A stretch of 64,000 nucleotides of DNA from Flammeovirgaceae bacterium (GTDB lineage Bacteria; Bacteroidota; Bacteroidia; Cytophagales; Cyclobacteriaceae), in contig JAHEZH010000005.1 in assembly GCA_023251155.1 (NCBI GenBank), forward strand, positions 1-64,000. The letters run 5' to 3'. The translations under genes and the position numbers were made by a program. This document shows positions 1 through 64,000 of the stretch, piece by piece (the stretch's first letter is position 1; every line of letters starts with the position of its first letter). The notes beneath the pieces are model-generated. The model did not search any database. It saw nothing but the letters and a program-made list of their open reading frames with translations, and was not told where the DNA came from.

Positions 1-449
1 TCCACGTACACATTGTAGTTACTCACATAGGCGACTTTTGTTCCATCATTGGAGAACTTGGCAAACATTAAAGAGGAGGAAGGCAGACCTGAGCCCAGCT
101 GGCGAAGTTGTTTTGTTTTCAGATCAAGCACCCAATAGTCGCCACGGGTGTCCAGGCGCCATACTTTTTTGGTGTTGGTGTAGATGAGCACTTTGCTCTG
201 GTCTGGTGAGAACGAGAAGCTTCTGATGGCAAGGCTGTTTTGGCCGGCAGGCGTAAGATCGGCCTTGGAGATCACTGTTTTTCTGCTGTTGTCGGCCAGT
301 GAATAGCTCACAATTCCGTCTGCCTCGGTGCGGTAATAACTGTTGCCCTCTTTGGTCCATTTTATTCCCTGCTGGGCAAAGGAAAACAGGGACACGACCA
401 GAAAGAGAGTGAGTAGGGAGTTTCTTTTTATTCTGCCGATAAGAATCAT
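1..449 (-). CDS. S9/DPP-IV-like peptidase, N-terminal fragment
   Basis: The 5' part of a leftward gene that runs off the window. It begins with ATG at 449-447 and opens with a signal peptide (residues about 1-22, LFLVVSLFSFAQ, cleavage near AQ). Next come beta-propeller-like repeats such as SFSPDQSKVLIYTNTKKVW and AKFSNDGTKVAYVSN, which resemble the DPPIV_N domain of prolyl-oligopeptidase family S9. The catalytic alpha/beta-hydrolase domain would lie outside the window, so peptidase activity is inferred from family architecture. It is divergent from the helicase gene. Another propeller protein (a TolB-like one) cannot be excluded. Confidence 0.72.
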   Translation of the reverse strand, partial: MILIGRIKRNSLLTLFLVVSLFSFAQQGIKWTKEGNSYYRTEADGIVSYSLADNSRKTVISKADLTPAGQNSLAIRSFSFSPDQSKVLIYTNTKKVWRLDTRGDYWVLDLKTKQLRQLGSGLPSSSLMFAKFSNDGTKVAYVSNYNVYV

Positions 450-535
450 ACCATTAGATTGTTTGGATAATGCGCAATAAAGGTAAGATTCATCAGGATA
501 TTTTCACTACCCGTGTTTTTGTGAATTAATAAACG

Positions 536-543
536 TACCTTTG
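536..543 (+). promoter_or_regulatory. candidate -7 promoter box for the helicase gene
   Basis: TACCTTTG matches the Bacteroidota -7 consensus TAnnTTTG exactly. I see no -33 TTTG at the usual 19-base spacing (the closest TTTG, 518-521, is only 14 bases away). If used, it would give a leader of about 145 bases, a long 5' UTR such as cold-shock helicase mRNAs often have. Confidence 0.35.
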
Positions 544-697
544 CCGCCGAAGAAGTACAATTAATGAAATGTCTATCAGTGAGGTGCGGTACAAGGCACC
601 TGGTACTCATGGATGTTTTGCATGAGTACGATCTCACCATCAGGGAGGCAAGCAAAGTGCTTGCAGCAGGTGAGAACCAGATATAACCATTTTAACA

Positions 698-2593
698 ATG
701 AAATCATTTGCAGACCTTGGTCTATCCAAGGGACTTGTGGAATCTGTGCAGTTGCTCGGATTCGAATCGCCTACACCTATTCAGGAACAAGCGATCCCCG
801 TATTATTAACCGGTAACCGTGACTTTGTAGGTCTTGCCCAAACCGGGACCGGTAAAACAGCCGCCTTTGGTCTGCCGCTATTGGACCTGGTCGATGACAA
901 GAGCAACGACACGCAGGCATTGGTGCTGGCACCTACCCGCGAGTTGGGTTTACAGATCGCCAATGATCTCGAAAACTTTTCTGAAAAAATCAAGCGCTTC
1001 AATATTGTAGCGGTGTATGGCGGTGCCAGCATCAGTGAACAGATACGTAAAGTAAAACGGGGTGCTCAGATCATCGTAGCTACACCGGGTCGTTTGATCG
1101 ATCTGATCGACCGTAAGGCAATCAACCTCAGTTCCATCAAGTACGTGGTATTGGATGAAGCCGATGAAATGCTGAACATGGGCTTTAAGGATGACCTGGA
1201 TAAGATTCTGTCGTTTACTTCGAAAGAAAAAGCGACCTGGTTGTTCTCGGCTACGATGCCGCGTGAAGTGCGTTCGATCATGAAGAACTACATGACCGAT
1301 CCGTTCGAGCTGCAGGTAGGTGAGCAGAACACCGGTAACGTCAACATTGAGCACGCCTACGTAGTGATTCAGGACCGTGACAAGTACCTGGCGCTGAAAC
1401 GCATTCTCGATTATACACCCGATATTTTCGGGTTGATCTTCTGCCGCACCCGTATCGACACTCAAAAGGTAGCCGAGATGCTGATGAAAGACGGATATAA
1501 TGCCGATTCATTGCATGGTGATCTGACACAACAACAGCGTGACCGCGTAATGGTGCGATTCCGTCAGCGCGATTTGCAGATACTGGTGGCTACTGATGTG
1601 GCGGCACGTGGTATCGATGTGGACGACATCACTCACGTGATCCATTTGAATATACCTGATGAAATGGAATTCTATACGCACCGCAGCGGACGTACTGCCC
1701 GTGCCGGTAAGAAAGGTATCTCCATTGCCATGATTTCGAAAAGAGAGCTGGGCAAGGTAAAGCAGATTGAAAAGACATTGAAGTCGACCTTCCGACGGAT
1801 GATGGTTCCTACCGGGCCGGAAGTGTGTCAGAAACAATTGCTTTCGCTGATGCATAAGGTGCATGAAGTGAAAGTAAATGAATCGGAAATTGAAGCATTC
1901 CTGCCGCAGGTGTACGAGGCCTTGAAAGGATTGACAAAAGAGGAACTGATCAAACGATTTGCTTCCATTGAATTCAATCGCTTCCTGGATTACTATCGCA
2001 ATGCACCGGATCTGAATACCGAAGGCGGTAAGCGCATGGACGGTGAAGGTGGCGATCGTTATGCCGCTGCAGGAGGCACACGCTTCTTCATCAACCTGGG
2101 GCGTATGGATGGAATTGAAAAAGCACAGATGCTGGAGTTGCTCGATGATTTCTGTGGCTTGGAGAAAAAAGACATTGGCAAGATTGACCTGAAGGGTGCT
2201 TATTCGTTCTTCGAAGTAGAGAAAGAAAAGGCAGAACAGGTATTGAAAGGCTTTAAGGGCGGAGTGGAGTACCAGGGCCGTCAGGTACGTGTAGAAGAAA
2301 CCAGCGACTCAGGTGGCGGTGGCCGCAGAAGCAGAGGGGGTGATCGTGACGATTCATCTTCTCCCCGCAGAAGCGATGGCCCTCCGAGGCGTGAGCGAAG
2401 CGGAAGCGGTGGTGGAAGCTACTCCGATCGCAGAAGGTCCGACAAGCCATCCTATGGTGGCAGCCGTTCCGAAAGAGGAGGATCTTCTTCAGGTCGCTCG
2501 TATGCTGACAAAAGCAGCAAGCCCACCTCATCGTCATCGGCTCCTTATTCCGAAAAGAAGCACGACCGGACCAATAAGAAATGGGATTTTTGA
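698..2593 (+). CDS. deaD: DEAD-box ATP-dependent RNA helicase (DeaD/CsdA type)
   Basis: ATP-driven unwinding of RNA, as in ribosome assembly and cold-adapted mRNA turnover in the cytoplasm. Visible motifs: Q motif GFESPTPIQEQA (about residue 22), Walker A AQTGTGKT (47-54), DEAD (about 152), SAT (about 184), ARGID (about 305) and HRSGRTARAG (about 328). Residues about 460-535 (RFFINLGRMDG onward) match the DbpA/CsdA RNA-binding domain. The last 90 residues are a low-complexity Gly/Arg/Ser tail, probably a disordered RNA-binding extension. The 631-residue length is typical of Bacteroidota CsdA-like helicases. The start is the ATG at 698, after a long leader. A hairpin terminator follows. Confidence 0.95.
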   Translation: MKSFADLGLSKGLVESVQLLGFESPTPIQEQAIPVLLTGNRDFVGLAQTGTGKTAAFGLPLLDLVDDKSNDTQALVLAPTRELGLQIANDLENFSEKIKRFNIVAVYGGASISEQIRKVKRGAQIIVATPGRLIDLIDRKAINLSSIKYVVLDEADEMLNMGFKDDLDKILSFTSKEKATWLFSATMPREVRSIMKNYMTDPFELQVGEQNTGNVNIEHAYVVIQDRDKYLALKRILDYTPDIFGLIFCRTRIDTQKVAEMLMKDGYNADSLHGDLTQQQRDRVMVRFRQRDLQILVATDVAARGIDVDDITHVIHLNIPDEMEFYTHRSGRTARAGKKGISIAMISKRELGKVKQIEKTLKSTFRRMMVPTGPEVCQKQLLSLMHKVHEVKVNESEIEAFLPQVYEALKGLTKEELIKRFASIEFNRFLDYYRNAPDLNTEGGKRMDGEGGDRYAAAGGTRFFINLGRMDGIEKAQMLELLDDFCGLEKKDIGKIDLKGAYSFFEVEKEKAEQVLKGFKGGVEYQGRQVRVEETSDSGGGGRRSRGGDRDDSSSPRRSDGPPRRERSGSGGGSYSDRRRSDKPSYGGSRSERGGSSSGRSYADKSSKPTSSSSAPYSEKKHDRTNKKWDF

Positions 2594-2620
2594 TTTTTTG
2601 AATTAAGTGATAGAAGTGAA

Positions 2621-2650
2621 AGGGTTGATCGAAAGGTCAACCTTTTTTTT
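2621..2650 (+). terminator. intrinsic terminator after the helicase gene
   Basis: An inverted repeat GGTTGA/TCAACC, extended by AA/TT with one bulged G, has an 8-base loop and runs straight into eight or more T residues on the plus strand, 30-60 bases after the stop codon. Confidence 0.8.
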
Positions 2651-2711
2651 ATGGTCGTGTTTAACCGTGGTCTGTGATGCACAGGCCAAGGTTATTTCTT
2701 ACAGTAATCCA

Positions 2712-4169
2712 TTATTTATAATTCAACGGAGGCGGGCCATCCGGTACCAGGCCTTTATATACATGATCGCCTTTGCGTTGTCTGAATTCTGCTTTAATCG
2801 CTTCGATCTTTTTCGGATCTTCCAGGATGTCCGCCATCGTCATTGCCAGCGTCTTTGACGAATGCAGTAATCCTTTGTGTCCTATCGACATACCGCCACA
2901 TGCCACTACGGCCCATGAATGCCACGGTGTTCCGATGGGGGCAGTGGCCGTGCTTAACCGCACAACCGGTACAATCCAGCTCACATCGCCTACATCCGTG
3001 GAGCCACCCATACCGGCGTTGGCTGTTTCTTCCAGCGGTTCTACTTTGCTGTGCAATCCTACCTGCGGCTTGCCGGTGCTCTCCTGTATCTTCCTGGCGA
3101 ATAGCTGTTCTTCTTCCGTGTAGCGGATGGGTCCCAATAGCTCCAGGTTCTGCTGTACCAGTGCTCCGCCTGTACGGTTCACCAATACTTCATAGATACC
3201 CGACACCAGCGAAACTTTATAGTCAACATTGGCCATGATAGCCGCTCCACCTGCCATCTTCTTCACCCGCTCGTATACTTCATCCATACCTGCGCGTGTA
3301 TTGTCGCGCACGCGCACCCAGATGCGCGCGTAATCCGGCACTACATTAACTACCTGGCCGCCATCCTGTATGTGGTAATGTACCCGTACGGATGGCTTGA
3401 TGTGTTCACGCATGGAGTTAATACCATGGGCATACAGCTCCAGGGCATCCGATGCACTTCTTCCATTCCACGGATCAGCTGCAGCGTGAGCAGCCTGTCC
3501 ATAAAATTCGACTGTAAAGTCAACCATGGCCAGTGAGCTTTGCACACCTGCTCTGGTTTCGGCAGCCGGGTGCCAGTCCATACATACATCGAGATCATTG
3601 AAAAGACCTGCACGTGCCATCCAGAGTTTGCCAAAGAACTTTTCTTCTGCCGGTGTACCGAAAAACTTGACCGTTCCTTTCAGCTTACCCTGAGCCATCA
3701 GTTCTTTGATCGCAATGGCGGCACCCAGACTGGCCGTACCAAAAAGATTGTGACCACACCCATGCCCCGGCTCACCTACGTGGATGGGATCTTTGGTAGG
3801 TACTGCCTTTTGAGAAAGACCCGGCAATGCATCAAACTCACCGAGTATGCCGATCACCGGGCTACCGCTACCGTAGGTAGCAATGAACGCCGTAGGCATT
3901 TCGGCAACGCCCCGTTCTACTTTGAAGCCATTGGCTTCTGCATAGTCGGCAAGAAGTTTGGACGAAGTGGATTCATGGAAAGCGGTTTCTTCCGCGGCCC
4001 ATATCTTATCACTGATGGCGATGAGGTCCGCCGAGTGTTTGTTTACCGATTCAAGGATGGCGGTTTTGTTGGCCGTGATTTTAGGTGCCGCTGCTTTTTT
4101 CTGTGCTTGTACCAAGCCCGCAGTAAACACCAGCATCACCGCAAAGAATAGTTTTGCTCTCATGATCAT
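2712..4169 (-). CDS. secreted M20 amidohydrolase/peptidase (AbgB-like)
   Basis: A metal-dependent hydrolase of the M20/M28 clan, most like p-aminobenzoyl-glutamate or aminoacyl amidohydrolases. A signal peptide (LFFAVMLVFTAGLVQAQ) exports it to the periplasm. Metal-site motifs are visible: EFDALPG (about 112), GHGCGHN (about 138-144), GTPAEE (about 172) and DWHPA (about 198). The dimerisation insertion follows, including HYHIQDGGQVVNVVPDYA. At 485 residues it is the AbgB type rather than a dipeptidase. The start may be the ATG at 4169 or the one at 4163 (MRAKLFF). The substrate cannot be told from sequence, and it has no obvious operon partner. Confidence 0.87.
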   Translation of the reverse strand: MIMRAKLFFAVMLVFTAGLVQAQKKAAAPKITANKTAILESVNKHSADLIAISDKIWAAEETAFHESTSSKLLADYAEANGFKVERGVAEMPTAFIATYGSGSPVIGILGEFDALPGLSQKAVPTKDPIHVGEPGHGCGHNLFGTASLGAAIAIKELMAQGKLKGTVKFFGTPAEEKFFGKLWMARAGLFNDLDVCMDWHPAAETRAGVQSSLAMVDFTVEFYGQAAHAAADPWNGRSASDALELYAHGINSMREHIKPSVRVHYHIQDGGQVVNVVPDYARIWVRVRDNTRAGMDEVYERVKKMAGGAAIMANVDYKVSLVSGIYEVLVNRTGGALVQQNLELLGPIRYTEEEQLFARKIQESTGKPQVGLHSKVEPLEETANAGMGGSTDVGDVSWIVPVVRLSTATAPIGTPWHSWAVVACGGMSIGHKGLLHSSKTLAMTMADILEDPKKIEAIKAEFRQRKGDHVYKGLVPDGPPPLNYK

Positions 4170-4480
4170 AGGTTTAGGTTGTCACAATAAAGTGAAAAGC
4201 CATCATTAAATGATTGCCTTTGAAATAAAATTGAATCAGAAATGAAATAACGGGTCGGCTAACGACACACAAACGTTTGAAGCTCGCCATGTTGCACAGC
4301 TACTGTCGCTCAATGCTGGAGGGAATTGGATAAATCAAGGATTAACGGGAATAGGTATATTCGTGCTGCGCAGAATTTTTTCAATGAAGAAGAAGTTAAT
4401 ACTAGGAGTAATGCATTACCAACAAGTAATTCTCCTTCCGGTGAGTTTTATACTCACCCTACCTTCATCGATCGTAAATC
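4170..4480. other. intergenic region without a convincing gene
   Basis: No ORF here looks coding on either strand. It contains the upstream region of the M20 gene and one tight hairpin, GGTGAGT-TTTAT-ACTCACC (4440-4458), seven base pairs with a five-base loop and no T-run. Its function is unknown. Confidence 0.5.
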
Positions 4481-4519
4481 GATAAAAGACAAAGGGTAGC
4501 TTAACACAGCCACCCTTTG
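4481..4519 (-). terminator. intrinsic terminator after the Dabb gene
   Basis: CAAAGGGT (4490-4497) pairs with ACCCTTTG (4512-4519). On the minus strand the stem is followed by GTCTTTT, so it fits as terminator for the leftward Dabb gene ending at 4547. Confidence 0.7.
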
Positions 4520-4546
4520 CCTATCATTTATCTTAAAAGAACATGA

Positions 4547-4951
4547 CTACCCATTAATCGCATCGTACACCACTACTCGCTCCCACAGGTGGGAGTGTTC
4601 TTTGATGAACTTCTGGTGGATGGGATGATCCTGGTAGGTTTTCTGATCTTGCTCGTTATCGAAGAACATCACCTCCGATACCGCAAAACTATTGTCCACC
4701 ACATCACGCTTTTCAGTAGAAGCCGGAATGCCTACATGCAGCATTTTGATGGTTTCTATTTTGCCTAATGTCTTCACACCGGCGACCAACTTATCACGGT
4801 CTTCTACGGAGGAAGGATTCTTCAGCCAGAAGATCGCGTGGTGTACCAATACTTTCTTTTCTTTTTTCTGATCCATGGGCAATGCATTTACTGATGCCCC
4901 TAAAGTTAGCAACGATGCGCTGGCAATGAATTTTCTGCGGGAAGATTTCAT
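4547..4951 (-). CDS. Dabb (stress-responsive A/B barrel) protein with Tat-like signal
   Basis: A 134-residue protein. The N-terminus [18 protein letters not shown] is a twin-arginine-like export signal. The mature part (about 33-132) is one Dabb ferredoxin-like barrel, with the family hallmarks [10 protein letters not shown] at the start and the HP-x-H segment [19 protein letters not shown] near the end. Dabb proteins are small dimeric barrels. Some are enzymes, but most have no known role, and no function can be assigned here. It is a single gene with its own terminator and an inverted repeat in front. Confidence 0.85.
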
Positions 4952-4978
4952 ACGTTTATTTTTAATAATTAAATAAAT

Positions 4979-4997
4979 ACCTGTCCGGTCGACAGGT
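4979..4997. promoter_or_regulatory. inverted repeat upstream of the Dabb gene
   Basis: ACCTGTC-CGGTC-GACAGGT is a perfect 7-bp inverted repeat 28 bases upstream of the Dabb start codon. It could be an operator or a leader hairpin. Nothing else supports either role. Confidence 0.35.
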
Positions 4998-5111
4998 AAA
5001 ACGACTACGGAAAGATAATCAGTTATTAGTATTCATAACGAGTACGAAATAGAATAAAGTCTTTCTGCTATCTTACGAACGTGTTTGTGACTGTATTCAT
5101 CTGATCTTTTT

Positions 5112-7505
5112 ATGAAGATACTTCTGCTTCCACTGATCTTTTTTTATTCGTTGGCCATTCCGCTCGCTGCTCAAACCATCTCTCCCGAGCTACTCACCCG
5201 CAAATGGAATGCGCAATGGCTTACCTCCGATGATACGGGTGAAGAATATGGTGTCTATCATTTTCGCAAGACCATCGCGCTGGCATCAACGCCGGCTTCT
5301 TTTGTTGTCCATGTTTCCGGTGACAACCGGTATCAGCTCTTTGTAAATGGTACACTGGTTGCGTTGGGCCCCGCCCGTGGTGATCTGTACCACTGGAATT
5401 TTGAAACGGTCGATATTGCTTCGTACCTGAAAGCAGGAAGTAATGTACTCGCTGCTGTAGTCTGGAATTCCGGAAAGCAACGTGCACTGGCGCAGGTTTC
5501 GTTTCGCACCGGGTTTATACTGCAGGGGAATACCGCGCAGGAAGAAGTGGCCAACACCAACGCAAGCTGGAAGTACCTGAAAAACAGAAGCTATACACCA
5601 CTCACGCCCGATCTCACCTATACCTACTATGCACTCGGTCCGGGGGAGCATGTGGACTATACCTACTATCCCTCCGGGTGGGAAACGGCATCGTACAATG
5701 ACAGTGAATGGACTTCACCTCAGATTGTTTCCGGCGGATTGCCCAAGGGGGTGTTCGATTGGTTTTCTAACTGGATGCTGTTGCCCCGCGCTATTCCGCA
5801 GATGGAGTTGACACCACAGCGCTTTCAAAGTGTACGGGAAATAAGTGGTATAAAATCGCCTAAGGAATTTCCTTCTGCGAAAGCAGGCATTGAAATACCG
5901 GCCCATACAAAAGTCACGTTGCTGCTGGACCAGGGACATCTTACCAATGCCTATCCTGTTATTCAATTCAGTAAAGGAAAGCAGGCTGTCGTAGCTATTC
6001 AGTATGCCGAAGCCTTGTTTGTTGATGAAGGCACCGCCAAAAACTGGAAAGCGCAAAAAGCAAAAGGCAATCGCAATGAAGTAACGGGCAAACGCTTTGT
6101 GGGAGTGAAAGATGAATTCATTGCCAATGGAACGAGCGGCCAGAAGTTTAGTTCACTGGACTGGCGCACCTTTCGTTATGTGAAGATTCAGATGGAAACA
6201 AAAGAGGAACCCTTGGTACTCGATGATGTATCGAGTGTATTCACGGGCTATCCTTTTGTGCTGAACGCCAGGTTTGATGCGAAGGACAACGAACTGCAGA
6301 AAATTTTTGAAACCGGATGGCGCACGGCCCGTCTCTGTGCGGGAGAAACGTATGTGGATTGTCCGTATTACGAACAGCTGCAATACTTCGGTGATACACG
6401 CATTCAATGTATGGTATCGCTGTACAATAGTGGTGATGACCGGTTGATGCGCAATGCCATTGTACAAGGCGATCAGTCGCGTATAGCAGAAGGAATCACG
6501 TTGAGCCGTTATCCTTCTTCACTTGATCAGCAGATTCCGTTCTTCTCACTGTGGTGGATCGGCATGGTCTATGATTATCATTTGTATCGCGATGATGAAG
6601 CGTTTGTAAAATCATTTCTTCCCGGTGAGCGGAACGTGCTTGCTTTCTTTGCAAGGTATCAGCAAGCGGATGGACGTTTGAAAAATGTGCCGTACTGGTT
6701 GTTTACCGACTGGGCCGAAACAGGTGGATGGCATAGCGGTATTCCGCCAATAGGCACGGATGGCAGTTCGGCCGTGCTCGACTTTCAATTGCTTCTGGCG
6801 TACCAGACTGCCGCTAAACTGGAAGAAGACCTGGGGTTGAAAGAACTGGCTGCCAGGTACCGTGAGGAAGCTAACCGCCTTGCGCAATCCATAGAGAAAG
6901 CCTATTGGCAGGAAGACCGTCAATTATTCTTTGATACCAGCGATAAGAAGCAGGCCTCACAACATACCAACACACTGGCGGTACTTACCGATATCGTGAA
7001 AGGAGCGAAGATGGAAGAAGTGATGATCAGAACCCTTGCCGATACCACCTTAACCCCCGCCACCATTTACTTTCAATACTATGTCAATCAGGCTTTGTCA
7101 AAGGCAGGTATGGGTGATATTTATCTTTCGCGATTGGGGGTGTGGAAAGAAAACCTGAAGCAAGGCCTTACCACCTGGGCAGAGATCAGTGATGTTAACC
7201 ATGCACGTTCCGATTGCCACGCGTGGGGTGCAAGCCCTAACATTGAATTCTTCCGTATTGTACTGGGTATCGATTCCGGGTCTCCCGGCTTTAAAACCAT
7301 TCGTATTCAACCGCATCTCGGTACACTGAAGCAGGCCTCAGGCACCATGCCGCATCCGAAAGGAGCGATCAGTGTGAATTACTCCTCGGACAAAAAAGGA
7401 AAATGGACAGCGGTGATTGCTATCCCTACCGGCACAACGGGTCGTTTCGTGTGGAAGGACAAAACGTATTCCCTGGCATCGGGTGTGAATACCCTTGCGT
7501 TGTAA
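5112..7505 (+). CDS. GH78-like alpha-L-rhamnosidase, secreted
   Basis: Predicted to release terminal rhamnose from glycans in the periplasm or outside the cell. A signal peptide (LLPLIFFYSLAIPLAAQ) is followed by jelly-roll beta domains (about 25-380, including the N-terminal carbohydrate-binding-like part FVVHVSGDNRYQLFVNGT), an (alpha/alpha)6 catalytic domain (about 385-700) and a C-terminal beta domain. The conserved CPYYEQLQYFGD (about 417-428) corresponds to the family CPxxERxGWxGD region carrying the general acid. TTWAE..SDCHAW (about 687-703) matches the site of the catalytic Glu. At 797 residues it is normal for the family. Substrate specificity is inferred only. Confidence 0.85.
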   Translation: MKILLLPLIFFYSLAIPLAAQTISPELLTRKWNAQWLTSDDTGEEYGVYHFRKTIALASTPASFVVHVSGDNRYQLFVNGTLVALGPARGDLYHWNFETVDIASYLKAGSNVLAAVVWNSGKQRALAQVSFRTGFILQGNTAQEEVANTNASWKYLKNRSYTPLTPDLTYTYYALGPGEHVDYTYYPSGWETASYNDSEWTSPQIVSGGLPKGVFDWFSNWMLLPRAIPQMELTPQRFQSVREISGIKSPKEFPSAKAGIEIPAHTKVTLLLDQGHLTNAYPVIQFSKGKQAVVAIQYAEALFVDEGTAKNWKAQKAKGNRNEVTGKRFVGVKDEFIANGTSGQKFSSLDWRTFRYVKIQMETKEEPLVLDDVSSVFTGYPFVLNARFDAKDNELQKIFETGWRTARLCAGETYVDCPYYEQLQYFGDTRIQCMVSLYNSGDDRLMRNAIVQGDQSRIAEGITLSRYPSSLDQQIPFFSLWWIGMVYDYHLYRDDEAFVKSFLPGERNVLAFFARYQQADGRLKNVPYWLFTDWAETGGWHSGIPPIGTDGSSAVLDFQLLLAYQTAAKLEEDLGLKELAARYREEANRLAQSIEKAYWQEDRQLFFDTSDKKQASQHTNTLAVLTDIVKGAKMEEVMIRTLADTTLTPATIYFQYYVNQALSKAGMGDIYLSRLGVWKENLKQGLTTWAEISDVNHARSDCHAWGASPNIEFFRIVLGIDSGSPGFKTIRIQPHLGTLKQASGTMPHPKGAISVNYSSDKKGKWTAVIAIPTGTTGRFVWKDKTYSLASGVNTLAL

Positions 7506-7529
7506 TCTGAATTATTCCAGGTGGATAGC

Positions 7530-8117
7530 ATGATGACCCATTTAGGTATAGCGCTCAGTACCTTCATGGTTACGAACATTGATGACCTGCTTATCCTCAG
7601 TATTTATTTTGCCAGCCCTGACTACAAGACACGAAGTATCATCCTGGGGCAGTACCTCGGAATCGCATCCCTCATCGTAATCAGTCTCACCGGTTTGATC
7701 ATCGGCAATATTCTTGAGCCGCATTGGGTGAGTTTATTGGGGTTGCTTCCGTTTTTACTAGGTATAAAAGACGTACCTGGCCTGCTCAAGAAGGACGAGG
7801 CCGAGGATGAGCCAGCCGCAAAGCGAAGTCAATGGCCATTTCTCCATGTGGCGTTAGTCACGATCGCGAATGGGGGAGATAACATTGGTGTATATGCGCC
7901 ATTGTTTGCCCATGTGAACAAGATGCAGATCCCGTTATATGTCATTACCTGGCTGGTGCTGACTGCATGCTGGTGTGCACTCGCATTCGCGGTGGTGAAA
8001 CATCCCCGCATCAAAATGCTATTTGCTAGATTTGGGAAGTTGATTCTTCCCGTTTTCCTTATCTTGCTTGGCTCATGGATAATGAGTGATTTTATAACCT
8101 GGCTCTTTCTGAATTGA
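7530..8117 (+). CDS. CadD-family cadmium resistance transporter-like membrane protein
   Basis: A polytopic inner-membrane protein with five or six hydrophobic segments. It has the repeated acidic motifs of the Cad family (PF03596): TNIDDLLILSIYF in the first helix and ANGGDNIGVYAPLF in the middle. Staphylococcal CadD relatives give modest cadmium resistance; others may move other cations. The ATG at 7530 is preferred to the upstream GTG at 7521. It starts 25 bases after the rhamnosidase and is followed three bases later by the deacetylase gene, so it may be co-transcribed with both. Confidence 0.82.
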   Translation: MMTHLGIALSTFMVTNIDDLLILSIYFASPDYKTRSIILGQYLGIASLIVISLTGLIIGNILEPHWVSLLGLLPFLLGIKDVPGLLKKDEAEDEPAAKRSQWPFLHVALVTIANGGDNIGVYAPLFAHVNKMQIPLYVITWLVLTACWCALAFAVVKHPRIKMLFARFGKLILPVFLILLGSWIMSDFITWLFLN

Positions 8118-8120
8118 TGG

Positions 8121-9056
8121 ATGATGAAAAAAATACTGATGTCTTTATGTATGGTCGCTGCAGTGCATGCTTTCGCGCAAAGCAAAAAGCAGGTAGCCAT
8201 TACCATTGATGATGTACCATTTACTCAATGGTCGGATGCTACGCCTCTTCAGGTAAAAAAGGCGGCCAACGAAAAACTGCTTCAGGTGTTCACTGCCGGA
8301 AAAGTACCTGTCACCTTATTTATTAATGAGATCACCCTGCAGGGAACAGAGGAAAAAGCCAGAATAGATGTGCTGGCAAAATGGCTGGAGAACCCGTTGG
8401 TGACAGCAGGGAATCACGGTTATCAACACGCTAACTTTAACACTACTTCCGTTGATGATTTTCAGCAGGAAGTGGTGAAAGGTGAAGTGATTACAAGGCA
8501 ACTGCTTTCCAGGTTCAAAAAGCCTTTGAAGTACTTTCGCTTTCCTTACAATGCCACCGGTAAAGACAGTGTTTCCCGTTTCGCGCTGGAAGCGTTTCTG
8601 AAAAGCAAAGGATACATCAGTACACCGTTTACTATTGAAAGCCAGGATTATTCTTTTGCTTCCCGCTATCAGAGCGAACTGGACAAAGGAGCTACCCAGG
8701 CAGCAGAACAAACCGGTCGCGACTATGTAGCCTACACGTTAAAGACGTTTGCGTACTTTGAAAAAGTGACTCAGGAGCAATACGGCAGACCGATTGCCCA
8801 GATTTACCTTTGTCACGATAACCAGCTCAATGCCGATTACATGCCACTGCTGCTGGCGGAACTAACGAAGGCAGGTTATGATTTTAAAAGCCTTGATGAA
8901 GTGATGCGTGACCCTGTTTATCAGTCGACCTCCTGTTATACCGGACCTTACGGATTCTCCTGGTTGTATCGCTGGGAGAAAGACCTGAAGAGAAGAAGGG
9001 AAATGATGATGGGGCAACCGGAGATGGACACCCCCATTGAACCAAAAAAGAATTGA
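8121..9056 (+). CDS. polysaccharide deacetylase (NodB homology), secreted
   Basis: A carbohydrate esterase family 4-like enzyme that removes N- or O-acetyl groups from envelope or environmental polysaccharide. Signal peptide SLCMVAAVHAFAQ. NodB motifs: VAITIDDVPF (motif 1, about 25-34, metal-binding Asp), GNHGYQHAN (motif 2, the H-x3-H metal ligands, about 97-105) and YFRFPYNATG (motif 3, about 140-149). At 311 residues it has a C-terminal extension beyond the minimal domain. It lies three bases after the CadD-like gene and two bases before the next small gene, which suggests an operon. Confidence 0.87.
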   Translation: MMKKILMSLCMVAAVHAFAQSKKQVAITIDDVPFTQWSDATPLQVKKAANEKLLQVFTAGKVPVTLFINEITLQGTEEKARIDVLAKWLENPLVTAGNHGYQHANFNTTSVDDFQQEVVKGEVITRQLLSRFKKPLKYFRFPYNATGKDSVSRFALEAFLKSKGYISTPFTIESQDYSFASRYQSELDKGATQAAEQTGRDYVAYTLKTFAYFEKVTQEQYGRPIAQIYLCHDNQLNADYMPLLLAELTKAGYDFKSLDEVMRDPVYQSTSCYTGPYGFSWLYRWEKDLKRRREMMMGQPEMDTPIEPKKN

Positions 9057-9057
9057 C

Positions 9058-9294
9058 ATGAATCTGCTACCGGAACATCAAACAGTATTGAAAGGACTTC
9101 ATGGAAAAGGAGGCACGGGCAATGTCAATGAGTTTTTAGCAATTGGTGCACCTGACTTTGATCGTGGTTTTACTGTCGCCAACGACATGCAGAACCTGGA
9201 TCTGGTGAAGCTGTTGTATTCGAACTTCAATAAGAACCTGGTGGTAGTCGAATGGACGCTGTTGGGCGAAAGCGAATTCGGGAAGCGGGTATGA
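9058..9294 (+). CDS. small protein of unknown function
   Basis: A 78-residue cytosolic-looking protein starting with ATG at 9058, two bases after the deacetylase stop. Its own stop overlaps the start of the Dph6-like gene (ATGA at 9291-9294), the tight packing expected of an operon. No signal peptide or membrane segment. Visible segments are LKGLHGKGGTGNVNEFLAIG and NKNLVVVEWTLLG. I recognise no family. A reading frame running back to 9037 exists but would overlap the previous gene. Confidence 0.6.
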   Translation: MNLLPEHQTVLKGLHGKGGTGNVNEFLAIGAPDFDRGFTVANDMQNLDLVKLLYSNFNKNLVVVEWTLLGESEFGKRV

Positions 9295-10010
9295 AACCGA
9301 AGGCCATCTTCCACTGGAGCGGAGGGAAAGATTCTTCCCTGAGCTTGTACAAAGTCCTTCAACAGCAGGATTACGAGGTGATGTCTTTACTCACCAGCGT
9401 GAGTGAACAATACCAGCGCATTTCCATGCATGGTGTGCGTACGGCATTGCTTCATCAACAAGCCGAACGTATTGGTATACCATTACAAAAAATGCAAGTC
9501 CCCGATATGCCTTCCATGGACGCATATGACGCAGCAATGTTTACCACGTTGAGTGCTTGTAAATCACGCGGTGCGGAAGCCGCCATCTATGGCGATATTT
9601 TCCTGGAAGATCTCCGCAAGTACAGGGAAGATAAACTGGCTGAAGTAGATCTGAAACCTGTTTTTCCCTTATGGAAGCGGTCAACCACTGACCTTATTCG
9701 TGAATTCATTGATCTCGGTTTCAAAGCCATACTGGTTTGCGTAAGCGAGAAACAGCTGGATAAAAGTTTCGTTGGCCGGATCATCGATCATGATTTTGTC
9801 AAGGACTTGCCGGCAGATGTTGATCCTTGCGGAGAGAATGGCGAGTACCATACTTTTGTTTTCGATGGCCCGATATTCCAACAACCGGTTCCCTTTACAA
9901 AAGGTGAAATTGTTTATCGAAGGTATGATTCCACGGAAGCAAAAGAAGGTAGCCCGTTTAATAACGGCTTCTGGTTTTGCGATCTGATTCCCTCAGAAAC
10001 TACAGTGTAA
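9291..10010 (+). CDS. Dph6-like ATP-pyrophosphatase (diphthine-ammonia ligase family)
   Basis: A 239-residue PP-loop ATPase. The N-terminus AIFHWSGGKDSSLSLY carries the SGGKDS motif that adenylates a carboxyl group. Later conserved patches are YGDIFLEDLRKYRE, FPLWKRSTTDLIREFI and VDPCGENGEYHTFVFDGP, the hallmark of the MJ0570/Dph6 family. In eukaryotes and archaea this enzyme makes diphthamide. Bacterial EF-G does not carry diphthamide, so the bacterial substrate is unknown. The ATG at 9291 is chosen because it overlaps the preceding stop and precedes the PP-loop directly. Confidence 0.85.
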   Translation: MKPKAIFHWSGGKDSSLSLYKVLQQQDYEVMSLLTSVSEQYQRISMHGVRTALLHQQAERIGIPLQKMQVPDMPSMDAYDAAMFTTLSACKSRGAEAAIYGDIFLEDLRKYREDKLAEVDLKPVFPLWKRSTTDLIREFIDLGFKAILVCVSEKQLDKSFVGRIIDHDFVKDLPADVDPCGENGEYHTFVFDGPIFQQPVPFTKGEIVYRRYDSTEAKEGSPFNNGFWFCDLIPSETTV

Positions 10011-10011
10011 A

Positions 10012-10049
10012 TAAGAAGCCTGCCATGTTCTCCCATAGCAGGCTTCTTA
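10012..10049. terminator. bidirectional intrinsic terminator
   Basis: TAAGAAGCCTGC (10012-10023) pairs perfectly with GCAGGCTTCTTA (10038-10049). It sits between convergent genes ending at 10010 and 10065, so it can serve both. Confidence 0.85.
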
Positions 10050-10064
10050 AATTTCCGGTACACG

Positions 10065-10616
10065 TTACTTTATGCTCACCGGCACTTCCACGTTTTCCCA
10101 ACGGAATGTAAATCCGGAAGCAGTCACATCAAATGCCAGTTTCTCAGTAAGCTTTGCTGACTTGGCGGGTTTAGCCGTTACGGTTAATACATTCTTGGCA
10201 GGATCAAAGTTGGCTTCGCCACTGCGTTTGACTCCCCTCTGTCCTGTCTCCGAGTTGAAGATGAATGTCCATTCTTTCTCTCCCGGAATAGCAAACAGCG
10301 AATACTTGCCGGCCGCCAACGTCTTGCCCTCAATTTTTACTTCTTTGTCCGTTTCAAAAAGGGTAGCCTCGTTCGCACCGAGTCGCCATGCTTTTCCATA
10401 AGGAGCCAGCGAGGCGGTAGTCCATACGGCTCTGCCTTTTACCGAAGGGCTGCTGTAATTGATCGTAATAGTGGCTGCACCGATCTTGCCGGTTGCTGTA
10501 GCCGGAGGACTTGGGCGTGAAGCCTTGTCTCCCTGAGCAAATAATGTAACCGATAGCAGCATGCATACCGCTGCAACTAAAACGGGTTTTGTTATCAACG
10601 TGCTTTTCATATTCAT
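10065..10616 (-). CDS. DUF2911 exported protein
   Basis: A 183-residue protein with a signal peptide (VLVAAVCMLLSVTLFAQ) and one DUF2911 domain. Typical patches are ATITINYSSPSVKGR, PYGKAWRLGANEAT, LAAGKYSLFAIPGEKEWTFI and a C-terminal FRWENVEVPVSI. The family is abundant in Bacteroidota, is predicted periplasmic and has no established function. The start may be 10616 or the ATG two codons in. It has its own terminator downstream and about 180 bases of upstream region. Confidence 0.9.
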   Translation of the reverse strand: MNMKSTLITKPVLVAAVCMLLSVTLFAQGDKASRPSPPATATGKIGAATITINYSSPSVKGRAVWTTASLAPYGKAWRLGANEATLFETDKEVKIEGKTLAAGKYSLFAIPGEKEWTFIFNSETGQRGVKRSGEANFDPAKNVLTVTAKPAKSAKLTEKLAFDVTASGFTFRWENVEVPVSIK

Positions 10617-10733
10617 TTTAAATGGTTTGTAATGAAATGTAGTTCAATTTTTAGTGGCAGGTGAGAGCGATTAGATGAGTGGTCTTTTTCTTAGGTGTAG
10701 TTCCTTCTTTCTGTGTTGCCTGATGATGTGTAC

Positions 10734-10777
10734 ATCACGAAGGCGGAGGAGTACTCACCCCGCTTTCGTGATTTTTT
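10734..10777 (+). terminator. strong hairpin with T-run, orientation does not fit neighbours
   Basis: ATCACGAAGGCGG (10734-10746) pairs with CCGCTTTCGTGAT (10760-10772), 13 bp with one G-T wobble, followed by T6 on the plus strand. Both flanking genes are on the minus strand, so as a plus-strand terminator it has no visible client. On the minus strand it would act as a terminator-like hairpin without a U-tract after the SDR gene. Confidence 0.5.
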
Positions 10778-10794
10778 GTGATGCAATATTGCCG

Positions 10795-11580
10795 CTATAC
10801 AATGGTCTTCACCAATCCTCCGTCAGCACGCAGTGCGGCACCGTTGGTTGCTGATGATAACGGGCTTGACAGGTAGGTAACCAGGTTGGCAATTTCATCC
10901 GTAGAGGCAAAACGCCTGATCAGTGAAGTAGGTCTGGCTGTTTCAAAGAAAGAGGTTTCTGCCTGCTCTGGTGTTATGTTTTTATTCCTGGCTAAGTCAA
11001 CGATGAAATTACCCACCCCTTCTGATTTGGTCGGGCCAGGAAGTACGGAGTTTACCGTTACGTTAGTTCCTTTTGTCAACTCCGCCAGCCCGCGGCTTAC
11101 GGCCAGCTGTGCGGTTTTGGTCATGCCATAATGAATCATCTCTTCTGGTATATGAATAGCCGATTCGCTGGAAATAAAGATGATACGACCCCAGTTGGCT
11201 TTCAGCATCTTTGGAAAATAATGACGGCTCAGGCGTATGCCGCTCAGTACGTTTACTTCAAAGAAGCGGAGCCAGTCTTCATCGGGTATGTTGATAAATT
11301 CTTTCGGTTCGAAAATACCCACGTTGTTAATCAGGATATCCACATCCGGAATCTGTGTTAGTAACTGACTGATCTCTTCCGGTTTAGAAAAGTCAGCAAT
11401 AGCGGACTGCACATGGCCAAAAGGTTTCAACTGGCGGAGGGCAGCATCTACTCGGTCTTTGGTGCGGCCATTGATATAGACAGTAGCCCCTTCCTGCAAA
11501 AGTTGTTTCGCTATACTGAATCCGATCCCGGCAGTAGAGCCGGTAACAAGAGCGGTTTTGTTTTTAAGTTGTAAGTCCAT
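10795..11580 (-). CDS. short-chain dehydrogenase/reductase (SDR)
   Basis: A cytosolic NAD(P)-dependent oxidoreductase of 261 residues with the classical SDR layout: ALVTGSTAGIG cofactor glycine motif (about 9-19), NNVG (about 85-88), a Ser in FISSES (about 137) and the catalytic YGMTK (Y-x3-K, about 151-155). PGPTKSEG follows the active site. The Arg in YINGRTKDR (about 39) suggests NADPH preference. The product cannot be predicted. A hairpin follows the gene and a repeat-rich intergenic region precedes it. Confidence 0.9.
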   Translation of the reverse strand: MDLQLKNKTALVTGSTAGIGFSIAKQLLQEGATVYINGRTKDRVDAALRQLKPFGHVQSAIADFSKPEEISQLLTQIPDVDILINNVGIFEPKEFINIPDEDWLRFFEVNVLSGIRLSRHYFPKMLKANWGRIIFISSESAIHIPEEMIHYGMTKTAQLAVSRGLAELTKGTNVTVNSVLPGPTKSEGVGNFIVDLARNKNITPEQAETSFFETARPTSLIRRFASTDEIANLVTYLSSPLSSATNGAALRADGGLVKTIV

Positions 11581-11640
11581 AATGATTACTAGTTGTTTAA
11601 TCTGTTATCTAGTTGTCTCTTTTACTTCTCTCTTACCATA

Positions 11641-11965
11641 GTCGGTGTCCTCACAGACTACCGTGCTTGATACTCATTTCGTTCTGTGGGGACACAGGCC
11701 GAGGTGATGAGCCGAGGTGATGATTTGTACTTTTGTTTATTACTGCCAAGTAACAAAAAACGATTTAGGATTAGTTCACTTAGGCAACAATGAATGTTAT
11801 ACAATTACTTGATATCGTTGGTTATTTGCTTATCTCCTTGGCTCTGTGGTTCACCCGCCTCCGTAGTTGATACTCATTTCGTTCTGTGGGGACACAGACC
11901 GAGGAGAGAGCTTTTTATAAGTTTCCGTCTGTGAGGACACAGGCCTAGGTGTGTAGAGTAACCGA
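11641..11965. repeat. cluster of short palindromic repeats (REP-like)
   Basis: Four related hairpin units with a CTGTG/CACAG stem and loop GGGA or AGGA: an inverted one near 11641-11658 (GTGTCCTCACAG) and direct ones near 11683-11704, 11883-11904 and 11928-11950. Two of them lie in copies of a 34-base direct repeat (11667-11700 and 11867-11900; it begins TTGATACTCATTTCG) that differ at one base and are exactly 200 bases apart. A 13-base unit GCCGAGGTGATGA is repeated in tandem just after the first copy. No ORF here looks coding. This resembles degenerate interspersed repeats rather than an insertion sequence. Confidence 0.65.
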
Positions 11966-12024
11966 GGTGTGTATGTGAATGAATGATTGACTTTGTTATC
12001 GGTTTATTAATTTGGACTGACAAT

Positions 12025-12056
12025 AAAAAAGCACCACACGGATTAGCGTGTGGTGC
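12025..12056 (-). terminator. intrinsic terminator after the sugar permease gene
   Basis: GCACCACACG (12031-12040) and CGTGTGGTGC (12047-12056) form a perfect 10-bp stem with loop GATTAG. On the minus strand it is followed by TTTTTT (12030-12025). Confidence 0.85.
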
Positions 12057-12084
12057 CTGAATGATTCGAGTGAAAGAAACTGAA

Positions 12085-13476
12085 CTATGCCTTCTTCTTC
12101 ACTTCATAGCCTTTGATACCGTAATAAAAAATAAACAGGTAGCATACTGCCGGGAAGAGAAACGCTTTTTGATATCCGATAGCACTCACGATAATTCCCA
12201 TCACCGGAGTAAGCACGGCACCACCTACGATAGCCATTACTAATAACGAAGATCCCTGGCTGGTGTATTTGCCAAGATCTTTGATTGCGAGTGTGAAGAT
12301 GGTCGGGAATAGAATAGAGTTGAACAATCCGATTGCCAGTACTGACCAAAGTGCAACATCACCTGAACTAAATACGGTTGTGATTAGGAGACCAACAACA
12401 ATAATGGAGAATACCGCAAGTGTTCTGGCGGGCATTGATTTGCCGACCATAAATGCAATACAGTTTCCTGTAATTAATCCAAGAATTATCATGGCAACGG
12501 ATACGTCACCCGTGATCAGATATGCGGAGAATACAGCGATAACGGCGATAATCGCCATCGCACCATACTTTTGATTTTGATTACGGTCAGTTAATGAAAC
12601 AGCTCCAATGAATCGTCCTACCATGGCACCGCCCCAATAGTAGGCGATGTAACCTGCGGCAGTTGCCTCATTGAAACCTAACAGCTCATCAAAATATTTC
12701 ACCAGGTAACTTCCTATTGCTACTTCGCCACCTACATACATGAAGATACCGATTACGCCTAATGTGAGATGAGAGAATTTCAAAACACCTAATCCCTTTT
12801 CAATGGTTTCGCCCGTGAACTTAGGAAGTTTGGATAGTTTGATGATGACAGCAAGCACCAATAATGTTCCCGCAAGGAAAAGGTAAGGGGTCTTTACGGC
12901 ATCAGCCGTCATGTGTTCTTTTCCACCGACCGCTTCAAAAATTAATTTTCCGCCAATGATAGGAGCAATGGTCGTACCGAATGAATTGAATGCTTGTGTT
13001 AAGGTAAGTCGGCTGGAGGAAGTAGCAGCGTTTCCCAGCAAGGCAACGTAGGGATTGGCCGCCATTTGCAGGATGGTGATACCCCCCGCCAATACAAACA
13101 ACGCAATGAGGAAGATGCTGAACACTTTCATCTCTGCCGCAGGATAGAAAAGCAGGCAACCTATGGCTGCAGTAATCAACCCGACGATGATACCGTTCTG
13201 ATAGCCAATTTTTGCCAACGGGTCTCCGATGTTGGAAGAGATGAGGAAGTACGCCAGCGACACAAAGAAGTAAGCGCCAAAGAAGGCCGATTGAATAAAA
13301 CCCGCCTCCGCCGGACTGAGTTGAAAGATCCCCTGCAAATAAGGAATCAGGATATCATTCATACAGGTAATAAATCCCCACATGAAAAAGAGTGTGGTAA
13401 GGATGATGAGGGGAAGGGTGTAGTTGCCCTTTTCATTATTTCCGGTAGCGGTGGATGCACTGACAATGGAGGCCAT
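12085..13476 (-). CDS. FHS-family sugar:H+ symporter (FucP/GluP-like)
   Basis: A 463-residue MFS permease with about 12 hydrophobic segments. The first helix LIILTTLFFMWGFITCMNDI and the segment QMAANPYVALLG (about 133-144) are characteristic of the fucose/glucose-galactose (FHS) group, as is LTLTQAFNSFGTTIAP. It imports a monosaccharide across the inner membrane with protons. Which sugar cannot be read from sequence; L-fucose, glucose/galactose or N-acetylglucosamine are all possible. It is a single gene with its own terminator, divergent from the carboxylesterase pair, and no sugar kinase or isomerase lies next to it. Confidence 0.88.
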   Translation of the reverse strand: MASIVSASTATGNNEKGNYTLPLIILTTLFFMWGFITCMNDILIPYLQGIFQLSPAEAGFIQSAFFGAYFFVSLAYFLISSNIGDPLAKIGYQNGIIVGLITAAIGCLLFYPAAEMKVFSIFLIALFVLAGGITILQMAANPYVALLGNAATSSSRLTLTQAFNSFGTTIAPIIGGKLIFEAVGGKEHMTADAVKTPYLFLAGTLLVLAVIIKLSKLPKFTGETIEKGLGVLKFSHLTLGVIGIFMYVGGEVAIGSYLVKYFDELLGFNEATAAGYIAYYWGGAMVGRFIGAVSLTDRNQNQKYGAMAIIAVIAVFSAYLITGDVSVAMIILGLITGNCIAFMVGKSMPARTLAVFSIIVVGLLITTVFSSGDVALWSVLAIGLFNSILFPTIFTLAIKDLGKYTSQGSSLLVMAIVGGAVLTPVMGIIVSAIGYQKAFLFPAVCYLFIFYYGIKGYEVKKKA

Positions 13477-13673
13477 AAAAATGATTTAAATCGATTTAAC
13501 GGTGGCGAATTTGCACTATTTTGAGTTGACAAAAAAATGTACCGCCCCTGTTTCTCCGCTTTTAAGCTCGAATAGCCCTGTATTCCGCCACTCATCCCCA
13601 ATTGTGATAATACGATCAGGGATTTTATATTATTGTGTAGTATAAACACATTGATAACACTACTACATTACCT

Positions 13674-15305
13674 ATGATGAAGAAATACAGTACGATGGCC
13701 TTTGCCTTGTTCTTCGCTTTCGGTGCCTGGAGCCAGAAGGTCGTAACCGCACCGCTTCTTACCGGAGAAAATGTGGCCGTCACACCCACCGAAGCGGGTA
13801 AAGTGCGCGGCTATATTCACAATGGCATCTATACCTACAAGGGAATTCCGTATGCACAAGCCCAGCGTTTTCAGCCTCCCGTCAAAGTGAAGCCATGGGA
13901 AGGGGTAAGAAGTTCGCTCACTTATGGCCCCGTGAGCCCGTTGATCAACCCCACTACTCAGGTTATGGATGAAAGTGAATTCCTGTTTCACCACGATTGG
14001 GGATATCCCAACGAAGACTGTCTGCGCCTGAATGTATGGACGCAAGGACTTAATGACGGAAAGAAACGACCGGTAATGGTATGGCTGCATGGTGGTGGTT
14101 ATACCGCCGGGTCATCGCAGGAGCTTCCTTCGTATGATGGGGAAAGCATCAGCAAAAAAGGAGATGTTGTTTTAGTGTCCATCAATCATCGGCTTAACAT
14201 TCTCGGGTTTCTTGACCTGTCTGAATACGGAGAAAAATACAAGGCGTCAGCCAATGTAAGCGTGCTGGATATGATCGCGGCCTTGCAATGGGTGAAAGCA
14301 AACATTGTCCACTTCGGTGGTGATCCCAACAATGTGACTATTCTTGGCCAGTCGGGCGGAGGTGGAAAAGTAACCCTGCTGATGAGTGCTCCTTCCGCCA
14401 AAGGATTATTTCACAAAGCAGTCGTGCAAAGCGGTATCTGGGCCAACTATGGCGAACAGCAGGTCACCAGGCGTGTAGGTGCCGCCGTGCTGAAGGAGTT
14501 AGGTATCCTTCCTTCGCAGGTAGATTCCATTCAAAAAGTACCTTACGAAAAGCTGGCCGCAGCAGGACAGCGTGCCTTGAAGAAAGTAGAAGATCAGCTG
14601 AAAGCAGAAGGCAAGCCTGTTCCGGGTTTTGGTTTCGGATTGGGCTGGGGGCCAACCATCGATGTGACGCTCCCTTATCACCCTTCGGATGCGAGAGCGC
14701 TGGCGTTATCGTCCGATATTCCATTGATTATCGGCTCTACTAAAAATGAATTCATGAATTCGTTGCGTAACCCGGCATTGCGCAAAGCCTCTGCCGAGGA
14801 GATAAAGGCCTACATTCAAAAACAGTATAGTGACAAAGCGGATGCGTACATCGCCGCAGTGAAGAAAGCCTACCCGAATGACACCCGCCCGAATGACTTG
14901 ATTGATATCGATGGCTTCTTCCGGCCAGGGATGGTGGCCCAGGCCATCGCTAAATCAAGCAGCAGTACTGCACCGGTGTATTCTTATCTCTTTGCATGGC
15001 AGTCGCCCGTTATGGATGGAGCGTATAAGGCCGTGCATTGCATGGAGATTCCTTTCACGATGAACAACATTGCACGCTGTGAAGAAATGACCGGTGGCGG
15101 CAAGGAGGCGTATGTGCTGGCGGATAAGATGAGCCAGGCATGGATCAACTTTGCACGCACAGGCAATCCCAATCACAAAGGCTTGCCGGTATGGCATAAC
15201 TATTCTGAAAGTAATGGAGCTACGCTGATTTTTGATAATCAGTGCGTGGAAAAATATAACCACGATAAAGAAGTGCTGGCCTTGATGGCACAACCGGGAC
15301 GTTAG
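13674..15305 (+). CDS. type B carboxylesterase, secreted (copy 1)
   Basis: An alpha/beta-hydrolase of the COesterase family, 543 residues, with signal peptide MAFALFFAFGAWSQ. Family marks: GKVRGYI near the mature N-terminus, EDCLRLNVWT (about 114), oxyanion hole VWLHGGGYT (about 136-144) and nucleophile elbow GQSGGGGK (Ser about 226). The HCMEIPF region (about 460) carries the usual catalytic His. It hydrolyses carboxylic esters in the periplasm or outside the cell; the substrate is unknown. It lies 29 bases before a paralogue with the same architecture, an apparent tandem duplication. Confidence 0.9.
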   Translation: MMKKYSTMAFALFFAFGAWSQKVVTAPLLTGENVAVTPTEAGKVRGYIHNGIYTYKGIPYAQAQRFQPPVKVKPWEGVRSSLTYGPVSPLINPTTQVMDESEFLFHHDWGYPNEDCLRLNVWTQGLNDGKKRPVMVWLHGGGYTAGSSQELPSYDGESISKKGDVVLVSINHRLNILGFLDLSEYGEKYKASANVSVLDMIAALQWVKANIVHFGGDPNNVTILGQSGGGGKVTLLMSAPSAKGLFHKAVVQSGIWANYGEQQVTRRVGAAVLKELGILPSQVDSIQKVPYEKLAAAGQRALKKVEDQLKAEGKPVPGFGFGLGWGPTIDVTLPYHPSDARALALSSDIPLIIGSTKNEFMNSLRNPALRKASAEEIKAYIQKQYSDKADAYIAAVKKAYPNDTRPNDLIDIDGFFRPGMVAQAIAKSSSSTAPVYSYLFAWQSPVMDGAYKAVHCMEIPFTMNNIARCEEMTGGGKEAYVLADKMSQAWINFARTGNPNHKGLPVWHNYSESNGATLIFDNQCVEKYNHDKEVLALMAQPGR

Positions 15306-15334
15306 CATTTATCTTATTTATTCAACAGAATGAT

Positions 15335-16987
15335 ATGAAAACAAATCGCAGAGACTTTATTCAAAAAATGGGGTTAGGCACAGCCGCTTTAGGTTTAGGC
15401 ACTCCCGCTTTGGCTACTTCGTCTTCCTCCGCAGAAGAAATAGCAGATGACAAGAATGATGGCCCGGTACTTCAGATCGGTGACCACATCGCGGTAGCCG
15501 ATACCGCGTATGGTAAAGTACGTGGCTATGTGCTGCGAGGTATCACTACCTTCCTGGGTATTCCGTATGGTGCCGATACTTCTGGTGAAAACCGTTTCAT
15601 GCCACCGCAGAAACCCAAGCCGTGGACAACCATTTATCCGGCTATCTGGTGGGGCAACACGGCTCCGCAAAACATGGAGAAGCGTTATGCGAATGCGTAC
15701 TATTCTTTTTCAGATCACTGGAACTACGATGATGTGAGTGAAGATTGTCTGCGCATCAATGTATGGACTCCTGCTATTAATGACGGAAAGAAGCGGCCGG
15801 TATTAGTATGGTTGCATGGCGGAGGTTATACCAATGGTAATGGAATAGAGCAGGATGGATACCATGGTGAAAACTTCAGCCGCAAGGGAGATGTGGTCTT
15901 CTGCTCACTCAATCATCGGCTGGGGCCAATGGGGTACGCCAACTTCGCAGGTGCAGATAAGCGGTTTTCGGCTTCCGGTAATGTGGGTATGCTGGATATC
16001 GTGGCTGCGCTGGAGTGGGTGCGTGACAACATCAGTAACTTTGGGGGCGATCCGGGTAATGTGACGATCATGGGGCAGTCGGGTGGCGGAGCCAAGGTGT
16101 GTGTGCTTACCGCTATGCCTTCGGCCAAAGGATTGTTTCACAAAGCCGTGCCGTTGAGTGGCTCTTCCCTGAAAGCAACGGAGAAAGAGGTTTCTGAAAA
16201 ACTTGGAGCCTATGTGTTGAAAGAGGCAGGACTTACTTCATCGGAGATGGAGGTGTTGCAGAAGATGCCGTGGAAACAGTACTATGAACTGGCAACACGT
16301 GCCATGACGAAGTTGAGAGAAGAATTGAAAGCTCCGGTCGGGTTCAGTCCCGTGGTCGATGGTACGTATCTTCCCCAACATCCGTATGAGCCAGCTGCAT
16401 CTTCATTGGCGAATGATATTCCGATGATGATCTGCACTACATTTAATGAGATGGCTCCCAGCCGCTCCGATGCGACACTTGAGAATATCGATCTGGCCGG
16501 AGTAAAAGAGAAACTGAAAGAACGCTTTGGTGATAAGACCAGTAACATTGTCGATTCGTACGCGAAGACGTTCCCCGATAAGAAACCGGTAGAGATCTGG
16601 TCGATGGTGGCGAGCAACCGGCAGAATGCCATAGCTCTTGCGGATTCCAAGTCAAAACAAAATGCCCCTGTCTATCTGGCCTGGTTTGGGTGGCAGCCCC
16701 CGTTGTTCGATAACCGCATGCGTGCCTTTCATTGTATCGATATCTGCTTCTGGTTTGATAACACCGATCTGATGTACACCCATACCGGTGGAGGTGCGCG
16801 CCCCAGGAGGCTGGCAGCTAAGATGTCGGCCTCCTTGCTGAAGTTTATGCGCACCGGTAATCCCAATGGCGGAGGCCTTCCGGCATGGACCGCCTATCAT
16901 TCGGCCAACGGAGAAACCATGATTCTGGATGATCAGTCGGTATTGAAGAACGATCCGGATCGCGAAGCGAGGAAGGCTTTTGTGTAG
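15335..16987 (+). CDS. type B carboxylesterase with Tat signal (copy 2)
   Basis: A 550-residue paralogue of the preceding gene. The N-terminus TNRRDFIQKMGLGTAALGLG is a good twin-arginine signal, whereas copy 1 has a Sec-type signal, so the two probably use different export routes. Shared motifs: EDCLRINVWTP, VWLHGGGYTNG and the nucleophile elbow GQSGGGAK (Ser about 248). FHCIDICFWF carries the likely catalytic His. Both genes probably form one transcript. A long inverted repeat follows. Confidence 0.9.
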   Translation: MKTNRRDFIQKMGLGTAALGLGTPALATSSSSAEEIADDKNDGPVLQIGDHIAVADTAYGKVRGYVLRGITTFLGIPYGADTSGENRFMPPQKPKPWTTIYPAIWWGNTAPQNMEKRYANAYYSFSDHWNYDDVSEDCLRINVWTPAINDGKKRPVLVWLHGGGYTNGNGIEQDGYHGENFSRKGDVVFCSLNHRLGPMGYANFAGADKRFSASGNVGMLDIVAALEWVRDNISNFGGDPGNVTIMGQSGGGAKVCVLTAMPSAKGLFHKAVPLSGSSLKATEKEVSEKLGAYVLKEAGLTSSEMEVLQKMPWKQYYELATRAMTKLREELKAPVGFSPVVDGTYLPQHPYEPAASSLANDIPMMICTTFNEMAPSRSDATLENIDLAGVKEKLKERFGDKTSNIVDSYAKTFPDKKPVEIWSMVASNRQNAIALADSKSKQNAPVYLAWFGWQPPLFDNRMRAFHCIDICFWFDNTDLMYTHTGGGARPRRLAAKMSASLLKFMRTGNPNGGGLPAWTAYHSANGETMILDDQSVLKNDPDREARKAFV

Positions 16988-17008
16988 AGTCGGGTAGATG
17001 TGAAAGTA

Positions 17009-17056
17009 GTTAACCGTTACCAGTGATAGCAGTATAATTCACGGGTGACGGTTAAC
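17009..17056. terminator. inverted repeat between convergent genes
   Basis: GTTAACCGTTACC (17009-17021) pairs with GGTGACGGTTAAC (17044-17056), 13 bp with one G-T wobble and a 22-base loop. It lies between genes ending at 16987 and 17071. There is no clear T-run, so termination is likely but not certain. Confidence 0.5.
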
Positions 17057-17070
17057 CATGAGACAAATCA

Positions 17071-18018
17071 CTATTTCTTAATCACCGCATCGCCCGATCC
17101 GGTGCTGATGTTGATACGGTTACTTCCGTTGGCTTTAACTACCGACTTCTGAATCATAGTACTGTTTCCTCCCTGATTGATTTCTTCTGTCTCGTCAAAA
17201 TCAAAAGGAGCGATGATTTCTCCCTGATGCTTGCCTGCACGCATTACGATATCCCCTTTGATTTCGTTCCCATTAAAATCCAGTACGGCATTGCCTGATC
17301 CACTTCCGATGGCGATGTCGTGTTTAGGCGTTGCTGATAATATGATCTCCGCATCACCGGAACCGGTGTTGAAACTGCTTTTTCCGTTGAAGGTAATGTT
17401 GCGGCCTTCGATGTTTCCGCTACCGGTATTTGCTTTGATGGCTACCTGGCTATCCGTGAGGCTAAGATCACCCGATCCACAGCTGAGCGAAACTTCACCC
17501 TTACTATTGGCCAGCTTCATGTTTCCACTACCGGTATTGGCCGATAGGGTACCGTCAAAATGATCAAACGCCACATCGCCGGAGCCTGTGGTGCCTTTCA
17601 GCTTGCCTTTTATATTTCGAAAATCAAGATTGCCTGATCCTGTGGTAATGGTGAGATCGGATTTGAGATCAGCAACGTCAATGTCCCCCGAACCGGAAGT
17701 GAGCGCAATTTCTACCTCATCGGGTACGGTCAGTGTCCAGGTCGACTGGCCATTGTTGTTGCCTGATTGGAATTCTTCTTTGATCGTGAGCAGTTCTCCT
17801 TGTTGCTCGATCAAGGGGGTGTATCTTCCGGCTTCGTAGGTGTGTTTCAGATTAACCGTAACGGCACTGCCGCTGTTCTTACTTATTTTACAATCACCGG
17901 AAGCCGTGCTCATTTTTATCTTCTTAATACCGCTGAACGATTTGTTGAGATTGGTCTGAGCGCTTACCAGCAAAGGTAAAAACAGGGCCAATACGGCCAT
18001 TCGTGTTATTTGCTTCAT
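17071..18018 (-). CDS. exported GIN-domain / DUF4097 beta-solenoid protein
   Basis: A 315-residue protein with a signal peptide (MAVLALFLPLLVSAQ). It is built of about ten short repeats, each with a turn such as TTGSGN, NTGSGD or SCGSGD followed by a beta strand, spaced about 19-21 residues apart. This is the pattern of the right-handed beta-helix of DUF4097/DUF2807 'head GIN domain' proteins. The family is common in Bacteroidota and thought to be surface or periplasmic; no biochemical role is established. It ends 64 bases from the kinase stop on the same strand, so co-transcription with the kinase upstream is possible. Confidence 0.85.
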   Translation of the reverse strand: MKQITRMAVLALFLPLLVSAQTNLNKSFSGIKKIKMSTASGDCKISKNSGSAVTVNLKHTYEAGRYTPLIEQQGELLTIKEEFQSGNNNGQSTWTLTVPDEVEIALTSGSGDIDVADLKSDLTITTGSGNLDFRNIKGKLKGTTGSGDVAFDHFDGTLSANTGSGNMKLANSKGEVSLSCGSGDLSLTDSQVAIKANTGSGNIEGRNITFNGKSSFNTGSGDAEIILSATPKHDIAIGSGSGNAVLDFNGNEIKGDIVMRAGKHQGEIIAPFDFDETEEINQGGNSTMIQKSVVKANGSNRINISTGSGDAVIKK

Positions 18019-18081
18019 GTGATATCAATGGTTTAAAATGGATACTTTTTCCAAAAGACCGTGCTGTATGGAAAAGGATGC

Positions 18082-19917
18082 TTACCCTTTGTCAAATTCA
18101 ATAATAAATTCCGCTCCTTTGTTTGGCTGCGATTCGCACCAGATTTTTCCATCCATCAGGTCAACGTATTTTTTGACGATGGAAAGCCCCAGTCCCAGTG
18201 AATTTTCTCCATCGGTAGGGCGGGCACTGAGCCGTTGAAATTTCTTAAACAGGTTTTGCAAATCCTCTGGGGTGAGGCCTTGCCCCTGATCACGCACGCT
18301 GATCTGAATTTTGGTATTTGCTGATTTTATACTCACCTCAATCTTTTTCCCTTTCTCTGAAAATTTGATCGCATTGGAAATGAGATTTTCCATGATCTGA
18401 ATAAGAAAAAGAGAATCCCCTTTGATGACCTCCGTTTCAGAAGCAGAAGAAAACACCAGCGTGATTTGTTTCTTTTCCGCGCTCTTCTCAAACGTGCTCA
18501 CCACCTGCCCCACCAGGTTAGTGATGGTGATTTCTTCGATCAGGAGATTAACGCGATTGCTTTCCACGGCATCAATGTCCAGCAGGTTGGTGATCATTTT
18601 ATTGAGCCTTACCGAAGAGTCATTGATTTGCCGGATGATCATTTTCTGATCTTCATTCAACGAAGGGTACGTTAAAAGAAAAACCTGTGCTAATCCCTGC
18701 ACGTGATTGATGGGCGTACGCAGGTCATGCGCCAGTATCTTGATCAGGTTGTTTTTCTCCTCATCAATCGTCATGAGGTGGCGATTTCGTTTTTCCAGCT
18801 GCTCGCTTTTCAGTTCGATGTTTTGCTGCTGTGCTTCAATCTTTTTTTTCTGCTGGTTTCGCTTGCGATAAAGAATAATAATTACCCCCAGGGAAAACAA
18901 CGTAGTGCCGGATAACCCGATCAGCACATTGCGGGCCTGCTCTTCTTTTTCAATTTTCACGGACTTGCTCACCAGGTCTTTTGATTGAATTTCTTTCTCC
19001 TTGGTGAGCAATGCTACCGGTGCGTTTGACTGGCGTGCAAAGTTTTCAACAAATAAATAAAGGTCACGATCAATATAGTGCCCGATGATTTGCTCTGTCT
19101 TTGCCTTGGATTTAGTATCTGCAAAGTAATCGTTCCAGGGCTCGGCCCAGTCGCTGGTTTTAGGATAGATGATGCCATAGCCAGTGCGGATAATCGGAAA
19201 AATATTTTGTCTTCTTACTTTAATGGAAGGATTTTTACTGAACATCATTAAGTAGATGGGCAGATCGATGAAGGCAAAAGAATCATTTCGGTCGGAGATG
19301 CTGGTGACGATGTTTTCGCTGCTGGGAATGTAATGGATAGGGAAGGACAGGTTTTTCTCTTCCCTCAGTTTTTGGAGGTCCTGCTCGTACGTGGTTTCCT
19401 TTATCGCGATGGCTGTCAGTTTTGAGAACAACGCATCAAACTCTTCGGCGCTTTTTACGATGGGAATATTCTGACTTGAGATCAGAACACAAATGTCCTT
19501 CATGTAAGGAGGAGTGAATCCTACCTCTTGTTCTCTTTCCGAAGTAATGGAGAATGCAGATACACCAAAGACTCCTTCCTGGCGGCTATTACGAATGGTG
19601 GCATAGGTATTACCAAAATCGGTTGCTTCCGTCCATTTTACGGTGATGTTTACCCGGTACTTTTCTTTTACATATCTTTTAAATTCTTCGATCAGCTCTA
19701 CTTCAATTCCTTCCATGCGGCCCATTTCATTTTTATAAACAAAAGGGCGCGATTCGTACCAATACACCTCAATTAATCCTTGCTTTGCCTTTTTTACTTC
19801 TTTCCAGGTAAGATGAGCCGTTTTGTTTCGTTGTGATGAAACAGCAAAAGCGATGAGGCAACATGCCATGCTCAGCATGAACCGGGCATGACGATGGTAG
19901 AAAGAGAAGTAGTTCAC
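18082..19917 (-). CDS. sensor histidine kinase with periplasmic solute-binding (SBP_bac_3) domain
   Basis: A 611-residue membrane kinase. N-terminal signal (CCLIAFAVSSQ), a periplasmic SBP_bac_3-like domain (about 40-290: VYWYESRPFVYKNEMGRMEG, VGFTPPYMKDICVLIS), one membrane helix (about 340-358, VLIGLSGTTLFSLGVIIILY), a Gln/Lys-rich coiled coil (about 360-400), then the kinase core: H-box LAHDLRTPINHV (His about 413), N-box NLISNAIKFSEKG, G1 DQGQGL and G2 GLGLSIVKKYV. The sensor half resembles amino-acid-binding or cyclohexadienyl dehydratase-like proteins, so an amino acid ligand is a fair guess. No response regulator is adjacent. The longest frame starts at GTG 19917; ATG 19878 is an alternative. 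Confidence 0.88.
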   Translation of the reverse strand: MNYFSFYHRHARFMLSMACCLIAFAVSSQRNKTAHLTWKEVKKAKQGLIEVYWYESRPFVYKNEMGRMEGIEVELIEEFKRYVKEKYRVNITVKWTEATDFGNTYATIRNSRQEGVFGVSAFSITSEREQEVGFTPPYMKDICVLISSQNIPIVKSAEEFDALFSKLTAIAIKETTYEQDLQKLREEKNLSFPIHYIPSSENIVTSISDRNDSFAFIDLPIYLMMFSKNPSIKVRRQNIFPIIRTGYGIIYPKTSDWAEPWNDYFADTKSKAKTEQIIGHYIDRDLYLFVENFARQSNAPVALLTKEKEIQSKDLVSKSVKIEKEEQARNVLIGLSGTTLFSLGVIIILYRKRNQQKKKIEAQQQNIELKSEQLEKRNRHLMTIDEEKNNLIKILAHDLRTPINHVQGLAQVFLLTYPSLNEDQKMIIRQINDSSVRLNKMITNLLDIDAVESNRVNLLIEEITITNLVGQVVSTFEKSAEKKQITLVFSSASETEVIKGDSLFLIQIMENLISNAIKFSEKGKKIEVSIKSANTKIQISVRDQGQGLTPEDLQNLFKKFQRLSARPTDGENSLGLGLSIVKKYVDLMDGKIWCESQPNKGAEFIIEFDKG

Positions 19918-20014
19918 TTTGGTGGCAGGCTTCGGTTTGGAAATGTAGAGATGATTTACAAGAAAATAAAGCTACGGCCTTCATTTATGGTCGGGAATGA
20001 TTAATGTTAGGGAT

Positions 20015-20449
20015 ATGAATAGGAGAAATGGATTGCTGTTGATCGTGTCATTGGTGTGGTGGAGTGCCAGTGCGCAAACGCTGGATGAAATCACCAGTAT
20101 TGAGTTCCTCACCGCTACGCGCGGCTACCAGAAGCAGGTCACCATGACCAGTAAAACGCTGACTATTAAAACCGAAGACCATCGCCGGCAGGGTAAGGCA
20201 CCGGTGGTCCGCGAGATGAAGAAGTCCGATTGGGATAGCCTGCTGCACTCCTTAAAAGATGTTCCGCTTGCTGAAATCCCGCTTTTAAAGTCACCTTCCA
20301 TGCAACGCGCTTCTGATGGCGCGCGGTCGTCTTCCATCTCCATTACCACCAAAGAAGGAGCGATCTGGAGCCACGAATTTGACAACGAAAGACCCCACGA
20401 AAAACTGCAACCGCTAATCAATGTGATAACAGCATTAGACAAGGATTAA
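20015..20449 (+). CDS. small exported protein of unknown function
   Basis: About 144 residues from the ATG at 20015, which has AGGGATATG upstream and opens directly into a signal peptide (GLLLIVSLVWWSASAQ). An ATG at 19997 would add six residues. The mature part has no cysteines and shows SITTKEGAIWSHEFDNE and a C-terminal LINVITALDKD. I recognise no family. It is divergent from the histidine kinase, with about 100 bases between, and is followed by another small exported protein. Confidence 0.65.
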   Translation: MNRRNGLLLIVSLVWWSASAQTLDEITSIEFLTATRGYQKQVTMTSKTLTIKTEDHRRQGKAPVVREMKKSDWDSLLHSLKDVPLAEIPLLKSPSMQRASDGARSSSISITTKEGAIWSHEFDNERPHEKLQPLINVITALDKD

Positions 20450-20519
20450 ATATCTCCGAAATCGATTGAAATGATGTTTTGTTTCGGTAAATTTCTCTCC
20501 TACCAAACTATTCGGAGCC

Positions 20520-20981
20520 ATGAAAAAGAGAGTTGTGATTTTTGCACTTACCTTGTTGGCCTTACCGGTACTGGCACAGAAAAAAGTCAGTGAAGTCGAT
20601 GCAATCAAAGCTGCTATCGAGAAAGAATCAAATGCATTTTTTGAAATCAACCATGATGCCTGGATGGACAGCTGGGTACATGCTCCTTACTCCTACTGGT
20701 CGTTTGTCGACTCGGAGGGTATGAGTCATTACGAAGGGTGGGATGCCATCGAGATCGGATTCAATGACTATTTCATTACCTCCAAGCCCAGCAACTCTAA
20801 AATTGAACGGCAGTGGCTGGAGACGCGGGTGTATGGTACGGGTGCTTTTGTTCGTTTCAAACAACGCATCATTACCAACGGTGTACCCGGAGTGGAGCAA
20901 ACAGAGATACGCATTTTAGAAAAAGATAAAGACAAGAAAGACTGGAAGATTGTACTGGTGGGTGTGCTGAAGAAGAGCTGA
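20520..20981 (+). CDS. exported NTF2-like (SnoaL/DUF4440-type) protein
   Basis: A 153-residue protein with a Sec signal (VVIFALTLLALPVLAQ). The mature part has the length and pattern of an NTF2-like cone fold: a first helix AIKAAIEKESNAFFEINHDAW, a central YSYWSFVDSEGMSHYEGWD and C-terminal strands ending in WKIVLVGVLKK. Such proteins are often small ligand-binding or enzyme domains; the role is unknown. It is followed by a good intrinsic terminator. Confidence 0.7.
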   Translation: MKKRVVIFALTLLALPVLAQKKVSEVDAIKAAIEKESNAFFEINHDAWMDSWVHAPYSYWSFVDSEGMSHYEGWDAIEIGFNDYFITSKPSNSKIERQWLETRVYGTGAFVRFKQRIITNGVPGVEQTEIRILEKDKDKKDWKIVLVGVLKKS

Positions 20982-21008
20982 TGCCGGAACCCGGAGGCGG
21001 TTAATGTG

Positions 21009-21042
21009 AAGCTGTTGCGGATTAAGCGACAGCTTTCTTTTT
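21009..21042 (+). terminator. intrinsic terminator after the NTF2-like gene
   Basis: AAGCTGTTGC (21009-21018) pairs with GCGACAGCTT (21026-21035), 10 bp with one wobble, followed by TTCTTTTT on the plus strand. Confidence 0.8.
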
Positions 21043-21072
21043 GTAATGCGATTTCAATAGTAGTTTAGCCGT

Positions 21073-21915
21073 ATGAAGAGAGAAGAACAGATTTCCTTAT
21101 TGCTTGCTGCTTGGTTTGCCTATTCGCTATACCGATGGTCAATTACACTATCTACCATCTTTTCAGGCAGTGGTCTTTTGGGTTTCTCCTTCCAGATGAT
21201 TTTTTATTGCTTAACACTATTGATCGGTGTGGGTGGCTTGCTTCAATTCTACTTCAGCCGATTTAAAAAATCACAACTACTGCGGCTTTATCTTATTTAT
21301 GTGCTGGTAAGCTCATTGCTGGGATATATTCCTTCTGTTGCGCGTTTGTTTATGGGGGGTGATGAGTCATCCCTGTTTTTCATTCCTTTGATGATAGAAA
21401 CGGCCGAACTGGTGATTAGCTTCTTTGCTTTATCCGTGCTGGCCACACATCGCACTCCCCGTGTACAGCAAAGTACCCAGGAGGACGGATTCGTTACCCT
21501 GCATTATGTGCCGGTATCAAAAGGTACACGATTCTTAAACCGGTTATTCGATGCCCTGCTGTTCATACTGATTATTTATCATTCATATCAATGGTGGGCG
21601 TACACATTCGAGTCGTTCTTTGACAACACCGGATATGAAGTAGTGCAGTTTATGATTGTACTCCTTGAGTATTTCCTGATGGTAGTGTACTATCTGATCA
21701 TGGAATATTTTTTCCATACTTCATTTGGGAAGGTATTTACCCAAACCACCGTGATCAATGCGCAGGGAGGTTACCCTTCTTTTACTACTACATTGGTTCG
21801 TTCACTCTGCCGGTTGATTCCTTTTGACTCACTTTCTTTTTTATTCGGCAACGGTAGTGGGTGGCACGATCGCTTAAGCAATACGGGAGTTGTGGAGGAT
21901 AAGTATGTGGATTAA
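21073..21915 (+). CDS. RDD-family membrane protein (copy 1)
   Basis: A 280-residue inner-membrane protein with about six hydrophobic segments. The C-terminal half matches the RDD family (PF06271): RFLNRLFDALLFI, then MEYFFHTSFGKVFTQTTVIN (the FxTSxGK signature) and SLCRLIPFDSLSFLF with GWHDRLSNTGVV. The N-terminal half adds three or four helices not typical of a minimal RDD protein. The family role is unsettled (transport or ion antiport has been proposed). It is 22 bases from a clear paralogue. Confidence 0.8.
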   Translation: MKREEQISLLLAAWFAYSLYRWSITLSTIFSGSGLLGFSFQMIFYCLTLLIGVGGLLQFYFSRFKKSQLLRLYLIYVLVSSLLGYIPSVARLFMGGDESSLFFIPLMIETAELVISFFALSVLATHRTPRVQQSTQEDGFVTLHYVPVSKGTRFLNRLFDALLFILIIYHSYQWWAYTFESFFDNTGYEVVQFMIVLLEYFLMVVYYLIMEYFFHTSFGKVFTQTTVINAQGGYPSFTTTLVRSLCRLIPFDSLSFLFGNGSGWHDRLSNTGVVEDKYVD

Positions 21916-21936
21916 TTTATTTAGTAACTTATAGTT

Positions 21937-22800
21937 GTGAAAAAAGAACAAATAGTAGCGTTGTTACTCTCATCGGTTTTTGCTTACCGAACTATTCGCT
22001 GGCTGATAACTATTTACCAAACCAGTATGGAATATCATTACATACGTATGGAAACCATTCTCCATTTTGGTTTGCACCTGGCAGGTATTGCTGCATTGAT
22101 TCAATACTTCGCCACCGCCTACAAACGTTCACAGTTTCTGCGTGCCTATCTGGTTTATCTCATCGTCATTATTTCAGTGGACCTGATTATTTCCTCTCTG
22201 ATATTAACCACTTCTTTAGAAGAATCGAATCGCACCGCAAGGCTCACTGCGTATGTGATAGAGCTGGTTGAGATAATATTGTCATGTCTTTTGCTGAGTT
22301 TTTTGAAAAATAACAGAACACCTCAGGTATCGATTACTAAAAATGAAAACGGTGAACCTGTTAGTCATTATATTCCGGCATCTTTGCTTCAGCGTTTTTT
22401 CAACAGAGTGCTGGATATAGCATTGTTGGGGTATGTGGCTTATGCGAATTATGATTGGTGGCGCTATGTTGTTGAATCAATGCAGTATGAAATTCCTTAT
22501 GGTGTTATATTTTTAACACATCCTTTTTTATTGTATGTTGTTTTAATAATCTATTACGTAGTAATGGAATATGCTTTTCGTACTTCGTTTGGTAAGATCA
22601 TCACCGGTACTACCATTATTCGCGCGGCAGGTGGCTATCCTGGATTAGGGGCTATCATTGGTCGCACTTTCTGTCGTTTCCTTCCGGCTAACTCGATTTC
22701 ATTTTTCTTTTATGATGACGAAAGAGGATGGCAAGATAGATTGAGTGGAACGGGTGTGGTGGAGGAAAGATACTTGTATCAACCGGATTTTATTGAGTAA
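21937..22800 (+). CDS. RDD-family membrane protein (copy 2)
   Basis: A 287-residue paralogue of the preceding gene with the same layout. It starts at GTG 21937 (VKKEQIVALLLSSVFAYRTI, aligned with the start of copy 1). RDD marks: RFFNRVLDIALLGYVAY, MEYAFRTSFGKIITGTTIIR and FCRFLPANSISFFFYDDE with WQDRLSGTGVVEE. The Asp of the IPFD motif in copy 1 is Asn here (LPANSISF), a difference at a normally conserved polar site. The two genes are probably co-transcribed. Confidence 0.8.
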   Translation: MKKEQIVALLLSSVFAYRTIRWLITIYQTSMEYHYIRMETILHFGLHLAGIAALIQYFATAYKRSQFLRAYLVYLIVIISVDLIISSLILTTSLEESNRTARLTAYVIELVEIILSCLLLSFLKNNRTPQVSITKNENGEPVSHYIPASLLQRFFNRVLDIALLGYVAYANYDWWRYVVESMQYEIPYGVIFLTHPFLLYVVLIIYYVVMEYAFRTSFGKIITGTTIIRAAGGYPGLGAIIGRTFCRFLPANSISFFFYDDERGWQDRLSGTGVVEERYLYQPDFIE

Positions 22801-22861
22801 AACCGAATCATCTTTTTTGTTAATTAATTATAGTATTTTCAATCACGATAGCCATTATTGA

Positions 22862-25309
22862 ATGCAGCTACGGATTTATTTTTTTATTCTGTTTGTTACT
22901 TCCTATTACCCAACTGTCTTTGCTCAGAAGATTTCAGGTGCTCTTTATGATAGCATTACCCATCAGCCTGTAGCCTTTGCTTACCTTACCTTAGATGATC
23001 ATCGTACGGGCACTGCCACCGATATCGATGGGAAATATATACTTAACCTGTCGCAGGGATATACCGGTAATGTTACCATTAGTCACATCAGTTATCAAAC
23101 CAGAGTAATAGCAGCCGCTTCGTTGGCACGAACTCCCCATCGGATTTTAACGGCTGCCCGAAATCAATTACAGGAATTTGTTTTTAAAGCAGGTGAAAAT
23201 CCCGCCTGGGGTATTATTCGAAAAGTGGTGGCCAACCGGCAAAAGCATGATCCCAAAAATCTGGACACCTATCAATACACTGCTTATAACAAAGTGACGG
23301 CCGCCTTATTAGGAAAAGCATTGAATATCGATTCACTGCTGCTGTTGGCAACGGTTAATGAAAAGCCATTGAATAAACAGCAGCGCGAGATGATTGAAAT
23401 GGAGAACCTGGCTGAGAAACAACATGTGTTTATGTCGGAATCCGTAACGGAAGAGAAATTCAAAGCCCCCAACAAGAATTTTGAAAAACTGCTCACTTAT
23501 AAAATCTCCGGCTTCAACTCTCCTTTGTTTGCTTCGCTGCCCACCGACTATCAACCTTTTGGATTGTACGATGAGCAGATTAAAATCGTAGCGCAGGATT
23601 ATCTGAATCCTGTTTCAAAGAACAGCTGGAACAAATATGATTTTGAACTGACCGATACGCTTTACAATGAAAGCGATTCCATCTATGTGATTTCGTATGA
23701 ACCGTTAAAAGGATCCACTTTCAATTCACTCAAAGGGCAGTTGTCGATCAGCACCCGCGGTTATGCCATTAAAAATATCATCGCCGAATCCACGGACCGG
23801 TTTGCCAAGATTGGCTTCCGTGTACAGCAGAATTATGAGCTGGTGAATGATAGATGGTTTCCTTCCCAGCTGAACACGGATCTCTTCTTTCGTGAGTATA
23901 AATTTAATCATCGTGCACTTACTATGCAGGTGCGAAGCTATCTCTCCAGCATTAGCATTAATATCCCCATGGAGGCAAAAACATTTGAAGGAGTAGGGGT
24001 GGAGCTCACGGCCACACCGGATAGTGTATTGCTGAATAAAAGCCGTACCGTGCCCCTTGAAAACAAAGACCTGCTTACCTACACGTTTTATGATTCCGTT
24101 AGCTCTTCGATGAAAGCATTAAAGATCATTGACCATGCGATAGAAGGATTGGCCAATGGCGTTATTCCTGTTGGTCAGATGGATGTGGATTTATCGCGCC
24201 TGTTCAAGTTCAATCGCTATGAGCGTGGGCGTATTGGTATCGGACTTCAGACAGGGCCTTCTTTTTCCCAGCGTGTTCGCACAGGGGCCTGGGCGGGCTA
24301 TGGAATAAAAGATGAACGCCTGAAGTATGGTGGATTTTTTCAGCTTAACATCAATCAGGCGAAGCAGATGTACGTGCGGGCCAGTTACGCCAATACCATT
24401 ACGGAACAAGGTGCTCAGCATTTCTTTGAAGAAATACCACGGATCAGCAGCCTGGTGTTGCGCGACTGGGCGGCATCGCGTTTTGATCGCACGGAGAGCT
24501 TTACACTAAAAGCCGGATCACGGGTATTCCGCAACTGGAACGTGCATGTATCCGGAATACGAACGAGCATTCACCCCATTTTCCCCTATTCCTTAATCAA
24601 AGGCGGTGAAGAGAACTACGCCTTTCAGCTTTCTGAAGCTGCGCTGGAAATCAATTATGCGGCTAAACAGAAAACCTATAGCATGAACGGCCGCTATGCC
24701 ATGAATGGATTCCAGTTTCCGATTGTATCACTGCGTATGACGCAGGCGCTGCCCGATGTAGTGCAGAGTGATCACTTCACCTACACGCGTTATGATGTGC
24801 TGCTTGCTGATCGCTGGAAGCACCGCCGGTTGGGTGTAACCAGTGTTACCTTTTGCGCCGGATTTCAGGAAGGGATAGCGCCTCTCAGCAAAATGTACTT
24901 TGGCCGTGGAGTGAAACAAAGTACCTATGAGGTGGAAGGATTCTTTCAAACCATGGGTATCTACGAATTTGTAGCGGATAATTATGTTAATCTCTTTGTC
25001 AAACAAAATGTCGGCAATGTCTTCTACAATATAAAATACAGTAAGCCTGAACTGATGCTGAGCCAGGGAGTGGGCTATGGTATAATTCGGAACCAGGTTA
25101 ATCGTGATGCAGATAAGCACTTATTCTCCTCGTATGAAAAAGGCTACTTTGAGTCGGGAGTTACGCTGCGTAATCTGATCCGCTTCAATTATTTCAATGT
25201 AGCGTTTATTGGCTTTGGTGCAGGAGTGTATTACCGCTATGGGTACTATCAATTACCGGATGCCATCGATAACTTCAAGCTGAAGATGGACTTGAGTATT
25301 TCATTCTAA
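22862..25309 (+). CDS. DUF5686 outer-membrane protein with CarboxypepD_reg-like domain
   Basis: An 815-residue protein. Signal peptide (YFFILFVTSYYPTVFAQ), then a CarboxypepD_reg-like beta-sandwich (about 22-105: ISGALYDSITHQPVAFAYLT, TATDIDGKYILNL). The rest matches DUF5686: a region with KYDFELTDTLYNESDSIYVI and SFNSLKGQLSIS, then about 350 C-terminal residues of alternating beta strands ending in an aromatic LKMDLSISF, the mark of an outer-membrane barrel. It probably inserts in the outer membrane. Function is unknown, and it is not a SusC-type transporter because a plug domain and SusD partner are absent. Confidence 0.85.
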   Translation: MQLRIYFFILFVTSYYPTVFAQKISGALYDSITHQPVAFAYLTLDDHRTGTATDIDGKYILNLSQGYTGNVTISHISYQTRVIAAASLARTPHRILTAARNQLQEFVFKAGENPAWGIIRKVVANRQKHDPKNLDTYQYTAYNKVTAALLGKALNIDSLLLLATVNEKPLNKQQREMIEMENLAEKQHVFMSESVTEEKFKAPNKNFEKLLTYKISGFNSPLFASLPTDYQPFGLYDEQIKIVAQDYLNPVSKNSWNKYDFELTDTLYNESDSIYVISYEPLKGSTFNSLKGQLSISTRGYAIKNIIAESTDRFAKIGFRVQQNYELVNDRWFPSQLNTDLFFREYKFNHRALTMQVRSYLSSISINIPMEAKTFEGVGVELTATPDSVLLNKSRTVPLENKDLLTYTFYDSVSSSMKALKIIDHAIEGLANGVIPVGQMDVDLSRLFKFNRYERGRIGIGLQTGPSFSQRVRTGAWAGYGIKDERLKYGGFFQLNINQAKQMYVRASYANTITEQGAQHFFEEIPRISSLVLRDWAASRFDRTESFTLKAGSRVFRNWNVHVSGIRTSIHPIFPYSLIKGGEENYAFQLSEAALEINYAAKQKTYSMNGRYAMNGFQFPIVSLRMTQALPDVVQSDHFTYTRYDVLLADRWKHRRLGVTSVTFCAGFQEGIAPLSKMYFGRGVKQSTYEVEGFFQTMGIYEFVADNYVNLFVKQNVGNVFYNIKYSKPELMLSQGVGYGIIRNQVNRDADKHLFSSYEKGYFESGVTLRNLIRFNYFNVAFIGFGAGVYYRYGYYQLPDAIDNFKLKMDLSISF

Positions 25310-25321
25310 GGAATACAAAAT

Positions 25322-25358
25322 ATAAATGTCATTGCACGATGAGTGCAATGACATTTAT
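25322..25358. terminator. bidirectional intrinsic terminator
   Basis: ATAAATGTCATTGCAC (25322-25337) and GTGCAATGACATTTAT (25343-25358) form a perfect 16-bp stem with loop GATGA between convergent genes. Confidence 0.85.
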
Positions 25359-25376
25359 CAATCAAGAGAACGAGAA

Positions 25377-26096
25377 TTACTTCTGCGCTCCGAATACTTT
25401 CTTCAACAGCTCCGTAGTTCGCGCCCCCGGATTCTCGCGAATGTTCTTTTCTTCTTTCGCAATCATAAAGAATAAACCGTCAGCAGCTTTGTCGGTAGCA
25501 TAGTCATCCAGGTTCGGATTTACTTTCGTTACCAACGGAATTTTATTGTACGCAGTCACCAGGTCTTTGTAGTACTTTGTCGCGTTCACTTTATTCAACG
25601 ATGCCTGAATGATCGGTTTGAATTTTCCTTTCAATGGAGTAGAAGTGGTTTTAATCAGGTATTGTGTGGCGGCATTTTGCTCACCTTTCAATATCGACCA
25701 GGCATCCTGTATGGTCATTTCTTTTACCGCAGTCACGAAAATGGGTTTGGCTTCCTTAGCGGCATCTTCCGCAGCACGATTCAAAGAAGTAATGAATTTA
25801 TCCACTTCACCTCCCATACCGATAGCACGCAGCTTGGTTTCTACCTGTTGTACTTCCGGAGGGAATGGAATTTTGATTTCCGCATTTTTAAGATAGCCAT
25901 CTACCTGCGATACCAGGTCAGATCCCTTGGATACTCCATTGGTCAGCGCTTCTTTCAAACCGGCGGCCACTTCTTCGGTAGAAACACTTCCGGTAGCGCT
26001 GGATACTTTTTCTTTCAGTTTCTTCAGGTTGATTTGGGCCATAGCCGATGTAGCAGCGATACATAATGCGAGGGCAAACGGGAATACTTTTTTCAT
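25377..26096 (-). CDS. DUF4197 exported protein
   Basis: A 239-residue protein with a signal peptide (FALALCIAATSAMAQ) and a DUF4197 domain covering nearly all of the rest. Typical patches: TEEVAAGLKEALTNGVSKG, IKIPFPPEVQQVETKLRAIG, MTIQDAWSILKGEQNAATQY and a C-terminal DYATDKAADGLFFMIAKEE. It is predicted mostly helical and periplasmic. No function is known for the family. A single gene with its own terminator. Confidence 0.9.
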   Translation of the reverse strand: MKKVFPFALALCIAATSAMAQINLKKLKEKVSSATGSVSTEEVAAGLKEALTNGVSKGSDLVSQVDGYLKNAEIKIPFPPEVQQVETKLRAIGMGGEVDKFITSLNRAAEDAAKEAKPIFVTAVKEMTIQDAWSILKGEQNAATQYLIKTTSTPLKGKFKPIIQASLNKVNATKYYKDLVTAYNKIPLVTKVNPNLDDYATDKAADGLFFMIAKEEKNIRENPGARTTELLKKVFGAQK

Positions 26097-26271
26097 CTGT
26101 TACTAATTATTTTTCAATGGTCACACGGAATACACCAGGGTTGATTTATCGTCCTTTGAGATACGCAGTGCATGGCTATTTCACGGGATTCATTTTCAGT
26201 CATCAAGGTAACGATACCGCTGATGATAATACTACAAGAATAGCCGAAAATTATACCAATACGGGTTTCAA

Positions 26272-27195
26272 TCAGACGAAACGCTGCTGGTAGCCTTTGG
26301 GCGTTAAGCCAGTCTCTTTTTTGAAGATGCGGATGAAATAACTGAGGCTCTGGAAACCGGCCATGAAACAGACTTCGGTCACTTGTACCATCGGATTATG
26401 CAGGTATTCCTTCGCCAGTTTGATGCGTTCTCTTAAAATATAATCGGCAGGAGAGTAGCCGAACTCTTCTTTAAACTTTCGGAAAAAATTAGCGCGACTC
26501 ATGGATGCTTTTTCATGAAGCCCCTCCAGGTTGATCTTTTCCCGGATATTTTCTTTGATGTATTGGATAACATGGGCAAAGCGATGACTCGATGCCAGCC
26601 GGGCGTAGTTCGACTCGAACAACTGGCGTGCCTGCGTTTGCATCAGGCGTACCAGCAATTCGCGCAAAGCGAGACCGGCCAATACATCTTTTTCTTTTGC
26701 ATGTTCTTTTATGCTGATGCGGATGAGCCGGTTGATGATGTCAGCCAGTTCCTGATTATTGATCAGATGGAAGATCGATTCATCCACATGCCAGCGGTCT
26801 TTGGATTCCACTTTAGGAAAGCGCTCATTCAATAAATTGATGGTACTTAAAATCTGGTCGCTGGAGATCGCCAGTGCAATACATTGAGTAGGATTATCTG
26901 ACCGGGCTTCAGGAAAGTCAATCTTCATGATTTCGTTGGGGGGCACAATCACCGATTCACCCGGCAGGTAATCAAAGCCCTCTTTATTAAAGAGATGCAT
27001 GACCTTCTTTCCGCGCAGCATACTGGTCAGCACCAGGTCGCCAAACATCAAATTGACGTTCTCTGCCTGCTGATACGTTTCGAAAACATTCAGCTCACAA
27101 TTTTCAAGCGTAAACGAAGAACGGTTTTCCACCAGCGTGAAAAGCGAGCGTTCGTCTTTGAGGTGAACGGTTTGTAAGTGTCTGCCGACTTCCAT
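26272..27195 (-). CDS. AraC-family transcriptional regulator
   Basis: A 307-residue regulator. The N-terminal part (about 1-190) looks like the AraC_N ligand-binding type (FDYLPGESVIVPPNEIMKID), and the C-terminal 100 residues carry the double helix-turn-helix: IKENIREKINLEGLHEKASM, FFRKFKEEFGYSPADYI, VTEVCFMAGFQSLSYFIRIF and KKETGLTPKGY. It is divergent from the aldehyde dehydrogenase gene with about 130 bases between, so it probably controls that gene and perhaps itself. A 14-base palindrome lies just upstream of its start. Confidence 0.9.
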   Translation of the reverse strand: MEVGRHLQTVHLKDERSLFTLVENRSSFTLENCELNVFETYQQAENVNLMFGDLVLTSMLRGKKVMHLFNKEGFDYLPGESVIVPPNEIMKIDFPEARSDNPTQCIALAISSDQILSTINLLNERFPKVESKDRWHVDESIFHLINNQELADIINRLIRISIKEHAKEKDVLAGLALRELLVRLMQTQARQLFESNYARLASSHRFAHVIQYIKENIREKINLEGLHEKASMSRANFFRKFKEEFGYSPADYILRERIKLAKEYLHNPMVQVTEVCFMAGFQSLSYFIRIFKKETGLTPKGYQQRFV

Positions 27196-27206
27196 GCTGT
27201 GAAATG

Positions 27207-27220
27207 TACAAAATTTTGTA
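27207..27220. promoter_or_regulatory. perfect 14-base palindrome in the AraC/ALDH intergenic region
   Basis: TACAAAATTTTGTA is its own reverse complement and lies 12 bases upstream of the AraC start codon. It could be an operator for autoregulation or overlap the regulator's promoter. AraC proteins usually bind direct repeats, so the link is tentative. Confidence 0.4.
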
Positions 27221-27327
27221 GAAAACGATTGAAATTGGACTATTAGTATGCTTTTTGATACTGGTGGATCAGTTTTTCGCCTTTCAGCGGCTCACTTTTG
27301 ATTCCATTAATTAAACCAAACAGCGAT

Positions 27328-28863
27328 ATGGAAACAGTAGAAGCAAAAAAGAAGGTAAAAGCAGTAGAATTTAAGCGTCCTGATTTCAAGCCACATTATG
27401 ACCATTTCATCGGTGGCGAATGGGTGGCACCGGCCAGTGGAGAGTATTTTGATAACATTTCGCCTATCGATGGAAAGGTATTTACGCGCGCAGCACGTGG
27501 TACAAAAGAAGATATTGAGAAAGCATTGGATGCGGCACATCAGGCATTTCCCGCATGGAGTAAATCAACCCCTGCTTACCGCAGCAATCTATTGTTGAAA
27601 GTAGCGCAGGTAATTGAAGACAACCTCGAATACCTCGCACAGGTAGAAACGGTGGACAACGGTAAAGCCATCCGTGAAACACGCGCTGCCGATTTGCCTT
27701 TGGTAATCGATCACTTCCGCTACTTTGCGGGCGTGATCCGTGGGGAAGAAGGTGTGGTGTCAGAACACGATGAAAACACGGTGAGTATGGTGTTGCACGA
27801 ACCGCTCGGTGTGGTAGGGCAAATCATTCCATGGAATTTTCCGTTGCTGATGGCTACCTGGAAAATTGCCCCTGCATTGGCAGCCGGATGTTGCACGGTG
27901 GTTAAACCCGCAGAGCAAACACCAACATCGATCATGGTGTTGATGGAATTGATTGGCAGCATCCTTCCTGCAGGGGTACTGAACGTAGTTACCGGTTTTG
28001 GTGTAGAGGCCGGTAAGCCACTGGCCCAGTCGTCACGTATTGCCAAGATTTCGTTTACCGGTGAAACCACTACCGGCCGGTTGATTCTTCAGTATGCCTC
28101 GGAGAATATTATTCCTGCTACGATGGAACTGGGTGGAAAGTCGCCCAACATTTTCTTCCCTTCTGTAGCCGATGCCGATGATGATTTTTTTGATAAAGCC
28201 ATTGAAGGTGCCGTGATGTTTGCGTTGAACCAGGGTGAAATATGTACTTGTCCTTCACGCATACTTGTGCACGAAAGCATTTACGATAAATTTATCCAGC
28301 GGGTGATCGAAAGAACAAAGGCCATCAAAACAGGTCATCCACTGGATGGAACCGTAATGATGGGAGCTCAGGCATCGAATGATCAGTATGAAAAAATCAA
28401 ATCGTATTTGAAGATAGGCAAGGAAGAAGGAGCGGAAGTACTGACCGGCGGGGACGTGAACAAACTCGATGGAGAACTGGAAGGAGGTTATTACATTCAG
28501 CCAACGATTTTCAAGGGAAACAACAAGATGCGTATTTTCCAGGAAGAGATTTTCGGACCTGTCGTTTGCGTCACTACGTTCAAGACAACGGAAGAAGCAT
28601 TGCAGATTGCCAATGATACACTGTACGGATTAGGTGCCGGTGTATGGACACGTGATGCGCATGAGTTGTATACGGTGCCACGCGCGATCCAGGCAGGTCG
28701 TGTATGGGTGAACAACTATCATGCTTACCCGGCTCACGCGCCCTTTGGTGGCTACAAGAAATCAGGTTTTGGCAGAGAGAATCACAAGATGATGCTGGAG
28801 CACTACCGCCAGACCAAGAACATGCTGATCTCTTACGATAAGAAGAAGCTCGGGTTCTTTTAA
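27328..28863 (+). CDS. NAD-dependent aldehyde dehydrogenase (AldB/AcoD-like)
   Basis: A 511-residue cytosolic enzyme oxidising aldehydes to acids, most like the acetaldehyde dehydrogenases of the AldB/ExaC group. Cofactor and active-site motifs: [20 protein letters not shown] (about 165-184), FTGETTTG (about 241), MELGGKSPN (general base Glu about 266) and [11 protein letters not shown] (catalytic Cys about 303). The ATG at 27328 is used; an upstream TTG would add ten unrelated residues. The DUF779 gene that often accompanies this enzyme follows, and a divergent AraC regulator precedes it. Confidence 0.93.
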
Positions 28864-28974
28864 TGGTAATTTTTAATGGCAGAGGTACAGCGTACACCAA
28901 ATTATCCTGAATGGAAACTCAGTAATACGTGTGCGTTGCGCCTTCGCTTCTTTGTGTGAAATGAATGGATACTC

Positions 28975-29358
28975 ATGTCAATCGAGAAAGTAAAAGTAAC
29001 ACCGGCAGCCTGTACAGTGATTGATATGCTCCGAAAGCAGCAGGGTGAGCTGATGTTTCATCAAAGCGGTGGCTGCTGTGATGGTTCGCAACCCATGTGC
29101 TTTACCAAAGGTGAATTCAGAATTGGTGAAAGCGATGTGCTTTTAGGTGAAGTGCATGGATGCGAATTTTATATGGCACGCGATCAGTATGAATACTGGA
29201 AACATACCGAACTCACCCTGGATGTGACCGAAGGACGAGGAGCCAGTTTCTCCTTGGAGATTCCGCTCGGGCTTCGGTTTATCATTCACTCGCGGTTGTT
29301 TACCGAAGAAGAATTTCGCCTGCTGAAAGAAGAGGATAAAGTTGGATTGGTTGATTGA
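28975..29358 (+). CDS. DUF779 protein
   Basis: A 127-residue cytosolic protein with the family signature HQSGGCCDGSQPMC (about 29-42): three closely spaced cysteines and an Asp that could bind metal. DUF779 genes are frequently found beside AldB/AcoD-type aldehyde dehydrogenases, as here (111 bases downstream, same strand, shared terminator). Its biochemical role is not known; it might help the dehydrogenase or handle its metal or redox state. Confidence 0.9.
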   Translation: MSIEKVKVTPAACTVIDMLRKQQGELMFHQSGGCCDGSQPMCFTKGEFRIGESDVLLGEVHGCEFYMARDQYEYWKHTELTLDVTEGRGASFSLEIPLGLRFIIHSRLFTEEEFRLLKEEDKVGLVD

Positions 29359-29364
29359 AGAAGT

Positions 29365-29405
29365 AAAATCCGATCGTTGTCCTTTATTCAACGATCGGAT
29401 TTTTT
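29365..29405. terminator. bidirectional intrinsic terminator
   Basis: AAAATCCGATCGTTG (29365-29379) and CAACGATCGGATTTT (29389-29403) form a 15-bp stem between convergent genes, followed by T residues on the plus strand and on the minus strand. Confidence 0.88.
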
Positions 29406-29413
29406 AGTTCAGC

Positions 29414-30694
29414 TTAAAAACTTTTGAAGATCTTTTCGGCTTTCTCCACGGTCTCATCCAGGTCTTTTTGCGAAAGTGCAATAGACAGGAACCAGGTTTC
29501 GTACGCAGAAGGAGGAAGGTAGATGCCGGCTTCCAACAGACCATGAAAGAATTTTTTGAAACGATCATTGTCCCCTTTTCTGGCTTCTTCAAAATCGGTG
29601 ACTTTGCCTTCGCAGAAGTGAACGCTGATCATGGAGCCAAGCTGATTGATGGCTAACGGTATGGAATATTGCTGAGAGAGCCGGGCAAATGAACTGGCCA
29701 GGAATTTTGTTTTTACATCCAGCTCTTTATAAATCTCCGGATGATGGTTCAGCATTTGCAGCGTAGCATAACCCGCGGCCATGGCGATCGGGTTACCCGA
29801 TAACGTTCCGGCCTGGTACACGTCTCCCAGCGGAGCAATTCGGCTCATGATTTCTTTCTTGCCTGCAAAAGCACCTACCGGCATTCCACCACCAATTACT
29901 TTTCCGTACGTCATCAGGTCGGCTTGTATGCCCAGTACTTCCTGTGCTCCACCTTTTGCCAGACGAAAGCCCGTCATCACTTCATCGAAGATCAATACAA
30001 TACCGTGCCGGGTGCATTCTTCACGCAGCATTTCAAGGAAGCCGGCAACTGGAGGAACACAGCCCATGTTACCGGCTACTGGTTCGACAATGATAGCGGC
30101 AAGCTCTGCACGGTGTTGATTCACTACTGCTTTAACTTCTTCAGTATGATTGAACTGTGCGACCAATGTATCTTCGGATACGGCAGTGGGAATTCCACCG
30201 GCTACTTTTATTCCTAACGTGGCCAGACCACTTCCTGCTTTTTTAAGGAATGCATCGGCATGACCGTGATAGTGTCCTTCAAACTTCAATATCTTCGAGC
30301 GCCCGGTGTATCCCCTCGCCAACCGTACCGCCGACATGCATGCTTCTGTTCCTGAGCTGACCATGCGGATCATGTCCACATTCGGAACCATCTGTGTAAT
30401 GAGCTTTGCTACTTCGGTTTCCATCTCGGTGGGTGTGCCATACGAGAAACCTTTGTGAAGCTGTTTCTCTACTGCTTCCACCACAGCGGGGTGACGGTGG
30501 CCAAGAATCATCGGACCCCAGGAGTTGATGTAGTCAATGTAGCGTTTTTCATCCGCGCCATAGAGGTACGCTCCTTCACCACCTTTCATGAACACAGGTG
30601 TGCCACCTACTTGCCGGAAAGCACGCACAGGTGAATTCACTCCACCGGGAATGTATTTTTGCGCTTCGGAGAAAAGGGATTCGTTTTTGGTCAT
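29414..30694 (-). CDS. hemL: glutamate-1-semialdehyde 2,1-aminomutase
   Basis: The PLP enzyme that turns glutamate-1-semialdehyde into 5-aminolevulinate, the second step of the C5 route. 426 residues, a class III aminotransferase fold. Visible: IPGGVNSPVRAF (about 14-25), the PLP-phosphate and ring region VSSGTEACMSAVRLARG, FDEVMTGFRL (Asp contacting the cofactor) and YGKVIGGGMPVGAF with the Schiff-base Lys (about 265). It is the last gene of the leftward heme operon, 81 bases after hemB, and ends at a strong terminator. Confidence 0.96.
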   Translation of the reverse strand: MTKNESLFSEAQKYIPGGVNSPVRAFRQVGGTPVFMKGGEGAYLYGADEKRYIDYINSWGPMILGHRHPAVVEAVEKQLHKGFSYGTPTEMETEVAKLITQMVPNVDMIRMVSSGTEACMSAVRLARGYTGRSKILKFEGHYHGHADAFLKKAGSGLATLGIKVAGGIPTAVSEDTLVAQFNHTEEVKAVVNQHRAELAAIIVEPVAGNMGCVPPVAGFLEMLREECTRHGIVLIFDEVMTGFRLAKGGAQEVLGIQADLMTYGKVIGGGMPVGAFAGKKEIMSRIAPLGDVYQAGTLSGNPIAMAAGYATLQMLNHHPEIYKELDVKTKFLASSFARLSQQYSIPLAINQLGSMISVHFCEGKVTDFEEARKGDNDRFKKFFHGLLEAGIYLPPSAYETWFLSIALSQKDLDETVEKAEKIFKSF

Positions 30695-30775
30695 AGGTTG
30701 ATTTTTGAATGTTCTTTGATTTTTTCAAGCCAGGGCGCAAGCCGCTAAGAGTAAGCAGCAAAACAGCTCTGCTGA

Positions 30776-31768
30776 TTAACTTATCGTACCTGACGCGTAA
30801 TATATTCTCGCATATTCCTTGGCGAAATAGGTAGCAATCACATCGGCACCGGCTCTGCGTATGGCAAACAATGACTCCATCATTGCAGCATCATGATTGA
30901 GCCACCCTTTTTCAGCCGCCGCTTTGATCTGTGCATACTCTCCCGATACCTGGTAAGCCGCTACGGGCACATGTACGTTTTGTTTCACGCGATGAATGAT
31001 GTCTAAGTAAGCTCCCGCGGGTTTCACCATTACCATGTCTGCACCTTCGTCTACATCGGTCAATGCTTCTTTCACCGATTCTTCGCTGTTGCGGAAATCC
31101 ATCTGGTACGTTTTTTTATCACCAAAACCCGGAGCACTGTCCAATGCATCTCTGAAGGGCCCGTAATAACACGATGCATACTTTGCCGAATACGCTAAGA
31201 TACCCGTGTTGATAAACCCTTTTTCATCCAATGCTTTACGAATATAGCTGACACGACCGTCCATCATATCAGAAGGGGCAACAAAGTCGGCACCGGCTTC
31301 GGCATGTGATACAGACATCCGCATCAATACGTCAACAGTAGGGTCGTTTACGATTTGCTGATTCGCTACGATGCCGTCATGCCCATAGCTGGAATAGGGA
31401 TCAAGTGCGACATCCGTCATCACGGTGATGCTTTGATCGAAGGCTTTTATTTTGCGAATAGCACGTTGCATCAACCCATCCGGATTGAGTGCTTCTTTGC
31501 CGGTATTGTCTTTCAGTTCATCGGCTGCTTTTACAAACAGCAAAACGGTTTTCAGTTTCAGTTCTGTCAGCTCCTGCAGTTCCTTTTCTATCCCGCTGAA
31601 GCGAATGCGCAGGTAGCCCGGCATGGAGGGAATACTCAACTCCTTCTCTGTATCCTCAACGATGAACAAAGGCACAATTAATTGCCTTGGCGACAAAGAG
31701 GTTTCCGCAACCAGATCACGTACCGTTTGTGTTGTTCTTAACCTGCGATGGCGGTGAGTCAGTTCCAT
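30776..31768 (-). CDS. hemB: porphobilinogen synthase (ALA dehydratase), Zn-independent type
   Basis: Condenses two aminolevulinates to porphobilinogen. About 330 residues from the ATG at 31768, two bases after the hemF stop. Catalytic lysines lie in YSAKYASCYYGPFRDA (about 195) and MVKPAGAYLD (about 250). Where zinc-dependent enzymes have a three-cysteine site (CxCx..HC), this one has VALDPYSSYGHDG, with Asp in place of Cys, as in the Mg-stimulated Pseudomonas/plant-type enzymes. The upstream TTG at 31774 is less likely as a start. Confidence 0.95.
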   Translation of the reverse strand: MELTHRHRRLRTTQTVRDLVAETSLSPRQLIVPLFIVEDTEKELSIPSMPGYLRIRFSGIEKELQELTELKLKTVLLFVKAADELKDNTGKEALNPDGLMQRAIRKIKAFDQSITVMTDVALDPYSSYGHDGIVANQQIVNDPTVDVLMRMSVSHAEAGADFVAPSDMMDGRVSYIRKALDEKGFINTGILAYSAKYASCYYGPFRDALDSAPGFGDKKTYQMDFRNSEESVKEALTDVDEGADMVMVKPAGAYLDIIHRVKQNVHVPVAAYQVSGEYAQIKAAAEKGWLNHDAAMMESLFAIRRAGADVIATYFAKEYARIYYASGTIS

Positions 31769-31770
31769 AA

Positions 31771-32679
31771 TCAAATCCAGTTTTTGGGTTGACGTAATAC
31801 GTTCACTAATTTTTCTTCTTCACTGTTCTTTTCCGGTGCATCATGATAATCGAAACGGACGCGTGCCGGTAAGCTCATTAAGATACTCTCTGTTCTTCCA
31901 TTCGATTTCAATCCGAAGATGGTTCCGCGATCGTGAATAAGATTAAACTCCACATAACGACCACGCCGGAGTTCCTGCCAGTGCACATTCTTCTCCGTAT
32001 AAGTTTCGTTCCTTCTTTTCTTTACAATGGGGAGATAGGCCTCCAGAAACGCCTGACCGTTGGCTTTGGAAAATTCAAACCAGAAATCCTTGGAATATTT
32101 TTCATCCGCACGCAGGTAGTCATAGAAAATGCCCCCGATACCGCGGCTTTCATTTTGCCGGTGACGGTTAACAAAGTATTCATCGCACTGTTTCTTGAAT
32201 TGGGGATAGAACGATACATCGAATGAATCGCAGGCGGTTTTGAAAGTCTGATGAAAGTGAATCGCATCTTCATCGTAGAGATAATACGGAGTGAGATCAG
32301 CGCCACCACCGAACCAGCTGTCCACCATGTTCTTTTGCTCATCATACAATTCGAAATAGCGAAAGTTGGCATGTGTGGTGGGTACCTTCGGGTTGTCAGG
32401 ATGAATGACCAGCGAAATACCGCAAGCAAAGAAAGCGCTTCCTTTGGTAGGAAGTTGCTGAGCTAATAGGGGAGACAACTCTCCGTATACTACGGAAGTA
32501 TTCACTCCACCTTTCTCAAATACTTTTCCATTCTGGATAACACGTGTTAACCCACCGCCACCACCTTCGCGCTGCCATTGATCTTTTTCAAATTGAGCAA
32601 CACCATCTTCCGCCCCCAGTGCATCGCAGATTTGTGTTTGAAGGGTCTCAATGAATTGTATGAAATCTTCTTTCTTCAT
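31771..32679 (-). CDS. hemF: oxygen-dependent coproporphyrinogen III oxidase
   Basis: Oxidatively decarboxylates coproporphyrinogen III to protoporphyrinogen IX using O2. 302 residues, the normal HemF length. Family signatures: WQREGGGGGLTRV near the N-terminus, KVPTTHANFRYFEL, the active-site stretch WFGGGADLTPYYLYDED (about 120-137), RRGRYVEFNLIHDRGT and SLPARVRFDY. This and the O2-dependent HemG nearby point to aerobic heme synthesis; no hemN lies in the window. The stop precedes hemB by two bases, so translation is likely coupled. Confidence 0.96.
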   Translation of the reverse strand: MKKEDFIQFIETLQTQICDALGAEDGVAQFEKDQWQREGGGGGLTRVIQNGKVFEKGGVNTSVVYGELSPLLAQQLPTKGSAFFACGISLVIHPDNPKVPTTHANFRYFELYDEQKNMVDSWFGGGADLTPYYLYDEDAIHFHQTFKTACDSFDVSFYPQFKKQCDEYFVNRHRQNESRGIGGIFYDYLRADEKYSKDFWFEFSKANGQAFLEAYLPIVKKRRNETYTEKNVHWQELRRGRYVEFNLIHDRGTIFGLKSNGRTESILMSLPARVRFDYHDAPEKNSEEEKLVNVLRQPKNWI

Positions 32680-32733
32680 TTTAATTGCACAGATTACACC
32701 GATGTTTATAAACTATTTTTCATATCCTGAGCT

Positions 32734-33777
32734 TTAGCCCACATTCCCAACACCCGATTTATAATTCTTTACTGCTTCCACAAACGCAATCGCATTCTCC
32801 ACCGGAACGTTCGGTAAAATGCCGTGCCCCAGGTTGGCAATGTACCGTTGTGTGCCAAAACCGTTGATCATCTTGTTCACTTCTTCAGTGATGAACTTTG
32901 GCGAAGCCAGCAATTTAGTCGGATCAAAATTTCCCTGCAGGGTGATCTTGTTTTGTGTAATCGCTCTTGCTTTATCGGCAGGTATGGTCCAATCCAGGCC
33001 TAATGCGGTAGCGCCAATGTCTGTGAGGTTTTCTAATCCAAAGCCGATGTCTTTGGCAAAGAAGATTACCGGCAAGCTGGTATTGAGTGCGCCGATTATT
33101 TTTTTGTTGTATTGCAGTGAATAGGTTTTATAATCTTCCGGACTTAACACACCTGCCCAGCTATCAAATAACTGAATGGCCTGCACACCTGCCTGTACTT
33201 TTGCTTTCAGGTATTGAATGGTAGCATCGGTGATTTTGCTTAATAGCTGATGGGCCAGTTCAGGTTCAGCAAAACAAAACTGGCGTGCTTTGTCAAATGT
33301 TTTGCTGCCACCACCTTCAATCATGTAGCAGAAGATCGTCCAGGGTGCTCCGGCAAAACCGATCAGTGGAACATCTCCGTTCAGTTCGTTTAATGTCAGC
33401 GTGATGGCTTTCATCACATAATCCAGCCGCTGGGCAATGTCTGCAGTGACGAGTTCATCGATTTGTTTTTTGGTACGGATCGGATTGGGGATGACCGGAC
33501 CTTTGCCTTCCACCATTACCACTTCCACATTCATGGCTTGGGGAATAACCAGGATATCCGAAAACAGAATAGCCGCATCGACACCGATTTGCCGTATCGG
33601 CATCACCGTGATTTCACATGCCAGTTCCGGATTCTGTACACGATCAAAGAATTCATGTTCGGCTCTCAGCTTTCTGAAATCAGGAAGGTAGCGTCCCGCT
33701 TGTCGCATCATCCATACCGGTGGACGTTCTACCTTTTCCCCGCGAAGGGCTCTCATTAATAAATCATTCTTTAACAT
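32734..33777 (-). CDS. hemE: uroporphyrinogen decarboxylase
   Basis: Removes four acetate carboxyls from uroporphyrinogen III to give coproporphyrinogen III. 347 residues. Signatures: RPPVWMMRQAGRYLP (conserved RQAGR, about 18-32), AAILFSDILVIP with the essential Asp (about 73), GFAGAPWTIFCYMIEGGGS and NLGHGILPNVP near the end. Its start overlaps the end of hemD by 14 bases, and hemF follows 54 bases later. Confidence 0.96.
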   Translation of the reverse strand: MLKNDLLMRALRGEKVERPPVWMMRQAGRYLPDFRKLRAEHEFFDRVQNPELACEITVMPIRQIGVDAAILFSDILVIPQAMNVEVVMVEGKGPVIPNPIRTKKQIDELVTADIAQRLDYVMKAITLTLNELNGDVPLIGFAGAPWTIFCYMIEGGGSKTFDKARQFCFAEPELAHQLLSKITDATIQYLKAKVQAGVQAIQLFDSWAGVLSPEDYKTYSLQYNKKIIGALNTSLPVIFFAKDIGFGLENLTDIGATALGLDWTIPADKARAITQNKITLQGNFDPTKLLASPKFITEEVNKMINGFGTQRYIANLGHGILPNVPVENAIAFVEAVKNYKSGVGNVG

Positions 33778-34453
33778 GAACCTGGTGTGTATAGTAAGTA
33801 ATCAGTTGATCAATCAGTTTTTCCTGTGAAGGAGAAGATGCGATATGAATCGGTGCTTTTGTTTTGGAGGCAAGGTAATGGGCGGTGGTGGGACCGATGC
33901 AGAAACAAACAGTCGAGGGAGAAAGCGTATTGTTGATAAAGAAACTATCTACGGCACTGGGGCTGAAAAACAGAATCGCATCTATAAAATCGTGGACCAG
34001 AACCGGAGTGAGCGTTGTTTGATAGACGATCACCTCTTCTACTTGAATGTGTGCCGCTTTTACTGTTTCCGGTAATTCCTCGCGATGAATGTTACCGCAA
34101 AAGAAAACAGCCGATCGGGGTTGCGCCTGTACCAGTTTATCTGCAAGCGATTGGGCATCGTCTGCTTCAATAGCTACAGTGATGTGATTTTCAAGCAGTA
34201 CTTTTTTTGTTTCTCCCGATGTACAGGCAATCTTCTTTCCCTGGAGTGCAATGCCTGCATTCAAAACGATTTTGACCGCAGTGGAGCTGGTAAATACAAA
34301 ATACTCCGCCTCCGTATTTTCAAAATAGGTAAACGCAAGGGGGGTGGTTTGGATAAATCTTTTTTCAATGATCTCGATGCCGTGCGCCATGGCCTTATCC
34401 GCAAGACCTGGTTTGAGTAGTTTGGTCGATAATATGGTGGCGGCAAAGGTCAA
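33764..34453 (-). CDS. hemD: uroporphyrinogen-III synthase
   Basis: Closes and inverts ring D of hydroxymethylbilane to form uroporphyrinogen III. 229 residues, with the weak sequence conservation usual for HemD: AEYFVFTSSTAVKIVL near residue 50, a central KVLLENH segment and ILFFSPSAVDSFF followed by CFCIGPTTAHYL in the second domain. Position between hemC and hemE supports the call. The best start is TTG at 34453, overlapping the hemC stop as TTGA, which suggests translational coupling. Confidence 0.88.
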   Translation of the reverse strand: MTFAATILSTKLLKPGLADKAMAHGIEIIEKRFIQTTPLAFTYFENTEAEYFVFTSSTAVKIVLNAGIALQGKKIACTSGETKKVLLENHITVAIEADDAQSLADKLVQAQPRSAVFFCGNIHREELPETVKAAHIQVEEVIVYQTTLTPVLVHDFIDAILFFSPSAVDSFFINNTLSPSTVCFCIGPTTAHYLASKTKAPIHIASSPSQEKLIDQLITYYTHQVHVKE

Positions 34454-35376
34454 AGTTTCATCTCTGGTTTGGCTGCGAAAATCTCCTTCAGTATGGATGC
34501 CCCTTCCGTGGATGCAATGACTTCTTCCGCGCAGACGCGACCTGCATGTTCAAAATCAGCTTCCGCAAAAGTTTTCGTCACGATGATTTTTCTTTTACCA
34601 TCAAGACTATGAACCGCGCCTTCAAAGTGAAGTGAGCCGTTTTTCATTTTTACCAATGAACTGATCGGGGCCGAGCATCCGCCTTTTAGTTCATGCAGGA
34701 ACATGCGTTCTGCCGTTACGTTCATGAACGTGGGCGGATGATTGATTTTGCTCAGCTGCGCCATCACTTCATCATCGTCCTCACGGCAGACAATGGCTAC
34801 CGCTCCCTGACCGGGTGCGGGCAGCATCCAGTCCAGTGGATGTACATTTTCTACTTTCAGTTCAAGGCGATCGATCGCCGCTTTCGCCATCAGCAATCCA
34901 TCCCAATCCGATTCCAGTAATTTTTTGATGCGTGTCTCCACATTGCCACGAACGTTTTCAATGCGATGATGCGGATACCGTTCCAGCCACTGAGCTTTTC
35001 TGCGAATGCTACTGGTTGCCAAAGTGAATGGCTTACCCTCAACGGGCAATCCGTTTTTAGTAATCAATACATCGTGGTAATCCGCACGCTCCAATACCGC
35101 GGCCAGCTTTAATCCTTTAGCTAACATGATGGGCACATCTTTTAATGAATGCACCGCCACATTCGCCTGGTGGCTGAGCAAGGCAATGTCCAGTTCTTTG
35201 GTGAACACACCCTGTACTCCTAATTCATAAATTGGTTTTACCAGGTCAATGTCACCGGTGCTGTTTACCGGAATAATTTCGCAGTGATTACCAAGCCGGG
35301 TGAGTTGCGATGCGACAGCATTGGTTTGCCATAAAGCAAGACGACTGCTTCGCGTGGCCAGTTGTAGTACACGCAT
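34450..35376 (-). CDS. hemC: hydroxymethylbilane synthase (porphobilinogen deaminase)
   Basis: Polymerises four porphobilinogens. 308 residues. N-terminal LATRSSRLALWQTNAV is the family start, VHSLKDVP (about 78-85) carries the catalytic Asp, followed by SSIRRKAQW and GCSAPISSLV with the Cys (about 242) that holds the dipyrromethane cofactor. The ATG at 35376 is firmly set by homology, so its first 89 bases overlap the out-of-frame 3' end of the hemA frame. Confidence 0.96.
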   Translation of the reverse strand: MRVLQLATRSSRLALWQTNAVASQLTRLGNHCEIIPVNSTGDIDLVKPIYELGVQGVFTKELDIALLSHQANVAVHSLKDVPIMLAKGLKLAAVLERADYHDVLITKNGLPVEGKPFTLATSSIRRKAQWLERYPHHRIENVRGNVETRIKKLLESDWDGLLMAKAAIDRLELKVENVHPLDWMLPAPGQGAVAIVCREDDDEVMAQLSKINHPPTFMNVTAERMFLHELKGGCSAPISSLVKMKNGSLHFEGAVHSLDGKRKIIVTKTFAEADFEHAGRVCAEEVIASTEGASILKEIFAAKPEMKL

Positions 35377-36592
35377 GGGTTTTTATTTCTTTTTTCTCTG
35401 CTGACGGAGAGGGTAACAGATCCGGAAAATTATGTTGTAATACCAGCAGCATGGATTGTTGTGTGCGCTCGCTGTAAGGTGCCAGTGAAGAATCCACCAA
35501 TGCCGTTTCCTGCCATTGCTGAAATATGGTATGAAGTGCTTTGCGAGATACCGTTTTACCGGCACCACCCTGCACATGACCGGCTACTGAAAAATAATGA
35601 TGACGGAATGACCACTCTGTAAACTGCTGGGTAAACCTGGTGATGATGGCCTCTACCTTGGGTACTTCCGCTAAACGTGCGCTCACGGTATATTTTATTT
35701 TCTCCGAGATCGTATCGACATCCAGAATGTCAACACGGCCTGATTCATAGACTTCCTTGGCTACATTCTGGGGTACCGAGAGATCGTAGATCACGTTGAC
35801 GGTGGAATGTTCCAGATGATGAAGATATACTACGGGTTGCTGTGCATTGGTAGCGACAATCAGTGCATCGCTGGTTTCCAGCGCGGTGCTGAGGTCATTC
35901 AATGAATAAGCAGTGGTTTGATACCGGTCAGCAATCAAATTCAGTTTTTCCTGATCGCGGTTGACCAGGTTGATTTTTACTTCCGGTAAGAACTTGCGAA
36001 TGTATTTGATGGTAAGCTCCCCCGTTTCACCGGCACCAACAATAGTCACTTCACTTAGTGAAGGCTGCTGAATCAGTTGCTGCACGACCGCATACGAAAC
36101 AGAAAGTGTTCCATCGGAAAAGGAAGTGGTATTCTTCACTTCTTTAGATGCCTGCAATGAAAAATTAAAAAGCTTTTCCAGATAACCATTGGTGCGGTTA
36201 TGATGTTTAGCAAGCTGAAAAGAAGATTTGATTTGAGAGATAATTTCGTAATCGCCCGGTATCTGCGAGTCAAGGCCGGAAGCCACTTCAAAAAAATGCT
36301 CGGCTGCTTTAGACCCCTCTTTTATATAGAGACTTTCCTGCATGGCTTCGGTGTTGCCTTTGGCATGTTGCTGCAGCAAACCGGTAAGCAGGTATTCACA
36401 CGGTGCAAACCCGTAAATCTCCGTACGGTTACAGGTGGAGAGGATGAAGAACTCTTTCAGACAATCCGAATCCGTCTGCTTATAGATGTCGGCACACTGC
36501 TGGGAGTTGAATGCAAACAGGTTACGCTGCGTAAGGTCCGTCTTTTTGAAACTTAATCCGACAACAAAAAATCTGTTCACTCCGTGTGTCAC
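35288..36592 (-). CDS. hemA: glutamyl-tRNA reductase, with odd C-terminal extension
   Basis: Reduces glutamyl-tRNA to glutamate-1-semialdehyde with NADPH, the first committed step. Visible: ILSTCNRTEIYGF with the active-site Cys, SGLDSQIPGDYEIISQIK, the Rossmann segment VTIVGAGETGELTIKYI and IYDLSVPQNV. The longest frame begins at TTG 36619; GTG 36592 or 36580 (VNRFFVVGLSF) is more likely. The last about 30 residues (ACTTTGHAKQSSCFMANQ and on) are read out of frame over the start of hemC and look unnatural. An A6 tract at 35390-35395 just before suggests a one-base length change; with five A the protein would end EKKK at a stop (35383-35385) upstream of hemC. Confidence 0.92.
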   Translation of the reverse strand: MTHGVNRFFVVGLSFKKTDLTQRNLFAFNSQQCADIYKQTDSDCLKEFFILSTCNRTEIYGFAPCEYLLTGLLQQHAKGNTEAMQESLYIKEGSKAAEHFFEVASGLDSQIPGDYEIISQIKSSFQLAKHHNRTNGYLEKLFNFSLQASKEVKNTTSFSDGTLSVSYAVVQQLIQQPSLSEVTIVGAGETGELTIKYIRKFLPEVKINLVNRDQEKLNLIADRYQTTAYSLNDLSTALETSDALIVATNAQQPVVYLHHLEHSTVNVIYDLSVPQNVAKEVYESGRVDILDVDTISEKIKYTVSARLAEVPKVEAIITRFTQQFTEWSFRHHYFSVAGHVQGGAGKTVSRKALHTIFQQWQETALVDSSLAPYSERTQQSMLLVLQHNFPDLLPSPSAEKKEIKTHACTTTGHAKQSSCFMANQCCRIATHPAW

Positions 36593-36629
36593 TTCGCTCT
36601 TTTTATGTGAGTATTGCAATTGGAACGCT

Positions 36630-36660
36630 CAAAAGTACAGGAGGGTTCAAGGCAAAAATA
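36630..36660 (-). promoter_or_regulatory. candidate hemA operon promoter boxes
   Basis: Two minus-strand matches to TAnnTTTG lie in the hemA-hemH intergenic region: TATTTTTG (36660-36653) and TACTTTTG (36637-36630). Neither has a good -33 box at 19 bases. If hemA starts at GTG 36592 or 36580, either would give a short ordinary leader. Confidence 0.4.
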
Positions 36661-36753
36661 CCCGTAAACGGATAATTGATGGCCGATGTAAGAAAGAAAA
36701 TCTTTTTTACCCTTAGTAATTTAAAATGCTTATAAATAAGGCAAATTTGCAGC

Positions 36754-37797
36754 ATGAATGAGACTGGAATTCTGATTTTGAACCTTGGTTCGCCCGATAG
36801 TTACCAGGTAAGCGATGTGAAAAAATACCTGAGGGAGTTTTTAATGGATGGACGGGTGATTGATGCCCCGTACCTGATTCGCGCACTGATCGTAGAAGGA
36901 TTTATTCTACCCACCCGCCCCAAAAAATCGGCCCATGCCTATGAGTCGGTATGGACACCGGAGGGCCCACCGTTGAAGGTGTTTACGGAGGCCTTTCGGA
37001 GAAAGCTGGAGAAGGAAGTAGCGCTGCCGATCGCCGTGGCCATGCGTTATGGAAATCCCACCCCCGAAGCAGCACTTAAAGAACTGAGTGCAAAGTGCGG
37101 TTCGCTGAAAGAAGTGTTCATTGCACCCATGTATCCGCATTATGCGATGTCATCGTACGAAACGGCATTGGTGCATGTGGAAAATGAGATTAAGAAAAAC
37201 TGGCCTTCACTAAAAGTAAAAGTGCTGAAGCCATTTTATAATGAGAAAGAGTATATAAAGAGTGTGGCACAAAGTATCAGACCCTATATCGAAAAGGAGT
37301 TTGATCAGTTGTTGTTCAGCTATCATGGATTGCCGGTAAGGCATTTAAAAAAATCGGATACTACGGGCAAGCACTGTTACTCGTGTGCCAATTGCTGCGA
37401 TACACCTTCACCTGCGTGGGATACGTGTTATAAACACCAGGTGACCAACACATCACACCTGGTGGCAAAAGAATTAGGATTGGATAAAAGTAAATATGCC
37501 ATTTCGTTTCAATCCCGACTGGGGCGCGATGAATGGATAAAGCCTGCTACTGCCGACCGGCTGCAGCAGCTTCCGAAAGAAGGAGTGAAACGATTGCTGA
37601 TTGTATGTCCTGCCTTTGTTGCTGATTGCCTGGAGACGGTAGAAGAAATTTCCATCGCAGGCAAGGAATCCTTTTTAAGTGCAGGTGGTGAATCGTTTCA
37701 GGTGATTCCCTGTCTGAATGATTTCGACCCATGGGTAAAAACATTTGCCACCTATTGTAACGACCGCGAAAAAGAACAGGCGCACCTATGGGCATAG
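36754..37797 (+). CDS. hemH: ferrochelatase
   Basis: Inserts ferrous iron into protoporphyrin IX. 347 residues. Start LILNLGSPDSYQVSDVKKYL, then TRPKKSAHAYESVW, the active-site FSYHGLPVRHL (His about 191) and CPAFVADCLETVEEI (Glu about 296). A cysteine-rich stretch HCYSCANCC at about 207-215 lies where the family usually has one or two Cys and might bind metal or a cluster. It is divergent from hemA, and its stop overlaps the start of hemG by ten bases. Confidence 0.95.
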   Translation: MNETGILILNLGSPDSYQVSDVKKYLREFLMDGRVIDAPYLIRALIVEGFILPTRPKKSAHAYESVWTPEGPPLKVFTEAFRRKLEKEVALPIAVAMRYGNPTPEAALKELSAKCGSLKEVFIAPMYPHYAMSSYETALVHVENEIKKNWPSLKVKVLKPFYNEKEYIKSVAQSIRPYIEKEFDQLLFSYHGLPVRHLKKSDTTGKHCYSCANCCDTPSPAWDTCYKHQVTNTSHLVAKELGLDKSKYAISFQSRLGRDEWIKPATADRLQQLPKEGVKRLLIVCPAFVADCLETVEEISIAGKESFLSAGGESFQVIPCLNDFDPWVKTFATYCNDREKEQAHLWA

Positions 37798-39131
37798 CAG
37801 GTGAATCCGTTGCAGTAGTAGGAGCAGGCATCGGTGGATTGTCACTGGCGTACCAGTTAAAGAAACAAGGTAAGCCAGTGACTGTATTTGAAGCCGCAGC
37901 CGAAGCGGGAGGTAAAATCAAGACCCTGCACCTGGATGGTTTTGAATTGGACCTGGGTCCGGTAAGTTGTGCCGAGACGGCTACGTTGAAGCAATTGCTT
38001 GCGGACTTGCACCTGGAGCAGGAGGTAATTGCTGCGAAGAGTGCCGTATCGAAGCGTTACATTTTTTCCGGGGGAACCATTCATGCTATAGAGCCAAGCC
38101 CGCTGAAGTTATTGATGCACCCCATGCTGTCGTGGAGCGGAAGATTAGGATTGTTGAGAGATGTATTTATTAAACCGGAAGCAGAACAAACTCATTCCGA
38201 TGAAACAGTTGCACAGTTTGTGCGCAGGCATTTTGGTGAAGAAGCACATCAGAAATTATTCAACCCGGTGTTGAATGGAATTTATGCCGGAGACTCTGAA
38301 GCATTAAGCATATCCTCTACACTGGCCATGGTGAAGACGTTGGCCGGAACGTATGGATCAGTCATAAAAGGTTTGCGTGCGGAGAAGGGCAAATTGAACA
38401 TGTCACGCAAGATCATTGGGATCAAGGGAGGATTTATCCGTGTGGTTGAAGCATTGCAGGAAGAGTTAGGCGCAGATCTTCATCTTGCTACGGCCGTAAA
38501 AAAAATAACTCCTTCTGAAAATGGAGTGAAATTATCGCTACACACTAACGAAGGAGAGCAGGAACGTTTTTTTGATAAAGTGTACTTAGCCCTGCCTTCG
38601 TATGCCTGCGCAGATCTGCTGGCGGATATAGATGCACAAATGGCCAGTGCCTTAAAGCAGATCAGGTACCCGAAAGTGTGGCAGATCTATTGCGAAGCAG
38701 AAACAAGCGATCAGGTATTTGATGGTTTCGGTTTTCTTGTTCCTGCCATGGAGCGCAAATCGTTACTCGGGGCCATCTGTATCACTAATCTTTTCCCGGA
38801 TAAAGCTCCGGCAGGCAAAACGCTTTTCGCTTTGTTTTGTGGTGGCGACAGGCCATATGCCTTTGAGCCCAGCGTGGAGCAGGCTGTCAAAGAATTCCAT
38901 TCCATACTGAAGCCATCGTTATTGAAAGTACTACACGTGCAGGAGTGGAGCGAGGCGATACCGCAGTTTTATGTAGGGCATAAAAAACTCCTTCAATCAT
39001 TGAAAGCATGGGAAGCACGCTATCCCGCCATTTTTTTTGCCGGTAATTATGTTTCCGGAGTTTCGCTGGGAGATTGCGTGGAGTATGGACTCAAGATCAA
39101 TTCAGAAAAAGGATCTGTTGAGGTTCGGTGA
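37788..39131 (+). CDS. hemG: oxygen-dependent protoporphyrinogen oxidase (HemY/HemG type)
   Basis: An FAD enzyme oxidising protoporphyrinogen IX to protoporphyrin IX (or coproporphyrinogen in some bacteria) with O2. 447 residues. N-terminal FAD motif AVVGAGIGGLSLAYQLKKQG (about 9-28) and GGKIKTLHLDGFELDLGP. The middle has PVLNGIYAGDSEALS and GIKGGFIRVVEALQEEL. The C-terminus has the FAD-binding IFFAGNYVSGVSLGDCVEYG. The presence of hemE, hemF and hemH alongside supports the classical protoporphyrin branch. It overlaps hemH by ten bases, and its TGA overlaps the GTG of the next gene. Confidence 0.93.
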   Translation: MGIAGESVAVVGAGIGGLSLAYQLKKQGKPVTVFEAAAEAGGKIKTLHLDGFELDLGPVSCAETATLKQLLADLHLEQEVIAAKSAVSKRYIFSGGTIHAIEPSPLKLLMHPMLSWSGRLGLLRDVFIKPEAEQTHSDETVAQFVRRHFGEEAHQKLFNPVLNGIYAGDSEALSISSTLAMVKTLAGTYGSVIKGLRAEKGKLNMSRKIIGIKGGFIRVVEALQEELGADLHLATAVKKITPSENGVKLSLHTNEGEQERFFDKVYLALPSYACADLLADIDAQMASALKQIRYPKVWQIYCEAETSDQVFDGFGFLVPAMERKSLLGAICITNLFPDKAPAGKTLFALFCGGDRPYAFEPSVEQAVKEFHSILKPSLLKVLHVQEWSEAIPQFYVGHKKLLQSLKAWEARYPAIFFAGNYVSGVSLGDCVEYGLKINSEKGSVEVR

Positions 39132-39494
39132 GTAAAAAAAGAACAGCTGCGCTTGGGTTGGCGATGATAGTGGTTATCAGCTTGATCATTTCATGCGCAA
39201 ATGAAAAATTTGATAAGAACAAATGGAACTCGAATAAGGACGCTGGTTCTCCACCAGCAGAGAGATCAAAAATGCTGGAAGATTTATTGGCCGGCAGGAA
39301 GTGGGAAGGTTTATCTTATAACGATGTGATCGAGCAGGTTGGGGCCTCCGGATTTTAGTGACTCCATTCATTTTCTTTATGATATAGAAACTAATTATGG
39401 TTTTGATCCTATTTACACTAAACAACTGATCTACTATTTGTCAAGTGATTCGATTGTGACTCGATTTGAAGTAAAGGAATCGACTAAAGAATAA
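39128..39494 (+). pseudogene. small lipoprotein gene split by a one-base insertion
   Basis: The open frame starts at GTG 39128 (overlapping the hemG stop as GTGA) and ends at 39358 after 76 residues: a short membrane anchor, a lipobox LIISC (Cys about 23) and a soluble part ending YNDVIEQVGASGF. Downstream in another frame the sequence stays plainly coding: DFSDSIHFLYDIETNYGFD, then IYYLSSDSIVTRFEVKE, to a stop at 39492-39494. Removing one G from the GGGG tract at 39341-39344 joins both as EQVGPPDFSD, restoring the GxPD turn usual in SmpA-like small lipoproteins, in a protein of about 121 residues. It is a recent lesion or a sequencing error. Confidence 0.75.
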
Positions 39495-39499
39495 CAATT

Positions 39500-39516
39500 C
39501 CACCTTTTGTAGGTGG
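39500..39516 (+). terminator. short hairpin after the split lipoprotein gene
   Basis: CCACCT-TTTGT-AGGTGG, a 6-bp perfect stem six bases after the restored stop codon. No T-run follows, so termination is uncertain. Confidence 0.35.
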
Positions 39517-39619
39517 CGGGCGCAAGGTATTCGGTTGTTCATTCATGAACAGTAAAAAAGTGCGAAAATGTACACTAGTGTATTGGTCTTAGCTGAAATT
39601 CGATCAGCAACATCGATTT

Positions 39620-39627
39620 TACTTTTG
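39620..39627 (+). promoter_or_regulatory. candidate -7 box for the small membrane protein
   Basis: TACTTTTG fits TAnnTTTG exactly, 38 bases before the ATG at 39665. No clear -33 box is visible. Confidence 0.4.
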
Positions 39628-39664
39628 GTCGGCTATTTGTAATGGTCTGTTTCAAAACAGATCG

Positions 39665-39868
39665 ATGATGAGAACATTAATTGCCGCCATTCTTTTATGC
39701 CTGCTATTTGTTTTTTGCTGGCCATTAGCATTAGTATTGCTTATCCTGTTTCCATTCATCTGGCTGATCTTACTTCCCTTTCGTATTATTGGTTTTACAA
39801 TTGAGATCGTGTTCAAAATGATTGGAGCAATACTGCTGTTTCCTTTCCGTGTGTTGAAAATGATTTAG
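39665..39868 (+). CDS. very small hydrophobic membrane protein
   Basis: 67 residues, almost entirely hydrophobic: TLIAAILLCLLFVFCWPLAL, then a proline/tryptophan break, LPFRIIGFTIEIVFKMIGAI and a final FPFRVLKMI. Two or three membrane passes with positive Arg/Lys at LPFRI and FPFRVLK. The bias to Leu, Ile and Phe and a promoter-like box in front argue for a real gene. I do not know a function. An inverted repeat starts at its stop codon. Confidence 0.65.
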   Translation: MMRTLIAAILLCLLFVFCWPLALVLLILFPFIWLILLPFRIIGFTIEIVFKMIGAILLFPFRVLKMI

Positions 39869-39902
39869 TGCAATTTGTGTGCGAATTGCACATGAATTGC
39901 AC
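39868..39902 (+). repeat. inverted plus direct short repeat after the small membrane protein
   Basis: GTGCAATT (39868-39875) pairs with AATTGCAC (39884-39891), and GAATTGCAC is repeated directly at 39894-39902. It may be a terminator hairpin with alternative partners. No T-run follows. Confidence 0.4.
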
Positions 39903-40033
39903 TGATATTCCTTTCTCTCCTGCTGTTTTTTTCATCGTTCGTCTTTTTATATTTGATGCCTGTATTTGAAATAACAGTCGTATCCACAGGGTATGACTGC
40001 TATCAAACTCCCGTCAGATATAACCACCAACTC

Positions 40034-41779
40034 ATGAAAAAGATCGTTCTGTTTTTTATTATTCTCTTCGCTGCACAAGCTGCCTTTTCGCAAGGCTTTC
40101 TTAAGGCCAAAGATAAATATGTTGTCAATGCTCAAGGTGAAAAAGTCCTTCTTCGTGGCGTAGGCCTTGGCGGATGGATGCTGCAGGAAGGATACATGCT
40201 GCGCGTGCAAGGAATCGGTCAGCAACAGCATGTCATCAAAAGCAAGCTGGCAGAGTTAATAGGCAAAGACAAAACCGAGGAGTTTTACGCGGCGTGGCTT
40301 GCCAATCACACCCGTAAAATAGATATCGATTCTATGAAGGCATGGGGATTCAATTCCGTGCGATTGCCCATGCACTATAACTTATACACCCTTCCTGTTG
40401 AACAGGAACCGGTGGCCGGAGAAAACACATGGCTCGAAAAAGGATTCGCGATGACCGATAGCCTTCTGAGTTGGTGCAAGGCAAATCAGATGTATCTCAT
40501 TCTCGATCTTCATGCGGCACCAGGCGGACAAGGAAACGATTTGAATATTTCTGATCGCGATCCATCCCAACCTTCCCTATGGCAAAATGAAGCCAATCAG
40601 CAAAAGATGATGGCGCTGTGGAAGAAACTGGCCGGGCGTTATGCCAATGAGGAGTGGATCGGTGCCTATGATATCATCAACGAACCCAACTGGGGCTTTG
40701 AAAAAGCGGAGGATAAAAATGGCTGCGCAGAACAACAGAACGAACCACTGAAAAAACTGATGGTTGCTATTACGGCGGCCATTCGTGAAGTGGATAAGAA
40801 CCATATCATCATTATTGAAGGCAACTGCTGGGGTAATAACTACAATGGTATTTTTCCTCCCTGGGATACGAACACGGTAATCAGTTTCCATAAATACTGG
40901 AACTATAATGATCAGCAGTCGGTACAAAAATTTGTGGACATCCGTGAGCGATACGCTGCCCCGGTTTGGCTGGGAGAGTCCGGAGAGAACTCCAATGTCT
41001 GGTTTCGTGATGCCATTCATTTAATGGAACGCAATGAAATCGGTTGGGCATGGTGGCCATTAAAAAAACTGGGAGCTAATAATCCGCTCGAAGTAAAGGT
41101 GCCGGCCGGCTATCAGAAGATATTGAATTTCTGGGATGGTAAAGGACCCAAACCCAAATCCGATGAAGCATACAAAGCGGTGATGGAGCTGGCCGGCAAT
41201 CTGAAGCTGGAGAACTGCATTTACCACAACGATGTCATCGATGCCATGTTCCGTCAAACCCGGTCGGATGAAACCAAACCATTTCAGCATCATGTGGCAA
41301 AGGCCGATTACCTCATCAATGCTACCGATTATGACCTGGGCCGGAACCGCTATGCCTACCACGACAGAGATACGGGTAATTATTACATCTCCACCGGCAA
41401 AGAAAGAACAGCAGGTAATCAGGGGCATGTGTATCGCAATGATGGTGTCGATATTTCTTATGATGCAAAAACCGATAGCTACTTCGTTGATCATTTTGAA
41501 ACTGGCGAATGGATGCAGTACACGGTGAATGCCGAGAAGCAGGGCGATTACCTGATGACACTTACTGTGCTTTCAAAGGACATCACCGGCAGGTTGAACC
41601 TCACCGTAAACGGAAAAGTAATTAAAGATGATTTTGTCATTCTGAATACTGCGGGCCGCTGGCAGCCCGTAGAGATGAGATCGATTCCGCTGGTAAAAGG
41701 CGCTAACCTCATTCGTATCAAAGCGCAAAACGGAGGTTTTAATTTAAAATCATTCAAACTTATTGCTACGGGTAAATAA
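40034..41779 (+). CDS. secreted GH5 beta-glucanase with C-terminal CBM6-like module
   Basis: A 581-residue exported enzyme. The start ATG 40034 opens directly into a signal peptide (IVLFFIILFAAQAAFSQ); a longer frame from 39953 would hide it. The GH5 barrel spans about 30-400: VLLRGVGLGGWMLQEGYML, FNSVRLPMHYNLY, ILDLHAAPGGQ, the acid/base Glu in YDIINEPNW (about 217) and the nucleophile Glu in PVWLGESGEN (about 314). Residues about 430-580 form a beta-sandwich with TGEWMQYTVNAEKQGDYLM, as in CBM6/CBM35. It cleaves beta-1,4 or mixed-linkage glucan or mannan; specificity is not readable. Confidence 0.9.
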   Translation: MKKIVLFFIILFAAQAAFSQGFLKAKDKYVVNAQGEKVLLRGVGLGGWMLQEGYMLRVQGIGQQQHVIKSKLAELIGKDKTEEFYAAWLANHTRKIDIDSMKAWGFNSVRLPMHYNLYTLPVEQEPVAGENTWLEKGFAMTDSLLSWCKANQMYLILDLHAAPGGQGNDLNISDRDPSQPSLWQNEANQQKMMALWKKLAGRYANEEWIGAYDIINEPNWGFEKAEDKNGCAEQQNEPLKKLMVAITAAIREVDKNHIIIIEGNCWGNNYNGIFPPWDTNTVISFHKYWNYNDQQSVQKFVDIRERYAAPVWLGESGENSNVWFRDAIHLMERNEIGWAWWPLKKLGANNPLEVKVPAGYQKILNFWDGKGPKPKSDEAYKAVMELAGNLKLENCIYHNDVIDAMFRQTRSDETKPFQHHVAKADYLINATDYDLGRNRYAYHDRDTGNYYISTGKERTAGNQGHVYRNDGVDISYDAKTDSYFVDHFETGEWMQYTVNAEKQGDYLMTLTVLSKDITGRLNLTVNGKVIKDDFVILNTAGRWQPVEMRSIPLVKGANLIRIKAQNGGFNLKSFKLIATGK

Positions 41780-41900
41780 ACGAACTACTTGATCTTACTT
41801 TCTTGAGATGCAGCAGAGGAGAAATCAGTTGCAGCTAAATGATATCGGGGAGGAAGTATGCCCCCTTTCTATCCGGTAGCGCAGATGAGTTTGATATGGA

Positions 41901-42617
41901 CTAAGGTCCAGTTACCGGGTAAACAATTCGTACACGATAACTTTTTCCTTTGGGATCATTGATGGTAGAGATGCCCTCGTATTGCATCAGACGTTTCGAC
42001 CCGGCATTGTATTGCAAGAGTATAGGAGGTAACAGCTTGCGTAGAATAAAGGCATCCGGTTCCATCCTCAGCGTCACCGTATTTTTTCCTGTAGAAGTAG
42101 GTTCGTTCGTTTTGAAAACACGGAAGGCATAATAATCCAGTTGTGAGGGTACTGCAAAGTAGAACGTGATTCGCTCTCCGTTCATGATCTCCTCCCAATG
42201 TGCTTTGACAAAGTGTGTGAATCCACCATCGACCACTGCAGGTGACGGGATTTTAATTTTCTTAGTCTGTAGTTCTTTGCCTGAATTTTTTCTGAATTGA
42301 AGTGTAGTCCATTCGCCCACCGTAGAAGATCCTTCCATGTATCCATCGCGATTATCTTCCTGCAGGAAATCAGGACTGAACGTATTCCTGGAGTAGTCAA
42401 TTCGTTTGGATACGATGACCTTATTCTGATCATCTTTAAACTGAATGCGTGTTTCGGTAGTGTGTTCTCCCGATTGCCATTCTTCATGTTCTTCCGTATA
42501 GTAAAATTCCCCCGATTGCAGATCAGAAGCGGTGCCCGAGTAGCGAAGGCTATGCTTGGCAGAAAAAGCAAAAAGCCCGAATACGATAAATGCTAAAATG
42601 ATATTTATCTTTTTCAT
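41901..42617 (-). CDS. hypothetical membrane-anchored or exported protein
   Basis: About 238 residues from the ATG at 42617 (a GTG two codons upstream is also possible). One N-terminal hydrophobic segment (INIILAFIVFGLFAFSA) acts as a signal or anchor. The rest is soluble and rich in beta-type pattern: SGEHTTETRIQFKDDQNKVI, ERITFYFAVPSQLDYYAFRV, ILRKLLPPILLQYNAGSKRL and a C-terminal SYRVRIVYP. I do not recognise a family. It stands alone on its strand between the glucanase and another unknown gene. Confidence 0.7.
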   Translation of the reverse strand: MKKINIILAFIVFGLFAFSAKHSLRYSGTASDLQSGEFYYTEEHEEWQSGEHTTETRIQFKDDQNKVIVSKRIDYSRNTFSPDFLQEDNRDGYMEGSSTVGEWTTLQFRKNSGKELQTKKIKIPSPAVVDGGFTHFVKAHWEEIMNGERITFYFAVPSQLDYYAFRVFKTNEPTSTGKNTVTLRMEPDAFILRKLLPPILLQYNAGSKRLMQYEGISTINDPKGKSYRVRIVYPVTGP

Positions 42618-42796
42618 ATCCACAACTACGTAAAAATTACCCCATTTGGATTTTTCAATTGCACGAACCGGCCGGATTGGGAATTTTTTGATCGTGATCG
42701 GATCATTCCATCACAGGTATTGGTTTTGCACTCGTTTGTAGAGACAACTTTAGTGAAATAGAAAAAAGTCAATTATCCTTTCATTATCTTAGGCTT

Positions 42797-43771
42797 GTGA
42801 AGCGCATTCAGAATAAAATTAAATCCGGTTTTGTCATTGTCACCGTTGTTGTATCTGCGTCCGGAGTGTGGGCGCAGGATTCCATCACGTTTATCCCGTC
42901 ATGGAAAGCAGGGGATTCACACAATTATATCTTCTCGCGGCTCCGTCAGGATTACACCAACGATACCCTGTATTCCTCCAGTACTTTTGATTACACCGTA
43001 TCATTAACAGCCACCCGATCGCAACCGGAAGAAAGTGAGCTTACATTAATTTATAAAGGCAAGTCGAAAGACTATAAGGTGTTGAAGAAAACACCCGACA
43101 AGTTTGTGCTTGCCAATGCACTGGAATACCTCACCATTAAACTGTATGGATTCAGTTCACTGAAAGTAGTGTACACCATCGATGCAAGAGGTACCTTTCT
43201 TGGCATAAAGAATAAAAACGAGTTGCGTAATTATATCTCATCGGTGCTTACGGCAGCGAAGCACGACCAGCAGGTGACACCTGATTTTGCAGGAGTGCTG
43301 GAGCAACTGAAGCCCACCCTACTTTCGGATGACTATGTGGAGTATTCTTTTCTTCCGGAGATTCAATTCTATCATCTGCTTTACAGCAAATCATGGAAAC
43401 CCGGTCGTCAGCAAAATGAAATTGAAGTTCCTAACCCGGTTACTGGCGAAGGGCTCCCCGGAATTCTAACTGCCGAAGTAAAAAAAGTAGCGGTGAAAAA
43501 ACCAGCACCCAGGAAGGAGTTACCCACCTATGAGATTGTCATGCAACAAAAACTGGATCAGGCCAGGCTTATGAAAGCCATGCAGGAAACAGCGCATCAG
43601 ACCGGCATCGAAAACAACGGTACTCCGCCCATTGATTTTAATGCGGTTTACCGATACACGGTAAAAGATCACCTGATCAAAAAGGCATCTTATATAAAAA
43701 CGGTAGTCAGTGCCGAGTCCAAATCGGTAGAGGAATTCCTGATCAGGCCGGTAATTCCGGGTGCGAAATGA
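42797..43771 (+). CDS. hypothetical exported protein
   Basis: 324 residues from a GTG start at 42797, with a signal peptide (SGFVIVTVVVSASGVWAQ). The mature protein has no membrane helix and no catalytic pattern I know. Visible parts are FDYTVSLTATRSQPEESELT, VVYTIDARGTFLGIKNKNEL and a lysine-rich segment KKVAVKKPAPRKE in the middle. It resembles in style the many Bacteroidota periplasmic proteins of unknown role. It lies 53 bases upstream of the GAF kinase on the same strand. Confidence 0.7.
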   Translation: MKRIQNKIKSGFVIVTVVVSASGVWAQDSITFIPSWKAGDSHNYIFSRLRQDYTNDTLYSSSTFDYTVSLTATRSQPEESELTLIYKGKSKDYKVLKKTPDKFVLANALEYLTIKLYGFSSLKVVYTIDARGTFLGIKNKNELRNYISSVLTAAKHDQQVTPDFAGVLEQLKPTLLSDDYVEYSFLPEIQFYHLLYSKSWKPGRQQNEIEVPNPVTGEGLPGILTAEVKKVAVKKPAPRKELPTYEIVMQQKLDQARLMKAMQETAHQTGIENNGTPPIDFNAVYRYTVKDHLIKKASYIKTVVSAESKSVEEFLIRPVIPGAK

Positions 43772-43824
43772 TTCGTGATTTTCGTTTGTGAGATTGGCTG
43801 AAAATTCCTTACTTAATTAGGAAT

Positions 43825-45033
43825 ATGCTTTTACCTCCCTTGCCTGAAAATGAGACCGCGCGGCTCGCAGAGTTGAAGAACTACTCTTTTCTGGATACCC
43901 TGCCTGAAAAAGATCTGGATGACCTCACGCGGCTCGCTTCGGAGATTTGCCAGACACCCATCGCGTTAATAGGTCTGATAGATGAAAAGAGGCAATGGTA
44001 TAAATCCAAGGTAGGTATTGATGGCAACGAAGTACAACGAGAGCTGTCATTTTGCTCTTATGCTTTATTGGATACTTCCTCTATTTTGGAAGTGGCTGAT
44101 TCGCGCCAGGACGAGCGGTTTAAAGACAACCCCAGCGTGACGGGTCCGCCCAATGTGATTTTCTATGCAGGGGTGCCATTGGTGACCACCAACGGCTATG
44201 CGTTAGGTACACTTTGTGTTATCGATGACAAAGTGAGGAAACTGAGCAATAGTCAGCGTAATTCGTTATGGATTATTGCCAATCAGATCATTCAGCTTTT
44301 TGAGCTACGAAGGTCCATCCGGTTGCTGAAAGAAACAGAGAAGCGGCTGAGTGAATCGAATGAAGAGATGAAAGCATTCACCTATACCGTCTCTCATGAT
44401 TTGCGTACTCCCCTGCGCAGCATTAATAGCTATGCCAGTATACTGCTGCAAGACCACACTTCGCAGCTGGATGAGGAGGCAAGACAAATGTGTGGCCGGA
44501 TGAGCAGTGAAGCAAAGCGGATGGGAAATCTCATTGATGACCTGCTCACCTTTACTCGCCTGAATCAGTCTCCGCTGAAGATCGTCCCTATCGACATGAC
44601 CCAGCTGGCTTCGCAGGTATTCAGGAAGATATCTGCTCCCTTGGAACCATCTAAAATCGATTTTAAAACAGCTGCGCTTCCGGCCATCAATGGTGACCCG
44701 TTTATGATCGAACTGGTGTGGCAGAACCTGATCGACAATGCAATCAAGTTTTCCTCCATGAGAGCGCATCCTGTCATAGAAATCGGTTCGGAAAACAGAG
44801 GCAACAAAGACGTTTACTTTATCCGCGACAATGGAGCAGGGTTTGATATGAAGTACGTGCATAAACTCTTTGGGGTCTTCGAGCGACTCTATGGACTGCA
44901 CGAGTTTGATGGTACCGGTGTGGGGCTGGCCATTATCAAAAGGATTGTAGAACGGCACGGAGGCAGAATATGGGCCGAAGGTGAACCCGGAAAAGGCGCT
45001 ACTTTCTATTTTACAATCAATGAGGGAAAGTAA
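43825..45033 (+). CDS. GAF-domain sensor histidine kinase, soluble
   Basis: A 402-residue cytosolic kinase without membrane helices. The GAF domain (about 20-165) shows TPIALIGLIDEKRQWYKSKV and FYAGVPLVTTNGYALGTLCV. A coiled coil links to the kinase core: H-box TVSHDLRTPLRSINSYA (His about 191), N-box WQNLIDNAIKFSS (about 300), G1 IRDNGAGFDM and G2 FDGTGVGLAIIKRIVERHGG. The pattern resembles the phytochrome-like/CHASE-type HisKA group, but the Cys that binds bilin is not evident. The signal is unknown, and there is no response regulator nearby. Confidence 0.92.
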   Translation: MLLPPLPENETARLAELKNYSFLDTLPEKDLDDLTRLASEICQTPIALIGLIDEKRQWYKSKVGIDGNEVQRELSFCSYALLDTSSILEVADSRQDERFKDNPSVTGPPNVIFYAGVPLVTTNGYALGTLCVIDDKVRKLSNSQRNSLWIIANQIIQLFELRRSIRLLKETEKRLSESNEEMKAFTYTVSHDLRTPLRSINSYASILLQDHTSQLDEEARQMCGRMSSEAKRMGNLIDDLLTFTRLNQSPLKIVPIDMTQLASQVFRKISAPLEPSKIDFKTAALPAINGDPFMIELVWQNLIDNAIKFSSMRAHPVIEIGSENRGNKDVYFIRDNGAGFDMKYVHKLFGVFERLYGLHEFDGTGVGLAIIKRIVERHGGRIWAEGEPGKGATFYFTINEGK

Positions 45034-45390
45034 ATAGCGCTGCCGACAACGCGTAAGAAAGTTACTGACTCGTACCGGATACCATTACGCGAATGCACAG
45101 TAAAAAGCGCTTCGCAGCTATTTTGCATCTTATACGTACTTTTTGGAGCAGCCTGCGTATGTCATCCACACGCCTCTCATCTGACTTCTGCTTATTACCT
45201 TCTGTAATTTGTGCGGATAAGCGCGCCAGGAAGCAAAAAACGGGACAGCCTTACCCCAAAAAAATAAATCCCTGGTTCTGACCAAAAAATCAATCGCTTC
45301 TGCGAAAAGTATTCTACCAAATGCAACATCAATCACTGGTATCTGATTTTTACAATTCATGTCATTATTGATAGTTAAATGTATACCGCC
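45034..45390. other. intergenic region without a recognised feature
   Basis: About 350 bases between the kinase and the hydrolase gene. ORFs in it are short or antisense to the hydrolase, and none has plausible coding composition. No hairpin with a T-run or clear promoter box was seen. Confidence 0.4.
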
Positions 45391-46242
45391 ATGGAATTTT
45401 TGAAAATAAACAAAGGACAGGAGAACGAAGCGAAGATTCACTACCAGGATTGTGGGAAAGGCAAGCCTGTTGTGCTTATCCACGGATGGCCTCTCAGTCA
45501 TGAGATGTGGGAATACCAGGTGGATGACCTGGTAAATGCGGGCAACCGCGTGATTACGTACGACAGGCGCGGGTTCGGGCAATCCTCCAAACCCTACGGA
45601 AATTATACCTACGATGTACTGACCGATGATTTGAAAGCATTGCTTGACCATCTTGATCTGCAGGAGGTAACCCTGGTTGGTTTTTCAATGGGGGGAGGTG
45701 AAGTGGTGCGCTACTTCAGCAAATATGGAGGAGCACGGGTAAGCAAAGTAGTATTGGTAAGTTCAATTATTCCGTACATGCTGAAGACTGCCGATAATCC
45801 TGATGGGGTGGACGAATCTGTTTTTGAAGATATGCTGGCAGGAATAAAACAGGATCGCATCGCCTTCCTTGAATCATTTGGTAAATCGTTTTTTGGAATC
45901 AGCTTGGTGAATAAACCCGTAAGTCCTCCGTTACTTCACTATTACCAGATGCTTGCCTCGGTAGCCTCGCCCAAAGCAACACAGGAATGTGTCAAGTCTT
46001 TTGCCTTCACGGATTTTCGCCATGAAGCCCTTACGGTAAATGTGCCTGCACTCATCATTCACGGTACCGATGATAAGACCGTACCCATTACCGCGTCGGC
46101 CGACCATGCCGTTAACCTGATTAAGGGAAGCCGTTATATTCCATATGAAGGAGCTCCGCATGGTCTTTTCTATACCCATAGAGAGCAGTTGAATAAAGAC
46201 CTGATTCATTTCATCAAAGAGCCAATTCCCGTGCTGGTTTAG
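45391..46242 (+). CDS. alpha/beta hydrolase (haloperoxidase/arylesterase-like)
   Basis: About 283 residues from the ATG at 45391 (45379 adds four). Alpha/beta-hydrolase marks: VVLIHGWPLSHEMWEYQ with the oxyanion HGW (about 28), VITYDRRGFGQSSKP, nucleophile elbow GFSMGGGEVVRYF (Ser about 98), acid Asp in IIHGTDDKTVPI (about 223) and His in YEGAPHGLFY (about 254). This combination is typical of the cofactor-free non-heme chloroperoxidase/arylesterase subfamily; in vivo it is probably an esterase or lactonase. No signal peptide, so cytosolic. Confidence 0.9.
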   Translation: MEFLKINKGQENEAKIHYQDCGKGKPVVLIHGWPLSHEMWEYQVDDLVNAGNRVITYDRRGFGQSSKPYGNYTYDVLTDDLKALLDHLDLQEVTLVGFSMGGGEVVRYFSKYGGARVSKVVLVSSIIPYMLKTADNPDGVDESVFEDMLAGIKQDRIAFLESFGKSFFGISLVNKPVSPPLLHYYQMLASVASPKATQECVKSFAFTDFRHEALTVNVPALIIHGTDDKTVPITASADHAVNLIKGSRYIPYEGAPHGLFYTHREQLNKDLIHFIKEPIPVLV

Positions 46243-46527
46243 TGCTGGATAAATCCATTCAAGACAAAGCACCTTCGTTTCTGAGGCTGTTTTGTGTTGA
46301 ACTCATTGATGTCAGTTTAGTTGGTGGTAAATGGGCTTGCAGGCTGGTTCCTCTTTTCTGCAATGGAATAGTCCCTGTTTTACTTCGGCACCATCGCGTT
46401 ACTATGAAACAGAAAGCCATCTCGTTTTTGGAGCAGAACAACTAAATCGTTGTACATCAGTAGAAAACCACTTATTTATATAAATGAAATAGAGGAGTCC
46501 TGAACCCTTTTGCTTGGTAAATGAGTT

Positions 46528-47262
46528 ATGATGTTCTTTGACACTACCTTATTTATACAACGACATCCTGTGAATAACATCACCATTCAAAAATCCACTT
46601 TCGATTTCTTAAAGAAGCTGGCTGCCAATAATAACCGCGAGTGGTTTAATGCACACAAGGCGCAATACGAGCTGGCAAAGATAAACACCGAACAGTTCAT
46701 GGATGCGCTTATTGCCAAAATGAACACGCACGATCAGCTGGAAAATGTTTCAGGCAAGAAGAGCCTTTACCGTATTTATAATGATGTACGCTTCTCGAAG
46801 GACAAAGCACCCTATAATCCGCGCTTCGCAGGCTATTTGAAAAGGAGCAAACCACTCCTTCGTGGTGGCTATTATATCTGGATCAAGCCAGGAGCTACCC
46901 GCATAGGTTGTGGATTCTCTTATCCCGCCAGTGATGATCTGAAGCGCATACGCGAAGATATCGCTTCCAATTATGAGACCTGGAAGCGATTATTAAAACT
47001 GAAGTCAATTCAATCTGCCTTTGGTGAAATGCAGGGAGAACTAGTGAAGACGGTACCGCGGGGTTATACCGATGAAGATCCTGCTATTGATTTGCTACGC
47101 TATAAGCAATACTGGTTCGAGCATGCCTTCACCGACAACGAAGTACTTGCCCCTGATTTTTTAAATAATGTGAACCGGAACTTTAAAAGCATTCGCCCCT
47201 TCTTCAATTACATGAGTGAAATACTGACGACCAACTCAAATGGAGAGTCGTTACATGAATAG
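46528..47262 (+). CDS. DUF2461 protein
   Basis: 244 residues (the start may instead be GTG 46570, giving 230). It matches the DUF2461/TIGR02453 family throughout: TFDFLKKLAANNNREWFNAH near the N-terminus, the strongly conserved LYRIYNDVRFSKDKAPYNPR (about 89-108), GGYYIWIKPGATRIGCGF and FNYMSEIL at the end. It is cytosolic with no known activity. A single gene with its own bidirectional terminator. Confidence 0.9.
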   Translation: MMFFDTTLFIQRHPVNNITIQKSTFDFLKKLAANNNREWFNAHKAQYELAKINTEQFMDALIAKMNTHDQLENVSGKKSLYRIYNDVRFSKDKAPYNPRFAGYLKRSKPLLRGGYYIWIKPGATRIGCGFSYPASDDLKRIREDIASNYETWKRLLKLKSIQSAFGEMQGELVKTVPRGYTDEDPAIDLLRYKQYWFEHAFTDNEVLAPDFLNNVNRNFKSIRPFFNYMSEILTTNSNGESLHE

Positions 47263-47268
47263 ATAAAA

Positions 47269-47299
47269 AAAGTAGTCTCTTTTTTGAGGAGACTACTTT
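47269..47299. terminator. bidirectional intrinsic terminator
   Basis: AAAGTAGTCTC (47269-47279) and GAGACTACTTT (47289-47299) form a perfect 11-bp stem between convergent genes, flanked by an A-run on the left that gives a U-run on the minus strand. Confidence 0.85.
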
Positions 47300-47323
47300 C
47301 ACTACCTGCGTAGGTGCTATAAA

Positions 47324-48076
47324 TTAATTGGCGTACCAGTCTCTTAATCGCACCTCAATTTTGGCATTTGCGTCATTTACTGTTTTCTTAAATGCGGCCG
47401 TGTCGCTCAATCCATTCTGGCCGCGATAGTGATACGGATATACGATCTTGGGCTTGAAATCGAGCACTGCTGCGGCTGCTTCAGGTACATCCATTGTATA
47501 AGGCAGGTTCATACACACAAAGGCAACATCAATGTTTTTAAGCGAGCGCATCTCCGGAATTCCTGCCGTATCTCCGGAAATGTAAACGGTTTTGTTGGCA
47601 AACTTCAGTACATAGCCATTCCCTCTGCCTTTGGTGTGTCTGGCATCGGCCGATTCAGGAAGGTTATACATGGGGATGCCGGTAATGGAGATATCCAGTT
47701 TAGTAATGGTCTGGCCGTTGTTCACTATGGTGACTTTCGGTTTCAGCGCCTCGGGGAACTTATCGGCCACAGCCTGTGGTGCAATAATGATGGTGTTGGC
47801 CGTATTCAGGGCCAGCAATGTTTCCGGGTTAAAATGGTCACCATGAATATCGGTGATCACGATCAGATCCGGAGCAGCTATTCCTTCCGTTACTTTTGCT
47901 CCACCCTGCGGGTCGGTATAGATTGTTTTTCCATTCCACGTGAGGGCCAGCGTGGCATGGTTAAGTGGTTGTATTTTCAACGCTCCTTTTGATGTTTCAA
48001 TCACATCGGGTGCAGGACGCTGAGCCATGGCCTCTATCGCCAGCATCATCAGTAAAATATAAACTGTCGCTTTCAT
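47324..48076 (-). CDS. exported metallo-beta-lactamase-fold hydrolase (UlaG-like)
   Basis: A 250-residue protein with a signal peptide (VYILLMMLAIEAMAQ) and an MBL fold of the UlaG/L_lactamase_B_3 type: NHATLALTWNGKTIYTDP, the metal motif VITDIHGDHF (about 73-82), VYISGDTAG (about 164) and YPYHYRGQ near the end. The usual first His of HxHxDH is Asp here (DIHGDH), so one metal ligand differs from the textbook motif. Substrate unknown; such proteins include phosphodiesterases and lactonases. Confidence 0.88.
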   Translation of the reverse strand: MKATVYILLMMLAIEAMAQRPAPDVIETSKGALKIQPLNHATLALTWNGKTIYTDPQGGAKVTEGIAAPDLIVITDIHGDHFNPETLLALNTANTIIIAPQAVADKFPEALKPKVTIVNNGQTITKLDISITGIPMYNLPESADARHTKGRGNGYVLKFANKTVYISGDTAGIPEMRSLKNIDVAFVCMNLPYTMDVPEAAAAVLDFKPKIVYPYHYRGQNGLSDTAAFKKTVNDANAKIEVRLRDWYAN

Positions 48077-48366
48077 AAAAATTTCAGGTTTGGAGGATAA
48101 AGGTAGTTGCTTCTTCTGTGTTGCTGGCGGAAGGCGAATTCTTTTTTAGTATTGGCCATACGCGTATTTGATTGGTGATAGGCGTCCGAAGATCACGAGG
48201 ATTGACGCAGACGTTTTTCCATCCGGGTGGCTGCGATATAGAGCGCTGTCTGAAGGAATGAATTTATCTGTCTATCAGGGTCACACGAAAAATAACCTTT
48301 CCTGATTTTGATCTGAATATGAAAAAGTATAATTAGTCATTCTGTTTAACCCCGAAACCTATTTGT

Positions 48367-50091
48367 ATGGAGCAGGAAGAAGTGCCAGCCAATGACCACC
48401 ATCAGGTAATCGAAAAACTACGTCAGCAACAGGATATCGTACACGCCATTATTGGAGGAGCGGCAGCCGCGATAGTCAGTGCGCTCATTTGGGCCACGGT
48501 AACGGTAGTCACCAAATACCAGATTGGCTACCTCGCGATTTTGATCGGCTTACTGGTAGGCTTTGCGGTGCGCTACTTTGGTTCAGGTATTGATAAACCG
48601 TTTGGCTTTATAGGAGCATTTTTTGCCTTGCTCGGATGTGCCATCGGCAATCTGTTGAGTCAGGTGGCATTTGTCGCTCAGTCCGAATCACTCGGTTACA
48701 TGGAGGTGATTTCACTACTCAACCTGGATCTGATTCTCTCCATCTATAAAGAGTCCTTTTCACCCCTTGATGTTCTTTTTTATGCCATTGCTGCATATGA
48801 AGGATACAAGTTTGCTTTCCGCCCCATTACCGATGAATTACTGGAGCAGGCAAGACAAGGAACAATTCCCGCCATGCCTTACGCCAATCTTCGCCTGCCC
48901 TTAGTCATTGTTTTGTTTCTGGCGATCTCTTTTACGGGCTATTTTTTGATGAAAGAGAAAAAGATAGATAAAGAATATAAGTACCCATCAGGTGCTACCA
49001 TGTCGAAAGGCACACTGCTCAACGGTAAAGAGGAGGGGGTATGGAACTATTGGTGGGAAGATGGTGAACTTCAGGCAACGGGCAGCTATGTGAATGGCAA
49101 GGAAGATAGCCTTTGGCAATTTTACGATGAAGAAGGTGTTCATTATCAGAACTCCTTTTTCAAGAAAGGATTTTTACATGGCCCGAGTGTAGATCTGTTT
49201 GCCAACGGAGATACCAGCGCCATTCGCATTTACGAGTACGGCCGGTTGAATGGCCCTTATCAAGTATATCACGAAAAAGGTAAACTAAGCGAGCGGGGAA
49301 CGTACCGCGTTGACCTTATGAATGGCGAATGGGAATCGTACGATGACAATAATAAATTAATCTCGAAAGGCACCTATAAAGAAGGGATTACGGCAGGTGA
49401 ATGGAAATTCTGGAAAACAGACGGCACGCTTCGTGAAGAGCTGGTTTATGAAGCCAATGGCCTGATGAAAATAATCAACTCGTGGGATACTGTTGGTACA
49501 CAAATCGTAAAGAACGGCAACGGGGTGTATAAAACATTTTATCCGGATGGGACGCTAAGCGAAGTAGGCAATGTCAAAGATGGGTACAAAAGCGGGCTGT
49601 GGAAACGCTATTACGAAAATGGTCAGCTCCAGGAAGAAGGCGAGTTTAACCGTGATCAATACAAAGTCATCAATGCCTGGGATAAGAATGCAAAACAAAT
49701 GGTCGTAAAAGGGGAAGGAAGGTATGTAGAAGATAGCGGCTACATCATCGAGTCCGGACTGATTCAGAATGGACTGCGTACCGGCTTATGGGAAACCAAA
49801 TACAGCCAGTCGGACAGTCTGATTCAGCGTGCCAGCTACCGGGCAGGTAAACTGAATGGCAAGCACCAGACTTATTCTAGAAACGGAACTATTGTATTGG
49901 AAGGATCGCTCGTTGATGACAAACGCACCGGCGATTGGATCTGGTATCATGACAATGGTAATGTGGAGACGAGCTCCTTCTTTGCTGATGGCAAAAAGCA
50001 GGGCGAACAGAAATTCTATGATGCCGACACCCATCTTCTGAAGACAGAAGTGTATAAGGACAATGTGCTGATCGAAACAAAGATTGAATAA
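48367..50091 (+). CDS. membrane protein with C-terminal MORN-variant repeats
   Basis: 574 residues. The N-terminal part has three or four membrane helices (about 26-45, 55-72, 80-105 and a single one at about 178-198, LPLVIVLFLAISFTGYFLM). From about 210 to the end lie 12 or so repeats of the MORN_2/YwqK kind: GTLLNGKEEGVWNYWWEDGE, GTYKEGITAGEWKFWKTDGT, GLWKRYYENGQLQEEGEF, GDWIWYHDNGNVETSSFF. Such repeats make elongated beta-hairpin ribbons and may bind peptides or lipid. The repeats probably lie in the periplasm if the N-terminus is cytosolic. Function unknown. Confidence 0.83.
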   Translation: MEQEEVPANDHHQVIEKLRQQQDIVHAIIGGAAAAIVSALIWATVTVVTKYQIGYLAILIGLLVGFAVRYFGSGIDKPFGFIGAFFALLGCAIGNLLSQVAFVAQSESLGYMEVISLLNLDLILSIYKESFSPLDVLFYAIAAYEGYKFAFRPITDELLEQARQGTIPAMPYANLRLPLVIVLFLAISFTGYFLMKEKKIDKEYKYPSGATMSKGTLLNGKEEGVWNYWWEDGELQATGSYVNGKEDSLWQFYDEEGVHYQNSFFKKGFLHGPSVDLFANGDTSAIRIYEYGRLNGPYQVYHEKGKLSERGTYRVDLMNGEWESYDDNNKLISKGTYKEGITAGEWKFWKTDGTLREELVYEANGLMKIINSWDTVGTQIVKNGNGVYKTFYPDGTLSEVGNVKDGYKSGLWKRYYENGQLQEEGEFNRDQYKVINAWDKNAKQMVVKGEGRYVEDSGYIIESGLIQNGLRTGLWETKYSQSDSLIQRASYRAGKLNGKHQTYSRNGTIVLEGSLVDDKRTGDWIWYHDNGNVETSSFFADGKKQGEQKFYDADTHLLKTEVYKDNVLIETKIE

Positions 50092-50149
50092 GTACCGTAT
50101 CACCGATGTGTAGATACGATTTCAATCAAAGGCATGTTCTTCGTTTGAT

Positions 50150-50200
50150 TTGTCGCGGGCTTCGTAACAGCCGATCGCTTCGTTCCTTGCGATGACGTTT
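50150..50200. repeat. interspersed repeat of the CGTCATTGCGAGGAACGAAGC type
   Basis: Read on the minus strand the segment contains CGTCATCGCAAGGAACGAAG, continuing CGATCGGCTGTTACGAAGCC. This matches from memory a palindrome-rich intergenic element seen in many bacterial genomes, whose chance translation gives NVIARNEAI. It lies in the 171-base gap before asnB. It is not a gene. Confidence 0.55.
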
Positions 50201-50262
50201 AGCGGTGGACTCAGTGGAAGTACCCGCAAAACCTTTAACTTTCGGATTGAAATAAAAAGGGA

Positions 50263-52164
50263 ATGTGCGGCATCACCGGAATTTTTGCTTTTAACCTCGT
50301 AGGACGATTTCATAAGATCAATGTAACTGCGGCTACACAGGCACTACACAAGCGGGGCCCCGATTACCAGGATATTTATCTTGGTGACCGGGTATGCCTT
50401 GGTCATCGCAGGCTATCTATCATTGACACGCGCGATGTTTCCAATCAACCCATGTGGGACGAGAGCAAAAGGTACTGTATCATCTTCAATGGAGAGGTGT
50501 TTAACTACCGTGAGCTGAAGGCAGAACTGATAGCGAAGGGTATCTCTTTTTTCACTGAGTCGGATACCGAAGTACTGTTACAGCTCTATATCGCTGAAAA
50601 GGAAAAATGCCTTACCCGGCTCAATGGTTTTTTCGCTTTCTGTATCTATGATAAGCAGGAAGAAACGCTATTCATCGCCCGGGATCGCTACGGCATCAAG
50701 CCATTGTTATACGTGTTTGATGAAGATAAATTTCTTTTCGCTTCGGAGATGAAATCCATTGTTCAGTATGGCATGGAGAAGGAGATCGATTACGCTTCAT
50801 TGTATACGTATCTGCAGCTTAACTACATTCCCGCACCGGCTACCATTTTCACCAAAGTAAAAAAACTGTTGCCCGGTCATTACCTCCATGTGAGCCTTGG
50901 AAAGATGGAGCAGCAGAGGTACTACTCTATTCCGTACAGTAGCGCTGCTGCCGAAAGCAATGGTATCGGTTATGAGCAGGCCAAAGATAAATTCAAATCA
51001 TTGCTGGAAGCTTCCGTGCAGCGAAGGTTGGTAGCAGATGTGCCGCTGGGTTCGTTTCTCAGTGGTGGTATTGATTCTTCTGTAGTCACGGGGCTGGCCA
51101 GCCGGCACAAATCCAATCTTCATACCTTCTCCATTGGCTTTCGCGATGAGAAATTCTTTGACGAAACTACGTATGCACGCCTGGTTGCGAAACATTTCAA
51201 CACCGAGCACACCGTCTTTTCGTTGACGAATAATGATTTGTACGAGCACGTGCATTCCATTCTCGATTACATCGATGAGCCTTTTGCTGACTCTTCGGCT
51301 ATCGCCGTGTATATACTAAGTAAGGAAACACGCAGGCGTGCTACCGTTGCCTTGTCGGGCGATGGTGCGGACGAGATGCTGGCCGGATACAATAAACATG
51401 CTGCTTTTCAGAAGATCATTCAGAAGGGATGGAAGGAAAATGCGGTGGGTGCTTTGTTGCCACTCTGGAAAGTCATGCCACAGTCACGCAGTAATCCGTT
51501 GGGTAATACCTTTCGCCAGCTGGTGCGCTTTGGAGAGGGCATGAAGCTTTCTTCGAAAGAGCGCTATTGGCGCTGGGCCGGTTATGCAGGTGAAGACGAA
51601 GCCGGAGCTCTGTTCTCGGATGCAGCCCATCAGCGCCTGGTTCAGCAGGAGTACGCATCGCGCAAAGCAGAAGCAGTGAAACTGATTCCTGAAAAAGAGA
51701 GCATCAATGACATATTGGTCACCGACATGAACCTGGTGCTCTCCAACGACATGCTCACCAAAGTAGATCTGATGAGCATGGCCAATGGCCTGGAGGTACG
51801 CGTTCCTTTTCTTGATTATGAACTAGTGAATTTTGTATTCAGCCTTCCTTCTTCGTATAAGATCAATGCACAGATGCGCAAGCGTATGGTGCAGGATGCC
51901 TATCGTGATTTTTTACCTGCTGAATTGTACAACCGGCCTAAGAAAGGTTTTGAAGTTCCGCTGCTGAAATGGTTTCATCATGAAATGAAGTCGTTGATTA
52001 ATGATGATCTTCTTTCGGAACAACTAATCAAAGAGCAGGGCATTTTTAACTGGGAAGAAATCAGTAAGCTCAGGCGTCAGCTGTTTTCATCCAATCCGGG
52101 TGATGTACACGCCCGTATCTGGGGGTTGATTGTATTTCAGTGGTGGTGGAAGAAAAATCATTAA
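50263..52164 (+). CDS. asnB: asparagine synthetase (glutamine-hydrolysing)
   Basis: Makes asparagine from aspartate, glutamine and ATP in the cytoplasm. 633 residues, in two domains: an N-terminal class II glutaminase with the nucleophile Cys2 (MCGITGIFAF), GHRRLSIID and FNGEVFNYREL, and a C-terminal synthetase with the PP-loop VPLGSFLSGGIDSSVV (about 259-274), FSIGFRDEKFFDET and a late RPKKGFEVPLLKWF. The length and C-terminal style also fit the AsnB-like amidotransferases of polysaccharide clusters, but no such cluster is next to it, so a housekeeping role is more likely. Confidence 0.93.
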   Translation: MCGITGIFAFNLVGRFHKINVTAATQALHKRGPDYQDIYLGDRVCLGHRRLSIIDTRDVSNQPMWDESKRYCIIFNGEVFNYRELKAELIAKGISFFTESDTEVLLQLYIAEKEKCLTRLNGFFAFCIYDKQEETLFIARDRYGIKPLLYVFDEDKFLFASEMKSIVQYGMEKEIDYASLYTYLQLNYIPAPATIFTKVKKLLPGHYLHVSLGKMEQQRYYSIPYSSAAAESNGIGYEQAKDKFKSLLEASVQRRLVADVPLGSFLSGGIDSSVVTGLASRHKSNLHTFSIGFRDEKFFDETTYARLVAKHFNTEHTVFSLTNNDLYEHVHSILDYIDEPFADSSAIAVYILSKETRRRATVALSGDGADEMLAGYNKHAAFQKIIQKGWKENAVGALLPLWKVMPQSRSNPLGNTFRQLVRFGEGMKLSSKERYWRWAGYAGEDEAGALFSDAAHQRLVQQEYASRKAEAVKLIPEKESINDILVTDMNLVLSNDMLTKVDLMSMANGLEVRVPFLDYELVNFVFSLPSSYKINAQMRKRMVQDAYRDFLPAELYNRPKKGFEVPLLKWFHHEMKSLINDDLLSEQLIKEQGIFNWEEISKLRRQLFSSNPGDVHARIWGLIVFQWWWKKNH

Positions 52165-52208
52165 TTGTAGGTAATTGATAAGTTAAAAATTAAATAGAGA
52201 AAACGCGG

Positions 52209-52777
52209 GTGAGTGATAAGCTGTATATCAAGAATATGGTCTGCGATCGGTGCAGGATGGCGGTGAAAAAAGTATTGGATAGGCATGCGGTACAGTACAC
52301 CAGCATTGAGTTAGGCGAGTGACGATTCCCCAGGCTATCACCGCCACGCAGCACTCGTTGCTCAGGGTAGAAATGGAATCGTTGGGGTTCGAGGTGATCG
52401 AAGAGAAATCAGCACGGGTGATCAATCAGATCAAAAGTGCCGTGATCACATTAGTACAGGGTAAAGATAAGGAGAGCAGAACCCGGAAGTTCTCTGTTTA
52501 CCTATCGGATAAACTGGCGAAGGATTATAACTACCTTAGTAGCCTCTTCTCTTCTATTGAAGGTACTACAATAGAACAGTACCTGATTCATCAGAAAATC
52601 GAGAAGGTGAAAGAGTTGCTGGTGTATAATGAATTATCCCTGAGCGGGATTGCCGATCAGCTGGGCTACAGCAGCGTGCAGCATCTCTCCAGCCAGTTTA
52701 AAAAAGTAACGGGGTTAACGCCCAGTCATTTCAAAACCATTGGCGAGCGCAAGCGCAAGCCAATTGATAAGGTGTAA
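52209..52777 (+). pseudogene. HMA-like/AraC regulator gene split by a one-base shift
   Basis: The first frame runs from GTG 52209 to TGA 52320-52322 and encodes 37 residues: DKLYIKNMVCDRCRMAVKKV is a heavy-metal-associated-like start with a CxxC. The second frame (GTG 52319 to 52777, 152 residues) carries an AraC-type helix-turn-helix: VKELLVYNELSLSGIADQLG, SSVQHLSSQFKKVTGLTPSH. In Bacteroidota these two parts normally form one protein of about 190 residues. A missing G at about 52319 (GAGTGACG instead of GAGGTGACG) would explain it and join ELGE to VTIPQ. The frames overlap as GTGA, so separate coupled translation is an alternative. Confidence 0.75.
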
Positions 52778-52787
52778 CGGAATGCCC

Positions 52788-53993
52788 TCAATGATATACG
52801 AAACGGAAGTACCACTTCTGCACGTTCAGCGAACTGGAGCTGAGTAAGACAAAGATCAGCGAGAGTACAAATAGCTCCGGACTATCCCATTCGTAGCTGA
52901 TGAGCCCCGTCATTAACAATAACCGGGTGTATTCCAAATGAAAGATCCAGCTTCGTTTTTCCAGCAGCGCACCACAGTTGATCAATGTAATCACAATCAG
53001 CAGAGCGATGAACCACTTCTCGGTTAAATTCAGGTAGTTGATAAACAGGATAAGTGCGAACAGGGTGGTGAGGCAAAGTGCAATCTGGGTAGTGAGGTAG
53101 GCTTTGAAGCGAAAGGTAGGCTTCAGTTGCCGCTTGTGAGGAAGGAAAATCACCTCCAGGTCTTTACGGATATTCTGATCCAGGTCTTCGGGCTTGCCGA
53201 AAACAATTTTCAGTTTTGCGCGCCATCCATCCGCCCGGCGCATCCCTTCCAGCATTTCCATGAAGTAATGAAAGTGCTGCCACATGAAGCTGTTGCTTTT
53301 AATCGGGTGAGTAAGTCCGTACACGGGCTCTTCTTCTTCTTTCTGAAAGGTGTTGAACAGTTTATCCCAGAATACAAACAGGTCACCATAGTTTTTGTTG
53401 ATGTACTTTTCGTTGGAGGCGTGATGCACGCGGTGATGCGAAGGCGTAATGAAAATATTTTCCAACCAGCCCAGGTGGCCGATGATCCGTGTGTGTGTAA
53501 AGAAGGAATACGCGCCATGAATCACCAGCATGGTAATGACCAGTGAAGGATGAAAGCCAAATAAAGGAAGGATGCACCAAAACAGATTGCGTAGGAAGGC
53601 CTGAAGAATAGTGATGCGCGCGGCCACCGTATAGTTAAATTCTTCACTCTGGTGGTGCACGATGTGCGCTCCCCACATAAAATTAATTTCGTGGCCCAGG
53701 CGATGGTACCAGTACCATACCAGGTCAGTTGCTAAAATCAGTACCACCCATATCGTCCAGTGGTTAGGGATGTGGAAGAGTGCAAAATGGTTGTAGATCC
53801 AGTAAAAAGCGGCATAGAAACTGGCCGATATAAACAGGCTCATCAACCGCTCGGCGATGCCCACCGAGATGTTCGCGATGGAACTATCAAAGGTGAAATA
53901 GTGCCCTTTCTTTTGCCGCCGGGCCGCGAGATATTCCAGACCTAAAAAAAGAAAGAACGCGGGTACTACAAATGCTACATAATTCAGTTCCAT
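52788..53993 (-). CDS. sterol desaturase / fatty acid hydroxylase-family membrane protein
   Basis: A 401-residue integral membrane protein with the histidine clusters of the di-iron FA_hydroxylase family: HRLGHE (about 96), HIVHHQSEEFN (about 110) and HHRVHHASN (about 187), plus an upstream WYWYHR. Several hydrophobic segments surround them and four more follow in the C-terminal third, an extra hydrophobic domain seen in bacterial members. It would hydroxylate or desaturate a lipid using O2; the substrate is unknown. Ten bases separate its end from the convergent regulator gene. Confidence 0.88.
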   Translation of the reverse strand: MELNYVAFVVPAFFLFLGLEYLAARRQKKGHYFTFDSSIANISVGIAERLMSLFISASFYAAFYWIYNHFALFHIPNHWTIWVVLILATDLVWYWYHRLGHEINFMWGAHIVHHQSEEFNYTVAARITILQAFLRNLFWCILPLFGFHPSLVITMLVIHGAYSFFTHTRIIGHLGWLENIFITPSHHRVHHASNEKYINKNYGDLFVFWDKLFNTFQKEEEEPVYGLTHPIKSNSFMWQHFHYFMEMLEGMRRADGWRAKLKIVFGKPEDLDQNIRKDLEVIFLPHKRQLKPTFRFKAYLTTQIALCLTTLFALILFINYLNLTEKWFIALLIVITLINCGALLEKRSWIFHLEYTRLLLMTGLISYEWDSPELFVLSLIFVLLSSSSLNVQKWYFRFVYH

Positions 53994-54008
53994 TCCGATA
54001 TCGATATA

Positions 54009-54761
54009 CTAGGTAGTAAGAAAGGTTTCTACGTGCTGGTTGAATAAGTCAGGATGCTCCATCATGGCCACATGACCGCAATGATCAATGAATTTTAATT
54101 CGGAGTTGGGCAGCAGATCATGAAAGTGCAAGGCAACTTCAGGTGGTGTGATTTCGTCCTGCAACCCCCATATTAATAAAGTGGGTTGTGTGATGCGATG
54201 GATGGATTCTGATAGATTGTTTTGCTGTGCGGAGCGGGCCAGCCCCAGCAACCGCAATGTTTTAGGAATACTCTGAACGGTATCATACACTTCATCCACC
54301 AGTTCTTTGGTTACGACTTCTTTGTTATAAAAGGTATAACCTACTTTCTCGCGGATGAAGGCATAGTCTTTCACACGAGGGAATGTTTTGCCCAATGTAT
54401 TTTCAAACAATCCGGAGCTTCCGGTAAGGATGAGCTTTTTTACATTTTCAGGTTTACGCAATGCGTAAAGCAATGCAATATGTCCCCCCATCGAGTTGCC
54501 CATGAGCGTTACATCTGCCAGCTGATGCCAGTCCAGAAACTCATCGAGAATAACAGTAAGTTTTTCAAGATTGGCCTGGTGTTGCGGAATCTCAAAGATC
54601 GGAAGCCGCGGTATGATCACCCGATGGCTTTGGCTAAAATGACGGACTACCGAAGTCCAGTTGCTGAGATTGCCAAAAAGACCATGGAGAAGCACGATGG
54701 GCTCGCCTTCTCCCTCGTCAATGTAAAACTGGTTATATAATGGAGTGCTTCGTTTACTCAT
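54009..54761 (-). CDS. alpha/beta hydrolase
   Basis: 250 residues from the ATG at 54761 (an earlier ATG at 54806 would overlap the previous gene by 41 bases). PIVLLHGLFGNLSNW (oxyanion loop, about 19-33), nucleophile elbow MGNSMGGHIALLYA (Ser about 92), an acid Asp in LLIWGLQDEITPP (about 202) and His in DHCGHVAMMEHP (about 230). Resembles the MhpC/BphD-like or esterase group. No signal peptide. It starts four bases after the TlpA-like gene stop, so the two are probably one operon. Confidence 0.88.
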   Translation of the reverse strand: MSKRSTPLYNQFYIDEGEGEPIVLLHGLFGNLSNWTSVVRHFSQSHRVIIPRLPIFEIPQHQANLEKLTVILDEFLDWHQLADVTLMGNSMGGHIALLYALRKPENVKKLILTGSSGLFENTLGKTFPRVKDYAFIREKVGYTFYNKEVVTKELVDEVYDTVQSIPKTLRLLGLARSAQQNNLSESIHRITQPTLLIWGLQDEITPPEVALHFHDLLPNSELKFIDHCGHVAMMEHPDLFNQHVETFLTT

Positions 54762-54765
54762 TCCG

Positions 54766-56034
54766 TTAAATGGTTTTCTTTTCGGCCAGTAACGCATCAA
54801 TGTCACTATTGAATTCTTTTACAAACTCATCGTAATAGCTACCCGTAGCAGGTCCGGTAAAGCCGGTGTGAATTTTTCGCACCTTTCCCTGCTTGTCGAT
54901 AAGTAATGTGGTAGGGAAGGAGAGTACGGCATTGAGCTGGGGAAGTTTTTCACTGGCTGCTTTCTTATCGGCCTTGCCGGCAAAAAGAATATCATAGTCA
55001 ATACCATATCGGTTCACAAAGCGGGTGAGCTTTTCTTTCGCGAAATCAAATTCATCTTTGCGCTCAAAGGCAAGACCAACAATCTCTACCCCGCGTGATT
55101 TGTTTTCTTTATACCATGGTGAGAGGAACGCATTTTCATCCATGCAGTTGGGGCACCAGCTTCCAAGCAGCGTTACGACTACCACCTTGTTTTTATATTT
55201 ATCATCACGAAGCGATACCGGTTTGCCATTCAGATCCGGGAATGAAAAATCCAGCCGGTCAACACCTTCTTTCAGATACGTAAGTGTATAGGCATCCGGC
55301 AATGCTGCCTGGTCATTCTTCACTGCTTTTAATACGGATTTGCCTCCGGCAGAAATGAGCTCCGCACTGAAGTTGACTGAATCAGTGATGGTTCCTTTCA
55401 TCAGTCGTGGTGATGATCCGCTGAAAGCAGAAAGGAAAAACTGATTGCCATCCGTAACGCCTTCGAAGTAGCGGTAGTCACCGGTGGTAGTCATGATCGT
55501 ACCGGTAAGTTTCTTTCCTTCCTGCCGGAATAATCCAACGGTTTTGTTAGGTTCGCTTCCTTCCGATGTGATTTCAACATCCCACTTGCCGCTCAGGTTA
55601 GCTGCGGGTTCATCGCCGTTGGTTTCGAAACGATGCGCTTCACCAAAGCTGGCCTGAAACGGAGTACCCTTTTGGGTTCCCTGGTTTTTGCGAAGGAAAC
55701 CGGTGAAGGTGGTGTTTTCTTTTTTTCCAATGAGAAATGCATCAAACAACTCAATGGGTATAACAACAGAGTCTTTTTCTACTTTAATTCCTTCCAGCAA
55801 TACCCGTTCATCGGCATTGAGCAGATAAACCTGCTGGGTGTTATTCTCTTCGGCTTTCACTTCAAAATTGAAGGGGATTTTTTCGCCCTCTACCTCAAAC
55901 TCACCTCTCCATAAACCGGCTTTCAATTCCTGTTTTTCTTCGTGCTCACACGCCAGAACAAGCGTAGCCCAGATGGAGATAAAGGCCAGCGGACGAAGTG
56001 TTCGTTTGACTGAAAAAGGCCGGAATAAACGCAT
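54766..56034 (-). CDS. TlpA-like thioredoxin-fold lipoprotein
   Basis: 422 residues. A lipoprotein signal ends in LVLAC (Cys about 29), so it is anchored in a membrane on the periplasmic side. An N-terminal beta-rich region (about 35-250, LWRGEFEVEGEKIPFNFEVK) is specific to Bacteroidota TlpA-like proteins. The C-terminal thioredoxin/AhpC-TSA domain shows VVVTLLGSWCPNCMDENAFL with the redox pair Cys294-Pro-Asn-Cys297. It probably reduces or exchanges disulfides during periplasmic protein maturation. It is transcribed with the downstream hydrolase. Confidence 0.9.
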   Translation of the reverse strand: MRLFRPFSVKRTLRPLAFISIWATLVLACEHEEKQELKAGLWRGEFEVEGEKIPFNFEVKAEENNTQQVYLLNADERVLLEGIKVEKDSVVIPIELFDAFLIGKKENTTFTGFLRKNQGTQKGTPFQASFGEAHRFETNGDEPAANLSGKWDVEITSEGSEPNKTVGLFRQEGKKLTGTIMTTTGDYRYFEGVTDGNQFFLSAFSGSSPRLMKGTITDSVNFSAELISAGGKSVLKAVKNDQAALPDAYTLTYLKEGVDRLDFSFPDLNGKPVSLRDDKYKNKVVVVTLLGSWCPNCMDENAFLSPWYKENKSRGVEIVGLAFERKDEFDFAKEKLTRFVNRYGIDYDILFAGKADKKAASEKLPQLNAVLSFPTTLLIDKQGKVRKIHTGFTGPATGSYYDEFVKEFNSDIDALLAEKKTI

Positions 56035-56163
56035 AACTGTTATTTTTTGTAAAATTATATTAAATCTATCAATTTAGTAGAGTAAGCGATGTAAAATAAT
56101 TCTATTCCAATCGCTTACTGCTATCAGGGTTAGGTTTAGAGTGAAAATGGTAAATGCTGATTT

Positions 56164-57153
56164 TTATACTACTGCCAGCAACTCTTCTTCCGGCTGATAT
56201 CTTCTCTTTAGCCGCTGCTCGATGTAGTCCACAAAGAGGTGATAAGGATCAAACCCAATCAGGTTTTCAGCATCCGGTATGAAGTTGGAGAGTGCATTCA
56301 CATCGTAGAAGTACAATTGGTTGTCCCGATTGTCCGTTAAGTACTCCACACCACCTACCTCTATCTTCGCTTCTTTTACAATGCGTTCTACGGTACGGAT
56401 AATTTCTTTTGGAGGAAGGTATTCTTCAACACGAATCTGCGTGCGTGGATACTCTTCCAGGCAGTTTTGTGCATTGATTTCGGGGGTACTGCATAGTTCT
56501 GCAGGGCAGAGGTTGAAACTGAAATCGTTGAGATGAATTTTTACTGCGTAAAGGAATTGACCATTGAGCGTTTCCACGCGCACAATATGGTTTCCCTTGG
56601 CAGGAATAAATTCCTGAATCAATGCCGTATGATCGATACCAAAATTGATCTGGTGATAATTGACCGCTTTATGCAGTTCGGCCAGTGTATTGAAGCGCAC
56701 AATGCCGGCCCCGCTTCCGCCCACATTCACTTTGATGACTAAAGGAAATTTCAGTGACAGTGCAGCCGGAATCACCTGCGTGATGTGGTTGACAATTCGT
56801 GTTTTAGGAAAAGGTAAATTCAGATTGGCAAATAAAGAAAGCTGTTTTGCTTTTGAGCTTTCGATGGCTTGCGCGTGAACACCGTTGATCACCGGTACGC
56901 CCAGGCGCTCTACATGCGAAAGATAACTTGATGTATGAAAGATACCTTGCGTATTGCCTCGTGTGAAGGCCGATGAACTCATCCGGTTAATCAGTAAACT
57001 GAATGGTACTTCGGTTTCTGCAGGATTGAACTGGTGTTGTGCGGCATGAACACGAATGAACGGAATGCGTCTGCGTTCAAGTTCGCTGAATAAAGGTTTG
57101 AACCACGTGGGGTGTTCGTAAAATATTCCTATGGGTTTTCTGGAATGACTCAT
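56164..57153 (-). CDS. ATP-grasp ligase (RimK-like)
   Basis: A 329-residue cytosolic ATP-grasp enzyme. N-terminal pre-ATP-grasp part IGIFYEHPTWFKPLFSELER, then FPLVIKVNVGGSGAGIVRF with the ATP-binding Lys and glycine loop (about 134-152), ALIQEFIPAKGNHIVRVETL (about 177-196) and the metal-binding end VGGVEYLTDNRDNQLYFYDV with Asn/Asp. Such enzymes join a carboxylate to an amine (amino acids, peptides, glutamate tails). The substrate cannot be read here. A glutamate-cysteine ligase of family GCS2 lies 3 kb away, but nothing shows that they work together. Confidence 0.83.
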   Translation of the reverse strand: MSHSRKPIGIFYEHPTWFKPLFSELERRRIPFIRVHAAQHQFNPAETEVPFSLLINRMSSSAFTRGNTQGIFHTSSYLSHVERLGVPVINGVHAQAIESSKAKQLSLFANLNLPFPKTRIVNHITQVIPAALSLKFPLVIKVNVGGSGAGIVRFNTLAELHKAVNYHQINFGIDHTALIQEFIPAKGNHIVRVETLNGQFLYAVKIHLNDFSFNLCPAELCSTPEINAQNCLEEYPRTQIRVEEYLPPKEIIRTVERIVKEAKIEVGGVEYLTDNRDNQLYFYDVNALSNFIPDAENLIGFDPYHLFVDYIEQRLKRRYQPEEELLAVV

Positions 57154-57220
57154 GATCGGTAGTAATTTAAATGTGTATCAATGGTTTTGAGGAAATACAA
57201 GGGAAGAAGAAGAGGATGAT

Positions 57221-57275
57221 AAAAGGAGAGGAGATTCCAAACCTTCCAGAGAATGGAATTCCTTTGTCTCCTTTT
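57221..57275 (-). terminator. candidate terminator after the YceI gene
   Basis: AAAAGGAGA (57221-57229) is complementary to TCTCCTTTT (57267-57275) with a long 37-base loop. On the minus strand TTTT ends the right arm. It lies 13 bases past the YceI stop. Confidence 0.4.
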
Positions 57276-57287
57276 TCCTACACCAAA

Positions 57288-57905
57288 CTAAACTCCACGC
57301 TGGCTATGAGCCACCAGGTTGAGATCCAATTCAAATTCATCATAGATCACTCCGTCACCTAAGTTTTCAAAAAAGCTGGGAGACTTGAATTTGATGTTGT
57401 ACTTCGAGCGGTCAACGGTAATTTTGGCTACCGCAGTTAATTTCTTGCCATCATTTTTAATCACCGCCGGAAACGTAATGTCATTGGTGATGCCTTTCAG
57501 TGTCAGCTTTCCTTTCACGGTATATTCATCACCTGTTTTGGGTGTAACAGAGGAAATGACAAACGAAGCTTTAGGAAATTGGTCGACACCAAAGAAGTCA
57601 TCGTTTTTTAAATGACCGACCAGTTTTGCGTTGGAGCTTGCATCTTTAATATCCGTTACGGTGAGGCTGGTGACATCGATCTCAAAGTTGCCTTGCTTCA
57701 CCGCTTTGCCTTCGGTAGCAATTTCACCTGAGCTGAGTAAAATGGTACCTGTATGCTGACCGGTAAATTTTTTGCCGGTCCATACTAATGTACTTGCCTT
57801 GGAGTCTACTTTAAATTTTACCGGTGCGGGTGGAGCGATAAAAGCAAAAAGGCTGGTGATAATAAACGTGATGGTTATGAATGATAATACAGGTCTTGTT
57901 TTCAT
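57288..57905 (-). CDS. YceI-family exported protein
   Basis: 205 residues with a signal or anchor (FITITFIITSLFAFIAPPA). The YceI lipocalin-like beta-barrel follows: FKVDSKASTLVWTGKKFTGQ, NFEIDVTSLTVTDI, VGHLKNDDFFGVDQFPKASF (the usual L..DFFD..KFP motif, here with GV) and KGKLTLKGITNDITFP. YceI proteins bind isoprenoid quinones or similar lipids in the periplasm; the role is not settled. It lies 110 bases after the tiny cysteine-rich ORF and could be on the same SAM-riboswitch transcript, but a hairpin at about 57968-57986 and the distance leave this open. Confidence 0.87.
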   Translation of the reverse strand: MKTRPVLSFITITFIITSLFAFIAPPAPVKFKVDSKASTLVWTGKKFTGQHTGTILLSSGEIATEGKAVKQGNFEIDVTSLTVTDIKDASSNAKLVGHLKNDDFFGVDQFPKASFVISSVTPKTGDEYTVKGKLTLKGITNDITFPAVIKNDGKKLTAVAKITVDRSKYNIKFKSPSFFENLGDGVIYDEFELDLNLVAHSQRGV

Positions 57906-58015
57906 GTGATAATGCGTTTTTTAAAATTTCGGTATAAACAGATTGGACTAACGGGTAGCGAGTGATCACTGCCTTGCAGTAATGCGGTCTCTAATAAAAT
58001 AGAATGTGTGTTGAT

Positions 58016-58105
58016 TTAACAACAGCGCTTGCAACCCATGATCAGGTGAAGCGTACAGTACTCTGCCAGGGAGAGCTGTGCCGGATGTTGTTGGTTTTTC
58101 TTCAT
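58016..58105 (-). CDS. 29-residue cysteine-rich peptide behind a SAM riboswitch
   Basis: A complete 30-codon frame (ATG 58105, TAA 58018-58016) beginning ten bases after the riboswitch. The peptide starts MKKNQQHPAQ, then a helix-like stretch SLAEYCTLHLIMG, and ends CKRCC, so four of its 29 residues are Cys (one internal, three in the final cluster). Weak GTAAAG lies in front of the ATG. The position right behind the aptamer makes it the riboswitch's direct output. It could be a structural gene, a metal- or sulfur-sensing peptide, or a leader peptide. I do not recognise a family. Too short to judge by composition alone. Confidence 0.6.
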   Translation of the reverse strand: MKKNQQHPAQLSLAEYCTLHLIMGCKRCC

Positions 58106-58114
58106 GTCTTTACA

Positions 58115-58228
58115 ATTTATATTACCCAAAATTTCCTTGGGCAGGAATTAGCACTTATTCAAAACCCGGAGGCGTTGAAAGTTGCCAGGGGTGCTGCGAG
58201 CCTGAACTCTTCCCCCTTCTTTATAAAT
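58115..58228 (-). promoter_or_regulatory. SAM-I-clan riboswitch (S-box type)
   Basis: On the minus strand the segment folds as a four-way junction: P1 ATTTATA (58228-58222) with TATAAAT (58121-58115); P2 AGGGG with CCCCT, containing an inner GAG-TTCAGG-CTC hairpin; the invariant GGCAAC; P3 TTCAA with TTGAA; then AAGTGCTAATTCC, the J3/4 signature of SAM-I, and P4 CCCAA with TTGGG. It would bind S-adenosylmethionine and shut down the downstream message. The k-turn in P2 is not canonical, so a variant of the clan is possible. The ATG ten bases beyond P1 suggests control of translation; no terminator hairpin was seen. Confidence 0.78.
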
Positions 58229-58234
58229 CTGACG

Positions 58235-58264
58235 TAAAGGTAGAAACGTTTTTCAATTAAACAA
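58235..58264 (-). promoter_or_regulatory. promoter of the SAM-riboswitch transcript
   Basis: On the minus strand TTG (58264-58262), then 19 bases, then TACCTTTA (58242-58235), one base off the Bacteroidota -7 consensus TAnnTTTG. The predicted start, about 6 bases on, coincides with the beginning of the P1 helix at 58228, which supports both calls. Confidence 0.6.
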
Positions 58265-58267
58265 TAA

Positions 58268-58288
58268 AGTCTATAGTTTTTATAGACT
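58268..58288. promoter_or_regulatory. inverted repeat upstream of the riboswitch promoter
   Basis: AGTCTATA-GTTTT-TATAGACT, a perfect 8-bp inverted repeat directly upstream of the -33 box in an A+T-rich stretch. It could be an operator for a second regulator. The rest of 58290-58531 contains only the small hairpin AGGACT-TTGC-AGTCCT (58445-58460) and nothing coding. Confidence 0.4.
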
Positions 58289-58531
58289 AATAAATTAAAA
58301 TAATTTTTGCGAAAGGATTGAGCTGCACTTATACGATTGAAATAAAGCTACTTAGCACCAAGCAAAACATCTTCAGATGTTTATCCGATGTGTATGCTTT
58401 CACACCAAAATGATTGCTGCATGTGATTATCGGGCCGTTGGAGGAGGACTTTGCAGTCCTGCCATCACCTTTCTGCTTTCCTGAAGGATTTTAATCTGCA
58501 CTACTCAACAACACTAAATAAATTGACAGGG

Positions 58532-59296
58532 CTAACCGTAAATCTCATTAAGAATCCCGGCCAGTCTTATCCCCGCTTTCAGCACTCGGTCTTTGGCGCT
58601 TTGCAGGTGAAGGTAGCTGTAGCGATAGCTGAGGTTGCCATCTTTAATATCATATACTTCTTTGCGATACGTCATCGATTCATTTGCCCAATCCAGTACG
58701 GAGGCTTTTTGCCATTGTGCTACGGTGGCTTTGTCAGGCTGTCCAAGTGCCTGTGCAAATTCGGTATAGCTTAGACGAGTGTCATCAATCATTTCACTGT
58801 CCCACACGCGGTGCAGGTTCGAGTCGTTACGAAACCATTTCACTTTTACTTTATTGCCACCCTGATCATCGCAGCAGCCTACGTGCAAGGGTTGGTGAAT
58901 GTCGCCCACCAGGTGCACGAGCATTTTCAATGCCTCTTCTTCTTTTTTCTCATCCAGTTTGTGCGACTTCAATTCGGCGATGACTCTTTGCAGGGTCATG
59001 ATTACATCGCCATTAGGGTTTTTGGGTGATTCTGCATAGGTCTTCCCGGTTTCCACCGTCACCCAATGCCAGTCGGCGGTATAGTTATATGTAGAATCAG
59101 ACCGGATTTCGTCCATCCAGGTGCTCACGATGGCAAGCGATTGCTGGTGGAGTACAGCACGTACCTTCTTTTTCGCTTTACCGGAAAGATATTGTTCTGC
59201 TATCCAGCCCGATGCGCGGTGGCCCGTTACGCCCCATCCGTGCGATGATGTACCGATAAAGCAAACAAGCAGGAGTAAAGCGATGGATTTTTTCAT
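58532..59296 (-). CDS. S1/P1-type zinc nuclease, secreted
   Basis: A 254-residue exported phosphoesterase with signal peptide LLLVCFIGTSSHG. Mature Trp at WGVTGHRASGWIAEQYL supplies the N-terminal zinc ligand of the P1 family. Other zinc and active-site elements: WMDEIRSD, DWHWVTVE, the main motif LVHLVGDIHQPLHVG..DQGGN (about 129-150) and NLHRVWDSEMI (about 158-168). It would degrade single-stranded DNA/RNA or nucleotides outside the inner membrane, releasing phosphate and nucleosides. It is divergent from the RMD1-like gene. Confidence 0.93.
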   Translation of the reverse strand: MKKSIALLLLVCFIGTSSHGWGVTGHRASGWIAEQYLSGKAKKKVRAVLHQQSLAIVSTWMDEIRSDSTYNYTADWHWVTVETGKTYAESPKNPNGDVIMTLQRVIAELKSHKLDEKKEEEALKMLVHLVGDIHQPLHVGCCDDQGGNKVKVKWFRNDSNLHRVWDSEMIDDTRLSYTEFAQALGQPDKATVAQWQKASVLDWANESMTYRKEVYDIKDGNLSYRYSYLHLQSAKDRVLKAGIRLAGILNEIYG

Positions 59297-59386
59297 AACC
59301 AGTATATTAAGTTTGCAATATTAAATTTTAATATCGAATGGCCATTTTCCGAACGTGATATTAAGGTTAACTTTGATGTGAACGGT

Positions 59387-60175
59387 ATGGAAAAGACAGT
59401 GCGGCTGGCGGCAATACGGATAGCGAAGCAATTGGACCTGAAAGGGATTAAGGCTTTTTTTGAGATGAAGCCGGCTGCGGATACTTCTTCCGAGTTATTT
59501 TATGCTTTTGGCTCTGACCGCTACCAGTACTATTTCAATTACGGTGTGGTTGTTTTTTGCGGCCATACGGATGACGAAATCCGGCTGGCGGTAAAGACCA
59601 TTTACGCTTTTCAGAAAAATCCAACCTCCGAGTGGCACCGGGATGATCATGAGATAGCCGTAGTGCCTGGCTCCACTATCGAATTTGATTTTGATCAGTT
59701 GATCGTCGATCACGTAGATGAAAAAATCATTCGCATCACCATGTTTAACCTGGCGCAGTCCATTGCGTTGGATTATTACAATGAGGTGTCTGAAAATCTG
59801 CTCACGGAAATCAGAGGCTTCAGCAATCACCTGGAGGCTACCGGCAAATTAAGTATCAATCGCACCAACATGATGAAATTCATCGGGCGTGCGTTGAATA
59901 CGCAGAACGATATTGCGGATAGCATTTATATTTTTGATGCACCGGAGCTCGTGTGGGACGATGAGTATCTCGACTCTGTTCACAAAGGATTGATGAAGCA
60001 CTTTGATCTGCGGGTGCGCTTTAGCGAAATTGAATACACCGTAAAAATCATAGAAAACAACCTCAGTGTTTTTCGCGAGATTACCCATCAGCGCGAAAGC
60101 AATATCCTGGAATACATCATCATTATTCTGATCCTGGTGGAGGTATTTGATTTACTGATTTCCAAGATTCTATAA
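59387..60175 (+). CDS. RMD1/DUF155-family membrane protein
   Basis: About 262 residues from the ATG at 59387. Matches the RMD1/YagE (DUF155) family: YGVVVFCGHTDDEIRLAVKT (about 50-70), then ILVEVF-type tail with one C-terminal membrane helix (about 240-260, ILEYIIIILILVEVFDLLIS). The conserved middle is VRFSEIEYTVKIIENNLSVF with EITHQRESNILEY next to the membrane. Eukaryotic members act in mitochondria (Rmd1, Mrx10); the bacterial function is unknown. It precedes the glutamate-cysteine ligase by about 170 bases on the same strand. Confidence 0.83.
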   Translation: MEKTVRLAAIRIAKQLDLKGIKAFFEMKPAADTSSELFYAFGSDRYQYYFNYGVVVFCGHTDDEIRLAVKTIYAFQKNPTSEWHRDDHEIAVVPGSTIEFDFDQLIVDHVDEKIIRITMFNLAQSIALDYYNEVSENLLTEIRGFSNHLEATGKLSINRTNMMKFIGRALNTQNDIADSIYIFDAPELVWDDEYLDSVHKGLMKHFDLRVRFSEIEYTVKIIENNLSVFREITHQRESNILEYIIIILILVEVFDLLISKIL

Positions 60176-60346
60176 CTGCGTTGCGCTGCCAGGTGGTGCT
60201 GATGCGGAAGGGTATCCTGGATCCGTCTTTCAACCCGTGAGCAGGCACAAGGATTGTATATCAAATGTTTGCTCAGAATACGTGCAATGAATACCTTGTA
60301 TAAGTCCATAGTAATCTTGTCTTTTCATTAAAATTGAATCCAGAGA

Positions 60347-61576
60347 ATGAAAGCTCCTCTCCATTTGTTTAACGCGTACGGTGTTGAACTGGAATACATG
60401 ATTGTAGATCGCGATTCGTTGCAGATAAAATCGATCAGTGATGAACTATTGAAACAGGAGCTGGGGTATTATGGTGGTAATTTTGAAAACGGGATTGTGT
60501 CCTGGTCGAACGAGTTAGCGCTGCATGTGATTGAGTTGAAATCCACGAGGCCGGAATCCAACCTTAATACGATCGAGAATTCGTTTGCGGATGAAGTGAA
60601 GCGAATCAACAATACGTTGTCGTGCTGGAATGCCATGTTATTGCCTACAGCTGCACATCCCTTCATGAATCCGTTAACCGAAACCAGGCTTTGGCCCCAT
60701 GACCACAGTGATGTATATCAAATCTATGATCGGATTTTTAACTCCAAAGGACATGGCTGGAGTAACTTGCAAAGCACGCATCTCAATCTTCCTTTTCATG
60801 GTGACGCGGAGTTTGGAAAACTGCATGCTGCCATCCGGTTGATCCTGCCGTTGCTTCCTGCCTTGTGTGCCAGCTCTCCCATACTGGATGGAAAATTTTC
60901 AGAGGCGGTAGATGCGCGGTTGGTGTACTACAAAACCAAACAGGAACGCATTCCTTTTCTCACGGGGCATATTATTCCCGAGCCGGTTTTCTCGCAGAAG
61001 AATTATGAAGAACAGATCTATTCGAGAATAAAAAAAGAGATAGCTACTTTTGATCCGCAGCATATTCTTGACCCGATATGGATCAACTCCCGTGGAGCTA
61101 TTCCGCGCTTTGACCGTGGCTCTATTGAAATACGGGTGATGGATATACAGGAATGTCCGGCGGCTGATCTGGCCATTATTACCCTGGTGATTGAAACACT
61201 CAAGTCACTCATTCATGAGGACTTCGCTTCTCTGGAAGATCAGAAGGAAGTGTACATGGATGCACTTACCGGAATTCTGGAAGAGACCATAAAGACCGGA
61301 TCGGGCACAGAAATATTTTCAATGGAGTATTCTTCCCTGTTTGGTATCAATACCTTTACTACCGCGCAGGAGTTATGGAAGCACATCTACACCACGCTGG
61401 TAGCTAAGGGCAATACATTGCTGGAGCGATGGGAACCCGAGCTATCAGTGATTTTCACGGAGGGTACTTTATCGGAGCGCATCATCAAAGCAACCAATCG
61501 ATCGGAAGCTGCTATCCCTAAAGTCTACCATCAGCTAAGCGACTGTCTGGCGCAGAATAAAATGTTTATTCCCTGA
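60347..61576 (+). CDS. GCS2-family glutamate-cysteine ligase-like enzyme
   Basis: A 409-residue carboxylate-amine ligase of the GCS2 (YbdK-like/plant-type GshA) family. Marks: FNAYGVELEYMIVDRDSL with the metal-binding Glu (about 14-16), LALHVIELKSTRPESNL, ILDGKFSEAVDARLVYYK, SRGAIPRFDRGSIEIRVMDI (the RGSIEIR end of the active site, about 248-267). It would join glutamate to cysteine or another amine with ATP. True GshA activity is not certain because YbdK relatives are weak. No gshB-like gene adjoins; an ATP-grasp enzyme lies 3 kb away. Confidence 0.88.
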   Translation: MKAPLHLFNAYGVELEYMIVDRDSLQIKSISDELLKQELGYYGGNFENGIVSWSNELALHVIELKSTRPESNLNTIENSFADEVKRINNTLSCWNAMLLPTAAHPFMNPLTETRLWPHDHSDVYQIYDRIFNSKGHGWSNLQSTHLNLPFHGDAEFGKLHAAIRLILPLLPALCASSPILDGKFSEAVDARLVYYKTKQERIPFLTGHIIPEPVFSQKNYEEQIYSRIKKEIATFDPQHILDPIWINSRGAIPRFDRGSIEIRVMDIQECPAADLAIITLVIETLKSLIHEDFASLEDQKEVYMDALTGILEETIKTGSGTEIFSMEYSSLFGINTFTTAQELWKHIYTTLVAKGNTLLERWEPELSVIFTEGTLSERIIKATNRSEAAIPKVYHQLSDCLAQNKMFIP

Positions 61577-61709
61577 AACGGTTATTCACGCCGGCACAAA
61601 GGAAAAAATACATTAAGGATATCATCTCCTTCGTACGGTCTTGGTTTAGTAATGGCCGATAAATACGTCGTGATTTTCTTCTCTCCGGTTTACTGCTTAT
61701 TTTAATCCG

Positions 61710-62603
61710 ATGAACCGAGTGAAAGCCTGGATCAGAGCTACGTTGGGTTTCTCGCGGGGCGAGTCCAATGCCTTTATCATTCTACTTCCGCTCATGGTGC
61801 TCACTGTTTTTTCGATGTCGTTCTACCGATACTGGTCAGCGCCTGTTGCCAGGGATTATTCCAATCACCGGCATTACCTGGATAGCTTAATCGCAACATG
61901 GGAATGGGAGAAGAAGGAAGATAGTGTGATCGAACGATCCAATTCCTTTTTTCATTTTAATCCCAACACCGCTTCGCAGGAGCAATTGCAATCGTTAGGA
62001 TTGAATAAATACCTGGCTTTGCGAATCGTGAAGTACCGCAGCAAGGGAGGAAAGTTTGAGATCAGAACCGATTTGATGAACGTATATGGTATGGATACGT
62101 TGTGGTTTAAGAATGCCTTGCCGTACATTGATTTGCCGGAGGTAAAGCCGGAAAAACCGGTGGAGACAAACAGGTCATCCAAGTTCAGCAAAAAGGAAAA
62201 AGTCACTTTTGATCTGAATGCTGCAGATACCTCACAGTTGATGAAACTGTATGGCATAGGACCGAAGCTGGCGCTGCGCATTGTGAAATACCGTAACAAA
62301 CTGGGTGGATTTGTAAACATGAGTCAACTAAAAGAAGTCTATGGATTAGATAGTGCAGTTATTTCGCGCCTAGCGGAAATGACATTTATAGATCGTAACT
62401 TTACTCCCGTCAAGCTCAATATCAATCAATTAACGGAAAAGGAATTAGCAGTTCATCCCTATTTGAATTGGAAAATAGCCAGAGCCATTACCGCTTACCG
62501 GTTTCAGCATGGTGCTTTTCAATCACTGGACGACCTTTCTCAGGTGAAATTGCTCGATGAACAGGAACTTGAACATATAAGGCCTTATCTTACCCTGGAC
62601 TAG
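61710..62603 (+). CDS. ComEA-like helix-hairpin-helix membrane protein
   Basis: 297 residues, with one N-terminal membrane segment (AFIILLPLMVLTVFSMSFY) and three helix-hairpin-helix units outside: FNPNTASQEQLQSLGLNKYL (about 88), LNAADTSQLMKLYGIGPKLA (about 170) and LNINQLTEKELAVHPYLNWK (about 232), each followed by an A-x-x-I-x-x-Y-R pattern. ComEA uses such HhH pairs to bind double-stranded DNA for uptake; three units make this longer than ComEA. DNA binding is likely, a competence role is only inferred. Its stop overlaps the next gene's GTG by one base. Confidence 0.9.
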   Translation: MNRVKAWIRATLGFSRGESNAFIILLPLMVLTVFSMSFYRYWSAPVARDYSNHRHYLDSLIATWEWEKKEDSVIERSNSFFHFNPNTASQEQLQSLGLNKYLALRIVKYRSKGGKFEIRTDLMNVYGMDTLWFKNALPYIDLPEVKPEKPVETNRSSKFSKKEKVTFDLNAADTSQLMKLYGIGPKLALRIVKYRNKLGGFVNMSQLKEVYGLDSAVISRLAEMTFIDRNFTPVKLNINQLTEKELAVHPYLNWKIARAITAYRFQHGAFQSLDDLSQVKLLDEQELEHIRPYLTLD

Positions 62604-64000
62604 TGGAGAAATCGCAGGAAACTCAGAAGCTATTGACTACGTATCTGCGCAGGTTAACCAACCTGTCGGGCAACAACCGTTCTTTATATCTTCCGCGATT
62701 GACCGGAGATCAGTTTCTCGATGTGCATGAGCTAAGCCAGCTCAATAAAGAGAAATCATTTGCCATTATTTCGTCCCTCATTGCACGCAAGAAGAAAATA
62801 CTTTGTGCCGTACTGGACGCGCGTATGGAAGCAGTAGGTGAGGCCAGTAAGAAATTAAAGAAACTTCAGCGGCTCGATCATTTTCTTTTTGAAGAACGCG
62901 GCTCACGTGATTTACACATCGGGTGGCCCATGGTGCGAGGTAAGTTTGCGGATGGCACATTTGTACGCTGCCCTCTCTTGTTTTTCCCTGTTGAATTAGG
63001 TGTTGAAAATGAACAATGGGTCATTCGCCTTCGCGAAGACGGAGACATTACCTTTAATAAATCTTTTCTGCTGGCGCACTCGCTTTACAACCAGGTAAAG
63101 ACAGACGATGGACTTCTGGATGAAACATTTGAAGATGCCGATAAGGACAGCACCGTATTTCGCACCGCCATTTATCAGTTATTGCAAAAGAGTAATGTGG
63201 ATGTGCATTTCAATCCCGATAATTTTCGTGATGAACTGACTTCATTTGTTCCGTATAAGAAAGAGGAATTTGATCAGGCGCATTTCAATGGTGAGTTGAA
63301 ACTCTATCCGGAAGCGGTACTGGGAATTTTTCCTCAGGCCGGATCTTATCTGATTCCGGATTATAAAGAATTGATTGATCGTGGTGAAGTAACTGACCTC
63401 GAACATTTTTTTGCTGAACGCTCCGGAACAAAAAGTGAGAAGTCCAATTTCCTTCACGATATCAAAGAAGAGAAAGTATATCCTGCATTCAGGATGGATG
63501 CGTGGCAGGAGAATGCGCTGAAGGCAGTGAAGGTAGGCCATTCACTGGTGGTGCAGGGCCCTCCCGGTACGGGCAAATCGCAATTGATCTGTAACCTGAT
63601 TGCGGATGGACTGGCGCACGGAAAGAAAATACTGGTAGTGTGCCAGAAACGGGCCGCGCTTGATGTGGTGTATGAACGCCTGAAAAGTAAACGCATGAGT
63701 GATTTCCTTGCACTGGTTCATGACTTCAAAAATGACCGTAAGGAGATATTTGCCAAAGCGGCCCAACAGGTTGATCGTATTGAAGACTACAAAACAAAAA
63801 ATAACAGCATAGATTCCATTCAGCTGGAACGAAAGTTCTTTACGACCAGCAGAAGAATTGATCAGATTACAGAAGAGTTGGAGGAGTTCAAGAAATCGCT
63901 GTTCGATGAGTCGGATTGTGGTTATAGTGCAAAAGAGCTTTATCTGTTATCGGATTCTTCGGCACCTGCCGTAAACCTGAAGCAGGAATATAACCTGTTT
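62603..64000 (+). CDS. superfamily I DNA/RNA helicase (Dna2/UPF1-like), N-terminal part
   Basis: The first 466 codons of a large gene that leaves the window. It starts at GTG 62603, one base inside the previous stop. The N-terminal region (about 1-290: LYLPRLTGDQFLDVHELSQL, HIGWPMVRGKFADGTFVRCP) is the DUF4011-like part of AAA_11-type helicases. The P-loop follows: AWQENALKAVKVGHSLVVQG with GPPGTGKSQL (about 318-328), then KILVVCQKRAALDVVYERL (motif Ia). Further helicase motifs, and perhaps a Vsr-like nuclease at the C-terminus, would lie outside. Role in DNA repair is inferred. Confidence 0.88.
   Translation, partial: MEKSQETQKLLTTYLRRLTNLSGNNRSLYLPRLTGDQFLDVHELSQLNKEKSFAIISSLIARKKKILCAVLDARMEAVGEASKKLKKLQRLDHFLFEERGSRDLHIGWPMVRGKFADGTFVRCPLLFFPVELGVENEQWVIRLREDGDITFNKSFLLAHSLYNQVKTDDGLLDETFEDADKDSTVFRTAIYQLLQKSNVDVHFNPDNFRDELTSFVPYKKEEFDQAHFNGELKLYPEAVLGIFPQAGSYLIPDYKELIDRGEVTDLEHFFAERSGTKSEKSNFLHDIKEEKVYPAFRMDAWQENALKAVKVGHSLVVQGPPGTGKSQLICNLIADGLAHGKKILVVCQKRAALDVVYERLKSKRMSDFLALVHDFKNDRKEIFAKAAQQVDRIEDYKTKNNSIDSIQLERKFFTTSRRIDQITEELEEFKKSLFDESDCGYSAKELYLLSDSSAPAVNLKQEYNLF

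Follow-up and report, generated by a model that had tools for sequence, protein, structure and literature searches.

A SAM-I riboswitch followed by a cysteine-ending leader ORF in front of a YceI-led gene row, and the recurrence of this layout in Bacteroidota

What does a SAM-I riboswitch control when the first open reading frame (ORF) behind it is a tiny one that ends in cysteines? The question was raised by a 64,000-nt stretch of contig JAHEZH010000005.1 from a Flammeovirgaceae bacterium (the window), on the minus strand of which a sequence-only reading had placed a SAM-I-clan riboswitch, a promoter in front of it and a 29-codon ORF ending in CKRCC behind it. The peptide had been taken as the only direct output of the switch and possibly as an unrecognised SAM- or sulfur-responsive small protein. 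The arrangement itself, a SAM-I aptamer feeding directly into a tiny Cys-rich ORF, proved to be real and recurrent. The two further claims were not supported: structural genes follow on the same strand (YceI here, metY in 41 of the 64 loci of the genus set described below), and the non-Cys residues of such peptides evolve almost neutrally while their lengths vary. The features concerned are collected in Table 1.

Table 1. Coordinates of the regulatory elements and of the genes behind them in the window
Feature	Position	Strand	Evidence or remark
Perfect 8-bp inverted repeat AGTCTATA-N5-TATAGACT, just 5' of the -33 box	58268..58288		predicted Rrf2-family operator
Promoter, Bacteroidota type: TTG (58264-58262), 19 nt, TACCTTTA (58242-58235)	58235..58264	-	by eye
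SAM-I (S-box) riboswitch aptamer, AU-rich P1	58114..58229	-	RF00162, 73.7 bits, E 2.2e-15
Leader peptide ORF, 29 codons, MKKNQQHPAQLSLAEYCTLHLIMGCKRCC	58016..58105	-	Cys cluster also in 8/9 closest YceI loci, window included
Hairpin ATTACTGC-AAG-GCAGTGAT between leader and YceI	57965..57983	-	centroid and MFE folds
YceI-family protein, first structural gene	57288..57905	-	PF04264, E 2.2e-28
RimK-like ATP-grasp protein	56164..57153	-	PF08443; TIGR00768 below cut-off
Thioredoxin/TlpA-like protein	54766..56034	-	PF08534/PF00578
Alpha/beta hydrolase	54009..54806	-	PF00561, E 4.6e-29
Fatty acid hydroxylase superfamily protein, at the end of the predicted operon	52788..53993	-	PF04116, E 9.8e-29

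The riboswitch was borne out, in both class and strand, by the Infernal search that the sequence-only reading had proposed. When the whole window was scanned with cmscan, RF00162 (SAM-I) was the sole Rfam match above threshold, scoring 73.7 bits against a gathering cut-off of 44.4 and covering the full length of the model (positions 1-108), and a permissive scan of positions 57850-58320 yielded one further, sub-threshold match only. The aptamer motifs GGCAAC and GTGCTAATTCC were found in the sequence. The promoter was likewise found by eye where it had been read, directly 5' of the aptamer, with its 3' end five bases away, and transcription is expected to start near position 58230. It is absent from the output of an E. 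coli sigma-70 scan, the model of which excludes promoters of the Bacteroidota type.

The ORF behind the aptamer runs from an ATG (58105-58103) to a TAA (58018-58016), with the start codon 8 nt after the end of the aptamer, so that the adjacency first described stands and the distance given for it, ten bases, does not. Only four of its residues are Cys, and three of them are found among the final six (TGC 58033-58031, TGT 58024-58022, and TGT 58021-58019 directly before the stop), giving the CKRCC end as it had been read. No Pfam or NCBIfam model matched the ORF. A short ORF with clustered Cys codons 5' of structural genes is the pattern of an amino-acid leader peptide, and we consider this one best read as a regulatory cysteine leader peptide rather than a functional small protein. 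The five genes that follow, from YceI to the fatty acid hydroxylase, are predicted from strand and spacing to form one operon ending at 52788.

The same layout was found again in the genome from which the window comes, where three SAM-I aptamers were detected: 5' of metY, 5' of MetH and in the window. Behind the metY aptamer (L001), a 49-codon ORF starts after 9 nt and ends in ACCICICCCC, and the metY product is an O-acetylhomoserine sulfhydrylase (TIGR01326 above cut-off); no Cys-ending ORF was found behind the MetH aptamer. For the genus, 131 aptamers from 58 genomes were collected and divided by their P1 helix into an AU-rich kind (TTTATA, n = 66) and a CTTAT or GC-type kind (n = 65), and an ORF was counted if it started with ATG, had at most 60 codons, began within 20 nt and carried at least two Cys among its last eight residues. 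Such an ORF followed 64 of the 66 aptamers with AU-rich P1 vs. none of the 65 with CTTAT P1, a contrast between the two kinds on which a chance ORF was rejected; the two exceptions were a 9-codon ORF without Cys (L107) and a locus masked by N (L122). All 64 leaders start 1-13 nt after the aptamer. The genes behind them, assigned by sequence motifs on gene calls that are in part imperfect, code for MetY (41), OsmC-like proteins (8), YceI (7), ATP-grasp proteins (5) and others (3).

Using the YceI protein of the window as query against 62 genomes of the genus, we found nine loci at ≥ 61% identity, the window included, and eight of the nine had a SAM-I aptamer with a Cys leader. The leaders at these YceI loci end in GCKRCC, LCCKCC, PAACCC, PTTCCC, QCCKGC, LSCKGC, LCCKG, and KQKCCCC. 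At one of the nine (L259), no aptamer was detected by profile search, and the 21 fetched loci of more distant YceI proteins likewise yielded none. The window's own genome holds at least 11 YceI matches among those listed, a sizeable family of which only one copy was seen behind SAM-I. Likely ATP-grasp homologs (judged by eye) have a SAM-I aptamer and Cys leader of their own at L063, L111, L125, L127, and L154, and at L245 and L250 similar fatty acid hydroxylase-like proteins were seen by eye beside YceI and hydrolase. The window operon is plausibly one of sulfur acquisition or sulfur use, because in three related genomes (G154, G155, G183) ATP-grasp, thioredoxin and hydrolase genes, by eye of the kinds present in the window, stand in a row beside a PLP enzyme of the cystathionine type and a pair of small membrane proteins. 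In G154, these were identified by Pfam as Cys_Met_Meta_PP and Sulf_transp, respectively, with a membrane dipeptidase some kilobases off.

Boxes resembling TACCTTTA at -7 were seen by eye in other YceI/ATP-grasp copies. Position counts over 65 AU-type loci put the -7 box 13 nt before the aptamer in nine and 39-44 nt before it in most others, and promoter tallies by regular expression gave mixed results for AU-type loci. At about 45 nt 5' of the aptamer, many metY/OsmC loci of the genus show a promoter-like TATACGTTTG, followed by a conserved stretch like YCATCATAGTCGGTGARGC; no such stretch was seen in YceI/ATP-grasp copies.

A further layer of control is suggested by the perfect inverted repeat upstream of the window promoter. 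It is the only site in its genome with at most two mismatches; looser sites can arise by chance, since the reversed control pattern gave three forward and three reverse sites in the same genome. The full repeat was found by script in 7 of 12 YceI/ATP-grasp copies vs. 0 of 41 metY, 0 of 8 OsmC, and 0 of 65 GC-type loci, and half sites are visible by eye in other loci. Six relatives were searched for it: in G163 and G183, perfect sites stand in the gap that separates the genes of an Rrf2-family regulator and of a peroxiredoxin (Pfam was run on the G163 pair only), sites with two mismatches occupy the corresponding position in G154 and G155, and G190 has no site. Other sites precede TonB-type genes (L292, L293). 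The window's own genome carries the Rrf2-peroxiredoxin pair as well, with the regulator at 89% identity and only a four-mismatch site in the gap. CymR of Bacillus is an Rrf2 protein that governs cysteine metabolism. The repeat at 58268-58288 is probably an Rrf2 operator, with Rrf2 binding as a prediction.

Outside the genus, the layout becomes patchy. Elsewhere in the family, 11 AU-type loci were opened, which all belong to the best-scoring matches, and five of them have a terminal Cys cluster (L011, L013, L031, L032, L033). Among those without it, L015, L017, L018, and L027 have a short ORF and L023 has one of 11 codons, and at L028 no ATG-started ORF was found behind the aptamer. The sequence-only reading had expected relatives that keep the aptamer to keep the frame and its Cys codons too; this holds for the AU-type class of the genus, and the other genera of the family give a mixed picture. 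At L015, L018, and L027, an AU-type SAM-I aptamer is followed by a short ORF free of the Cys cluster and then by metY, and in these it is possible that the sensing of cysteine was lost and the ORF kept.

For the phylum as a whole, we analyzed the best 80 named metY loci of a larger set (GTDB representatives, with a MetY alignment as query), searching for SAM-I with a sequence profile rather than Infernal and counting as leaders those ORFs between aptamer and metY that had at least three Cys among their last ten residues. SAM-I was found upstream in 48 of these 80 loci. A Cys-ending ORF was present in 27 of the 48, at least three of which (L162, L188, L213) apparently duplicate records of the family or genus sets, vs. 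0.37 expected from mononucleotide shuffles; among the best 80, the loci without detected SAM-I had one in 2 of 32 cases. A search for the same layout elsewhere in Bacteroidota had been suggested together with the initial reading, and among these loci it does recur. Within this set, 24 of the 27 leaders adjoin the aptamer, and 23 of the 24 start 6-19 nt after it; at L182, L194, and L195, aptamer and Cys leader both lie 5' of metY, 269-384 nt apart. The hosts include Mucilaginibacter, Pedobacter, Sphingobacterium thalpophilum, Hymenobacter, Pontibacter, Psychroflexus, Bernardetia, Lewinella, and Saprospiraceae. Among the 21 SAM-I metY loci without a Cys leader are those of Algoriphagus, Cyclobacterium, Spirosoma, Niabella, and two Sphingobacterium records, and in several of the 21 a short ORF nevertheless follows the aptamer at 7-13 nt.

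A less selected sample consisted of 40 of the 77 aptamers listed for 61 genomes of the phylum. The 23 listed of the window's class that lie outside its own genome, of which three come from its family, were all taken, and 17 more were picked from other classes. A cluster of at least three Cys was found in 2 of the 23, i.e., at L321, a metY locus of the same family, and at L313 (G238), where a leader ending in AAACCCCQKFAACCCKC lies 112-223 nt behind the aptamer and 5' of a gene that looks CysH-type by eye. The 17 aptamers sampled from other classes had none. At two further metY loci with AU-type P1 (L300, L318), short ORFs follow the aptamer after 8-9 nt and end in ACCITRMR and RMRMPMSCFSYMCA; no such leader was found at L314 (AU-type, MetX-like gene) or L311 (metY-like, another P1). 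The layout thus tracks AU-type P1 together with metY rather than SAM-I generally. An alternation of Met and Arg near the leader end was seen behind SAM-I at L300, L318, L198, and L205 (e.g., RMRMPMSC, MRMRMHMHLPTC), which suggests that some leaders may sense methionine as well as cysteine.

How a leader of this kind could act on the genes behind it was explored by folding. In the window, the hairpin between leader and YceI may possibly be part of the expression platform, and the leader-to-YceI region, taken in its entirety, folds no more stably than its shuffles (z 1.19). No intrinsic terminator was found in the window copy, which has zero terminator-like sites. Excess stability is small in the seven YceI copies (median z - 0.87 vs. 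- 0.71 for a GC-type control). Sequestration of the YceI start by the leader was rejected, given that the duplex energies in these seven copies are not below those of shuffles (median z 0.07) and that masking the Cys codons only moved the predicted openness of the YceI start from 0.70 to 0.78. Pairing of the Cys codons with downstream RNA does not exceed that of shuffles in the window copy. As a universal feature, it was discarded as well: it reached p < 0.05 in 12.5% of 64 loci vs. 10.9% for an upstream control block, for which reason we propose such pairing for the metY/OsmC class only.

In much of that class within the genus, two conserved helices are seen from the Cys codons onward in an alignment of 36 sequences. 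In helix A, CNGCAAC pairs with a GUUGYNG that coincides with the Cys codons or directly follows them, and helix B is a longer hairpin with an eight-base apical loop that contains an invariant GUG, nearly always GUGAC. Over the 36 aligned sequences (e.g., L158:951-1081:-), 91.5% of cells pair, and both sides have changed in 55 cells vs. 15.3 (sd 4.1) in shuffles (0 of 500 reaching this value, and slid versions of the structure giving at most 15), with the reservation that the structure was drawn by eye on the very alignment tested, which favours it. RNAalifold alone returned 11 pairs, all of the same helices. The sequences derive from 39 of 64 loci with GTGAC in range, from which L056, L103, and L105 were taken out by hand and L113 by a filter; L153, which has GTGGC, was included as well, and for L146 the site was chosen by hand. 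For the final 36-locus alignment (A2), L060 was removed and L031, incomplete in its 5' part, was brought in.

Rfam gave nothing above threshold for these helices in the nine loci searched. A model built on them clearly matched only L162, L031, and L113 among 72 sources, with L105 weaker, and under stricter filters it had one match in 148 genomes of the phylum, itself of the window's genus. In the window's own genome it found no match, an empty result that alone shows little. On these matches, helices A and B were rejected as a general platform; they would represent a local output stage, and the window copy would have to use another. A pairing between the conserved pre-aptamer stretch and helix B was also dropped, as matched pairs in the 36 loci were not clearly above permuted ones (p 0.07).

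From what is directly observed, i.e., the aptamer, the coding leader, its conserved Cys cluster, the recurrence of the layout and its gene context, we consider it likely that the element is a two-signal mRNA leader, a NOR gate with SAM and cysteine as inputs and expression of the YceI/ATP-grasp/thioredoxin/hydrolase/fatty acid hydroxylase operon as output. Translation in Bacteroidota initiates at unstructured AU-rich sequence instead of through a Shine-Dalgarno helix. The narrow spacing puts the 3' strand of P1 in the initiation region of the leader, and SAM should therefore stop its translation: with SAM bound, P1 would close and hide the AU-rich stretch just 5' of the leader start codon, the leader would remain unread and the downstream operon would be off. 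If SAM is scarce, the leader would be translated, and the outcome would then depend on Cys-tRNA. With an ample supply the ribosome would reach the stop codon and be released, leaving the operon off, and with little of it the ribosome would pause at the Cys codons next to the stop and, by standing in the way of Rho or of a repressive fold, keep the RNA behind it open, which would turn the operon on. In classical attenuation, an untranslated leader means off and a stalled ribosome means on, from which it follows that low SAM and low cysteine would both be needed for expression. The single operon transcript, the gating of leader initiation by SAM, the pausing and the direction of control are predicted parts of this scheme, and so is its last step, which could be either translation attenuation or Rho. 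Sulfur-linked genes downstream, such as that of the O-acetylhomoserine sulfhydrylase, are in line with it.

The evolution of the leaders bears on what the ORF is for. In 15 close leader pairs of equal length, which share members and therefore do not give independent counts, non-Cys codons show 51 synonymous vs. 153 non-synonymous differences, and their changes are spread over the three codon positions (91, 80, and 107). In the same pairs, 93 of 102 Cys positions and 370 of 523 other positions were kept. Across the genus leaders, Cys accounts for 55% of the last eight residues vs. 3% away from the end, Met for 7.7% of the last 14 vs. 1.5% before them, and lengths span 23 to 50 aa. Outside the Cys codons, no constraint at the protein level is visible in these comparisons, and in the 15 pairs with shared members the peptide behaves as expected of one that is unconstrained there. 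Near-neutral non-Cys codons, variable length and terminal Cys together indicate a leader peptide and not a conserved small protein. The ORF is the one nearest behind the aptamer, and its Cys-ending frame does recur in relatives, as a functional Cys-rich small protein made at low SAM (for metal or thiol binding, for instance) would require. This explanation was nevertheless rejected, and we regard it as highly improbable, on account of the neutral-like evolution and length variation just described, to which the missing Pfam/NCBIfam match, the leader-peptide-like position of the Cys cluster, directly at the stop or close to it, and the structural genes behind the ORF can be added; action of so short a peptide in trans is still conceivable.

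If the Cys-like codons were kept as RNA only (UGUUGU with a downstream ACAACA), with ordinary SAM-dependent folding and an incidental ORF, the covariation in helix A of the metY/OsmC class would be readily explained, as this helix uses the Cys-codon strand or the stretch directly after the stop. However, in 64 of the 66 loci the codons are in frame with an aptamer-adjacent ATG, the frame still closes with the Cys run in that part of the set where helix A lies beyond the stop, and the window copy has no such pairing above chance, so that we hold this for very unlikely. It is also conceivable, if rather unlikely in our judgment, that two independent controls share the transcript, the SAM-I aptamer acting on transcription or on the first gene without touching leader translation and the Cys leader working separately. 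The four loci at which the Cys leader lies 112-384 nt behind the aptamer (L182, L194, L195, L313) speak for this, and they imply that close coupling is not obligatory; the narrow distance of the start codon, seen in the genus and at 23 of the 24 named loci with an adjacent leader, speaks against it, as does the window itself, where no terminator was seen between aptamer and leader. The two-signal leader accordingly remains our preferred reading.

Whether this reading extends to a nested logic gate across many lineages of the window's class seems to us an even bet. In such a gate, the output of the riboswitch would be leader translation, giving NOT(SAM) AND NOT(Cys), an Rrf2 promoter layer would be added in YceI/ATP-grasp copies and helices A and B would serve as the output stage in metY/OsmC copies of the genus. 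Riboswitches and amino-acid leader peptides are, in our reading, usually treated as alternatives, and here they are physically joined in many Bacteroidota lineages, which offers a natural test of a riboswitch that acts by deciding whether a leader peptide is read. If the proposal is true, it shows how Bacteroidota combine SAM and cysteine signals, explains a family of unannotated Cys-ending ORFs and places YceI, the ATP-grasp protein and their partners in a sulfur regulon.

Both kinds of component are known. Canestrari is said to have described leaderless Cys attenuators in mycobacteria in 2020. In the open-access literature, as far as its accessible text goes, we found no description of a SAM riboswitch joined to a Cys leader peptide. 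The joined SAM-I/Cys leader may be new, with the proposed gating step as its novelty.

The closest likeness on the side of the leader is offered by the poly-cysteine leader peptides of the cys operon and cbs in Actinobacteria, which, according to the accessible part of their description, are short ORFs 5' of sulfur genes with a run of Cys codons near the stop and no obvious terminators, and for which Rho was suggested in cys operons without terminators (PMC1262725); as described there, they belong to another phylum and have no riboswitch in front. For mycobacterial cysteine genes, translation attenuation has been stated as the mode of control (PMC13236596). The uORFC-8-2 motif 5' of cysS in Rhodobacterales shares Cys codons in a uORF and predicted ribosome-mediated attenuation, but its Cys codons form a tandem pair that usually occupies positions 14 and 15, it has a U-run consistent with an intrinsic terminator, and a SAM riboswitch is not mentioned in the accessible text (PMC8632094). 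Clues for leader-peptide attenuation also come from a flavobacterium, with cysteine not named in the accessible part of that source (PMC9723704). Control through two short ORFs in one mRNA leader is known from the tandem attenuators of Salmonella mgtCBR, in the accessible account without a SAM riboswitch or Cys codons (PMC3641672). In Sinorhizobium, metA is preceded by a SAM riboswitch that works at the level of translation and is followed by two in-frame AUGs, yet this one is of the SAM-II class and, in the text accessible, lacks a Cys leader peptide (PMC9373788). With SAM-I riboswitches (RF00162) themselves, the window element shares a full-length aptamer above the gathering cut-off and sulfur-metabolism neighbours in relatives; it differs from them in that the first ORF is a Cys leader and not an enzyme, with a start codon 8 nt from P1.
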